In this document: positions 1 to 64,000 of the stretch, one piece after another
Layout: each line of letters opens with the position of its first letter
Position numbering within the stretch: position 1 is the stretch's first letter
NCBI GenBank assembly: GCA_030568195.1
Contig: JAJLTO010000007.1
Coordinates: forward strand, 496,001-560,000
Source: Dipodascopsis uninucleata var. uninucleata
Taxonomy: Eukaryota; Ascomycota; Lipomycetes; Lipomycetales; Lipomycetaceae
Reading direction: 5' to 3'
Length of the DNA: 64,000 bases
The notes under the pieces: model-generated
Database searches by the model: none
Told to the model about the DNA's origin: nothing
The model's input: only the letters and a program-made list of their open reading frames with translations
Position numbers and translations under genes: made by a program

Positions 1-396
1 GAAAATGGCATCTTAAAGTTTCGCGTTATGTAACAGACTTATGAACTTTATACCCTAATTTCTATGCAGTATACTACCTATCTGCAATATGCAAACCATG
101 ACAATCTCTGCCGCCACTTCTATTATCTGCGAATTTTAAAGCCTAGGCTCAGTCTAGTTGTCTCCATACCACGCGACACTTCGCAAAGTATTCTGCCTAC
201 GAAAAGGTATTGCGGCGAGGTATTACTACTGTCATATTGCAACAGGCAAGCAGATATTTCACCCGTTTCTACACCTATCTTCACTTACGTTCTGAATTTG
301 GACAACCTTTTCCTCTAAACATTCACTAATAACACTACATGTTTCGATCCGTACATCGTAAATTAAAGAAAATAGATAGACATAGTCATTAAAAAA
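1..396. other. Gene-free left flank
   Basis: This stretch lies downstream of the GCN1 stop codon and runs to the window edge. One short plus-strand open frame (64-318) has no recognisable domain and starts inside AT-rich sequence. I looked on the minus strand for a further GCN1 exon, because the encoded protein ends early, and saw no open frame that continues the family's C-terminus. It probably holds the GCN1 3' untranslated region. Confidence 0.6.
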
Positions 397-3300
397 TTAG
401 ATTCTGTTTAGCACCTCCAGTGCCAACTGTGCACTCTTCTGTAGCTTTTCACTGGATGTATCGCCTTGTGATTTGACAAATGTACGCTGTAGCTGCGGAA
501 GGAATGGCTTCAAGAACTTTGGAACCTTTGCAAGTAACACAGCCAGCGTATCCAATATTGCAACCTTCACTTCCGGCGGAAACCTCTCACCAACCGTTCG
601 AATGAGCGGACCAACCATAGGTGTGACATACGGACGAAGAACATCTTCTGGTGTAAAGCTAACAATTTTAGCCATACCCCTAGCAGCGTATTCTCTCTGG
701 TCACTGCTACCATACATAAGTCCCTGCGATAAGATCGGTAGTACACAACTTGGTCCCTTTGGTAAAGCGAAACCAGAAACCGTCTTGTGCTCTTCTGCTT
801 TGGCTGACAGTCTCCGACTCGTCAATATCACTAGATCCAAGAGATCTTCTTTGGCTAACTTGCTTACAAGAGTAGCCATACAATTCCATGCACTCTTTAC
901 GACCTCTGCACTATCGTCGCATATACCATCCATACCTTCATCAATCCATGTAGACGCAAACTCGCTGTATAGGTCACGATCAGAAATACTGAAAAATGTA
1001 GCTACATGAGTAAATGCCATTGCGCGTTTCTTATCATCTTCATCCCTGGCTAGTTCCACGAAAATCTGCATTACGAGCTCAATGCCTTGCTCGTCTTCAA
1101 TTGAAGAAAGAATCTTGTCTATACTCTTGTTAATTTCCTCTGCTTCTTCTGCTTCCATAGAAACTGCATCATTCACGAGAGAGGTCAAGATTTTCTCCAT
1201 TCGTCTATACAATGCTGGACCAGCAACTTCAGCTAAAGATCCTAGAGCGCGAGCATTGAATGGGGTGATAGGTGAGGCAAGCAAAATAGGAATTAATACA
1301 GGGAAGATAACATCTGACTTAACTGCCATGATCTCTTTCAAAGCGGCAAGAGCGTTCTCAGACTGAGTTTTATTCTGAAGCATGTTAAGGAGATGAGGCA
1401 AGACCTGATCTACTGCTGCATCTCCAAATATATCTTGCAAAGTATCAAAAGCTCTTGCTGCCGCCTCCCGAACATTAGCATCACTATCAATAATAGCGCT
1501 TCGAACAAACGACATAAGATCTTTCTCATGTAATTCCAGGACATCTGGAGATGAAGCTTCAACAAGCTCCGATAACGCGACACATACGCCCTGCTTTGCA
1601 TCTGCATCTCCAGAAAATGCTCCACTTTCCATAAGATACAGGAACTGTGACAATAGATTCTCGCCAAAACGACGAACAAGTTCCGAAAGAGCCTCGGATG
1701 CTGTTTCTTTCTGATCTTCATCTGCACTTGAAAGGCGTCTGATAATGAGTAGCGATAAGGTTGGCAAGATATCTTTGACTGTTCTTGGTGTGTTTGGTAC
1801 CAAAGATTTCCAAACATCAAGAGCAGCATTACGTACCAAAGCTGTGACATCAGAACGACAGAGATATAAGGATGCCAAAATACGATCTCGACGCTCTTGT
1901 CCAAGTACTTCCATAAGTCCTTTATGAACTTCACCACCAGCATTTTCATCTTCAATATCAGCCTGTTCTTGCGAGGCATTCTTTCCGGTGACACCAGTAA
2001 TTTGGAAGAGCAAATCTCCTGTCAACTCAACAGAACTAAGTCTAATACGGTAGTTCTCATCAGATAACCCTCTTTCGAGTTCAGGCAAAAGTAAATCAAC
2101 TGCACGAGTTGCATAATTTTTGACGATTAATCTCCCCGCTCGAAGAGCAATATCACGGATAGGCTCGATTTCATCGGCCAATCCTGCCAAGATAGGTGGA
2201 ATAACCTGGCTTAAATATGGACTGAAGTTATTGCCAAAAGCTGCAGGCAAAAACACCATAAGATTCATGAATGATTCTCTGATATTTTCTTTGGGACTTT
2301 CCACACTTTTTAAGACTGTAGGTAGGAGTTCTTCAAGCTTCCTTACACCAAGACTGGAAACCACTTCGCTGAGAGCTTGAGCAGCGCCAAGACGATCACC
2401 GTCATTGTTTTCGGCACGTAGCATGTTAAGAAGCTTAGGTACGAGATGTGGTATCTGCTCTTCTCCAAGCTTTTCAATTAGCAATCCAAGAGCTCTGCTG
2501 GCTGTAGCTCTGGTTGCAGGCACTGGATCTACCATAGAAATCTCCAACTCTGCGATCAAAGAAGAGAGATATGGAATCAAATCTTTGCTATCAGTTAAAG
2601 ATGCCATGTTTCCAACGATCTGGCAAGCCTTACGCTTCGTCGAAGCCGATCGATCACGCAATCCACGGTGCAAGATATATACAATAAGAGCAAGAGAAGG
2701 AGCATCAATATAATGCACGAAAGCGGTCTTTATGAGAGCATCTAGAGTCTCGTCGACATATTTTGTAGGATCACTGATAGCTTTCAGTAATAAAGGAACT
2801 AAATTCTGAATTTCGGGATTGCTGATTACCTCTCCGAATCTCTGTAGACTTTGGTTTGCTGCTTTTCTAACCTCCTTGTGGGTATCATTCAGGGCTCCAA
2901 CAATTTCAGGAATAATAGTCGACAAAGATTCTGAGAGCTGCCTTGGATCTAGGTATGCCATAGTACCTAATAATTCTACAGAACCCTTTTTAGCTCGCCA
3001 TGCTGTCTGATTGAAACTGTCTAATGTCAATGGAATCAACTGTTTGATACCGTAAGAAGTGGTATGCTTCATGATCTCCTTAGCAGCTTCCGCGGTAGCC
3101 TCACGAACCTCTGGAGACATATCGCCAAGGGAGTTCAAGAGATATGGCAAAATCTCTATTGCATAAGGCTCGAAATATCTGCCTAGACTCATTGATAGCG
3201 TCTCAAAAGCAAACTGTACGCCTTGTCGCTTTTTTGGATCCTTCTTGTCGTCGAGCGCATCTGTAAGAGAGCGAATGATGTCATAGTCAGAAAGTGCAGA

Positions 3301-6300
3301 TATTCCGAGACCCTTTACAATACCAGCAATACCATACGCCGCACCCCGACGTTCAGAATATTTGCTACCCGTAAAAAGTCTATTCAGGAGTCTGTCGATG
3401 TACTTGCCGATTCTCTCGCCGTCAACGCGTTTTACAAGTGGGGGCATACTTTCTGAAACGGCAAACTGAACATTTTCTGAAGGTACTTTCAAAGTGCTGA
3501 TCAGGCGATCAATGATAGGTGGCAGTCTAGAATCATCATCTAAATGACGAGCAATAGTACCATACAAAATAATGGCACACTCCTTCACTCTATCTTGAGT
3601 CTCTGAGCCGGTATGCTTTGACTCAAGACAAGCTTCGAACATTGGCATCAAACTGTCCACATAATCCTTAGCATGCAGATTAAGAATTATAATACCTGCG
3701 TCCTGCATCTGCTGACGAACAATCTCACTCTGATCTCCTAGCGGTCCATCGTTGAGTAAAAAATTTATGAAAGACTGAAGCTCTTGCTTCTCGAAAAATG
3801 GTGCAATACTTTTGAATGTTATTGCAATTCCGCTTCTTCCCTCCCAAAGATCCTTCTGATCTAAAGAGGATTTAATTACCATACCATACTCGTCATAAAT
3901 TGTCTCTGGAGGTCTCGCTAATTCTCTGTAGAATTCCATGATTTTCTCTAGAAAATCATGGAATAAGGTTGTATACTTATCAAGTTGTTGCTCTAACGAA
4001 TCTGCAATGGAACTAGCAACAGCATTACGCATTGACGAATCAGATAGCTCTAGGAATCGAAGCATGTTCTCGGGTGTGCTTTCGTCAATCTCAAGATCGT
4101 TTTCTTCCCAAATAGAAATAGCTGTCTTCGCATTAAGATCCTGCTCATCATGACATGCAATCCACAACTCATTTGAATATTTCAATTCAGAAATCTCAAA
4201 CTCTTGATCAATACCCTCGAGGACTGCAGCTCTGACAAAGCTATTATCAAAAATTGTTGCCTGAATGAGAATTTTAATCTCCTCATCATTATAGTTCGTA
4301 GCCACAGTACGGCAAATACCCAATAAACAATCTTTACTTGCTTTGCTTTTCGATGGGTTGGACCCCATGAGTTTGATTAGCCCTTTGAGAACATCACTTC
4401 GAGGGAGCGATGTGCTTCCAAAAAGATCAGTGTGAACAGAAAGAGTTTCGAGAGCGAGCATAAGTTGCTCATCCTGGCTCTCAGCATCCTTGCATTCAAT
4501 TCCACCATATTCAAATACTAACAATAGTAGAGGAATGATATATACTAGAGATATAACATCCAATGGAATCTGTTCAGATAAGAATCTTAGTCTATATAAG
4601 ATTCTTGTAACAAGTTCAGATAAGGGCTCTTCTATAAGATTCAATGATAAATCTTTGACACCAATAGCCCGAAGTAATGCAATACCAACAAATCTTCGTA
4701 CTGGACCAAGACGAGGGCTGATGAGAGAAGACAATTCCAAAAACACTTCGACACCTGACTCACCCACAAGAAGGGACAATCTATTTTTAAGAGCTGCAAC
4801 AAGACTAGTGTTGGCAGCGGGGAACCATATATCTGGTCCGTTAGACACACCATTCAATAGAAAATGAATGAGCTTGACTCCTCTACGAACATGCAAAAAT
4901 GCATCTTGGATTCTACTGCGAATGGCTCTCTCTTTGTTCATCTGCTCATTGACCTTGATTTGTTCTTCACGAGTGAGTTTCTTCTTTTGCTGCGTCGCCT
5001 GCTTCTTAGCTAATTCTGCCCGAACTTCAGCCTCCCACTTCAAGGTTGCATAATCTTTCGTGTTTTTATCTAGTATGAACTTGTCTTTGTCCTTGGAAAG
5101 GACATCAATGCAAAGAACTCCTTCAGGAGTATGCCAGATTTCTATATCTTGTTGAGTTATTCCATTCAATCGAGAAGGATCAAGATCTTCAACAAACATA
5201 TCTCTCGAGAATGCAGCCATTGTTTGAGGAGATATAAATGCAAGAGTAGCAGCTGCTCGCATGGATGCATCAAGCGACCTATCAGTTTGGTCAGGGTTGT
5301 TCGCAAAGACTTTAATCTCAGCCTGTAGATCCAGCATTCTTTCCATCACAAGTTGACCTGGATCAACAGAGACACGCTGACAAAGAGTGATCCAATCTTG
5401 ACAAGAGGACAGGAGATCATGATGAGTAACAATTACCATGCGCACAAGCTGACTCTTCAGAATGTCCTCTTGAACTTCCTTCTTAACAGGAGTGATAGCC
5501 TGCAGAACCAATCGCAGTCTACTCAAAACAGAATATGAAATAGCAGGCGAGGCCTCTTTTTTTGTGGTATTTTCCAGCTGTTTTATCCATATCCAGATGG
5601 CGTCTATTACCGATTGACTCACTATTTCAGGGAACTGTAAATAGACATTGGTCAGTTGAGAGAGAGCAACAGTTCTAGTTTCAGGAAGAACAGAAGCAGA
5701 GGTAATAAAGTACAAGAATGCTAATGCCCACGACGAATTTCCTTCCCTGCCGAGGATAAGTGAAGCCGCAGACCTGCTAAGAGCTTTAATAATCCAAAGA
5801 TGATCATCATTTGAGACAAGCTTTGTATATACACTATCACTCAGTAGGAACGATGGCTTTGGGGTATATGTCAAGGCAGTCTCCATAATCTTTGCCTTCG
5901 CAATCGCAGTAGTAATGCTAGCACTGTGCAGCGTTAGTAGTGTAGGCGTGATACTGGTAATAACAAATGCTCCTATAATCAGCTTGTTCAGCACCGCGGC
6001 AGAAACATTAGTGTTGACTTCCTTCCAAGAATCAAGTAATTTGGGAGCAACGGACTCAAAGAGAGAAATGATGGCATCGTTTGGCTCCTTTAGAGCAATA
6101 CTCTCGGCAATCTCTCCTACAGCCATAATCCAAAATCTACGAAGATTTTGCCGCTTGTCAGAAAGTCCACTAAGAAAGCCGTCTAAAACTGGCTTTTCGA
6201 TTTTCTTATTGTTAATCAACCCAAACTGGACATGGTATGAAATACCAGACAAAATCGCACTTAAGGCGGGCTCATTAGTTTCCTTTGACGCAACTGCAAT

Positions 6301-7584
6301 TAAACCAGACGGAACTAATTGAGATAGACTTTCTGAATGTGAGAATGAAGTGAGCGTTCGTGCATAAAGCACCCGCTGGTCGGCTGCAGTTATCTTATTA
6401 GTTCTGAGAGGAGTAACAATCTCCTCTGCAATCTTAGAAGTGTATTCAACATTGCATGCCTTTTTCAAAAACCCACAAAACGCTTTGAGAGAGTTCGAAC
6501 GAACTTCAGGCTTGGAGGACTTGAAAGAAGATAGCAAAGGGCTTGTCAAATGTTTCATAACAATGGCAGAGCAGTCTACCGACAAAGGAATCGATTTAAT
6601 GAGCTCGGGAATGATAGCCACGAGAACAGTCTCTGGCGACCGTAGTAGCGCTCGCTCAATAGACGTTGAAATTGTCATGAAATCTGCTTCAGACAGAAAA
6701 TCTTCAAAGAAAGGAGTAAATGACTTGAATATGACTCGGGTGATAACGGCCGAAGCCTTTGATCCCAGAATTTCCTTCTCGAAAAAGTTATAATATTTTT
6801 GGCGATTATCGCTAATTATTACAAATGGCTTCTGATTGACTTTGAGATCTGCCGCTGTTGCAGCTAATGCACCAAGCAGTGATATTGCAGTAATTGGAGG
6901 AGAAATTGCAGTCGAAAATAATATGTCTAGATATGTCGAACAAATGTCCTCGTGAGATGCAAATATCAATGAAAGGGTATTCCTGGTAGATTTATCGGCG
7001 GCTACAGAAAGACGATGCTTCTTTTCTCCAGCATAGCATTGATAGAGGCATTTGCACTGAAGCTTAATAAGGTCAGGTAAAAGTGTAGTTGGTGCACCGG
7101 ATGACAATGAACTTGGGATGATTTGGTTCACCCATTCCAGAATAACAAAAAAATCAGAGACTGCCATTGTCTTCGATTGACTCACTATCGACTCAATTCG
7201 AGGTACCAGGCTAAGAGATACCAATACAAGGTCACGCTCAACCAGAGCCTTGATAGTTTGGAGAACGATCATGCGGGACTGGTGGTCTTCATAAGACGCA
7301 TAAGTGGTCAATATCACTTCCATTACAGTTACTAAATCCTCATCTTCGATTTCTAGTCAAATAGTTAGTATGCGATAAGCAAAAATTCCTACATCATTTT
7401 AAGATGTACCAAATAGACTAATGCCATTAACATGCTTACCTCGCGACTTAAGTGAGGCAATAATTGATGAGAACAAATTGACTCTCTTCTTTAAAGACGA
7501 TGTTAAGGCATCTTGGAAAACTGTTGACTTCAGATTTTTCCAGTTGGACGAGATACCAAAAGAATCGTTAATTGATAAGCTCAT
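397..7584 (-). CDS. GCN1: Gcn1, Gcn2-activating HEAT-repeat protein (two exons)
   Basis: Gcn1 binds translating and stalled ribosomes in the cytoplasm and helps uncharged tRNA activate the eIF2-alpha kinase Gcn2 in general amino-acid control. Exon 1 is 7440-7584 and exon 2 is 397-7352. The 87-nt intron has donor GTAAGC, branch site TACTAAC and acceptor TAG, and joins in phase to give SLKSR-E-IEDEDLVTVMEV, which matches the family's N-terminus up to the 'YEDHQSR' motif. The product is 2366 residues of HEAT repeats. A charged stretch lies near residue 846 (KKLTREEQIKVNEQ). The conserved eEF3-like core lies around residues 1450-1750, with HEAT units such as PVPATRATASRALGLL. The protein stops just after LPQLQRTFVKS, where yeast Gcn1 (2672 aa) goes on for roughly 300 more residues, so part of the Gcn2-binding region and the tail are absent. 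Confidence 0.96.
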
Positions 7585-9252
7585 GACTGAATCGCATCAA
7601 CCACAGGGGAATATCCTTTGATTCTAATACTAAGTAGCTCAGACGTGCCGTTGCCGTCAGAATAGTCTGACTTGTAGATATAGATGACTAGGACTATGCA
7701 AATGGTAATGCACAAAACAAATCGCAACTGATCGTTCTTCGATGAACCAGGCAGGCAGGTTAATAAAGCTTATAACACCACCCGCCAATAATATGATAAT
7801 TGGATTTGGTATATGTCTATAAAGTGGTCTATGGACTGAAAATAAACACAAATCGTCTATAGTATAAAAGTAAATATATATCTATATCTCTAAGCAAAAT
7901 ACTTCAAGAGGCGAGAGCAAAAAAATTCTGTTGCTGATGAGTCAAAAATGTGTCATTAAGGAATATGTGCGCAACAGTTGAACGCTAAAAACCATTTATG
8001 GGTCATAGTGTCAGAAAGTTTATGGCGCGCTATATAAACATCAGGATTTTCTTTTCTGATTTTCTCTTTTTTTTTCCTTCTTCAATCAACTAAAACAATC
8101 TATGATGTATGTGTATTTTTATAATTCAGGTCTTTCAGCTCTCGGATATTTTTAGGAATGTTTTAAAGATCGTTACTTAATTAAGTGACATTTTTAGTCC
8201 TTTTTAAGGGTATCTGGGCGATGTTGACGGTGTTGGCACATTCACCACCCTTTCAACGCGATCTTTACTGAGATTGCTGTAAAGTTGATTATTCCGCACT
8301 GTATTTACGTTACTTTTGATATGCAGTCTACTATATTTGTTGAGCTGTCATTATCGAAAGGAATGTGATATTATTCTTGATGTTGGGAAGGTGTTGTGGA
8401 TTAGCAGTGAATCTTTTTATGTCGACACTACATGGTGCACAAGTATGGTGTATCTGCTTCCATTATATTCTTTGTAATTTCGAATTTACAATATATAATA
8501 TGCTCTTTTATTATAGTAAATGACGAAATGAGACTAATATTATATTGATTAATGTGAAAGCGGATTGAATTTTAAACTTGGATTAGTTATTTGAATACTA
8601 AATACAAAAAAGCATACAAGAGTAAAGAATGTGTACACTTATATCCATACTAGTGCGAAATATATAAACATATAGAAGATGAACACTATCCTGTATGGAT
8701 ACGTCAACTAATCACAATAAACAAGATCCAAGTTTCGCAGAAGCATCTTCTGTAGCGTCAATTGTAGATTCTCGTGACTTTTGTACGAAAATCTAGCTAT
8801 AACATATAGATTCGGACAAAAAAGAAGATACCAAGGCAATACTGAAGATAATAATACAAAGAGATATATGGTAAAGTGGATACAATAGAAGTAGTATTAG
8901 AAAGAAAAACCAAACAAGGAAAAATATATAATACTGTTAAAACTAGTATTGAATGCTTATACTATGTCATATGTATATATAACATTGTATATCGATAAAA
9001 ATTAAAACAGTATTATCAGAGAACCAAAACCCCATTTTCCCATCCTCAAGCGTTAAATTGTTACGTCTAGAAAGAAGAAAATAGCTTCCTTGTTTGAATT
9101 TTCTGGTATTCTTTCTCCCCTCCATCTTTTGTGTTGCCTGAAATGTGACAATTAAATGCAAAACGACTGAACCACGGTAAGAAGTGACAAAAATAAACTA
9201 AGAAACCATTAATGAATATTTATATGAACTGTGAGAGCATTAGATGAATAAT
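7585..9252. other. Intergenic region upstream of GCN1
   Basis: This 1.7-kb AT-rich gap separates the GCN1 start from the KGD4 stop, both on the minus strand. It should hold the GCN1 promoter and the KGD4 3' end. On the plus strand it also holds an orphan promoter-like element near 8031 (listed separately). I found no open frame with recognisable protein similarity. Confidence 0.6.
8031..8104 (+). promoter_or_regulatory. Orphan TATA box and pyrimidine-rich leader
   Basis: TATATAAA at 8031-8038 is followed by a strongly pyrimidine-rich run (about 8048-8090), an A-rich leader and an ATG at 8102. GAPDH in this window also carries a TATA and a pyrimidine-rich run, though in the other order. The frame opened here is only 17 codons, and no plus-strand gene follows before KGD4. 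It could drive a non-coding RNA or a short peptide, or be chance AT-rich sequence. The element is seen; its activity is inferred. Confidence 0.35.
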
Positions 9253-9971
9253 CTAATAACTGTCAGCACCTCCGGAGTTAATGATATCAATCTCATCAGG
9301 TTCCAATTGGATGTATCTATAGCGGCTAGGAAGGTCATTTCGTGAGAAATATTGGCCCTCTGGAGCACCAATTGGAGAAGAGCGCTTAGCGGATGAACTT
9401 GAAAGAGGACCGTATTGCTGGGCATTCAAACGATATTGCTTGAACGATGGTGGCAGCTCACCGTGTGGGTCCTGGGGGTGAACTCGAGGCGAGTGGTCGA
9501 TATTAGCTATGAAAACACATGTATATTAGTCAAATTGTCACAAGTCGGCCTAATTTCCAGCTAGTTATTAATAGAATCCTTAATAACAATATACGAAAAA
9601 TATATGCTTTACTGGGGGTTAACTAGTCATGATCTTATAGAAAGCTCGTTTATTGACATCAGGTCGACGACTGGCGAACCAGAGCTCACGGAATACTTTC
9701 CCGAAAACCCATCACTATGTCCATAATGAACAGGATTTCTGCGATCTCAGCCAGTCGCAATATACACCTAAATGATGTATACACAACAGGGGCCTCTATG
9801 TCTTCTATGATTTTCACTTTTTGTTGTTTTGCTGCTCAATCTTTCTCTTACCCAGCGACTCTCACATGCTCTCATATATCCTAACTACCCGAACTATAAC
9901 TTACTTGGCCAAACACGCTTTCCCAGGAAGTGAATAAGAGGTGTTCTGTTAATTATCAAAGTAGCTCTCAT
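9253..9971 (-). CDS. KGD4: Kgd4/Ymr31, 2-oxoglutarate dehydrogenase subunit 4 (MRPS36 family), two exons
   Basis: Kgd4 is a small mitochondrial matrix protein that anchors the E3 component to the 2-oxoglutarate dehydrogenase complex of the TCA cycle; it was once listed as a ribosomal protein. Exon 1 is 9905-9971 and exon 2 is 9253-9506. The 398-nt intron has donor GTAAGT and acceptor TAG, with a CTAAT branch-like motif upstream. Spliced, it encodes 106 residues. The N-terminus MRATLIINRTPLIHFLGKR matches the family's 'PMIKFVGTRHPL' segment. HPQDPHGELP matches the conserved HP motif, and the C-terminus LPSRYRYIQLEPDEIDIINS matches yeast 'LPARFRYKPINEHELESINSGG'. The last match is diagnostic. 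The basic, hydroxylated N-terminus suits mitochondrial import. Confidence 0.92.
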
Positions 9972-11807
9972 TGTATCTATCAGATTCAATTAAAACGACT
10001 AATTTATCAAGACTATACTTCAGTACGTTGAAAAATGAGAAGTGGTGGAAACCGTTGTTCAGATGCGGGAATTGTCTTCTAAAGAAATTAGGAAAGGAAG
10101 GAAATAACAGGAAGAGAGCCAGAATTTAAAACGTGAAAAACAAAAATTTTAAGCTTAGTCTCTGTTACACTATAATTATCAGCCTATTTTCGTTTTTCGC
10201 ATATATTTGCTCTTCGTGCCTACAACATTCAGCATTTAACAGTTGTAAGGGAAATTTTTTAGTCTAGTTATGGGGAATATTTTCTTTTCTTTCTATTTTG
10301 GCAATTAATGACTTAAAAATTGTTGTAATGTTGGTCAGGTTTATACTATGTATCGTGTGGAGAAATTAAATCTACTTGCATACACAGTTTAGGTCTCATA
10401 ATATCACCAAAATGGCTACATGTCCGTCTATACTCTTCTCAGGCGTGCAAATATAACGGACCCACCGCGTTTGGATTGCTCCGTAATCATATCGGTGACT
10501 ATAATCATTTGCTGTGTTAGATACTATGAAAAAGGATGTATTCAACTGCTTTCTTGCTCTGAACTATCGGAGTGATCCGGTCAGTCGGCTCAGGAAGTGT
10601 CTTCCTTTTATCTAAAATTCTGAGAACACAGATCTAGGATCTGTTTCGCTGGTTTTGAGGATGTGTTCCCTGGTTTTCCTGATGATACTAGTTCTTCCTC
10701 ACTGTTATTCATGTCTAGTCACCGAAGATCCGTTCTGAGTATATCTTAGTCGGTTATATGCGACGATTCTCATAATATTGACATATTCCATATAGAGAGC
10801 TGATGTCTCACTGTAATTCTCGACGCGAGTCTTTAGCATAGAACAAATAGAACGATAAAAACTTGCTCATAAGATATTTCAAAGCATCCAGCTCGTGCGC
10901 CCTAATTAGTACTCAATTATGATGATTTAGAAGTTATTTCTTATTTGTATTTCTCTGTTCTCCTGGTCTAGATGATAGTTTATCTAATATTTAAGCAGTT
11001 GGTTATCATACTATATAAAGAGTTTTCTATTTCTTCAGTTTGACATTCGTTCAACTTAGCGAGAGTGTTGTACTCTAATACTTGGTGATACTTCGTTTAA
11101 CTGCTGATCTCTCATAACAAGCCCTTAGCCTTCATTCTTTATACCACATTCTGCAACTTTTTATATGCTTCTGCAGCATTGCCAGATAAATCTTAAGTAT
11201 TGAAGTTCTTCTAAATTCGATACCAGGTAACAGCTTCTGTTCATCTCATCCAGCCCGCTTTGCTCTTGATGTCCACTTTTGCTATTCTTCATATAACACA
11301 TGGGTAAGGGTATGCCTCATTAGACGTAATCGGGAAGGAAAAGGAAAAAGTAAACAGAAAATACATTTGATAGGCAGAGCGAAGAACAGGTCTTGAGGAA
11401 ATATAAATAATAATATTCCTGTCGCTTAACTTATCTGGGTTCTGTTCATTCCCAGATACATTGCAGCCTCCATCTTCAATCTGTGACTGTGCGTTACTGT
11501 TGCATAACTGTTTCTGACGACAATTGGACTAAGGATTGCACAGAAAGGGGAAACACCCTGGAAAGAACGAAATCAAGGTGAAGAGGTGGAAACAGTCTGA
11601 TATTATCTCGGATCTTGCATGCACATAGTGGACTGAATTGTAAAGTAATATACTGGAGTGGAAGCATAATCTGGTGTAGGATATACTTAAACAGATTTGG
11701 CGAGAGGAAAGCAGATAAAATATTCATCTGCCCCTCGTTCCCCTAAAGACCACGACGATCAAGTAACGAGTTATCTCTTCATTTTTTGAATCATTTCACA
11801 TCTAGCA
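9972..11807. other. Divergent promoter region between KGD4 and RAX1
   Basis: This 1.8-kb AT-rich stretch lies between two divergent starts. It has no open frame with recognisable similarity and no clear RNA gene. Regulation of both genes is likely to sit here, but I see no single convincing motif. Confidence 0.6.
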
Positions 11808-13045
11808 ATGGCCAAAGAGAAGGATGAATTAGATACAAAGCGCCGCCACCGGTTGCCGACACTGTTTGAGGTGTTGAACAGAAGAACGTTGACTCCAGTA
11901 GATCTGTTCACTTTTTACATTTTCATGAGGGACCAAGAAAAGGCGGTAGACTACGTCGACTTTTGGTATGTAGTGGTCTCGGACTGTTTCACCATGAAAT
12001 GGCTTCAGGTATTTTGTTACTAACAACAGATGGATATAGGCTCGATGTTGCGCAGCACTTGTCTTTGTGCAGACATTACGTTAAACAGTTACGAAGATCG
12101 CTATTAGTCGAAACTCCAGATAATGAGCCCAATCACCCATCTAGCAAACGGTCATCTTTGATTCTTGACAATCTCAAGCGAAGAGACCGTACGATAGGTG
12201 AAGAAGAGAGCCCCGAAAAGGAGTCTAGAAGATTGTCCATGATTCTTAGGAGTGACACTTCGCCAGTCAGCCTCTCGGATAGACGAGCGGAAAACTCAAT
12301 GAACATGATGGGCAGCTTGGGTAACTCCAATGAAGCAGAAAAATTGATGGACGGCGATGAACTGGGTGAGGATACGAATCGAAAGAATCAGGCTGTAGAT
12401 CGATCTGGTGAAGAGGGCCCTGATGGTGTCTTGTCAATGATAAAGTCAACAGAAGTAACTAGAGCACATATTCGCGAATCAGCATATAGAATAATGGCAA
12501 CGTATTTTATGAGTGGATCTGAAAGGGAGCTGGCCCTTCCACTGCACATAATTCGCGGAGTGACAACTGCAATTGAAATTGATGGACGTGATGACCCTGA
12601 AGTATTTGAAGAAGCGCGAGACTACGTTTTCCAAGCTATGGAGCGCGAGGCTTTCCCAGTATTCTTATCTGCGAAAGCTCTAGGTAATATTGTACCTCTA
12701 AGTGCGTTTTTAAGACTCTGCGTAGGCCTGTTTGGTCTCTTTGCAGCATTTTGGACTGCGTTTGTTCTTATATTCCTTGATTACCAACCAAAATCAACGC
12801 GAGCATGGCTTATTTTGCCTTTTGCTATCGGAGTCTACGGTTGCCTTGCCCATCAGTATAGTATTGATCCTCTCCTAGTTTTATTTGGTTACAGCGAGAT
12901 TGAATTTTTCAAGTTCTCACCTATTAAGGAACCATATGTCAAGTATCTTTTGAGGCGACGAGCACTGTTCGTACTCGTCCTTGGTATTTTTATTGTTCTA
13001 TGTTTATGTTTACTTTTTGGTTTAGTACCTGGGAAGCGTATATAA
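11808..13045 (+). CDS. RAX1: Rax1-like RGS-domain membrane protein of bud-site/polarity landmark (two exons)
   Basis: Rax1 acts with Rax2 in the plasma membrane as a landmark for bipolar growth-site choice in yeasts. Exons are 11808-11965 and 12040-13045. The 74-nt intron has donor GTATGT, branch site TACTAAC and acceptor TAG at 12037-12039. The nearer CAG at 12027-12029 would create a stop, so the later acceptor is the right one. It gives DFWLDVAQHLSLCRHY, a typical RGS-fold junction of the family. The 387-residue product has a split RGS-like domain (about 10-85 and 175-265) around a Ser/acidic insert. Three hydrophobic segments follow near 277-299, 308-327 and 360-381. This order of domains is that of Rax1. 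PRO2 follows on the same strand 679 nt downstream. Confidence 0.92.
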
Positions 13046-13724
13046 CGACGTCGTCTTGTAAGATCTATTACTGAATGTCTCATTTATGTGGCAGCGCGAA
13101 GCTTCGTCTTTATCATATAAATCTTGTCATTTGAAATTTAACTCGTTTCTCTATTCTCCTTTACGCTAATATAATAATATAGACTCTCTGTAGTTAGTTT
13201 CTGTTATCGTTATTTTTAATGTCTGCTCTTTATGGTACAGTTGATAATTGGTATTTTGGTTAGAAATGTTTTAATTTTCTGAGAGCTCTTGGGAATATAG
13301 CATGAAATTTCAGTTCTCTTGTAGGATTGTTTTTAAATAGTGATCGCAACACTTTGTGCTGCGCCGTATTTCCATTAGGTGACCGTGACTAATTCGAATT
13401 AATGAAGTTTTTAATATATTTCTTTCATCATTGTGTAAGGCTATTTGGGAGGAAGCTTTTTAAGAGTCAATTAAGATACGAAATATCTGTGCTGAAAAAT
13501 GCGTGTCACGGTTATCCTAAGTATAATATGGTACATCTGCTAACTAACTATTTAGATTTCATGACTAATATATATGTTTTTTTCTCGAGTAATAATCTCG
13601 ACTAAGCTGTAAAAAGCACTCTCACTATAAGATACTGTCGAAATCTTTTTGCTGTTTGCCAACAGTATATAACTTGTCAAATAAGCATATAAAATCATTG
13701 CTTAAATTTAATAGTTTGGCATAG
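13046..13724. other. Intergenic region RAX1-PRO2
   Basis: This AT-rich spacer lies between two plus-strand genes and should hold the RAX1 terminator and PRO2 promoter. One open frame of 67 codons (13402-13605) has low-complexity composition and no similarity I recognise. Confidence 0.6.
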
Positions 13725-15047
13725 ATGGCAGAGGAAATTGCTAAAACCGCTAGCAGTGCTTCTGCGGTGCTACGCTCTCTTTCAAATGAGTCCAGAGTAA
13801 CCGCACTACAGCGGGTACACGATTCCTTGAAGCAGGGCAAAGAAGAAATCTTGGCAGCAAATAAATTAGATCTGGAAGAAGCAGAGAAGACAAATCTCCC
13901 TGGTCCAATTATCAAGCGGCTTGATCTGGGAAAAGGCGACAAGTTCGATACAATGCTACAAGGTATTCTAGATGTTGCGGCCTTACCAGATCCAATTGGT
14001 AGAATAACATTTGCCAACAAACTTGACGACAATCTCGAGTTATACAGAATCACTTGTCCAATTGGTGTCATCCTCGCAATTTTCGAGTCACGTCCTGAAG
14101 TCATTGCAAATATTGCATCTTTGGCTATCAAGTCTGCGAATGCTGTTATTTTAAAGGGCGGCAAAGAGTCACTCCACACTTTTTCAATCATCTCGAAATT
14201 GGTCCGCCAGGCATTAGCTGAGAGTGAAATTCCATCTGGGGCTGTTCAGTTAGTAGAGAGCAGAAGTGACGTTGCCGACTTGCTGAGCCAGGATAAATAC
14301 ATTGATCTTGTTATTCCTCGGGGAAGCAATGCTCTTGTGCGGTCCATCCAGTCTAACACAAAAATTCCTGTTCTTGGCCATGCCGATGGTCTTTGCTCTG
14401 TCTACATTAACGATGACGCTGACATCGAAATGGCCTCTAGAATTGTTATAGACTCGAAGACAAACTATGTGGCTGCATGCAATGCTATGGAAGCCCTTCT
14501 TGTACAGAGATCTGCTCTTACAACTGTTTTTCCTCCTGTTGCCACTGCATTACTCAATGCTGACGTCACCTTAAAAGTCCCTCCTGAGGTCGCCGTTATC
14601 CTCAAATCTGCAAATGTCACGGAAACTGAAACTGCAAAGATTGTTCCGTCATCTGTAATTGACTATGAGACTGAGTTTCTCTCGATGATCTGTGTGGTGG
14701 TTCCTGTTGATGATGTGGACGCTGCCATTAAGCACATCAACACTCACTCTTCCAAACACACAGATTCGATTGTAACCAGCTCTGAGGCTATCGCACAGAA
14801 ATTTTTGCGTGGTGTAGACTCGTCTGGTGTATTTTGGAACTGTAGTACGAGGTTTGCTGATGGTTTCCGTTACGGTTTCGGCACTGAAGTTGGTATTAGT
14901 ACTAGCAAGATTCACGCTAGAGGTCCGGTTGGTCTCGAAGGGCTCACATGCTATCAGTATCAGTTACGAGGAACTGGACAAGTTGCTTCAGATTATGTTG
15001 GTGCCGGTGGCAGTAAGGAGTTCAAGCATGAAAAGATAGCTTTTTAA
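13725..15047 (+). CDS. PRO2: Gamma-glutamyl phosphate reductase, proline synthesis
   Basis: This enzyme (ProA type) reduces gamma-glutamyl phosphate to glutamate-5-semialdehyde with NADPH, the second step of proline synthesis, in the cytosol. The single exon encodes 440 residues, within the usual family length of about 410-460. The N-terminal cofactor domain includes YRITCPIGVILAIFESRPEV (about 107-126) and the segment AVILKGGKES. The catalytic thiol is Cys252 in NYVAACNAMEALL, which matches the family pattern 'NYPAxCNAMETLL'. The C-terminal RGPVGLEGLTCYQYQLRGTG is also diagnostic. The ATG at 13725 gives the expected N-terminus and no intron is needed. Confidence 0.98.
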   Translation: MAEEIAKTASSASAVLRSLSNESRVTALQRVHDSLKQGKEEILAANKLDLEEAEKTNLPGPIIKRLDLGKGDKFDTMLQGILDVAALPDPIGRITFANKLDDNLELYRITCPIGVILAIFESRPEVIANIASLAIKSANAVILKGGKESLHTFSIISKLVRQALAESEIPSGAVQLVESRSDVADLLSQDKYIDLVIPRGSNALVRSIQSNTKIPVLGHADGLCSVYINDDADIEMASRIVIDSKTNYVAACNAMEALLVQRSALTTVFPPVATALLNADVTLKVPPEVAVILKSANVTETETAKIVPSSVIDYETEFLSMICVVVPVDDVDAAIKHINTHSSKHTDSIVTSSEAIAQKFLRGVDSSGVFWNCSTRFADGFRYGFGTEVGISTSKIHARGPVGLEGLTCYQYQLRGTGQVASDYVGAGGSKEFKHEKIAF

Positions 15048-15703
15048 TTGTATTGTATAGATTTTAGGAATAAAAAGGTAGATAGCCTAAATGAAAGATC
15101 TCTAAATAAAGCATGGCTTCAAAAACTTCGGCATTAGATTTAAAAATCTATCTTTAATAAACCTATGTGCAAAACAAAATCTATCTTTGATATCAAGTTA
15201 TTTAATAAAAGCAAAATTTTACTGTTTGGTATGCTGTTATTGTAATATCAATACAAGCTTAAGCTTTATTTTTCTCAACTATATTGATTTGCTAAAAGTA
15301 CACGGGAGAATTCATTTAAACGAATTACCGTCCTGAAATGAAGAATAAATTCCAAAAAGAAAGATGGAAATATAAAGAAATATAAAAACACTCTTATTAA
15401 ACACATCTCGCAATCTCGCAAAATAAAATTAACAAAATACATAAATCAGCATAATATGAGTCCAGATCCATGCAAAAGATAGAGAAAGGCAAATTAAAAA
15501 GGACAACTTTATGAATACCAAAGGACAAACAGAGGATAATAAAATTAAGCACTCTGTAACTAACCACAATACTAAAGACACAAAACACCAACAATTTTAT
15601 ACCGTAACCCTTCACATAACTAATGTAATCACATCCATATACATTTACGCATGCATGCTTATATAATAGTTGCTCAATACGCCTACCAAGACTCCAATTC
15701 TTG
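15048..15703. other. Convergent intergenic region PRO2 / SPT23-like
   Basis: This AT-rich spacer lies between convergent stop codons and holds both 3' untranslated regions. A minus-strand open frame here (15397-15726) runs beside the end of the next gene, is hydrophobic, and resembles no family I know. I see no RNA gene. Confidence 0.6.
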
Positions 15704-18700
15704 TTAGTTAATAGCTTGTCGCACATTATTTATCGCCATAGAACCTGTTGCAACCAGTTGAGATTTGCGACGCGTAGCAAAGAACTCAATTAAAGAGTCT
15801 GGGATTGGAATATAATCGCTCATTTGAAATCCAAACATACTCATTCCAACATAAACTAAGATGACTAAAAGCACTGGTAACCAGAATGCAAACAACATCA
15901 AATCATTCCAAATCTGCTTCTTTTTCTTGTTCTGCCAAAAGTTAAAAAGCATCTCCTGTTCACTCATTCGAGGCCGCTCTTCGATAGCACTTTTCGATCC
16001 CGTAGTAGTTGACGCAACCGCCACTGCAGACGCAATTGCAGCATCGGGATATATCTCATCATATGATGGCGGCGCAGCTTCGTGATGAGACTTTGAATCC
16101 GTGGTAAACGAAAAGTAGTCGCTTAACCATGAATTTTCCAGTCGAGCTTGCATCATCGCATTAGCACGTCGACTATGCGAAGCTAGAGCAGGCTTGAAGT
16201 GTGTAAAAGCACTAAAAGCATCATGAACATTCTCCTTGAAATTTTCACCAAAATGTGTAGCTGCATCCCAATTCGCAGACTCAAAAGAGAAATGCATCTT
16301 GTTGAACGCTTGGATACGCAAAGCAGTTAAATACTCAGAAACACGCTGCTGCGTAGACGGATGTTTACGGCTCTTAGATTTATCACCTTGTGGATCATTA
16401 TCGTCAGATGAATCCTCAACTAGACGTCTCACTCCATTATAGGCCCGGAACTTCCTTGTGCGTAAGTTACGGCCCTTCTTATCACCAGGATTCTCATCAA
16501 CCTTAATATATGTTGATCTCAACTCTTCCATCGTCAATGCATCTTGATCACTATACGTGTTAACATTGTTATCATCATCACTGGAGCCAATTGGACTTAT
16601 ATCGTCAACTCGATCGCTAATGGAGTTAGCGGGAGACGACGGTCCTGATGAGGTAGGCCAATCTGGAAAGTCAGAACTGTCATTTTGTCCTAATTCAGAT
16701 CTGATAATTGACGATGCACGAGCGATTTCTGTGGAACGTTGCCGTACATGAAAACTTGATACCGGATCCGAAACATAACTAGATAGCAATTGAGTGATTT
16801 CATTACTGGTCGACAAATCAATCGCTGTTTTCCCAGACTGAGTTAAAGCCAGCGGATCAGCTCTCCCATTAAGAAGACGTTGAACAATCCCTCGACGTCC
16901 ATGCATAACAGCAAGATGAAGAGGCGTGAAACCGGATTGATCTTTCAGCTTATAAGACGCACCTCTAGCCAATAATGCGGCCACGAGCCTCTGGAATCCA
17001 AGAATAACGGCAAGATGAAGCATTGTTTGACCTGCGCTATTACGAAGCTGCCATTGCACTTTGTGAGGAGACTCATTATAGTCAATGAGATCCAAACACT
17101 TCAATAAAGTTTTTTCAAGATCTTGCTGATATGGCAAAGAATTCGAAGCAGTAGTTGCTGCAACTCCATTATCTTTACCTTCACCATCATCCTTTCCGCC
17201 AGTCTGACTAACAATGCGCATTGCAATCTGGCGCGCATCTTCCAATCTTCCTGTCATTTTTAATCCGACAACTTGAAGTGCTAACTCCATAAGCTGACGA
17301 TCAGTATCGTCAACATAGGTAAACAACTTTAAATTGTCATTACTTATTTCTGAGAGACTGCGCAATCTGACAACTACCGGTCCAGGTGAAGCGGCAGGCG
17401 GCAAAACTGCAACAATAGTACTATCACTCCAAATGTGAGTTTTGACAGCTGGCTGGTCACCGAACATAACAGTAAGCCCTTGATGAAACGATGTACCTAA
17501 AATCGTAACTTCAATACCACCTCTAATTGGACCTTCAGTAGGAATAAGCCTCTGAAGAGCAGGTGACTCGACGGAGTTACTTGCACGCTCTCTTGGTGAA
17601 GAGGCAGCAGCTGGAGACGCCTTCTGACTACGTTTAGTAATACCACTGCCAACTTCAGACGGTGTACTAGCTACTGAGCTTGGACTGACGTGGGATATAG
17701 GAGTATTATGCGAAAACTGCTGCTGTTGCTGCTGAAGATGAAGCTGTTGTTGCTGTTGTTGTTGCTGTTGCTTCGCCTGTTGCTGTTGTGGAATCTGCGG
17801 TAAATTAGGATTCTGGAGACTTAGTGGACTAGTACTGTTGGGATAGGAAGGATAACCGAAGCTCTCGATCGCGTGAGAGCGAGATCCAAAATTAGCTTCT
17901 TCCAGATTTCTGTAATATTCAGCATGACTTGAAACATTAAGAGAAGTTGAAGATCTTGGGAGGCGCTGATGCACGCTTGGAGGTGATGGATACTGTTTCT
18001 TTGACTGAGATTGCTGCTGCTGCTGCTGTTGTTGTTGTTGTTGTTGCTGCTGCTGCTGCTGCTGATAAGTCAAATTCATGCTGGTTGTTGAATAAGATGG
18101 ACCAAGAGGTCTAGACATCTTACGTTTTCTAGGATTAGACGATTCTGCAAATCCATATTCGTTGGTCGGAGAGTTCGATTCATAGCTACCATTTGCCACA
18201 GCTGACGGATTATTCGTCTGTTGATTGCCCGAAGAAGAAACACCTGTACTAGCATTATTTTTTCTTCGAGAAATTGCACTAGAAGTTTTATGATCATCTG
18301 TGATCATAATAGGCTGTGTCAAAGCCCGAGCAACAACACGGCCAAGACAATCCTTAACGACAAAGTAAACCCTGAACCCAATTTTTTCAGAATGATGTCG
18401 GCAGTAGCAAGGTATTCTCATGGGAATCTCAATTGTCTTGGAGTTACGATTAACCTGAGAACCTGACGTAAGATCCATATTATCCGCTTCATCTGATATC
18501 TCCATGAGCTCAGCACAGTTGAACATAAGACCTCTGTTTTCCTGACTCTCTAACCAATGAGTATCATCAACAGACGGTAGTTTCTTTCTAGATGCACGTT
18601 TTCGCTCTCTATTCATACAGCCAGAACAGACATTAATATATTTGTATCTGTTATGATCACAAACAACGATAGCATCAAGCTCAAGAGTTTTGGCATCAGG

Positions 18701-19846
18701 TGTGAATGACTTTCGAAGTTGTTGCCTAGGTTTAGCAATAGTGATAGCAGGTAAATGCATAAAAACCTCTGAAGGCGCCGGCTCAAACGTCAGCAATGCT
18801 TTAATCTGTGTCTCGACTCGAGATTTCAATGTGTCTGTAGTAACCTGCAATCGATAAATCATATCTTCTGGCGCTTGCCAGTCACGAGGATCGAAATCTG
18901 GCATAGTAGATGGTGGCTCCCAGTCCTCAGGTCTAACTAGAGCAGACTCTGGAGATAAGATATCATCTGGTGAAATTTCAGAAAATGAACCATTTGGATA
19001 TGACTGACTAGAAGACTTTGAATACTCATCTCTTGTCTTTGATGAGCTTTGTTGTAGCTGTGTATGACGCGACTTCAGAGAAAAGGAGCTTGGTGGTTGT
19101 GATGACAAAGATTTTGGTGAAGGCGGATATGAAAACGTATGATGCTTAACAGAAGAAAGGGACGAGTCCGAGTCACTGGAGCGAATAACAATGCCACCAG
19201 CGCCAGCTGCGACAGATGTAGCAGATATACTAGGCCTATCAGACTCTTGAACATCCTGCTGCATTCTTGCATTTGTCGCAGACTCAAAATCAAAATGCTC
19301 AGCCATATATCTATCTTCATCTTCGTCCTCAATATCATCTTCGTCATGAGTTAAAATAGGAGTAGTATTGGAAGAAGATGGCGACCCCTCCGTAGTCTGC
19401 CTTGGAACAGACAATGATGCATCAATTATAACACCTGAATGCAATGTAGTCGTATTGGAGTACGGAAAATTCTCGATAGTCATTTGATCCAAAGAATCCA
19501 TTGTATCTTGCTCGCCAAAAGGACTAAGGTGAATGGCTCCGTGTGATAATATTTGAGGACGTTGGAGAGATTGACCATTTGAATCCTGTACATGTCCTCC
19601 CGATGTACCAGTTGTAGTATTCTTTATACTACTTCCGTTGCTCAAGCTGCTACCATTATTATTAGCGCTGATACTGTTATTAACATCATTACTGTTGCTG
19701 CCATTCGTGATACCATGACTATTACTAGGATCCATGTCTAAATCATGAAAAGCAAAATAAGCAGCATCGTCCGCATCCAGATATAACTCTGAAGAAGTGA
19801 ACTCATGTCCATTTCTGATGTTGGCGTTATCCATTAACGGCTCCAT
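15704..19846 (-). CDS. SPT23/MGA2: Spt23/Mga2-type membrane-anchored transcription activator
   Basis: Spt23 and Mga2 sit in the ER membrane, are ubiquitinated by Rsp5, and release an N-terminal activator that controls OLE1 fatty-acid desaturase and membrane fluidity. The single exon encodes 1380 residues. An N-terminal DNA-binding-like region runs to about residue 520 (IPMRIPCYCRHH is typical). Poly-Q tracts lie near 595-612 and 685-712. An IPT/TIG domain (about 762-832) begins PALQRLIPTEGPIRGGIEV. Two or three ankyrin repeats (about 934-1012) include TMLHLAVILG and TPLHLAVMHG. One transmembrane segment lies near 1317-1342. A PPSY motif (residues 1259-1262) sits before the anchor, where yeast paralogues use LPKY to bind Rsp5. 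One gene stands for both yeast paralogues here, as expected outside the whole-genome-duplication clade. Confidence 0.93.
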   Translation of the reverse strand: MEPLMDNANIRNGHEFTSSELYLDADDAAYFAFHDLDMDPSNSHGITNGSNSNDVNNSISANNNGSSLSNGSSIKNTTTGTSGGHVQDSNGQSLQRPQILSHGAIHLSPFGEQDTMDSLDQMTIENFPYSNTTTLHSGVIIDASLSVPRQTTEGSPSSSNTTPILTHDEDDIEDEDEDRYMAEHFDFESATNARMQQDVQESDRPSISATSVAAGAGGIVIRSSDSDSSLSSVKHHTFSYPPSPKSLSSQPPSSFSLKSRHTQLQQSSSKTRDEYSKSSSQSYPNGSFSEISPDDILSPESALVRPEDWEPPSTMPDFDPRDWQAPEDMIYRLQVTTDTLKSRVETQIKALLTFEPAPSEVFMHLPAITIAKPRQQLRKSFTPDAKTLELDAIVVCDHNRYKYINVCSGCMNRERKRASRKKLPSVDDTHWLESQENRGLMFNCAELMEISDEADNMDLTSGSQVNRNSKTIEIPMRIPCYCRHHSEKIGFRVYFVVKDCLGRVVARALTQPIMITDDHKTSSAISRRKNNASTGVSSSGNQQTNNPSAVANGSYESNSPTNEYGFAESSNPRKRKMSRPLGPSYSTTSMNLTYQQQQQQQQQQQQQQQQQQSQSKKQYPSPPSVHQRLPRSSTSLNVSSHAEYYRNLEEANFGSRSHAIESFGYPSYPNSTSPLSLQNPNLPQIPQQQQAKQQQQQQQQQLHLQQQQQQFSHNTPISHVSPSSVASTPSEVGSGITKRSQKASPAAASSPRERASNSVESPALQRLIPTEGPIRGGIEVTILGTSFHQGLTVMFGDQPAVKTHIWSDSTIVAVLPPAASPGPVVVRLRSLSEISNDNLKLFTYVDDTDRQLMELALQVVGLKMTGRLEDARQIAMRIVSQTGGKDDGEGKDNGVAATTASNSLPYQQDLEKTLLKCLDLIDYNESPHKVQWQLRNSAGQTMLHLAVILGFQRLVAALLARGASYKLKDQSGFTPLHLAVMHGRRGIVQRLLNGRADPLALTQSGKTAIDLSTSNEITQLLSSYVSDPVSSFHVRQRSTEIARASSIIRSELGQNDSSDFPDWPTSSGPSSPANSISDRVDDISPIGSSDDDNNVNTYSDQDALTMEELRSTYIKVDENPGDKKGRNLRTRKFRAYNGVRRLVEDSSDDNDPQGDKSKSRKHPSTQQRVSEYLTALRIQAFNKMHFSFESANWDAATHFGENFKENVHDAFSAFTHFKPALASHSRRANAMMQARLENSWLSDYFSFTTDSKSHHEAAPPSYDEIYPDAAIASAVAVASTTTGSKSAIEERPRMSEQEMLFNFWQNKKKKQIWNDLMLFAFWLPVLLVILVYVGMSMFGFQMSDYIPIPDSLIEFFATRRKSQLVATGSMAINNVRQAIN
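17709..17790 (-). repeat. Second polyglutamine region of the Spt23-like gene
   Basis: CAG/CAA-rich codons encode two glutamine runs split by LHL and AK (residues about 685-712). The mix of CAG and CAA codons makes simple slippage less likely than in a pure CAG tract. It lies between the N-terminal region and the TIG domain, where low-complexity activator sequence is common. Confidence 0.85.
18011..18064 (-). repeat. 18-codon polyglutamine microsatellite
   Basis: Read on the coding strand, this is six CAG, six CAA, five CAG and one CAA codon, giving 18 glutamines in a row. The block pattern suggests expansion of subunits. Length is likely to vary between strains. Confidence 0.92.
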
Positions 19847-21179
19847 TTGTGGACAGACGCAATATATGCGGTTGTGAGGAATTTCGGTCCACTCAGACGA
19901 CCAGCTCGTTACTTAATCTATTTTTGTTGTGCGTGCCGTATATGATTATATCGTTTAAAATGTATAAGGAAAGTATTTTCCTCAATCAACTCCACGATTG
20001 GATTCTCCACGAGAACTTCAACAACGCCTGTTCGTCCTTACAGTTTAGCTAACAATTTCTTAAATTGCCGATAAAGGAAGAATGCCGTCGATAGGAAATA
20101 GAACACCGCCGCAAAATATTAGTGATGCTGACTTTTGAGCTGATTCGACGACGATTTCAAATTGATTTCCAGGCACCCAATAGATATTCGAAATATCTAT
20201 GCTAAAAAAATAGGCAAAATCCGATGTAAATAGAAGGATGTAACAATAAATGACGATTATCGACAAATTAAAAAAAAATCCTTCGGCTTCCTCTGTAACT
20301 TCTGTTCCTTACTAACAATAAGGCTTATTATTAAAAGACAGTAGACACGTTGCCTGTAGGGTGAAAAAGTGAAATATGACAATGTTGCAGATTCCTTGAT
20401 GGATTGTTGGGGCGTAATTTTTTCCTCTGGCACCTTCGACTCACGCTTTTGTTCTTAGCTTCGTACGCTTTTCTTCTCGCCAGCAAATGCCCTGAAATAC
20501 ACCGAAAAAAAAACAATAATACTCTTTTCTATAAGAGTTACTATTATACAAGGCACTGATAAGTTCTTCCCCTGCTGAGCGCCGATACTCTTAAATGTAG
20601 TGGTGCTTTTTAGGCAATGAGATGGTAGGTCGTAAAGCAATAACGCAAAAAAAAATTGCCGAAAATCAAAAAGGCAATAGCCAACTAATAGCAAGCTGCC
20701 ATTCACTATACCGAAGTCGCTTGGCTATAATTGATAGTATTGTGAGAGGAATCGCATGGACACGATGGATAGCTGGATGTTTGATAAGGAAAAATATCAG
20801 CGGACTGAATAGAGAAAGGAAAAGTGGAAGGAAGAAGAAAAAACACTCACCTAAATGAAGCTGTTTTGTGTATTGATATATAGTATCTTGATGTAGTGAA
20901 ATTACACCGCGAAAGTAATATGTGGGAGGGGGGGGCAAAATTATATGGAGTGAGTTACACGGAAGATTTTTTTGTGCGTAATATGCAGTAATAGAGCGGG
21001 AAGCACAGCTGAGCAGCTGCTTAGGTGTAACATTTTTATTCATTTATAGCGTCGCCTGGGCTTGGTTCGTTACCCTTCTTTAACCAATACCTTGCGCCGC
21101 CGCTAAGGCCATACTTTCATGGAGTCGGGTGATATATCCGGGTAACATGTTAAATGAGGCTAACTGTAGCGGGGGTATA

Positions 21180-21198
21180 TGACCCGTTTCACGGGTCA
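21180..21198. repeat. 8-bp perfect inverted repeat containing CCG-N5-CGG
   Basis: TGACCCGT and ACGGGTCA flank a 3-base centre. The core reads CCG-TTTCA-CGG, a spacing and orientation that suits a dimeric Zn2Cys6 fungal transcription factor. It lies in the divergent region between the SPT23-like and Myb-like genes. Binding is inferred, not shown. Confidence 0.45.
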
Positions 21199-22484
21199 GA
21201 AGTGATCGGAATAGTGGTGGGCAGCCAACATCGCGAGCCAGGATAGTTTGCTACAAGTGGGGTCTGCATACAATATAGTATGTAGAGTAGCGCAAATGGC
21301 GAGTAATGCAGTCATAGTAACATGATAATCGTAGAAACTGTGGTCGTAAGTGCTTATGCACACCCAGTCTTGCTATAGCTGCTCTTCTAGTGACTATATA
21401 TATATATTCCTTGGCCAAGCGGCTTACTATCTCCAGATGTTGACAGGCTCCTCACCTTACCTGAATAGTAACAGCAGGGGGCCGGGCGAGAAATCTGTCT
21501 GCCCTTACCTTGCTGCAAGGTCTCCTGACTATACACGTAGGATATTCTCGTGCACATCGGGTAGCAGTAAATACTGACCTGTCTCGCTATCAGCATCGCT
21601 TATTCGAACGCCAGCAACGTGTAGTGGCATTTTGGCGACCAATAGGGCCAGAAAGGTTTAGAAGTACCAGCACGCGAGATACCACTTGTGAAAAGTAAGT
21701 GCGCACGGTTATCGGGGATATGGCATAACCTATACGGTATTTTGCTCGTTCCATATTTGCTCTGCTCCGAGGTTGATCGTCCTGGTTGCAGCAGTATCTT
21801 AGTGCTCTTTTGTAGGCCGATTTTCTGCACATCACTCTCTAACAAGTAATTCAGCCCACAATGCATTAGCCAAGAGACATTAACAACAGGTAAGAGCCTG
21901 CGATTTTGTCTTACAGATAAGCAGTAGCACAATTTAGAGTGGATTTGAAGATTTCAAGAGATAATCCATGAACCAAGCAGATCAAGAGTATCAGAAGCAT
22001 ATCTACATACCCCATGAGTAAATAAGTAAATATTTAGAATACGTTCCAGGTACGATATAGACGCCATGGATCCTAGATCTTCTCCTGTATTTTGTATACT
22101 AGCGCTAGGAAGATGCCAATTTAGCTCTGTAGCCGAGAGAAAAGTAGGCTATTACGTGAGACTACGTTACTCACTGTAGACCTCTTGGACACTAACCGGA
22201 CCTCTCAAATTATTTTTACTTGCCGTATACATATTGCGGCGTCATTCTTACTGCCTTTCGGCTTTTGATTTCTCCTACAATCATCGCCTCTACATTCGAT
22301 GCTGTGGACTTCAGGACTATTGAATACTGTGAATCATGTTGACTAGCCTCAGAACATATTAATCCGTGGTGTGCTCCCATGTCGGATCTAGATTGAACGA
22401 TCACAGTTTAAGCTGCCATGCAGCTTTATGAGTCTACGGTGCTTATATACAGTACTCGCTTATTCGCGCTCGAGCTATGCAATT

Positions 22485-22574
22485 ATGAAGCGTCGCCGTA
22501 GATACATCCCATTGGTACAAACACTCATTATTACGCTTCTTGTAGTACAGGGTAAGGTTTGTTCAGATGAGTAA
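22485..22574 (+). other. Tiny open frame with signal-anchor-like composition
   Basis: The 29-codon frame begins MKRRRRYIPLVQTLIITLLV, that is, five basic residues in the first six and then a hydrophobic stretch, followed by VQGKVCSDE and a stop. A GTAAGG donor-like site lies inside it, so it could be a first exon of a secreted protein, but no second exon is evident downstream. An imperfect 9-bp hairpin overlaps the stop. Chance is quite possible. Confidence 0.2.
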
Positions 22575-23365
22575 GTAATTACTCGTCACGTTGTGCCCTG
22601 TATGGTTTAGGGCTAAGCGTATGGTAGAACGCTACGCCAGTAAATTGGCTTTTGGGTCAATTTACATTAGGTCTCTGTGCACACGTCCCAGATCGCGAAA
22701 GGGACGGAAAAGAGGCTGTAGAGAACGACGATTTATTAATTCATTAAGCTGAAGCATAACTACGATTCTGTGCGATATATTCTTTAATTTCAGTAGACTA
22801 AGTCATCTTAGCTACCTGCTCAGAACTACGTGGTACTGGTAGGCTGGCCATATTTGTATTACGTCGGTAGTAGAACAGGCTGCAAATTTTGTTAGCTACA
22901 AGAATCGGCACGCGGGCAGGACTGCTCTAAAATTTCTACGACAAGGATCGCAATTGGTTCAAGGTTCCTGAATAGTAGCACTTGCTCAGCTTTAACTCAA
23001 TGTTGTCTGAGGCGGCAAACTAGCCGGGAAATATTACTGATTATCCTTCGAAGTGCAACCGACGTTGGATTGATTTTACCTGGAACTTTCTTATTCATGG
23101 TCCTGTCGCGCTCTTCCTCTTGTTCATTGCAGTACTTACTTAAAGTTATACAAGGTAATGTCATATTTTGTGTATAGTATCCAAACTCTTATCCCACAAG
23201 ATATTCGCGTTCAGGAATATATACTTACAATATATTCTTTTTTCTTTCAGGTTTTTAAAGCATCGCTGATCAGTATCTTTAGGCTCAGACCACAATTCTT
23301 TGATAATAGACTATTAGAATAATAATCTTTTTTATAATTATTCATAAGGGTAAGATAGGGTATCA

Positions 23366-24894
23366 ATGGCTAGCCCATTCAGCGATCGTCCGCACTACAA
23401 TAACAAAACTATCTGGACTGCCTCCAGAGATTTGTATGTTCTCGAGGATTTGATACGCGTCAACAATCAAGGACTTCGAACTGAAACTGGCTTCACAAAG
23501 GAAGCATGGAGAACCATTACGAATTCATTTAATTCAAGGTTTTCTACCAATCTTGATAAGTCGCATATAAAAAATCATATACAGATCGTGAGTAAGCGAT
23601 TTATGTTAGGTCATCTTTTCTAATGCTAACTTCCAGATCAAACCAGCTGAAACGAACTTATGAAGCATGGATCAGACTGAAAACGTATCCAGGAGTAGTC
23701 TTCAATCCAGAAGATCGAACATGTGAAGCACCTGATTCCGTATGGGAATCTTTTATTCGGGAAAATCCAAACGGTAGGCATTTTCGCCAAAAGACTTTTC
23801 CCTATGAAGATCAAATGAGAATACTTTTCCCAAAATACGAGCAGTTTGAGAGCCATGATGGTGTATCTAATAATGGCAATGGCACATCAATAGCAACAAA
23901 TAGCCCTCCACATTCTATAAATCATGATCAACAACTTCCTTCGCCGTCCGAGTCGTCAAGTAACAATTTGCTTTTCGAATCGAGTCCTGAAGCCCTCGGA
24001 CCCACTATTATATCTGCTACCCGAGAATCTACGTCAAATGGAAATCGCACAAGTACTGGTATGATTCCAAATACTGGTAACGGCAGTCATGGAAGTTCTG
24101 CTGAAAACGGAAGGGGGCTGCCTTTACAGACTCTAGTACAGGCACATAATCAATCGCAGATGCAGACACAGACGCCTAGCCGTATGTCAAAATCAACCAA
24201 TACCAATAGTTCAGCAGCATCTTCTCAAGCGACTTTCTTTTCACCGGATTCGCAGAGACATCAGCAGCAACAGCAGCAGCAACAGCAACAACAACAGCAA
24301 CAGCGGCAGTCATCTCAACATCTATCACAAACTCAATCCCCTCAGCAGCTTCAGCAGTCTCAGTTACCGCTATCCAAGCGACAGAGAACTGATCGCGTCT
24401 CATTGGGCCGGTATGCAGAGCGTCTCATTGATCCAGCCTTAATAGACGCACCTAATTCTCCGCCACTACCAACGCCAGTCCCAGTGCCTGTATCTTCGCC
24501 ATCCATTTCGACGGCATCTCCGGTGACAGCAACGCCGGCTACCATGCTTGATCAAGACGTCATTGGAATTACGGCAAAAATTGTGTCAGAGTCAGTTAGA
24601 CGGGTTTTAGAGGGAACTACCTCTCTAAGTGGGATTACGAATATATTTCCAGACTCGTCGTTCTCCTCCAGCAATGGTAGCAGTAGTTCTCCTGTTATTA
24701 ATATGTCTAATGCCAACATGAGATTTCAGTCTGCTATCAGATTGATATCGCAAATGCGTCGTGATCTAGGTTGGTCAAAAGATCAATATCGACAGGCTGT
24801 CGTGTTTCTCCAGCACCTTGACGAATCTGGTGTAATCTTATTTCTAGAGATGGATGACGACCTTCGAGAAGATTATGTACTTGGAAAATTATGA
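23366..24894 (+). CDS. Myb/SANT-like DNA-binding protein with poly-Q linker (two exons)
   Basis: Exons are 23366-23587 and 23647-24894, giving 489 residues. The 59-nt intron has donor GTGAGT and branch site GCTAAC. The first AG (23635-23636) lies too close to the branch site and shifts the frame. The CAG at 23644-23646 gives KSHIKNHIQILKRTYEAW, a textbook third-helix junction of the Myb_DNA-bind_3 (trihelix-like) family. That domain spans about 10-120 (TIWTASRDLYVLEDLIRVNN at its start). A Ser/Gln-rich linker has 14 glutamines at 24262-24303. The last 65 residues form a conserved-looking helical block (AIRLISQMRRDLGWSKDQYR). Such proteins are often kin of Harbinger-transposon accessory proteins turned into nuclear regulators; that origin is inference. 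The target is unknown. Confidence 0.83.
24262..24303 (+). repeat. 14-codon polyglutamine microsatellite
   Basis: Mixed CAG and CAA codons encode 14 glutamines in the linker of the Myb/SANT-like protein, followed by RQSSQH and more Gln-rich sequence. Confidence 0.9.
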
Positions 24895-25995
24895 GCTTTT
24901 TTGTTGCTAGAGGATTGCACATTGCTTCTTGTAGTGAGCTGACAGGTTTATATTATAATTCATAATAACACGGTCAAGAAGTGACGCAAACCACGTTCAC
25001 TGTCAATTAGTTAGTATTTGCTAGCATGATTTATGTATCATTTCTAAGTTCATAATATGTTGCATTTGCTTTTATTAGCGATTTGATATGAAAATATCTT
25101 AAAAAATATATCGGAGATCTTCGGTAGATGGCTAATTTCCAGTATAGCTTGCTGTTTCATTGGGGAACAGCAGCGCCATAAGCAGCGACTATATCCACGA
25201 CTATTGACAAATATTGTGTCATATTTTTCGGACATAACATTTTGCACTATTACTACAGTACCAAAGTTTATAGCAATTAGTTTTTGATTCGCTCATAGCT
25301 AACAAGATTTGTTGCATACAGTACAATATATACTCTTTTCAAGACTGAGAAAGGCTTGTTATATCACGTGATTTAACGAACGTCTCTGGAAGATTGACAA
25401 GTCTATATATAGACGATTACACTGACATTTTTATCATTATATATAAACGGCAGGTATGTAAAATTACGTGCAATATTGTCTTATAGAAAATGCTTTATAT
25501 ATAATAATATTTTTACATTCTAATGCTTGCTGGCTAAATACTAGAGATATATTCTCTGTCGCTTGTCTGTATAAATTCAGGCCTAAAGGAATAATTGTAT
25601 CATAGATGAATAAATTGTATACTGTATGTATATCAGAATATAATTAGTAGACAATATATAAATATTTTTCAGCTAACTCTCAATTTCATTTCAAGTGAAA
25701 AGTATAGAAAAAATATAAAAAAATACAGTAGAATACAATACATGACCAAATATATATTTAAGATCATGATGTTCTCTAACCACATCGCTTTTTTCGCTTC
25801 TCTACTAGAGTAAACATTTGTTTTAAGACCTCTACATGGAATACAGTCCCGTAAAAATGAAATACAAAAACTTTACATTACACAAAATTGAATTACAATA
25901 GTAATAATTGACTTTATTTTCATAAATATCTCAATAATCTTCTAGTTGTCATCATAGAGGACAAGAGAAAACGTTATTTTTTCAACATTCTGCAC
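24895..25995. other. Convergent intergenic region Myb-like / wall protein
   Basis: This strongly AT-rich 1.1-kb spacer lies between two convergent stops and holds both 3' ends. Short AT runs are common (25430-25700). I see no gene in it. Confidence 0.6.
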
Positions 25996-27654
25996 CTAAG
26001 CACATGGGAGGAGGACAGTTCCAACTGGTGGTGGGTTGTAGTCAATGAAGTACTCAATAGTACAGTCACCAGTACACTTAAGCAAATAAGCCATATAAGA
26101 ACCAGCAGCACACTTGGTGCCGGTCAGATAAGCATCAGATCCACGCTCAAGAGTAACAGAGCCAATAAGATCACCAGTAGCTGGATGGCTGTTCCAGGTA
26201 TCACTCTCACTAACCTGTCCGGTCAATTCATAAACATCAATTGTGGTATCACCCTCAAGGTAGAATGGGAAGGTAATTGGGTTGTCAGGGAACATAAACT
26301 TCAACTCGCAAGTACCGGTGTAATCAATCGAAACGTCATACTGAAGGAGTACATCTTGCTCACTGGAACCACTCTTGGTCAAGTTAGCCCAGTATCCAGT
26401 TCCAATAGCAGTGTCTGGAGACTCTGAGTTGATAGGAATGATCAAGTTGGGGTAAATTGTTGTGGAAGGAACACAGCTGGAAGCCGAAGTAGAAGATACG
26501 ACGGAAGAAGTAGTACTTGGAGCTTCGGTAGTAGACGCAGATTCGGTAACATAAACAGTAGTGGAAGCAGTAGTCACTGCAGTGGAGGTGAGATAGACAG
26601 TGCTGGGAATAACAATATCGCTGCTCGAAACCTTAGTAACAGTCTCAGTAACAATAGCAGTAGCGGTCTTGTAAACTGTTCCGACGCTACCACTAGCAGT
26701 GACAGTCTCAGTGACCGTTCCAACACTACCACTGGCGGTAACAGTCTCAACAACAGTTCCAACGCTGCCACTGGCGGTGACAGTCTCAACAACAGTACCG
26801 ACACTACCGCTAGCGGTGACGGTCTCGACGACAGTACCAGCACTAGCAGTAGCAGTGACGGTCTCAGTGACAGTACCAGCACTGGCAGTGACGGTAACAG
26901 TCTCAGTGACAGTACCGGCAGTAGCAGTGACGGTAGCAGTCTCAGTCTCGGTGACAGTACCAGCACTAGCAGTAGCAGTGACAGTAGCAGTCTCAGTCTC
27001 GGTGACAGTGCCAGCACTAGCAGTGACAGTAGCAGTCTCGGTCTCGGTCTCAGTAACGGTGCCAGCACTGGCAGTTACAGTCTGAATAGCAGTAGATGCA
27101 ACAGTCTCAACCGAAGTAGCAGTGACTGTAACGGAAGAGACTACAGTAGAAGCAGAGCAAGAAGAAGGTGAACAATACGAATCCTCGATACTGAGAGTAA
27201 TCTCTGTACAAGCAGTGGAAGAGATGGACTCGACGTAAATGTTCTTCTGGTTGAGAACGCCAGTATCACAAGCGTAGAAAGTGGAAGAGCCATTGTAGGT
27301 CAAGACGCCGTTAGAAGCACAAAAACCATATGGGTTAGCAGTAGGCTGGAGGGCTGCGGAACATTCGAACTGATGGTAGGGAGTAACATAGCAAGGTCTG
27401 CCATAGATATCGGATAAAGTGCCATTGGATGCTGGGACAAGCGTCAAGCAGGTAGTACCATTACCAGTTCTGATCTGACCGTCGTAAATTTGTCCGAGAT
27501 ATCCAGTTCTAATTTGACCGTCAGTGATCTGACCTAACTGTCCGTCAGCATCAGTCAAAGAGAAAGATGAAACAGGCCAATCGCATGAGCCGGCAAGGAC
27601 CGAAGGCAACAAGGCAATGGACGAAGCCAAAAGTGTAGCAACTTTGGCGTACAT
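25996..27654 (-). CDS. Secreted PIR-type cell-wall protein with But2-like C-terminal domain
   Basis: The 552-residue product starts with a clear signal peptide (MYAKVATLLASSIALLPSVLA, cleavage after about residue 21). Two PIR motifs follow: QITDGQIR (42-49) and QIYDGQIR (55-62). They keep the Q-x2-D-x-Q core used to link PIR proteins to beta-1,3-glucan, but end in Arg where most family members have Gln. A Cys-rich PIR C-terminal-like module runs to about 165. A Thr/Ser-rich region with 39-bp tandem repeats fills about 180-345 and should be heavily O-mannosylated. Residues about 395-550 (YPNLIIPINSESPDTAIGT onward, ending FIDYNPPPVG) match the But2 C-terminal domain of fungal surface proteins. 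There is no GPI signal. A TATA box lies about 120 bp upstream. The exact role is unknown. Confidence 0.86.
   Translation of the reverse strand: MYAKVATLLASSIALLPSVLAGSCDWPVSSFSLTDADGQLGQITDGQIRTGYLGQIYDGQIRTGNGTTCLTLVPASNGTLSDIYGRPCYVTPYHQFECSAALQPTANPYGFCASNGVLTYNGSSTFYACDTGVLNQKNIYVESISSTACTEITLSIEDSYCSPSSCSASTVVSSVTVTATSVETVASTAIQTVTASAGTVTETETETATVTASAGTVTETETATVTATASAGTVTETETATVTATAGTVTETVTVTASAGTVTETVTATASAGTVVETVTASGSVGTVVETVTASGSVGTVVETVTASGSVGTVTETVTASGSVGTVYKTATAIVTETVTKVSSSDIVIPSTVYLTSTAVTTASTTVYVTESASTTEAPSTTSSVVSSTSASSCVPSTTIYPNLIIPINSESPDTAIGTGYWANLTKSGSSEQDVLLQYDVSIDYTGTCELKFMFPDNPITFPFYLEGDTTIDVYELTGQVSESDTWNSHPATGDLIGSVTLERGSDAYLTGTKCAAGSYMAYLLKCTGDCTIEYFIDYNPPPVGTVLLPCA
26690..27090 (-). 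repeat. Thr/Val-rich coding minisatellite, 39-bp family
   Basis: The wall-protein gene repeats a unit reading GSVGTVVETVTAS (13 residues, 39 bp) about four times, preceded by shorter, degenerate TVTETETATVTAS-like units. The bias opens other frames on both strands, which should not be read as genes. Copy number is likely to vary between strains. Confidence 0.85.
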
Positions 27655-27771
27655 GTTTTCTACTAAGAGGTTCTTTTTTTCTTACGATTAAAAGAAACAG
27701 ATGGAGAAGAAATACAAGTAGAAAGAAACAGAAAACTGTAAGCTTGCAAGAAAAGGGTGGATTCCTCGAGG

Positions 27772-27778
27772 TTATATA
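27772..27778 (-). promoter_or_regulatory. TATA box of the PIR/But2 wall-protein gene
   Basis: TATATAA on the minus strand lies about 118 bp upstream of the ATG at 27654, within the usual yeast range, in otherwise mixed sequence. Confidence 0.6.
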
Positions 27779-30038
27779 GGCGTGCGGGCAATGGATGTGC
27801 TTCTCGGGCAAGTTCTTTTAATAGATGCATAACCTGAGTCAAGCCGTTCAATAGAGAAAAGGCAGAAAATGAGAGAATAAAATAAAATACAATTTAATGA
27901 AAATAAGGTTTACATTAGCCAGAAGATCGCTCGTTGCTTTTTTAAATTACGGTTCTATTAAGGTTTGTTTCCCTGAGAGAAAGGAGACAGAAAACAGTGA
28001 CGATTATAAGCCCAAAAAAGCAGTCAGACGCAGAAGCCACAGTCGTATTCTTTTATTTAACTTAATCAGCAAAAGGACCTTAATATTATTATATATTAGG
28101 TGTCTATCGCAATGTAGTGCGCATTAGTATGTCTTAGTTGCTATAAAAAGACGAGACAGCTACCGTATTATTGGGTTAGCTTAATCTCTGGCTGCCAACC
28201 TTACTTACATGCACTGAGTATTATCGTCAGCACCTACGGCCGTCGTCCGGGTATTCCCCAATCTATTCCACTTTTCCCGCTGACTGCTGAAAACATTATA
28301 CAAGTAAACAAGCCCAAAGACCTCATCTAGGTTACACGAGCAAAACCGAAGAGTACTAAATTGGCGCTCTAATGCGCGCGCAGCCTAATTAATGTAATAT
28401 TATGGGCATGACGCAGATAGCAAAATTGCATTCAACAATTTCTACTATATGCTACTACTATATTTACAATTATACACAGTTCCATATATATTAAATAAGC
28501 AGATATAAGCTGTTTACCCTGCTTTTTAATTGTTTGCGTAGACTGCTTTCCGTTAAAATTTTTTTAGACTTTTTAGACTAACATCAGGCTATCGACCCGT
28601 TTTGCCTCGACACTGGACCCGGGACCGCGACAATGCTTACAGGCGCACACTGCGGTATGTACAGATGACCGGTGTAGGTCCATTCTGTAGCGAGACGGTA
28701 CAAAACATGCTGAGTAAACAGGATGAAGGTATAGAAATAATGTGACTAGATAGGCAAACAAAGAAGAATCGGGACACCCACAGGTCGACTCTTACTAGAT
28801 ATGGATGGCCTGGGAGCTAGATTTGTGAGCGTGTGAAATCGCATGTTACCTGCTTATAATTAGTCTGCTTGTGATAGAAGAAGTGACTGCAAAAGGACGA
28901 TATCGCTGTGGGCTACAAAGAAATAAAGCAATACTAGCGCTCCTATAGAATGCTATTCGCACGTTTCGCGTCTAGAAAGTGCTTTTCGACCGACATCGTA
29001 GTAATCAGACATTGCAGTAATGACATCGACAAAAGCGAAAGAAGCAGAAACTAAATAACCAAAAACGATTACCACCTGATCCTTAGGTAAAAATAGAAGT
29101 CAGACGTTTCTATTTTTGTGCTATTGCAATACTCGATCTGGTCAGACATAGTCAAAAGCCAGAACAGTTCTTCAGTATGCATAAAAAAGTGAGATACAGA
29201 TACCTTATAGTCTACGATTACAATTGCCTTGACAAAATCTACAGTAACAACGAAATAGAGCCGTCTATACTAGCGTACAACTGACATCTAGTCCCAGTCA
29301 GCCGTGTGACGTAATTTGCATCCTAAACGTACAAGCTTCATGCGTGGTACTGCGCTTTTCACTCCAGCGCTCGTACCTGAAATCTTCCCTATTCGGGACT
29401 CGTCAATCTCCATCGCACTTTTTTCAAACTCTATTTGTGCAGTGCGGAGGTACTATATAACCTTACCCTATAGATAAATGAGATTGGCTGGGAACAAGCG
29501 GCGCATAAAGGCAGATGCGAGGAAATGCAAAGCAACGGGGAGACCGAGAAGAAAAGAGAGAAGAGGGCGCGGAGTTCTGATGGGCGCGTGAGACAGGCCT
29601 GGTAGCAATATCTGTCAATACGACTTCAGACATCAATAAGAAATGAAAATGAAAATAAGCAAAGTGTTGGAGGAGAAGCTCTGCATTTTGATTGCGCTCT
29701 CCGAGTAGTGAGCAGAAGAAGCTGTGCATGTACTCCGCTCTCGCGAACACTCAACGACTGGATGTCTCTATATCTAGACAGTCACGACGTGCAGTGGAAG
29801 GCCAGAATGAAACAGTGACCATGATGCAAATTAAGCGCGCTAGTACTATAATAGGTTAATGTCTATAAGCTAATTATAGCACTAGTTAAGCATTATCTAA
29901 TCGTTACTCGAAAGAGAAAAAGCAGAACCTTGTGGCCCATCATCACTTCATGGGCTTTTTCCACTTCTCTGGCGATATAGTCAAGAGGACAGGAATTAGT
30001 GCTTGCTCAGATAGCCGAGTTTGAGGTGTAGTTAAATG

Positions 30039-30078
30039 AGGACAAGGCTTTTTTTTGAGCACAAAAGAGCCTTGTCCT
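30039..30078. repeat. 11-bp perfect hairpin with T-rich loop
   Basis: AGGACAAGGCT at 30039-30049 pairs with AGCCTTGTCCT at 30068-30078. The flanking T-run and AAAAG extend the stem with one mismatch. This is the strongest hairpin in the gene-poor region. It could be an RNA structure, a protein-bound cruciform or the remnant of a small inverted-repeat element; the sequence does not tell. Confidence 0.7.
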
Positions 30079-31057
30079 GGATGCTAGTCTCTCTAGACCT
30101 TGCGAGTCTACAAAACACAGGTCTTCGTAGCAGCACCATTGGACCCAGAAACGGATGCGCGGCCATGCCGTCATCGCCATCCATCGATCACCTTCCGTCT
30201 CTTCTAAACGTGGAACACTCTTGAAAATTGCACCCCTTTTACGGACCCCTCCCGCTGTTAAACCATGCCCATCTTTCAATATATCCAGCCTGTCAGCTCG
30301 TGCCTGACTATGTATTCAAGCTCCAGCATATTTAAATATCATAGACATTGATATATATTTATATATAAGCAATGCTCAGGGATCAGGGGCATGTCTGTAT
30401 CGAATATACCACGGATGTTGGTAATGTAGAGATGCAGCGATATCACAATCAACCATTCAGATGGTACTAACCCAATATCGCTGACAATATGCACTGCTGA
30501 ATGGTCTTTACAAGGCTTACTTTGACTAGTATAGTAGCTGCGTAGATTGTGTGACACTACAGAGTGCACCTAGTAGGATCTTTGCTTCTGAGCAGCTTGA
30601 CTGTCTTGCAACAATCTACAGCTGGTATTCAGCATAATACACCATCCGCGGCGTCTATGCTACCAGCCAGCATTCATTCTGGTGTACACGCAGTCTATGT
30701 ACGCAATCCTGCTGGCCCACGCACACAGACTACGCAATCCTTTTTGCTCAGCATATGCTCGTCATGTGCTGCTGCCGCTACTACTCGCCGCCAGCTGCTT
30801 TTCTAGCTAAAAGTTTCTTCCTTCTTAACTTCCCGTTCACACTCTAAATAGTTACCCGGAACACAAATTCCGATGCAGCTAAAACTGCGCTGTGCAGACG
30901 TAATCATTGGCGCAAGCCTCTCAGTGGGAGCAACAAACCATTGCCTGCTAGGAAGTTGCTTGTTTGAGAGTATGTGGGATGAAAAGTAAAGCTTCGGGTC
31001 TATACTGACTACACTGGACGCTCTTCTTGGACATGCTATCTTTTGGTTGTTGTCGCA

Positions 31058-31079
31058 AGCTGGACTAACTAGTCCAGCT
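31058..31079. repeat. 9-bp perfect hairpin
   Basis: AGCTGGACT and AGTCCAGCT flank a four-base loop AACT. It lies next to one copy of the direct repeat GCTGGTAATACC. Confidence 0.65.
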
Positions 31080-31984
31080 GGTAATACCTCAAAGAGACGC
31101 TACTGGCGGTCAAACAAGCACGCGTGCGCACTAGGGCTAGAAGTGTGTTATCTAGCTAAAAGGGCTAGAAACTTGTCAGTCTTGTTTTCTGACAGTACCA
31201 CTGCCCTCGGCGCCACGCTGTGATCCAGCTCACTCACTGCCAAGGCATGCTGTGTAGTCCTCGCCTGGACCGTCCCACGGCCTGCTGGTAATACCCTAAC
31301 ATCGACTAAGCGTCTGCATTATTTCCTGAGGGTCGTTCATCACTGCAACGGGAGCGATTGACTGGAACTAGCCCGCTAAGGGAACACTAGCTTGTAAAGG
31401 CAGATGAGACAGGTGGCCTGATTCGTCGATATACAAAATCACCTGCTTCCCTCTAGATTTGTCTATGTTCTTCACTAGGCGTTCAGGCTCTAATGATCTG
31501 AAAGAGGAGTTTTGTTGTTGGTACGCTTTGTGCGCAACGCTCCAGCTGAAATCTAGGCCGTGAATTTGGTTACCATAGTAACTGCATGCATGCATATGCG
31601 CGGCTGTGTGCATCTCGGCTCATTCATCAGCGCTCCTTTTTTTCTCTGTCTTCCTACCATGTTTTAATGCTTGTATACTGCTAATACGCTTTTATAGAAT
31701 GATGTGTGTATGCGTGTACGGCTACGAACGCAGTATATTTTCACATCTGTTCCCTTGTTTTCCGCTATTCGTATGGTCCGCATCTCCTTTTCTGCCCTGC
31801 TTCCCCGGGTCAGCCTTCGCCCTACCATTCATTAAACGTCTCTTAGTGCCACTTTATGGGGCGCATAATTTTCTATTCGCTGGAGTAGCGGTACTACAGT
31901 AAGTTATTACATGCCGATTTATAGCATATTGATTTATAGCACATTAGATGAAAGATATCCGATTAGAGTCCGCTCCATAAATAA

Positions 31985-32007
31985 AGCTAGCTAAACCTTA
32001 GCTAGCT
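31985..32007. repeat. 10-bp perfect hairpin
   Basis: AGCTAGCTAA and TTAGCTAGCT flank a three-base loop ACC. The arms are themselves partly palindromic (AGCTAGCT). Confidence 0.7.
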
Positions 32008-32640
32008 CCGTAGGCAGCCGTACATTTGTCTTTCGGGTCTAAGATCATCTCCTCGCTTTTCCGTATGTAGCGCGTCAAATCTGTACTGCCAACTATGCTC
32101 TTCGTGCTCAGCCTTATTTCCTTCTCGTATCCTAAGCTTCCTTTACGCCCTTGGCATGGTTACCTTCTATTGCATACCCAGTGACGTCACCTAGCTCTTC
32201 CTGACTTCGCAGTAGCTGCTCTCACAGCATTCAGCTTCTCTGGACAATGCATTGCTTCCAGGCAAGTGGGCTCCGCATTATGGACTTTTGCGCTCGCAGC
32301 TGTTTTGGTAATATACTGATGAGCCATAGTCATTGTTCCCCTATTAGTGTTTGTTTGTGTACTTCCTCTTACGTCTACTGCACCTAATTGACTCAGATAT
32401 GTCCAGGCAGTCATGCATTGTGTCTGAAATATCGCGAATTCTGTCGCTATGTTGATTCTTGCTGCATCGTGTTTAATGCCGTGGCTCGTAGATTCTTGAT
32501 GATTACTCTACGTTGATCAAAGCATGGTTTCTGAAAAAAACATTCAATGCTTCCATTTGGGCAGCTGTTTGGCGAGCTAAAAGGAGCTCCGGTCGTAGTG
32601 CAGCGCCCCTACGGCTGCGCATCGGTTGGCAGATATGGCC

Positions 32641-32661
32641 CTCTAGCTGCTGGAGCTAGAG
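32641..32661. repeat. 8-bp perfect hairpin
   Basis: CTCTAGCT and AGCTAGAG flank GCTGG. It shares the AGCT-TAG vocabulary with the hairpins at 31058 and 31985. Confidence 0.55.
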
Positions 32662-33387
32662 TCCCGTTAATTTATACATAGGAAGAGGAATATCGGTTTG
32701 TCTGTGGAATGCCATCAGTAAGAAATGCTGGTTAATGCTATCTTTACATTACTCCAGCCACCTAAACTGCATGTGTAGTAAGAGTAGTAAATACGATCCG
32801 TCTACAAGTGGCAAGCCACACAACTATTCGCTGAATGCAGCATTGATCGTGCCCGAGATATCGAGGCGGTTTCTCTGCACAGCACACATCAACACCAGTT
32901 AAGACCTATTCAGTTCCTGCTTCTATATCACATACCATTGTCCGTGATCAGTATTTTATAATGAGATTTACCATTTACATCTCAAGAAAAGGGAATTTGA
33001 ACGATATGAATAATATGTTAAATATTAAACTTCAATGTACAAAGTCAATGTAAGCTTATATTATTTTGGGTTTAATTTAAACTCTATACCACTACGTCAC
33101 AAATTATTAGAATTTTCAAGCAAACATCACAAACCAAAGCGCGACTTTCGATTAACTTGTGATCCGCTGCTTTGTGTTGTAACATCCTGGTTCCTGCTCT
33201 TCTTTCTACAACATGTCTTCTAGTTTTCATCATAATTCTGGGATTATGACCGTACGATAGCTGCAGCAGGCTAGTTATTCTATGAAACGCAGTTGTAAAA
33301 ATTAAAGATCGTAATCAAATTTTAGTATTATTACATAGTCATAGCCTACCTATATCTTAAAAGATACAACAGACTTTTGTTAATCTG

Positions 33388-36300
33388 CTAAATCTTCATT
33401 GTCGGAGGCGGCGTAACCTTGCGCATGATTAATTCGGATGGCCTCGAGGAGGCATACTTTTCTGCCATCGCCTCAACAAATCTTTTTCTGGAGACTATCT
33501 CGTCAATTAGGTCAACATCAACATGGACTTTCATGACTGTAGAGGATGCCGGAGGCGTTGCAAAGTTTCCTCCACCGCTCATATCAATTCCAGCTGGCGA
33601 TGATGACAAAATAGTGCTATTGTCCAAAAGTGACGACTTGTTATAGGAACGACGAGGAAGATGACCAATGCTGTTTCTATCTGGTGTTACATATGGTGAC
33701 GGTGTTCTCACTGAAGATAATGGCGAAGACATGGCTGCTTTCATATTTGAGCCTGAAGAGAGTGTATGACCGACAGGAGAGTGCCCTGGATATGTGGATG
33801 GTGAGTTCATTCTCAAAGCGCTGAATTGCCGTTCAAGTTCAACTACGTCTGATGCCCTTTTATTCGCAAACTTCATGATCCGTTGAATAGACTTCTCAAT
33901 TCCCACTATCGATGGCTGCTGAGTTGAGCCTGGTCTGGAAAGAGAGCTCAGTGCCATCTTTATTTCAGTGTTAGTCTTTTCAAGAGACTCCAAGAATTTA
34001 GTTACATCATGTAATTTCTTTCGCACATCTTTCTGAAGATCTTGAGCTTCTGCCGGAAGTACCTTACTCTGCGCCTTGGTAAGATTCTGAATACCACTAT
34101 GGCGTCTCATCATACTTCTCATTCTTGAGAGAGCGATCTCCAATCGAGTTAAAGACGTCTCAATCTCGTGAGATTGATTATCGGCTCGAGCACCTTTCAC
34201 GTTCAATCCTTTTACTCTCTCCTCTAATTGCTTCATGAGATTGGCCAAATTGGAAGACTCTCCAAGCTTCCATAACTCTGGAGAGCTTATATCATCGTAT
34301 TTCTCTGACGGGTCTATTCTTTGACTTGAAATAAACGCTTTAAGAGATGACACATTTTTACTAATTATATCAAGACTGTCAACAGTCTCGTCGTAGATAA
34401 AACCAAGGACTTCTTCGGGTCCTCGACCCTCACCTTTCGACTTGTGCAGCTCAAAATAATTAGGCATGTCAATAACCTTTCGCTTGGTAGACTGTACTAG
34501 ATGCTTTGGCGTCGCCTCCTGTATTATCGAAACATCATGTTGTGAATTCGGTTCTACAACAGGTGTCGCTTGCATGCTAGATGGCACCGAACCACTTTCT
34601 ATAGTTGACTTTGATGATGATGATGACTGAATCAGTGGCTTCTGTTGTGGCTTCGAACCCAAACTTTCTGACACAGCGGAAAGAATAGAAGGCTTACCAA
34701 ATCCCTTGAACTGTGGTTGCCCGAATAGTGATTGCTTTTCAGCCTCCCCTGTAGAAGTAGAACCATAAACAATAGGATTTGTCTCTTGCTTAGAAGGAGA
34801 TTGAAGTTGAGAAGACACACTAGAACCAAAAGAAAAGGCGGGTTTGGCCTCTTGCTTGACTTGATTAGAACTAAATGATCCAAATGAACCCCGCGTAACT
34901 GAAGTCTTCTGGATTTGCTTCAAATTTGACGTTTTTATTTTATCCTCTTGCTTATTAGTAGCGATTGTGCCAGAGTTTTTGCCTTTTGTATCACCTGTGT
35001 TTCCTCGGATAATTATAGAATCACCTAAAGCACTTAGATCAAACGGTTTTCGTAGAACCTTTTCTTCTCGAATTTTAAGAGGTACACTTGGCTTGACGTC
35101 ATCTCCCGATTCCTCAGAGTCCGATTCAGCTGGTCCTCTTTTTTCTTCTTCAACAACATCATCATCATCACCATCATCACCATCATCGTAGTCGTCATAA
35201 TCATATTCATCTTCATCTTCAAGGACTTCGTTCACGTCCTCCTCAACCTCCTCATTTTCATAGTCCTCATAATCTGAGTCAATATCCGATTCCATTTCTT
35301 CTTCATCTTCCTCAGAATCGCTAGTCTCCTTTCTCGGAGTTATACCGACTCTGGAAGCAAAAGACTGGCCTGCGTTTGACATGAGAGAATTCGAGCTCTC
35401 GTCATTAACCATAGTCTTACTAAATACACTCCCTTGCTCAGATTTATCAAATCTCATTTTACGTTGTGGTTCACCACTTTTTTTACTTCCAAATATACCA
35501 AATGATGGTTTATTAGACTCAACTGCATCAACAGTCGACGTATCGGCCAGCGAAGCATTTTTCAAAATAGAACCGTTAAACGCTCCAAACGATGACGAGC
35601 TTTTATCGGAATCCTTTGCAAGCACTCCAAATGGCGACTGGCCGTTCTTATCAGAATCCTTTGCAAACGCTCCAAATGGCGACTGACCATTCTTATCAGA
35701 ATCCTTTGCAAGCGCTCCAAATGGCGACTGACCATTCTTATCAGAATCCTTTGCAAACGCTCCAAATGGCGACTGACCATTCTTATCAGAATCCTTTGCA
35801 AACGCTCCAAATGGCGACTGACCATTCTTATCAGAATCCTTTGCAAGCGCTCCAAATGGCGACTGACCATTCTTATCAGAATCCTTTGCAAGCGCTCCAA
35901 ATGGCGACTGACTATCCTTATCAGAATCCTTTGCAAACGCTCCAAATGGCGACTGGCCGTTCTTATCAGAATCCTTTGCAAACGCTCCAAATGGCGACTT
36001 GCCGTTCTTATCAGAATCCTTTGCAAATGCTCCAAATGGCGACTGGCCGTTCGTGTCGGTAGCCTTTGCAAACGCTCCAAATGGCGACTGGCCGTTCTGG
36101 TCGGTATCCTTTGCAAACGCTCCAAATGGCGACTGGCCGTTCTGGTCGGTATCCTTTGCAAACGCTCCAAATGGCGACTGACTATTCTTGTGGGAACCTT
36201 TTGCAAACGCTCCAAATGAAGATTCTGGATTCTTATTGCTACCAAAGGTACTGAATGTAGACTCTTTTGAGTACGATTCTAAAGGTTTGTTACCAGTAGC

Positions 36301-39300
36301 AGATCCAAACGACGGTAAAGTATTTGGCTGCTTGGAATTAAAACCTAATGAGCCAGACTTTGAGCTTGATGTAATTGTTGAAGATGAAAATAGAGACGAT
36401 TGTGCTTTCGAATCTTTTGAAGCCAACGAAGCAAATGGACTTGAAGATGGTGATGAAAGCGAGCCAAATGGTGAGGTCGTAGACGAAGCGTAACTAGAAA
36501 ATCCTCCAAATGCAGGTGCTTTAGAAGCACCTGCTACAGTAGTCCCAAATGTACTTTTGCCAAATTCAATCTGCGTTGCACTAAATTGAGACGGCGTATG
36601 CTTTGAGGAAGGGAATGACGTGCTTATTGGTTCAGGAAGTTTAGTGATTTCAGGTGCATTTTCTGCTTTTGCTACATTAGGAACACTCTCCGGTTCTGGA
36701 CTAGATCTGATAGCCGATGTGGATGAAATGCCCTTAGTATTTACCCCGGAAGTAAGAATACGTCTCTCATACTGATTCAACAACACCTTAGCCTCTGTCT
36801 CCCCATTTTCTACTCCATCGGACCATATGAGATTCCATACTTTTATCTGACCTTGATCGTTGAGAAGCCATACCATTGGCACTGGACCACATCTATCAAT
36901 ACCAGGTTTGGGACTCAGGACATCTTCATCACCTGATAGATCGAGAGCAAGTCCAGCAGGCAATGAATCCTTACCATTCGGTAACATAGGCATGCTTGCC
37001 CGTTTAGTTTCATCTAATATATCAAAAGAATGCGAGCTCGTTAATACAGATATATCGGGTGATTGAGTTGATGCCACTATTGCAAGATTTCGCAGCTGTG
37101 ATATCCACTTGGTAAGCACTAATGAATACCAGTATGGCTTCTTGGTACTTTCAAACGATGGACAAATATCAAAAGACCTTGCGAAAGTAATCTTTGTATT
37201 CTCGACATCAATCACATATACTTCATTTTCGTCCATGCCAGCAGCAGATACAAATAGAGTGTTTTCATCAAGTGAGCATATAAAAAATACTATCAAGTCA
37301 GTTAAATATATAATTGCAACTTAAAAAATTTCTGACTTACTCTCTTTCGTAAAGCATTGAAAACTGGATTTCATATTTCCTTGCAATGTCCAAGTACATA
37401 TAGCACCACCCTTTGACCCAGTTATTAATTCACTGTTTTCAACAGACCAGTCAAAGCAGGTCACACCATCAGTAATTTTGGCCCTATTACCATTTGAAAT
37501 ATCAATGTGCCATAGGGTACCTTCCATGCTTAATACTACTAGAGATGACCCATCTGCAGCATTGCATTTAAAATCACTGATGGTTGTTTTTGAGTCAATT
37601 ACTTTCGGCGGCTTTATAGTATCTTCAAGAAGATTTTCGACAGGATATACCATAATTTCACCTTCTGCAGTAATCACTATAAAAAACTGCTCATCGGATG
37701 TGAATGTTATAGCTTTTATGTTCTTCTGAAGAGGATATTTTCTGCCCTCGCGAAAAATTTTATCTGTACTATAAAACTTTGATCTTAATTCCGCTGTCTT
37801 TGAGACAATGAATCCTACAATACGGCTGTAAATTCTCTTTCTCAAAAACATTTATCGCTAATATAGATGTCACTTACCATTTTTATAAACAACAGCAAAA
37901 ATTTTGTTATGGTTGCCAATGGACAAATGATTAACTGGATAATCAATATTGGTAGCAGGTTCATCGATACATATAATAGCATTTTTTCCTAGAGCGACAA
38001 ATCCGAGAGATTCAGTTTCTTCAAGTGCAAATTCGCCAGAGACAATCTCTCTATTGCTGTCGTTAGCGCCAGAACTAGATTTCAGTCGAGGAGTTTCTTG
38101 CGACTCGCTATCCTTGCTGGAAACTATTTCAGTACTGTTAGATGACTTAATCTCAATGAAGGAGGATTTGGCTGCCAAAACTGTTTTGTTATGTTCCTCT
38201 AGAAGCGTAGAAGCGATGCTGTCAGTTAGGTCATCCATCTGCATGACATGCCATATCTTCAGCTGGCCCTTTCCACTCAAACACCACAGCAATGGCAGTG
38301 CAGGACACTCATCTACGCCAGGCTTCGGTGCTCTTAAGGACTTTGAAGAAGTGAGATCTATTGCTAAAGCTGTAGGCGAAGTCTCAGAGCCTTTGAACAT
38401 AGGCAAGCTTGCCCGACGAGTCTCATCCAATAAGTATAGAGTATGTTGTTCCGTCATAACTGATATATCTGTAGATAAACTGGAACCCAAAATAATTAAA
38501 TATGGCAGAGAAGATTTCCAATGTCTTATGATAGTTGAATACCACCAGCATAATTGTGAATTCGAACTAGAAGGCATACAAATGTCATATATTTTTGAAA
38601 AGATGATCTCATTTGACTCATCTTGGACGCGAACCAGGAATGGCTCACATTCATTGGTCGTTGATGAGGGCGAGGTTGAATAAATGATCAAATATAAGTT
38701 TTGGTCGATACAAGACAAATATAATACTGCCCAAATTTGTACAATATAAACATATTAGCATCAGAAATTTCACGCAAAACACCGTAAAATACAAATATTA
38801 TTGTCACATACCATGGCTCTTCTGAACCGCTGAGGAACGCTCAATGACCAAGACACATTCGCTGGACGTCGAAATTACTTTGACTTCACCTGTGGCCTCA
38901 CCCACTAAATAAGAATTTCCATCTAAAAGCCATTCAACTATGTTTAAAATAGACATTAGATTATGATTCATTATATCCATGCTAGTTGTATACATACAGG
39001 CTGTGATCCCACTTCTGTGTAAAATAGACGTAGAATTGGTTTTAATGTCGAGATGAGTTAGACTTCCGTCCTGAGCCAATATTGCTACTGAATTTCCGTG
39101 TGCAGGATTCGGTCTCAAGTCGCTGATTGCCTTTCCAAGTATAAAAGAATACAAAGGCGTACTTGATGATACTTTCATTGAATCAATATCATAAACATAT
39201 ACAGCGCCCTTCGCTATATTTGCAGCCAATAGTAGCTGCTCGTCTGCACTAAACATAATCATGTCTACCGCATGGGGACACCGGTTCATGATGCCCCCGT

Positions 39301-39684
39301 CACCAGTATTGTACATCTTATCATCACCCTCAAATTTTTTCCGTATTGACGCAGTAGAATCCACGATAAATCCATTTTCGATTACTATTGCCACTACACC
39401 CTTACTGTTAGCTATAGCAAGCTGTCTCGCACGAGTATCAGGATCTTTGACGGCATTTTCAATGTTTACTGTCGAGTCTTTTCCAAGAGCAAGAAAGCCG
39501 AAGTCCTAGTAAGTAACAAACATAATAATATTAGTTATTAAATATCTATGTCTAAATTCTGGACCCGTTCCTACACTGATTCCGCTTCAGTGCCCTGATT
39601 CAAGTATTGAAATATTCCTTCAGTACATACCTCGGTCTCTACTTCCGCCAACTCATCGTCCACTACTTTGTGAGCAGGTTTCAT
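33388..39684 (-). CDS. NUP159: Nup159/Nup146-type nucleoporin with two tandem N-terminal beta-propellers (five exons)
   Basis: Nup159 (animal Nup214) sits on the cytoplasmic face of the nuclear pore and recruits the mRNA-export helicase Dbp5 through its N-terminal propeller. Exons are 39631-39684, 38812-39505, 37878-38726, 37341-37814 and 33388-37289. The four introns (51 to 125 nt) have GTATGT or GTAAGT donors and TAG/CAG acceptors, and all phases agree, giving 1990 residues. The start MKPAHKVVDDELAEVETEDF is typical. Propeller A spans about 19-440 and propeller B about 478-865. Both open with GF(L/V)ALGK, carry NGFIV, and close with DET(R/K)RAS(L/M)PM, PKPG(V/I)D and GQ(L/I)KVW/KIW. Next come FG repeats, including a 45-bp array, an acidic stretch (EEDEEEMESDIDSDYEDY) and a C-terminal coiled-coil region (LMKQLEERVKGL). 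A doubled propeller is not usual for the family. Confidence 0.92.
35594..36223 (-). repeat. 45-bp coding minisatellite, about 14 units of FG repeat
   Basis: Each 45-bp unit encodes 15 residues of the form SPFGAFAKDSDKNGQ. Thirteen SPFG units and one flanking SSFG unit stand in a row. Units at the gene-proximal and distal ends differ (DTDQNGQ, ATDTNGQ, KGSHKNSQ) while central ones are nearly identical, a sign of recent homogenisation. One FG per 15 residues provides spaced karyopherin contacts. The regular period keeps other frames open on both strands; those frames are artefacts. Confidence 0.93.
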
Positions 39685-41043
39685 TTCCACGACTAGCTAA
39701 GAACAGTTGCTGAAAGCTGTATTAAATTGTCCAATAGTTTATTCTCATGGAGTATTAATGTCATAAAAAAATTGAACGTATGAAAGAGAAATGAAGCTGA
39801 AATTTTCGTGCGCTTTGAGTATCTTCAGCGGTGATCTGTCTCGAGATCATAAAATTTGATGGACACAAAACATTGAATGTTTCTGTAGTACTGAAAGAGG
39901 TAAAATCACCCAAATTTACGAAGCATGGTTCTACAAGCATAAGAATAACTAACACTGCTTCAATAATTAAATGCCCAACGGAATATCTAACAACAATGGT
40001 CTAACATAGAAATAATCTACTCTCTATTTGGAGGACTACAAATGTTGCTATACTCTAGCACTTTTAGGATGAGATTATTATTAAATAGCTAGCCAAGTAT
40101 CGTTTATCTATAGAAAGGTGAATCAAACATATGAATTCAGAAAACACCTCAAATTTGGATACACTCTCAAGATGTTTATCAAAAATCAAGCTATTGTCGG
40201 TAACATAATATCTTGAAGATTATATCCAGTCTTATAGTAGCTATGCAGCCAAATTGCAAAAAAATGCACGCATTTCCTGAGTACTTCACTCGCGAAATAT
40301 TTAGAAACAGCACAACACAAACAATCAAGCTTGTTAACAAAGACTAATGGGATGGCAATAATAAAGACCCGATTGATCGAATAAATGAGATAAATTAATA
40401 AAATGATCATAAATGAACGATAAAATCAATGAGATAGAAAAAAATCAGAGCACACCGAAGCCAAAATAATATGCACCAAGATAAAAAAGATAACGGTAAA
40501 AAGATTACAGTAGAAACAGTCTCAAAACAATCTGGTTCTAGACCACCAGTCTCTAAAAATATTAAAAGATAACAAAAACAAATGTCATTCTGACTAAATT
40601 AGAAATGTATTCATTGAACGTGAGAGTATTGTTCATATACTCGTTTGTACTTTGCAAAAAAATTGATATAAACGTTAAATAACTTTTTTTAGTGAATTAA
40701 ACCGTTATCCTGGAAAAGCCCTGCACTTTTTACTGTCTAACAATGATATTGAGGATTTATCATTGCTAAAATGCCGAATGTTGTTACTTATAATATGCAC
40801 CAAGGTACCAGAACTAGATCATGCTATGGTTGTCGCATAACCTTGACCTATTAAATATTTGATATGCAAGACAAGCTGGAAGAAGCGGATGAATCTGTCC
40901 TTCACCTATGCCAGATCATCTTTCCGTAGTCTGACTTCATATCCACAAAGAGATAGACGATGGCACTAAAAAACCTATACAACACAAACCAAACACTCTC
41001 AATTTTATATGTCACCAAGAATTATCCATAAACAACACCGAGA
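39685..41043. other. Intergenic region upstream of the nucleoporin gene
   Basis: This AT-rich 1.4-kb gap lies between the nucleoporin start and the ELL stop, both on the minus strand. It should hold the nucleoporin promoter and ELL 3' end. The few short open frames resemble nothing I know. Confidence 0.6.
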
Positions 41044-43614
41044 TCATGACGACGTTGTGAAACGTGGAGCAGCACGCCATAATTCACTTTTCCAAGACTC
41101 AAGCTTGCTATGAAGACTCAAGAGCTGTTCACGCCGTCTATGATATGCAACCTCATGCTTGGGATTGAGAGACTTTTGAGTCTCATATTGACGTACTTCT
41201 GCATATAACTTTCTGTATTCTTCATACTGCTCTCTAAATCTCCGAGCTAATCGTAGAAGATCGGCCTGATTGAGTTGAGATGCAGAAGTCTTCTTACCGT
41301 TATTATTGCTACCATTGCTATTTTTATAATCGTCTTCTTTACGATCGTGGTCATGGCCATGATCATGACTAAGATCAGTTGCATTAACCGGAGGACTAGC
41401 ACCAAGTGGCGAGGGCTTGCGTGGTGACATCGATCCACCTCCTGATGAAGATCTCACTCTAGAAGATCCTGTAGAGGAAGATGTTCCTGAGTTCGTGAGA
41501 CTAGTAGCCTTTCGCTTCGTGCCATTAGCATTATCTGTACCAGACGACTGTGTCGTTTGATCAGGTCGCCGGACCTTTTTAATTTTAACTGAATTATCTT
41601 TCTTAAGTGCTGATTGAGCTCCTTCGGATGTGCTCGCAGAGCCAGCTGAAATGCTACTTTGTTTTCTATGATTAGCATTAATAGAAGACGAAGCCGACGC
41701 AGATCCACCATTGGAAACACCAGTAACGCGAGAGTTAGATATGTTCCTTACGCCATCTGCTTCTTTTTTCTCTTTTTTCTCCCTTGGATCTTTTGACTCT
41801 TTTGACTCTTTTGACTCCAATTTTTGTCTCTTCAAAGGCTTTGTTTTTAATATCGCACCACCAACTCTTTTAACACCAGAAATCGAGGTTGATGAATGGC
41901 CATTCGTATTTGCTGTGTCAGGCGTTTCAGCTACTACAGGAGGTGCAGCAACTGGTAATGGACCATCGTCTAGTCGAAGTGCTGGAACTGAGTTTTCACT
42001 AGTGTTGGAACTTGTGGTGGACGAATCATCTGAGACAGAGCTGACAGACGAACTGCTGCTTGCTATACTTGAAGTGCTTGCATTACTCGAGACACTAGAA
42101 GTGCTAGCGACACTTGAAGTCCGCAGACGAGGTTCAATAAGCATTTTCCAAGCCATATCGTCTTTAGGTAGAGCAAGTCGTTCAAAAGCCTTTGACGCAT
42201 CTTCAATTATCTTATCTCGCTGACCAGCAGTGTAACCTTTCCATTCCCAGATACGGAGCTCTTTATATGCAAGGTCGGTCAAGATAAAAGCCTGTGGATC
42301 CGATGGTGCTGGCTGAGCATATTCTGTTAATAAGCTGCGGACTTCGTCTATATTGGCTTTGGTACGACCGGCCAGGCGATCTATTCTTGCTGGCTGCTCT
42401 ACAGCCAACAAATGAATAAGACGCATTGTTAGCGAACGGAACGTGTTCGTAGGCTTCGGCGAAGACGGTGCCAAAGCTCTATTTTTTCCTACGTGAACCC
42501 CAGACAAGAGAGGTGACGACGGCACAAGACGAGGAGAAGGTGTAGACAGTAGAGTAGTCCGACTATAGTTACAATACGAAGTTAGTTGGAGAAAACTGAC
42601 TATGATCCATACTACAATGAAAACTTTGAGATTTTAAATCTGAGATAATGCAAAGAATGACGAGGAAGCAAATAGATCAAAATACCTGATAGGATCCTTA
42701 CTGGCCACATCCTGTGCCTGACGTCTAGGACTGATCTCATGATTGTCCACCGTTAAAACATGGGACACCCGACCCACACAATCAAGGGCGCGCGGGAACT
42801 GCCCAGAGGAGATCGAGCGACGAGAAATTGTTGATGTCGCTCCATACACAAAATAAGGAGAAGGCTGTTCTACTGCAGATAACGGATAAGAACTTGATGA
42901 CCCAATTTTGATTGACTAAGTCCAGTTAGTTAGCACACAATACAAGATATTTAGTCATAGAATGAAAAGGTAAATTAACCACGTAGGTAGTCAAAGAATG
43001 TAACAACAGAAATATTAGACTCTTTTTCTTTTGATAAAGAAAACGTGAATAAAAAAGAATATTAATGCTTAGAATATACGATGGACGAAGAAAATTCATG
43101 ACCGACAATACTATCCCCACCACCGCCAAATCGACGCCTATTTCCGAGGAAGGGGAGAACGACAGCGAAGAAAATCGAGCATTCCCTCAACGTCTTTAAT
43201 TCCGAAACACTTAAAACACAAAACACGATTGTCAAAATGCAACGGTAATTGCAAATCCTTAACAACAGAAACGACATAATAGATATAATAGTAATAATAA
43301 AAGTAAAATAACCATAGCCGGAGCGTAATGATATGTTCACAGATAGTCTTCGACTATCTTTCTCAACAAACAGATAAATCACTTACAGGGACCTTGCCTA
43401 GTACTAGCTTCAATGAAGACGGATCTCTCTTCGCGCATTCTACTAACTGTGCATACGAATCTTCCGTAAATCGGACATGAAACACCTGCGGAGGCCTTCC
43501 ACTAGTGCTATTGGCACCACCGATTGAATGTGTGGAGTTGACCGACGATGGACCAAGCTTGATGCCTGTAGCGAGCTGTGGAGAAGTAGCGAGCGACAAG
43601 ATCGATGAAGACAT
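41044..43614 (-). CDS. ELL1: ELL-type RNA polymerase II elongation factor (three exons)
   Basis: ELL stimulates Pol II elongation in the nucleus, usually with an EAF partner, and is absent from S. cerevisiae but present in fission yeast. Exons are 43387-43614, 42686-42915 and 41044-42562, giving 658 residues. Intron 1 is 471 nt (GTAAGT ... TTAG) and intron 2 is 123 nt (GTATTT donor, AACTAAC branch). The N-terminal ELL domain runs across all exons: VFHVRFTEDSYAQLVECAKR (about 43-62), LDCVGRVSHVLTVDN, then the winged-helix-like FRSLTMRLIHLLAVEQPARI. A long Ser-rich linker with a Lys block (KESKESKDPREKKEKKE) follows. The last about 80 residues (LARRFREQYEEYRKLYAEVR) resemble the occludin/ELL helical domain. 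The start at 43614 gives a Ser-rich leader before the domain. Domain order fits ELL fully. Confidence 0.89.
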
Positions 43615-45557
43615 TACGTCTCTGCGTCTATGGAGGAATTATCCAGCTTACTAAACGTATGAAAGAGAGCCACCAGTAGCGACACCAGCACAGAGTGATT
43701 CAAAACAGTGACCTGACGTAGTTTGGATAGACACCAACTGAAGTTAGCAAGAAACAGGTAAGTCGCACGCAAAGATAATAATTGGTGACAGACAGACAAC
43801 TGCTTTTAACTGCACAAAATGACAAAGAAAGAATAAAAAAGTTGAGTGTTGTGAATATGAGTGAGCGTGTATGAAAGTGCGCGAGAATGGAAAGTAAGAG
43901 GGAAAGGAAAGGCTAAAAAGCGAAAGAGGTTAAGGCTTAGAAGGCTGGCAAACTAAACGAAGAGGATGTATATGCAATGGAGAGGTCGACAACAGCGAAC
44001 TCCTCTGGCCAGGTCTATCCAGCTATTTAAAATAATAAATAAATAAAAAAGGATACTACAACTCCTTCTCTTTGTAAGATTAATGATGGCAAATATAATA
44101 TATAAATGTAGTAGTTATTACAATATCTGTAGTATTGGTATTATTTCTGCTCCTTCTACTATAACATCGCCCGCTGTGAGTACCATCTGACTTTACTCAT
44201 ACTCTCCTGCTTAACATCTAGCTACGCCACATTTACTTACAATATTCCAAACACCACTGTTATGATTATTACAATGGTTTTAAGAGAATTGATTTCTAGT
44301 CACAGCTACTCCAATAATAGGCATGTGTTGTGCTCTTCTGCAGTTTGCTTTCTGAATGAATATATGGCCATACAGCAAGACACTGGGTCGATTAAATAAA
44401 GTATCTACGTAACTTTACAGCGAACAGAACTTACCCAAGATAGCGAGTCTAAATCACCCGCTTTAAATTTCTCAGGTGTATAAAACTATTAATACAAATG
44501 CGCCATAACCACTGGATAAGTTAAGTGTCAAGCAATAGGTTTCCACGGAGCTCCTCGTGGTAACAGAACTACACAAGTGAGCTAAGAATCCTCAGAAACT
44601 GTTTCCATACCAAATATTTAGCTCTACGTTGCCTATAGCAGTGAGAGTAATGTAAACAATGTAAAAGTGAGATGACGTGAAATTAAAGAGCGAGACGGAG
44701 TATTAGGAGGGTGCCATTAAAAGGTAAAACGAATATAAAGGCAACGCGACTCTAAATGACAGGCTTAGCTCAACGACTATGAACAAGGTTTGCTATGTGG
44801 TACATGGGTCACGTTGGTTCCAAACGACAGAAACTGGCAGAAACTGGCCATATAGAGACAGTAGATAAAATAACAGCGTTGGTCGGCAATGAGTTATTTA
44901 CTTTTTCAGCTTACTTGCTATTTATTTTATCTTGGTCCAACTCTTTTTCTTTTTAGTTGTCTACATATCATGTAAGACCCTAGCTCATCTTCAGGTAGCA
45001 TGTGGAGCATCAGAGAGCATACAAGAAACAGTTTTAGAGCCGAGAATTAATATGATTTATGAAAGATGTTCCTGGTTAGATAGTTTGGTCCACAGAATGT
45101 AGCGAGCAGAAGTTACAAGTAAAATCTGGACCATCACACCAGAATTGCCTCTTGTCTATTGGCTACTATGATCATCGTTGTTCATTGCGTACGATTTGCC
45201 GTAGAAAGATGTACTGATCATAGAAAACTGGATAATATAAACTGGGTACTGCAAATGCGGAAAAGGAGATGTTTGATGCCCTAAACTACGGCTCGCCTGA
45301 AACTCTTCAGAGCGGAAGCAGTACTGAGATACTACTAGCGCTGTCACTCATAACCGCTACTCAGCCTGCCATGTCATCCTAAACCTGCTTCGGCTTTCTT
45401 GTTCGACAGTGGTATTCCGTGTGTATGAGTAGTTAGTGCCTGAGAGAGCCAGGATCTACGCGATCTAAAACCATAGGTCACATTTGATATTATTTATCAT
45501 GTCTCCCTGTAGTGTGTATATCACATACGTATCCAGACCATAAGCCTGCCGTTCGAG

Positions 45558-45589
45558 AACTGACGCTAGTCCCTGACTGGCGTTCAGTT
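45558..45589. repeat. Hairpin with 9- and 10-base arms, one bulge
   Basis: AACTGACGC pairs with GCGTTCAGTT with one unpaired base; the loop is 13 bases. It stands alone in the gap between ELL and GAPDH. Confidence 0.45.
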
Positions 45590-48500
45590 ATGACGACAAT
45601 CACTGAATACTTCTGCGGCTCCAGTATAAGGAGGCGGAGCGACCATCCCTACTACATGATAGAGGATGAGTGAATAGGAGCAATTTTTACTCGTATATGC
45701 AATGTGAAGACAGAAAGCAGATTGTAGACACTCGCCTTTCTAATGTATAGTATTTGATCGTATCTTGGATGAGGTTCTTCGCCTGATGGCGTCTCAATAA
45801 CAATTCAGCATCCCAATTCTGAATTGCTACATTCAAATGGACTATCTCTCCTCTTTCCATGATGTTTTTTTGCTTCCTTTTCCTTATCACATCATCTTAA
45901 TTGAAAGGTACGTCTTACGCTTTAAAGGAAATATATGGCAAGAGCTCCACAGTCCAATTGTACCACAGAACGAGTAGCCAACGTAGCACAAGGAGTCTAC
46001 GCGAGAATTTTCCATTGCGCGTTTTTCTATTATTTTTCTTCGAGCTTTTCTTATTCGTCTTTTCTAGATAGCTCCATTTGATCTTTCTTTCTTCTTGCTC
46101 GATTTCTTGCCTTCTCTTTTCTTGTGTTATTCCCTACCGCATTTGAAATACCAGTCCATATCCCTATATATAAATTTATCCCCCTTAAAATCGCTTCCTT
46201 ATGTAGCAGTAGAACTACATCGCTAACAAGATCACTTCTAGACATTCACGTGATTAATTAGCAAATTCACTAGATATTAATCCCAGATAATGATGGTAGT
46301 GGACTGGATGTCGTAAGACTTTTGAAGCCATATAGGCAGAGCTGACCTAAAGTAGCTTGGCTCATGTAGTATAGAGGTTCAAGCTTAAGAGTCTTCAGAT
46401 GCGATTTTCATACGTTTGAGAACCCGAGTGTTAGCCGACAAGTTCTTTATGGTGAGGCTTGTTCGGAAGAACGACCCCTCTCACGCGAATATGGCATCTG
46501 AGATGGCGTGCTTAAGAATCTGAAGCACTTTTCGCTTTCTCTGCATTTGCAATATTTCCTACCAACACGGACGGGCAGACGGACAATGAAACCAGCCACC
46601 CGGTGGGATTCCTTTGTTAGTAGTGCAACCTGTCGTGCGGCTCGAGTACGTAGACTGGCATCTTTCCGATGTGCGTCCGTCTGTGCCATAGAGAGAGGTC
46701 AATATACGGCATATGCGACAGAGCATGTGCACATTATGCCAACACAGCTTTCCGGATGTCTGCTAGGACCGCCCGCTGTGTTTGTACAGACTGTGGGGAG
46801 TAAAGTGGTAAAGAAAGAGAAAAGTGGAAAAGAAAATTTCTTACGCCTTGCGAGAAGTAGCTTGACCATCCGCGTTTTCAGAGTAAACTTGTGTACGATG
46901 GTATATATAAAGGGCTTACTTCACTGTTAATATACACACTGTCACTAAACGTGAAATTTTGAAATAGTAGTATCGGCCACTGTGCTTTCTGGCTGTCGAC
47001 GGTACCGCTTGCATCTCCGCCTTGATCTTAATATATTCTGTAAACAGTGCGCGCAACGCAGACCTGACGACTGACTCTGTAGCCCACAGCGAGTGAATGG
47101 TACTAGACAACTTTGTAAGCACCAACAGCTGAAATAGCAGACTCAGCCGATGCTGCGCTCTGGAATGTAGTAAGCTCAATGTGCCATCTCAGAAATCACA
47201 GATAAATCTGAGAAATCGTTTGACAAGCCTGCCGTCTGCCTTGGTCACAGGAGAAGTAGCCATAGTAAACACATAACTGAGTAGAAGGCAAATTTTCAAG
47301 TCGACTGTCATTAGGAGGAAAATAAAGATTGGCATGTGCGTATACTGGGAGAGAGACGAGAGAGGTACCAAAGGATATACCGTCCTGAGTCGTTTAATGG
47401 GTACGACATGTCAAACTCACTATTCTGCTAACGATTTTAAAAGAAACAATGAAATTCGGGATCTACAACGAAAATAAGCAGTAATAGCGGAATATTGCTC
47501 TCATTAGCACTAAAGTAAGGTAGCGGGGAAAAATCTTATCGGTAATATGGAAAACGAGATGTGCTACACAAGGTAGAGAATGACAGCTATCCGCAAAAAA
47601 TAAGTATCGTATATGGAACCCAGACGTTAGCGAACTAGTAAAAGAGACTTTTCGCTTCCTTCTTAACATATTCTTTATTTTATGTCGGCTGACCCCACAT
47701 TTCAGGGTCCCGGTGAGTTTGCGTCCCGAGAACGAGAGAATCGACTAATTTCTGCTCTACTATGCTTGAATATTGCCCGCCGTAGATATCGAAATCGGGA
47801 GGATTCTCGTTGTCCCATTAGAGATCCGTTCGGGATTGCGCCTCGAGGGTATTGAATCAAGCACTATACCCTGAAAATGCACTTGATAATACAAAACCCT
47901 TACGACGGCCAGAGCGGTGAGACTGTAATCGGCATGTCTGATAAGCTTTTTTCAAATGATCTTGCTGCTTTCTTTTTCTCTACTTTCTTTCCCTTAATTT
48001 TACATAGTTTTTTTAGTCTCAGATATTCTACGTCAGGGGATATGGCATCATTTGGCAGACTCGCATTGCTGTATTCAGAAGAGTCCCTATTTGTAGTATG
48101 TCTGAAAACGCTGTTTTCTTCAGATACAAGCCAACATTCATCGGCCGCGAATCTATAGATGGGCGGCTGCTTTATGCGATGCAAAGAATATGATAGATAA
48201 AGCTACTGCACTTATTAAGCCCGTAAACAAGTACCGGTGGAAGATAAATATTCTATGGCGTTGCTCATTGTGATTTGTAGAGCAATCAGTTGGGCCAGTC
48301 AAACGTTAACATCAGAGTTTCATAGCGAAGCAAGCAGTATAGAATTTACTGTACTAAGCAGAAGTTGGATATGGAGCCTCTTCACAACAAGCTAATTAAA
48401 TACGAGCTTCGCTGAGCTAATCAAACATACTTTTGCAGAGTTTGTATTCTCATGACTTCGAGCTAAAAGTAATGCATAGAAAAGAAAGAAAGAAAAGTAG

Positions 48501-49857
48501 TCCAAAGCACTAGTAGTCAATGTAGTACTATTTATCAAAAGATCATATGCTGAAATGCCAGCCCACTTACTGTTTTTAGGTCTGCTAAGTTCCTCTATGT
48601 TACATGCCAGTAATATATGCCGAGGATATTTGAACAGCTGAAAGCCGTTATGGCCAGTAGCAATAGAGAGCCGCCAGTGTATCTTCTTACGAAAGTTTTG
48701 CTTTTGTAACTTGGACCCTATAGGAAAGGCAAGTCACACTTGATCGCACTTGAAGCGAGCGGCGTTTAGAGAACAGAGCATAAGATACCAGAAGTCTCAC
48801 GAACTATATTATAGGAGGGGGGAATGGCTTTTTGTGACTGATTATAGGAAGTGGAGACTGGCATCAGCTAAGCTCTTTTACGTTGTGTGAGATATCAGAG
48901 ACAAAACAGGCGTCATAATCGATACCTGCAGGCATACAGGCTGAAATGATAGACGTGGGTGCTTGTTCGGTAACTTGCGGTGAGCGATTCACACCAGAGA
49001 AGTTGCATTCCAAGATATTTTGCCTTGTTGGCACAATTTAGATTCAACGAATCAAAGGATCTTACGCAATAGTTTACTTGATATTAATCAGTATCCACTT
49101 TTGCGATTTGTAGCTGACACATGAACTGAGCAATTTTAGGAGCACCTGACGTGGCACTGCAGCTGTTTATTTATACTAGAATACAATCAGTGCAATATAC
49201 CAACAAGACAGCGTATCTAGATGCAGTGAGTGTGTTACCGCAGTTAACCCTAAGTAACAACAACTACGCAACAACACGATATGGCTAGTTTTTCCTTTTT
49301 TGTTTTCTGGTCACAACCATGGCATCATTGATACGTAACAATGTATCTTTTAAGAAATTGGTAAAGGGATAGAACAGGAATGTACAAATGTAAGATGCTC
49401 GAATAGATGAGTAATAAACGAGAAATTAGGCACCGATTAGCAATAAATTTAGAATGTATGATGTAGCAGCCAACAGAACACTGTGAACAGCAAAGTTATA
49501 GGTGGATATGGCACTGAGCTGAAAATTTTTTTAACTTGTAATATTTAACTTAGAACTCTTTAGTGAATAAGGCTATGATGACATTTCTCACTAGTGTAGC
49601 AATGCTATTGGCCATCGTACCACTTGAAGTACTGCTGATCGTACCTCTATTGTACCAAGTTTTGAAGTCGATTTCTCTTTAGCGTACTGCATAAACTTGC
49701 TATTTATGATACTGATAAAATTGGAATGGCTGTCGAGCCGCGCTATAGCTGCAACACCATGTGTGAAGATGTAACAAAACCACTATTTCATGACTACGTG
49801 ACAGTAATATACTATTACAGGTAAAATAACTTCTATTGTAGAATTGTAGTCGGTCAG

Positions 49858-50563
49858 TTGTATAATCCGGAGGAACTTATCATTTTCTTTAGTTCCGCAC
49901 ATGCTGATGTACAATTAGGACTCGAAAATGGGTTGCGTCTGACATCCGAGCAGTACCAACAGCGCTCGGCCAGGCGGGACACACCAAGAGAATCCCATCT
50001 CCAGCGGCTTGTAGCTTCCCGTGGGCCATTCCGTGCATCAACTTTGATGCGCCCTTCGACGTCTACTTGTGGGGTGAGGATGGCCAAGCGCCATTGATCT
50101 CACCTGGGCAGGCGGAGATGCTCAGTCGACTATCCGCGGAAGGACCGCTAGCGGTATTGTAGACTAGTTGGCCGATCTTGCTCAATATGCACAGCTACAG
50201 CCGATGAACAGGCCTCCGACAGAGTCTCCGCAATTTCTGCTCAGTTACATGCAGCCAGCCACGCATAGCATAAACGATCGGGCCGGATCATACGTTGTGA
50301 CCTTGCGGATGGTGATGCAGTGCACAATAGTGTGACGGATCGCATGTGCGTAGTATCCGTGTGCTGCCTTACAGGAGCACACTTTACACCGGAATTTGGC
50401 CGTGTCTATGAGATCAGATTAGGTGAAATGCAATACAGTTAGTTCTATGTGAGCTGACGACCAAGTTCGACAAATTTACGTCTAATGAATTCATTCTACG
50501 CTACACACTAAGACCCCACGGGCTGCATGATCACGCTGGTAGCGTGTATTTGCTAGTCTAAGG
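49858..50563 (+). pseudogene. Decayed coding fossil of unknown family
   Basis: Over about 700 bases on the plus strand the sequence is less AT-rich than its surroundings and shows several protein-like stretches, such as YNPEELIIFFSSAHADVQLG and FDAPFDVYLWGEDGQAPL. They are not in one continuous frame and lack a proper start, so this is a fossil with a handful of breaks, or, less likely, a gene whose introns I did not resolve. I cannot name the family. An old viral or mobile-element coding region, or a dead host gene, are all possible. Confidence 0.45.
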
Positions 50564-51140
50564 CTTGGAAGCAGTGTTGCTACTGCTAGATGTCCTATCA
50601 AATTTCCTTCTTTGTATGGAATGATATTATTTTCATGCAGATAACGCATACGTATTACTATAGACTGTTTGAAATATGATGCGATAATTTCTACAGTGGC
50701 CCTTATTTTTTTGTTGATAATTCTGCCTATACGCTATCAAATGGTCCTTAGTATGTATGATTCGGTTAAGTGTAGTTCTGCGGTACCCTTCAATTTACTT
50801 TAACCTACTTCAAATAAGATTTTGGGCACCTACCTGTGGCAGCTATTTTCAAACTAGAATAACCTATCCGAAAGGACAAAACCAAGCACATAAGCAAGAA
50901 GATGCTAGTTATATGGAAAACGTGCCTGTGCTCTTCAGTACTGGTTTTATTACCTCTAGGTCGTTACTCAGCAATTTTGACTCTTTCAATTAAGATTTTG
51001 TCCTTTTTGGGTGTTTTATGACTTTACTCGTTCTTGTAGTGAGTGCAAAAATAAACTAGTAAATATAAATAAATGATACACATAATCTTAAGCCCAGCCC
51101 AAAAAAAAAATATTATATAGTAGGCCCTCGTTGACCATCC

Positions 51141-51248
51141 TTCCTTTTTTTCCTTCTCTTTCTTTCTTTTATCTACACACTTCTGCACTAAGAATATTTA
51201 TTCAAGTTCTTTTACCACAACTTGATATTATACGCTCTTATATATATA
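51141..51248 (+). promoter_or_regulatory. GAPDH promoter: pyrimidine run and TATA
   Basis: A strong C/T run (about 51141-51172) is followed by a TATATATA element at 51240-51247, some 80-90 bp before the ATG at 51329. A second TATA-like run lies near 51262. This arrangement is typical for highly transcribed yeast glycolytic genes. Confidence 0.65.
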
Positions 51249-51328
51249 GGTAGTTTCCTTTATATATATATTCTAAAAGTCTTTTGAATACATTTTGTGA
51301 CGTCCATCAATCACATATTACGATAAAA

Positions 51329-52780
<1,452 letters not shown>

Positions 52781-53454
52781 ATTGACGATCAGGTGTGCTA
52801 GTTACAGCTAGTAGGCTGGTTCACTCGTTATTTTAATTGAGATGGCTGCTCTTTTTTTTACTTCTCTACTTTGTCGTCTATTTTTCATTAGCGTTCTATT
52901 ATTGCTGTGAAAGTCAAGTAATGGGATGTCTACAGTTTTGCCTGCTGGTCTGGCTTTGATAGTCGACTAGGCTGTATGTATTTAATTTTCTTTCTACGCT
53001 GTTCGTATATATATCTATATTTTATATTAGGATTAGTTATTGAAGGAGAAATATATTCAGGTCTGTTTCTGTGAAATGACCTAATTTATACTTAAATATA
53101 TTACGGTTTCGATTTTGTAGAGTATTCTGCATTTAATTTGTATGACCCGTATTTAGTTGTTGACATTGGAAAACTGAATGATTCTAGTTTGTAGTGAACC
53201 GGCCCTTCCGCGCATAGGAGAATAAAGTTGTGGTGGGAATAGTAAAGAGCTTTGTAAGTGATTGAGGTGCGTGGCTTAAAGTTCGTGCGGCTACAGAGTA
53301 GGGTTTATGTATTTTCCTTTGGATTTTCTTTCTCTGGTCACCTCTACATATTTACTCCCTATTAGCAAGGCTTATCGACAGAAGTATCGCGTACAGGACC
53401 AGTAGTAGAAGGAGCAGCAGTTAGAGACTTGACTGAGAGTATATCAGAATAAAT
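52781..53454. other. Intergenic region GAPDH-HDA1
   Basis: This T-rich 674-nt spacer between two plus-strand genes holds the GAPDH 3' untranslated region and HDA1 promoter. No further gene is seen. The HDA1 leader just before the ATG is purine-rich. Confidence 0.6.
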
Positions 53455-55629
53455 ATGTCTACCAAGACACAAGAAACTCAGGAAACAACGGCGATCCGTG
53501 CCATTGGAGGCGATCCGATACCTTATGTGTCTCTGAAAACTGGGCTTTGCTATGACATTCGGATGCGATACCACTCTAAGATCGTGACAAATGCTTATGA
53601 CTACACAGACCCTCATCCTGAAGATCCCCGAAGAGTTTACAGAATTTATCGAGCTTTAGCAGAAGCTGGACTCGTAGATGGTCGAGGCGCGAGCAACGCA
53701 GCATATATTCAGAGCTCGGTAATGCAACATATTGCGGCTCGTGAAGCTCTAAAGGATGAAGTGACACTGGTGCATGAAGTGAAGCACTGGAACTTTATAG
53801 CAAGTACGCGAGACATGCGACAAGAAGAATTGATAGAAGAAACTGATAAAGGTGATTCGGTATATTTCAACAATGAATCGTGGTTTTGTGCAAAATTGTC
53901 TTGTGGAGGTGTTATTGATACCTGTAAAGCTGTAGTCGAAGGCAAGGTGAAAAACGCGATTGCAGTGGTTCGACCACCTGGTCACCATGCAGAGCCCTTC
54001 AAACCGGCCGGATTCTGTCTTTTTAATAATGTTGCTGTTGCATCACGAGTGATTCTCAGAGAATATCCGGAGAAAGTAAAGAAGATTTTTATTCTTGACT
54101 GGGATATTCATCACGGTAATGGTACCCAGCGCGCTTTTTATAACGATCCTAACGTTCTCTATATTTCACTTCACCGTTATGATAATGGTCGTTTCTACCC
54201 TGGTGATTCGTTTGGTAACTACGACAAGTGTGGTGAAGGAGCAGGAGAGGGCTTCAATGTTAATATTCCTTGGCCATGCGGAGGCATGGGTGATGGCGAC
54301 TACATATATGCTTTTCAGAGAGTAGTGATGCCTATTGCCTATGAATTTAACCCGGACCTTGTTATTCTTTCGTCCGGATTTGATGCCGCTCCTGGAGATG
54401 AACTTGGTGAATGCTTTGTTTCACCTGCAGCTTACGGGCATATGACACATATGCTGAAATCACTAGCTCATGGTCGTTTAGCTGTTGTATTAGAAGGTGG
54501 ATACAACCTTGATTCTATTGCTACCTCTGCTCTGGGAGTAACAAAGGTTCTCATTGGAGATGCACCATTACCGCTCACAAACTCATATGCAAGACCTGAA
54601 TCTGTACAGACCGTAGACAAAGTCATCAGAGCACAGGCAAAGTACTGGCGTTGTATGAAAATTGGTAATACTGTTACCGATTACCCAGGCGCTCCTGCTG
54701 TGGAACGTCTACATGACGTTGTCAGAGCATATCAGGCAGTCCAATTGTTCCAGAAGTACAATATGACCGCACTACCTATTTTCCGAGATCGTATCTCGAA
54801 CTCGTTCCAGGATCAGGTCCTCTGTACTCCTGGTTTCCTATCTACTAATACTATCGTCGTCATTGTCCATGATCCTCCCACAGTGTGGACTAACCCTGAC
54901 CCTGTTACTGGCAAGATCGATCTAGAAGATACATACATTGCGGATGCTGAGAACAAGTATATTGACTGGGCAATTTCCAAGAAATATGGTGTGATTGATG
55001 TGAATGCACCAAGAATATTCACTGGACAGGAGGATGAGAACTACAACACGAGTGTTGCACTGCAGGATCTCTGTCTCTATATTTGGGATAACTACCTCGA
55101 CCTGTCTGACGCGCGAAATCTAATTTTCATCGGTATCGGCGATGCACATGCAGGCATCGTCTACTTGAGCGGACACCGTGAAGTGCGTGATCGTGTTCGG
55201 GCTACAATTGCGTTTACAGAAGATGAGCCACTGTGTGCAATTGTGCCCATTAGAGACGAGTTCATTATTGACTGGTACTACAAGAATTCGCTCGTGTTGA
55301 CGTGTAACAAGCATCCAGTATGGGATATCTCGAACGGAGGAAAGAACCCGCGCAAAAAATTTGGAAACGTACTGCGCACCGAATATGATAATATCAATGA
55401 GCTCATGGTTGGCAAGTTCGATCAAGTTGTTGCGTTTGCGGAGGAAGACATTGAAGAGGATGTTCAGGCAATGAAAGACGAGGCGAACGATACGAACAAG
55501 AATAAAAATGACAATATTAAAACTAAGGGTACGAATGGACTAAGCCAGGCCAATAAAATGGAAGGCGTCGAAATGTCAGGAATGCCTAGATCTTCGTCCT
55601 CCGTTCCCGTCTCATCGCTTACAAATTAG
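53455..55629 (+). CDS. HDA1: Class II histone deacetylase Hda1/Clr3 with C-terminal Arb2 domain
   Basis: Hda1/Clr3 removes acetyl groups from histone H3 and H2B tails in the nucleus and acts in gene silencing. The single exon encodes 724 residues, close to yeast Hda1 (706). The deacetylase domain spans about 30-390: RPPGHHAEPFKPAGFCLFNN (173-192) holds the His177-His178 pair, ILDWDIHHGNGTQ the zinc ligands Asp217 and His219, and SSGFDAAPGD the zinc ligand Asp310. The transition-state Tyr350 lies in LEGGYNL, so the enzyme should be active. The C-terminal part (about 440-650, VLCTPGFLSTNTIVVIVHDP onward) is the Arb2 domain that in Hda1 binds partner subunits. A Lys/Asn-rich tail follows. The ATG at 53455 gives the usual short leader. 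Confidence 0.97.
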   Translation: MSTKTQETQETTAIRAIGGDPIPYVSLKTGLCYDIRMRYHSKIVTNAYDYTDPHPEDPRRVYRIYRALAEAGLVDGRGASNAAYIQSSVMQHIAAREALKDEVTLVHEVKHWNFIASTRDMRQEELIEETDKGDSVYFNNESWFCAKLSCGGVIDTCKAVVEGKVKNAIAVVRPPGHHAEPFKPAGFCLFNNVAVASRVILREYPEKVKKIFILDWDIHHGNGTQRAFYNDPNVLYISLHRYDNGRFYPGDSFGNYDKCGEGAGEGFNVNIPWPCGGMGDGDYIYAFQRVVMPIAYEFNPDLVILSSGFDAAPGDELGECFVSPAAYGHMTHMLKSLAHGRLAVVLEGGYNLDSIATSALGVTKVLIGDAPLPLTNSYARPESVQTVDKVIRAQAKYWRCMKIGNTVTDYPGAPAVERLHDVVRAYQAVQLFQKYNMTALPIFRDRISNSFQDQVLCTPGFLSTNTIVVIVHDPPTVWTNPDPVTGKIDLEDTYIADAENKYIDWAISKKYGVIDVNAPRIFTGQEDENYNTSVALQDLCLYIWDNYLDLSDARNLIFIGIGDAHAGIVYLSGHREVRDRVRATIAFTEDEPLCAIVPIRDEFIIDWYYKNSLVLTCNKHPVWDISNGGKNPRKKFGNVLRTEYDNINELMVGKFDQVVAFAEEDIEEDVQAMKDEANDTNKNKNDNIKTKGTNGLSQANKMEGVEMSGMPRSSSSVPVSSLTN

Positions 55630-58600
55630 AATTATACTTGTTTCTAGGAACGAGAACGGAAAGGAAAGGTGACGAATAGCACAATCCTGTTGAGTTGTTT
55701 TCACTGAGAGCGTAGCGTAGTGTTTACTTACTTTAATATGGATTGGAGGATGTTACGATATGAATGATGGGGAGAAAGATAGAGTACGAGGCCAGGGAAT
55801 TACAGCGAAACAGAAACGAAATAGTAGCCTGTCAATTTGCCGCGCATGCAAGGAAGCCAGTTAGTACAGTACAAGGATGTCTGCTGGCGATTTAATAAGA
55901 TGTACGCACAATAAATGTTTATAACTAAAACTCTTTTACCTGAACTGTGTTAAAATTGAGCGTTTTAATGTACTTTTACGTTAAGTTTCCAATGTTACAT
56001 CTCTGTCACTTTTTTATGTTACACTATTATGGCTTGCATTCCTGTCTCGTCTTTCCCTATTTTTGGCTTTCTCTTCTGCCAAGTGAAAGGTATTTATTGA
56101 TGATCACTATCTTATTTCCGTATGCCGTTACCAATATCGTATGAGCTTACAGTCTCGACCGGCAACTCCATTTTTCAGCATGTAATCGTAGCAGCTTGTG
56201 GATCGCGCCATGTCAATTTGACGTCGCAGAAGCGCCTCATTCTTCATAAAACCGTTGCAATCACCGAGACGCCGGGAGCATACAAAGCCATACGTAAGCA
56301 GTCTAGTACGGATGACTAATTTGATAGCGAATAGCAAGGTTTATACAGGACGGACAGAAATGGTAGTAAAGATGAGGGTTAGGTGATATGATGCGCTGGA
56401 GAGTATGTAATAGCAGGAGGATTGTTATTAGACATTTAAGCGGGCATTAGTAAACATTAATAGAGAGAACATGCAGGAGTTCCTCCTTTTGATATTTAGC
56501 GACTAAGATAGAGTTTATCGCAACCTTAAGTGCAATAGGAAGTGCTTGCAATATAATAAGTGTGGTATTATGCTAATTGACGTTAGCTTGTAGGCGTAAG
56601 TTATTTTAAATTTACGTTTAGATTTACTGTGAACTTCATTTTAGCTTTCTCTTTCTCGCGCATGTTGGCTACTATGACTCTGATCGTCTTTCAAACCAAT
56701 ACCGTCTCATAAGTATGCCTGCCCCTTGAACGCGTCCGTTCTGACTTTGACGGAGGAGAGCAAGAAGAGGTCGACGTTGCAGTGCACTGCGTTTCGGCGG
56801 ATGGGACTAGCAGCAAGTTCTGTTGATAAATATATAACTAAGAGCCAACATGAAAGAGCAAACTGTGCCGTACACTTAGAGCGACACAGCCTAGTGTAGA
56901 GTTCTGGCAATATCTGTAGACTACTAGACCATGGCTGGCTAGCTGGGGTGCACTACGAACTAAAGAACAGTGACAGCACGATCTACTATACTCCTTGTTA
57001 TCCTTGCATACGCAACATACAAAATGGGCCCAGGCGTGCAGCTACAGACATATCGCTAGAACTTTATCTGCTGGAGGAAACGACGAAGCTACCTGTAACG
57101 GTGGTGGGCCTGCACGTTTTAAGTGATACTAGCCGTTGCTTAACTGCTTGTCTGCATCCTAGCGGATTCAGAATAGCGTAATGGTGGTTGTCACACACCG
57201 CACTAGATCGACGTGCGATATGTGACGGACTCAGAATCGTCAATGCAAACACCGTTCCTCAAAGAGACACAATGCGCGACAGTCGGGAGCTCAATGTCGT
57301 ATAAGCGATGTAATGCGACGATCTATACGAAAAGCGCTCGAAAAAGGTATAAGCACAAGCGACGACAGGCGATTAGGGTGCAGCAGAGACCCAGTAAAAG
57401 TCGGTACAGGCGCCAAGAAAGCCAAACGAAGCGACGTGCGAAACAAAAGACTTTCTTGGTTCCCATATCTATGGCCTGCGGTGTATATACGATCTCGTCT
57501 ATTCGCACGACGTGCTCTGGCCACTCTATATATGCAACAGCCTACGCGACGGAAGAAGCGTCACCAATCATGTCGCTGCATTAGTATAGCTGCTTAAAAT
57601 GGATATAGAGAAAAATAAAAAATAAAAATGAGACCCATACACAGAGTATAGACGCAGAAGAATTTTACCCCTGATGACTGTTTGTAACGTTACAATTATA
57701 CGTTGAAAGCACGATACATTGCCTACTTCGTCTTTCTTGGGTTGTATATGCAGGACTCGTGCTTTACGCGCACGCATATGTAAGGAAGCGCGTGTATCTG
57801 GATAGCGTGCATACACCATGCGTCCATGCATTTCTATAAGCCAGCTGCTGATAGCGTAGCCCTAAATGGAGTCGGTTATATTGTGCAGTTAGGTCTAATT
57901 GCCTTTAATTGCCGAGTTTCACTTATAACTATATGTATTGTCTATCTGCATTGTTGTCAAGAGCACACATGAATTCAGGCATCAGAGAAAAAAATATCTC
58001 TTTACAAGCACCAATTTAACAAATCTTTTCAAAAGAGCACCCAGAGATGTAAAATAAAGCAAATATAAATTCATAGTGTAAAAACGCAGAGTGAAATTAA
58101 AAATGAAAATGAAAATGTAAAAATATAAAATAAAATAGAGGGAAAAAAGAAAATAAAAGAGTGAAAAAAGTAACGAACATACGACTGGTGAAAAAGTTCT
58201 CTCTTGTTCTGATCGTTGATTGCTGGCGTACTTGCTCTACTTTCTTTTCGGCCTTAGCTAATTTTTTTCGGTTCTCGTTTCAATAGTGCATCGCATATGC
58301 ACTTTCTTTTTCGCTATGGCACCACCTCGCGCCACCGCTCTTCGCCTTCATCGCCGTCTTTTCGTCGCTCTCACATCTGGCACCTGCACAGCAACTTTTT
58401 GGCTTGTAGCTTCAGCGGACTTAGCAACTCCCTGTCCCCCCCAAAAAAAAATACATAAAATTCCCTAAAGGCGTTTGAACAGCGTTTGTCGTGTGCTACG
58501 TACTGATTTATCGAACCTACATGGTCCCTGCTTCGTACAGATCATACCCATGTGAACGGTTCTGCGTAGAAGAGTCTGTATTGCACGCAATTCTCCTGTT

Positions 58601-61600
58601 AGGTTATATGCTTGGGTCCACACCGTTGTTTATCTGTATAAATACATACATACAGGTATAAATTGGACACATATTCCTAACTGGCAATTCTCAGTTGGAA
58701 TGTAACTGCTTTCTCACCCATTTGCAATTTAGCGTTAGATCTCGTTTGCCCGATCCGTCACGCTTTCTATAGATAGAAAACAGACCGCCATAAGCTGCTA
58801 TCGCGAATCAGCTGTCGAGCTATAGTACATCTGCTCACTGGGTCTCCGGTAAGCCGTTTGGTAATGACTGACTCTCTACACTGAACGTGCATTATTTACC
58901 ACTTCTGCCTGCAATTATTTTTCTTACTGGAATATTAGTCAGTAAAGTCAAAAGGTTTTTACAGGTACACTAAGAACATCAAAGGTAAGTCGTTATATCT
59001 ACTAGTCTAACGCAGGAGAGTCAACCAACAGAGCTTGTCTCCTGGTGCTGCTTCTCTCTTGCTGTTTACTGTTTCTATCCACCACAGCAGTGAAATGGAA
59101 CGTCGTTACCAGCTGGGAATAATCTCAAGAAAAATAAAAGTGGACCACCCCCTCTCTCTAGCCCCTTCCCCAGGTTTGTAGCATGGTATTTTGTCCATTG
59201 TGGACTAGATGATAGCATTGCAACAAATTTGGCTTTGGAGGAAGACAAGAATACGAACGCTTGCAGATATTTTTTCATTCTTATCCCGCTTCAGCTGATC
59301 TTTTTTACTTTCTTTACAGGAACTGGCTCAAATCTAGGCTATAAACCAAATTTTGTGCTATATATTTACGTATCAGTGGCTTACTTTATTTTGTCTAGAT
59401 TCACGCTTCTTAGTTGTTTCGATTTATATCTTTCGGCCCACAAATCTGACACTTGCAGCAAGTAGCTTTTCAGCTCTTAATTTCATCAGCAAGGAGGAAC
59501 GGATAGAAAAATTTAGTGGGAGAAGAAGTCGGCTCCCCACACAGCGTCTGCCATTCTCTTAATCACTTTTGCATATAATTCTTTGTTTCTGCAGCTTATC
59601 TGGACCAAGTTGCGTAGTTGTCGCGATCGTTCATTTTCTAGCATTCGTGGTATTTCAATAGCAGAGAAGCAAGAGGTTAATCGAAGATATAACGAGACCC
59701 AAATTGATAGTAGTTAGGAAATTAATTAGACAATCTGAAGACAATTAAGAGCTTTATTTTCACAACGAAGTATCAGTAACGCTTTTTAAAGCACAGCTTT
59801 CAGTTACCGTTGTACTGTCATCTACCTCAATTGCACCACACCACCCTGCCATAATTCTACTTGCTTAAGTCGTATCGGGAATTGGTTTACGAAGGCGTTT
59901 GGCTGTTTAAAGTAATAAAAAAAATAAAAGTGAGAAAAGGTGAAAAGCTAGCTTAGACCAATTCTTTTTATTTTTAATTTGGGTTATTTCTTAGACCACA
60001 TCGCCGCATTAGAATAGGTTTGTCGAAAAAGACTGAAGAAACATTATTCAAGAGGATTTAGAATTTTTTGGCTTCCAACTTTCTCGCGAACCAAGAACTT
60101 GCTAAGCCAAACAGAACTAGGAATTCACCAGACAAGACGAGAACTCGAAGGAATAAATAAGCCTCAGAGTAGCGAGGCGACTTTTGAGACTAGAGTGCAC
60201 TTTAAAATTACGCTTTCTCTTACTGTCTTTACTCTATCCATTAACCGTCAATTCATTAGTCTGTTCAACTAGCACGGGCTATTGCGAAGGGTGACTTTAT
60301 TTTTATTTATCAAAGAAATTATTGCAGTTTGTAATCTACCGGTTTGAAGACTAGGAAGAGAGTAAAGGGAATTAGAAAAAGGTGCAATTTTTTCTTTAAC
60401 TCTCTTTAATACTCTATTTTTTTCTCTTTCTTATTCTTTTCTTTAATTTCTCTATATATGCTTTGTTTTGATTTCTTTTCTTCAATCAGTTGAGAGGCAG
60501 AAGAAAAGAAATTTCAGAGAAAGATAAAGGCGGGCTTGATATCTATCGGCATCCCTGAAATCAGCAAGAACGATAGCAGCAATCTCCGATTGTTATCTGC
60601 TAGACCGCTCAGCACCAACAGTTGTCATTGGGAAAGAGGTGTATCACCTCAGTGCGTCTGTTGACTGATATATCGATAAATATACACTCTGTATTAATTA
60701 TTAGAACCGTGTCGACAAGCATCTCGACGAGCGCGTCTCTTAGCTTGGTTGAATCTTTATATATCACTAGTATTTAGTAGTTTATGATCCATCGCGTCAA
60801 TATTTTTTGAAATACTGGTAGATTGATTCATATCAAAAATTTCTTAATCGCAGAATTTCGATAGTGCCGTTCCTACAACTCCTAGCAGCGGTTTTATTTT
60901 CTTTCCCAACGGTTCAAACGCTTTTCAGCTGGTGATCAAATAAATTATTAACGATAGTTAACATACGCATTAAATATCGAGACTGACTAAACCTATACGA
61001 TCAGAATGTTTTTTTAGTCGCCAACGTCTTACTCCAGTACTTGTCGAAGCAAGAAATAATATTTCTCAACGTTTTTACAAAGCCTCTCTAATACACTGTA
61101 TCGCCGTACAATCATTATTCTCAGCACAACTATATCGCCTTTCATTCGAGAATTTTAAGAGAATCAAAAAATCTATTTATCGATATATCTATATATCTAT
61201 ATATATATATATATATAGATATTTACTGATAGACTATTATTTATACTTACGCGTGCCATTTTGACACTTACCCTAAAATCACTGATATATTAGAGAAGGT
61301 GATTTAATTTAGCTGATATCTAATTAGCGCGACAGATATTATTGCTTTTATTATTGTTCTATCTGGGAAGCACTTCTTTGTATACGGTGATTGAACATCT
61401 ACTATACAACTACAATATTCCACTGGTGAAATTATAATAATTTTTTTATAATAATTTGAGCTGCGGTTTAGATTTTTGGAATATAGTCTGCGTAAGTATG
61501 TTTGCTCCCATTACAGCATTTTGCACCAACTGGAGTTAGGATATCGATACGATTTAGATCAGTTCTTATTCTTTGGCTAACTTTGCAGTGCTTTAGACTT

Positions 61601-61621
61601 AAATCTGAATTCCACAGATAA
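55630..61621. other. Gene-poor region of 6.0 kb before the MIT-like gene
   Basis: The region holds small open frames without recognised domains: 56122-56319, 57313-57597 (94 codons, Arg/Lys-rich, overlapped by open frames on the other strand) and 58286-58468 (60 codons; an internal ATG in good context begins MAPPRATALRLHRRLF). A-rich runs lie at 58076-58165, T-rich runs at 60380-60490, and an AT microsatellite near 61181. No tRNA, repeat family or intact element was found. The last kilobase, AT-rich, is probably the promoter of the gene at 61622. Confidence 0.5.
61181..61222. repeat. AT dinucleotide microsatellite
   Basis: A run built of TA/AT with interspersed CTA units ends in about ten uninterrupted AT steps and is self-complementary. 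It lies about 400 bp upstream of the MIT-like gene. Confidence 0.85.
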
Positions 61622-64000
61622 ATGGATTCTTACGTCCTAGGAGAGCAAACGAATACCGATGACTCAAGTATCATAACCTCAGATCCTTCTTCTACTTTGC
61701 CTTCGCCAAAATCTGTACCTATTAATAGCCCCGACTTGGGTTTGGAGTGGCCTTCTGATAATCCTTCTATGGGATTAAATCAAATTATCCAAGCCTGTCA
61801 AGTATTTGAAAATTATGTAAGTAGGCGGCCTTCACAGTATAATGTGTTTGTAAGTAAAAATATTTATTATGGAACTCCAAGAAAATATTTAAGATACAAT
61901 GGGATGTTTTTGCAGAGGGTGGTTATTAAAGAGATGTCGGCGATAGCGTCACCGGTTTTTAGGTCCTAACCGACGAGCATCAAGCAAAGAAATCTTTTAT
62001 AGAAAAAAATGAAAGGAAATGGGAAACAAAAATAATAAAAAGGAGGATCTGTATAATTTTTAAATTGTGAAGGTTTAACGATTTCTTTTTGTTTAGTTGA
62101 ACGTTTTAAATATTGTTAATACCGGTGTGATTCACGATCGAAATTTGAATAAAGAAGCTGGTAAGTGAATATTTAGTCTATCACATTTTATTTTCGCCGT
62201 TAGGATACATTGTCTAACTGAAAGACTCTATAGCATCTGTGTCCTACATCGAGGCTTCAAACCTATTGCGAGCAATTATAGATAATGCACCTGAGAAAGA
62301 AGAATTACAGAGTCTCCAAGTTTTAGTAAGTCGTTTATTTTTATTTATACTCTTTTTTTGGTTGGTCTGTGCTAATTATATTATTTCGCTTATAGCATGA
62401 ATCAATTAAAAGCCGATTAGCAGAATTAAAAATGACGCCTCCACCACCATTTCCCTCGTCATCTGATATAGATAGGAGTTCGAAATCGTCTCGTTTCCTA
62501 AGTGTATCGACGCTGTCATCGCGTTTCAAGTCTCAAAGTTCACTAACTAATCGACGGTCCTCAAATAGCGGACATAACAGTAGCGATCAGGATCCACGCT
62601 CTAATACAAAACCTTCTATAGCCGCCGCCTCATTTTCTGACGCGGCCCAACACCATCGCCTTCCCAGGAAGAGATTCAGTTCTGCTTCTTCTGTAGTATC
62701 ATCAACCTCGATGTCATCAGTAAAGGATAACGAAGATAAACTGTCTACTGTTCTCGGTGATCTTTCATTATATGATTCTACCTCCAAAGACGATCTTTCT
62801 CCGGAAGATGCACTTCTTATTTCGCGGGTGAAGTCTCTAGAGAATAATGCTGAATATGAAAATAGTACTCGTACTCCAGCACTCCTACACATACCTTCGA
62901 TGGGTGCTTTGTCTGTCGGCTCGTCAGCCTCATTAAATTTATCAAATCTTTCGCGTGATCAAGTTTTGCACGAATTTGATCTGGAAATCGAGCGTACCAG
63001 AGATCATTTTGGTAGTGCGACAGAGGGTAGTGGTGGCACTGTGCAACAATTGCATCATTCTCAAAGTAGGTCTTCTAGCAGACCATCTTCAAGTAAAAGT
63101 GAGAAGCTATCGGCTGGTCAATCTCATCAACCAATAGCTATACAAAAAAATAAGCCGCTGCCGGCTCTACATGATGAGTCGCGATCGCGTAGTACTCTTC
63201 CTGGATTCAAACCTAGTTTCAAACCTATTTCTCGTGTTGCCTCTGTGGATGAATTCACTGCATTACCAGTAGATGTACCAGTGTCTTCGACATCAAAAAA
63301 TCTATCATCGTCTGCTAGTCAGCGAAGTTATAGTGCTAGTGGTGCTACACGATCAGTCATGCGTACGCCTTCGTCTTCTACGACAACACTCTTTCTCTCA
63401 GAGACGTCTCGTTCGTCGAATCCATCATCACCTCCTCCTCTGCCTCGCATACAGTCAGTTACAAGTATAGAATCAGCTCCTCAGAATCGTTCTACATCAT
63501 CACCTGTCATAATCTCGAACACATCAAGTAGCAGTGAAAGATCATCATCATTTTTTAATACTGACTTACTGGTCTCGCCTACCCGAACTTCCTCTACGTC
63601 ATCTGAACCTATTGCACCATGTCCTTCGGATACACAAGTTGCGCCATACTGGCTTATGCGTAATCTTCTTAGTGCTTTTACTTCGTCACACGGCGGCTTA
63701 ATAACGGAACACTTACGGCTGCCTCCACAAATATTTTTACAAAAGGGCGTTAAGCCACGATTAGCAGAGGAGAAGACGCAGATGTGTGAAATTATTTCTA
63801 GTTCTTTGAATATTTTACAGAATGAAATCAATGCATATAATAAAGCTGCACCGAAATCGAAAGTCCAAGAGCTGCGAAAAGTTCTCGAGAGAATGAGAAA
63901 TATAGAGAATTCAATGGACAAATTAGAACAGCAGATAGGAAAGAGAATGAAACAAGCATCCACTGAACCATCATTAGGAGCACCTTTAAGTGTACAACAG
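61622..64000 (+). CDS. Serine-rich protein with N-terminal MIT-like domain, partial at right edge (four exons seen)
   Basis: Exons are 61622-61816, 62097-62160, 62234-62325 and 62396 to the edge, giving 652 residues so far. Introns use GTAAGT donors with TAG acceptors, and all phases agree. The spliced N-terminus reads IIQACQVFENYLNVLNIVNT, then EASNLLRAIIDNAPEKEELQ and HESIKSRLAELKM. This three-helix pattern, with its closing R-L-x-E-L, resembles MIT domains, which bind ESCRT-III tails or microtubule-linked partners. A long Ser/Thr-rich, low-complexity region follows (residues 140-500). A conserved-looking helical block then starts YWLMRNLLSAFTSSHGGLIT and goes on through RLAEEKTQMCEIISSSLNIL. 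I have seen this type in fungal MIT proteins but cannot name it surely. A second in-frame donor at 61850 is possible. Confidence 0.72.

Follow-up and report, generated by a model that had tools for sequence, protein, structure and literature searches.

Two Nup159-type beta-propellers in tandem in a single annotated protein of Dipodascopsis uninucleata

We found that Dipodascopsis uninucleata var. uninucleata has an annotated single protein in which two complete, constrained Nup159-type propellers stand in tandem, with a short Ser-rich linker between them. The gene lies in the window, that is, the whole stretch of 64,000 nucleotides that was analysed (contig JAJLTO010000007.1, positions 496,001 to 560,000). 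Two traits of the Nup159/Nup214 family are present, namely an N-terminal beta-propeller of the Nup159/Nup214 type and, after it, an FG-repeat region, and the protein is a member of this family with a changed head, carrying two propellers where the relatives examined have one. In yeast and human, it is the head of Nup159/Nup214 that positions the helicase Dbp5/DDX19 on the cytoplasmic face of the pore, where mRNA export takes its final, directional step. Tandem heads could double or split this step. The finding means that this part of the pore, which carries one head in all the relatives that were scanned, is able to change within a lineage of yeasts, and a natural two-headed protein offers a direct way to ask if docking sites are a limiting factor and if a propeller can change its ligand.

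Gene model and agreement with the public record

Joining of exons at splice sites gave a minus-strand gene running from 39684 to 33388, with six exons and five introns, encoding 1970 amino acids. Its parts, in the order of translation, were as follows.

39631..39684, minus strand: exon 1 (aa 1-18; ATG at 39684, GTATGT donor; identical in P0001)
38998..39505, minus strand: exon 2 (propeller A)
38938..38997, minus strand: 60-nt in-frame intron without a stop (GTATGT...ACATAG), spliced out of the public protein P0001
38812..38937, minus strand: exon 3 (propeller A)
38727..38811, minus strand: phase-1 intron in A, its alignment column matching that of the B intron 37340-37290
37878..38726, minus strand: exon 4, a single open frame with late propeller A, linker and start of propeller B
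37341..37814, minus strand: exon 5 (propeller B)
37290..37340, minus strand: phase-1 intron in B, its position matching that of the A intron 38811-38727
33388..37289, minus strand: exon 6 (end of propeller B, FG region, acidic tract, C-terminal region, stop)

The preliminary description had proposed five exons. That join is also an open frame (1990 aa), and to this extent the proposal stood; the exon count was one short, the 60-nt intron at 38997-38938 having been missed. Excision of this intron sets ITAFEW of copy A opposite VTCFDW of copy B in the alignment. Just past propeller A, there are Met codons in frame at aa 391 and 393 (38244-38236), from which a B-only product could arise by internal start. 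Upstream on the same strand, the open frames 41083-42633 and 43363-43635 had no Pfam match and are perhaps exons of one gene.

Both propeller copies were found in a single public protein, P0001 ('hypothetical protein V1511DRAFT_503065 [Dipodascopsis uninucleata]', 1865 aa), with 100% identity over query 1-830 in the protein search. Its splicing is that of the six-exon model, and in full alignment the two were equal except for 105 aa fewer in P0001 within the FG array, which is the length of seven 15-aa units. The shorter array was not explained by one or two GT-AG introns (in the two-intron search, introns of at least 30 nt). Therefore the size difference is likely strain variation or assembly collapse. 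The contig of the public protein measures 748,027 b and that of the window 749,712 b, and the tandem propellers are thus present in two versions of the assembly. Misassembly was ruled out, as the copies are 31% identical and the same tandem stands on a public contig of other size. The genome paper states that poly-A RNA was sequenced with a common protocol for every lineage except M. melibiosi, which had a protocol of its own, and that all genomes were annotated with the JGI pipeline (PMC11024372).

The two propellers and their origin

The domains of the protein and the repeat array were placed as follows.

38239..39684, minus strand: propeller A (aa 1-392, introns included)
38041..38238, minus strand: linker of 66 aa (aa 393-458), with the post-propeller helix of A (aa 400-415) and then a Ser-rich stretch
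36823..38040, minus strand: propeller B (aa 459-826, introns included)
35578..36218, minus strand: FG repeat array, 14.3 copies of a 45-bp unit (15 aa, SPFGAFAKDSDKNGQ-like), detected by TRF
33391..34500, minus strand: C-terminal region (aa 1601-1970), resembling the C-termini of single-propeller Nup159 relatives

Copies A and B aligned in BLASTP with 31% identity over 382 columns (E 4e-71), a value that ruled out chance similarity. When both were searched against the family profile, a check put forward in the preliminary description, each matched PF16755 (profile positions 1-366 for A and 6-365 for B). Compared by sequence with solved structures, A matched across the whole domain and B best in the last third. 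Predicted models of the two copies matched Nup214/Nup159 entries far above other propellers over the whole domain, with some low-confidence stretches in the model of B; the helix at aa 400-415 was also seen in the predicted structure. Pfam, sequence matches to solved structures and the predicted fold thus all agree with the original claim that the Nup159/Nup214 propeller occurs twice, and every pair of landmark motifs quoted for the two copies was found. On its own, each half is predicted to form a complete, closed propeller, so the alternative of a single propeller made of two halves fails. The copies differ in their loops: the YSKPPAP-type loop that the relatives have is missing from B, and the CPPFG stretch is altered in A.

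Behind the propellers, 27 of the 28 FG dipeptides of the protein fall after aa 830. The C-terminal region matched 13 of 14 relatives in BLASTP, from E 7e-33 (P0004) to 4e-4 (P0012), with no match in P0011. A simple pattern search detected no TQT-type dynein light-chain motifs. Between the FG array and the C-terminal region lies a long tract of acidic residues (D/E), partly encoded by a triplet repeat at 35157-35221; by eye, Lipomyces orthologues have similar tracts.

We analyzed the conservation of each copy at 104 sites that are invariant in eight single-propeller proteins of Lipomycetaceae. Copy A keeps 69 of them and copy B 57; 43 are kept by both, 21 by neither, 26 by A only and 14 by B only. 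At 60 sites conserved in at least 90% of these eight proteins and four others, the counts were 45 for A and 37 for B. In leave-one-out controls, Limtongia keeps 103 of the 139 sites invariant in the other seven (A 85, B 75), and L. oligophaga 104 of 149 (A 84, B 72). Of the 27 invariant sites that fall in the last stretch (A aa 331-400), 17 are found in A and 18 in B. Judged from these alignments, both copies are under constraint, and both, B more, have diverged further than single-headed orthologues. Neither copy looks decayed, since A retains 69 and B 57 of the 104 sites.

Twelve proteins were scanned whole with Pfam. There were two PF16755 stretches in P0001 and one in each of the 11 others, which include eight of Lipomycetaceae and one of Purpureocillium; a second propeller was thus seen in none of these 11. 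Proteins P0003, P0010 and P0011 lay outside the whole-protein scan, and P0003 gave one match region per query in BLASTP. The public models of P0010 (Lipomyces starkeyi) and P0011 (L. mesembrius) begin inside the last part of the propeller and are probably N-terminally truncated. Dipodascopsis tothii (now Neoaidaea tothii), the most obvious sister species, was absent from the matches of protein searches by shared exact words, some of which scored the best-sharing candidates only.

Because the other scanned proteins have one PF16755 stretch each, parsimony places the duplication in the Dipodascopsis lineage. What was duplicated is the N-terminal domain as a whole, from the old start up to and including the post-propeller helix: copy B begins with EIVSGEFALEETE, which resembles L. 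orientalis at its true N-terminus (APEIVTVELPEEETE), and the helix is retained in A. A and B share one intron (alignment column 229, phase 1), while the remaining propeller introns are unshared, two in A only and one in B only. The common position and phase suggest that one genomic domain, already with the column-229 intron, was duplicated. We also built a tree of 14 propellers, from which P0010 and P0011 were left out as their models start late. The best tree paired A with B weakly (aLRT 65.5, UFBoot 56), on long and similar branches (0.98 and 0.90), and the AU test rejected none of four alternative trees (p 0.246-0.432). Since the pairing is weak and no alternative was rejected, we claim no date for the duplication; an older duplication followed by loss is possible and compatible with the tree data.

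Docking of Dbp5 and the role of two heads

A search of the genome with the propeller family gave seven matches. Three were exons of the tandem gene, and four lay on other contigs (30.5, 25.2, 24.2 and 22.8 bits). The family cut-off of 29.6 was passed by two of these four (30.5; 30.2 with neighbours). Both were rejected as a second Nup159: one is a frame of a many-WD40 protein and the other has a Sof1 domain, and PF16755 was absent from the best 25 of the 44 and of the 38 families listed for these loci. With the two matches above the cut-off set aside in this way, the tandem gene appears to be the only Nup159 locus found in the genome. If docking works as in yeast, the task must fall to the tandem protein, since no other Nup159-type locus was found.

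Dbp5 had one clear locus (C14:92962-94200), with pieces 63% and 79% identical to yeast Dbp5; the next best locus had 41%. Gle1 also had one locus in the genome. Both copies have the Arg of the DETRRASLP-type motif (R334 in A, R767 in B), as do 11 of the 12 aligned single-propeller sequences. Counting along the alignment, this Arg corresponds to R348 of human Nup214, which we take to be an interface residue. L. oligophaga (P0012), whose C-terminus is weakly similar to that of the D. uninucleata protein, has a single-propeller Nup159 with Gln at this place. On the side of the helicase, comparison with the yeast sequence showed that R256 is kept and that Asn stands at the R259 position.

The literature describes the yeast Nup159 propeller as holding Dbp5 at the cytoplasmic face and as needed for efficient remodelling (PMC7553267). 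The human propeller is described as binding the N-domain of the helicase, with a contact surface that overlaps in part with the RNA site (PMC5998080). Mutation of R256 in yeast Dbp5 is given as lethal (PMC6711706), and mutants of the R259 position were made to abolish Nup214 binding (PMC4309436). Because Dbp5 has Asn at this latter position, the interface of Dbp5 and Nup159 may have shifted. We consider it very likely that at least one copy docks Dbp5. That both copies do so we put a little below an even chance, and a new ligand for one of them is a tentative idea, which we would rate lower.

The explanation that we favour, and hold to be probable, is that this is the sole Nup159 found in the genome, whose N-terminal domain was duplicated in frame long ago and which has at least one head on Dbp5. 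Through its C-terminal region the protein would be anchored at the pore like other Nup159, with its two heads projecting on the cytoplasmic side. At least one head would hold the single Dbp5, so that Gle1 could drive ADP release and mRNP remodelling. With both heads on Dbp5, docking sites per pore would be doubled at an unchanged number of Nup159 molecules. The further step, a bivalent mRNA-export dock with two working heads that affects export through doubled helicase sites or by holding Dbp5 and a second factor, we regard as evenly balanced. Such a dock, if true, would be a natural experiment on the number of docked Dbp5 that a pore needs.

The heads could also divide the labour, with one propeller keeping Dbp5 and the other binding a different ligand, such as another helicase or mRNP factor, Gle1, a tether or a neighbour propeller. 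The long and similar branches of A and B, the split of invariant sites between them (26 against 14) and the leave-one-out controls, where both were less conserved than single-propeller orthologues, are in line with this. However, extra divergence by itself would follow from any duplication, the motif Arg is present in both copies, the last stretch is kept similarly in each, and there is no candidate ligand; we find this reading possible but rather doubtful. A neutral tandem copy, in which one redundant propeller serves as a folded spacer and function is unchanged, is unlikely. Drift can fix the gain of a domain and the rest of the protein looks ordinary, but both copies are intact and constrained at their low mutual identity, and a domain without a use would hardly be expected to stay whole for so long.

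Very improbable, in our estimate, is that two genes or transcripts were wrongly joined, so that A ends a message of its own or B starts within exon 4. The in-frame M391 and M393 ahead of B make a B-only product formally possible, and B alone would be an ordinary Nup159, yet A would then have no FG body. Moreover, exon 4 passes the A-B junction without a stop and the public annotation unites the copies in one model. The earlier claim of one protein, and not two genes, is therefore supported.

Comparison with known Nup159 and Nup214 proteins

No description of a two-propeller Nup159/Nup214 was found by title or opening lines among the papers listed from the open literature (for one query, 12 of 67), outside which most subscription papers lie, and none is mentioned in passages of PMC11024372, PMC5998080, PMC7553267, PMC11855661, PMC8421043, PMC4309436, PMC6711706 and PMC4758718. 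A search of the open literature for Nup159 combined with Lipomyces returned no paper. Within these sources, nothing contradicted the earlier remark that no described nucleoporin with this layout was known.

Each copy matched Nup159 of S. cerevisiae (1XIP, 3RRM) and Nup214 of human (2OIT, 3FMP, 3FHC), and in all of them FG and C-terminal regions follow. The yeast and human proteins have one propeller, whereas D. uninucleata has two, with a 66-aa linker that retains the post-propeller helix. Closer to home, Nup159 of Lipomyces and Limtongia (P0002, P0004-P0009, P0012) has the same order of propeller, FG dipeptides and a similar C-terminal region, and is 31-38% identical to copies A and B; each of these eight proteins has one PF16755 stretch, in contrast to the two of D. 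uninucleata. Paired N-terminal propellers are known from subunits of coatomer and IFT. These belong to other families, whereas both propellers of D. uninucleata are of the Nup159 type and stand ahead of FG repeats.
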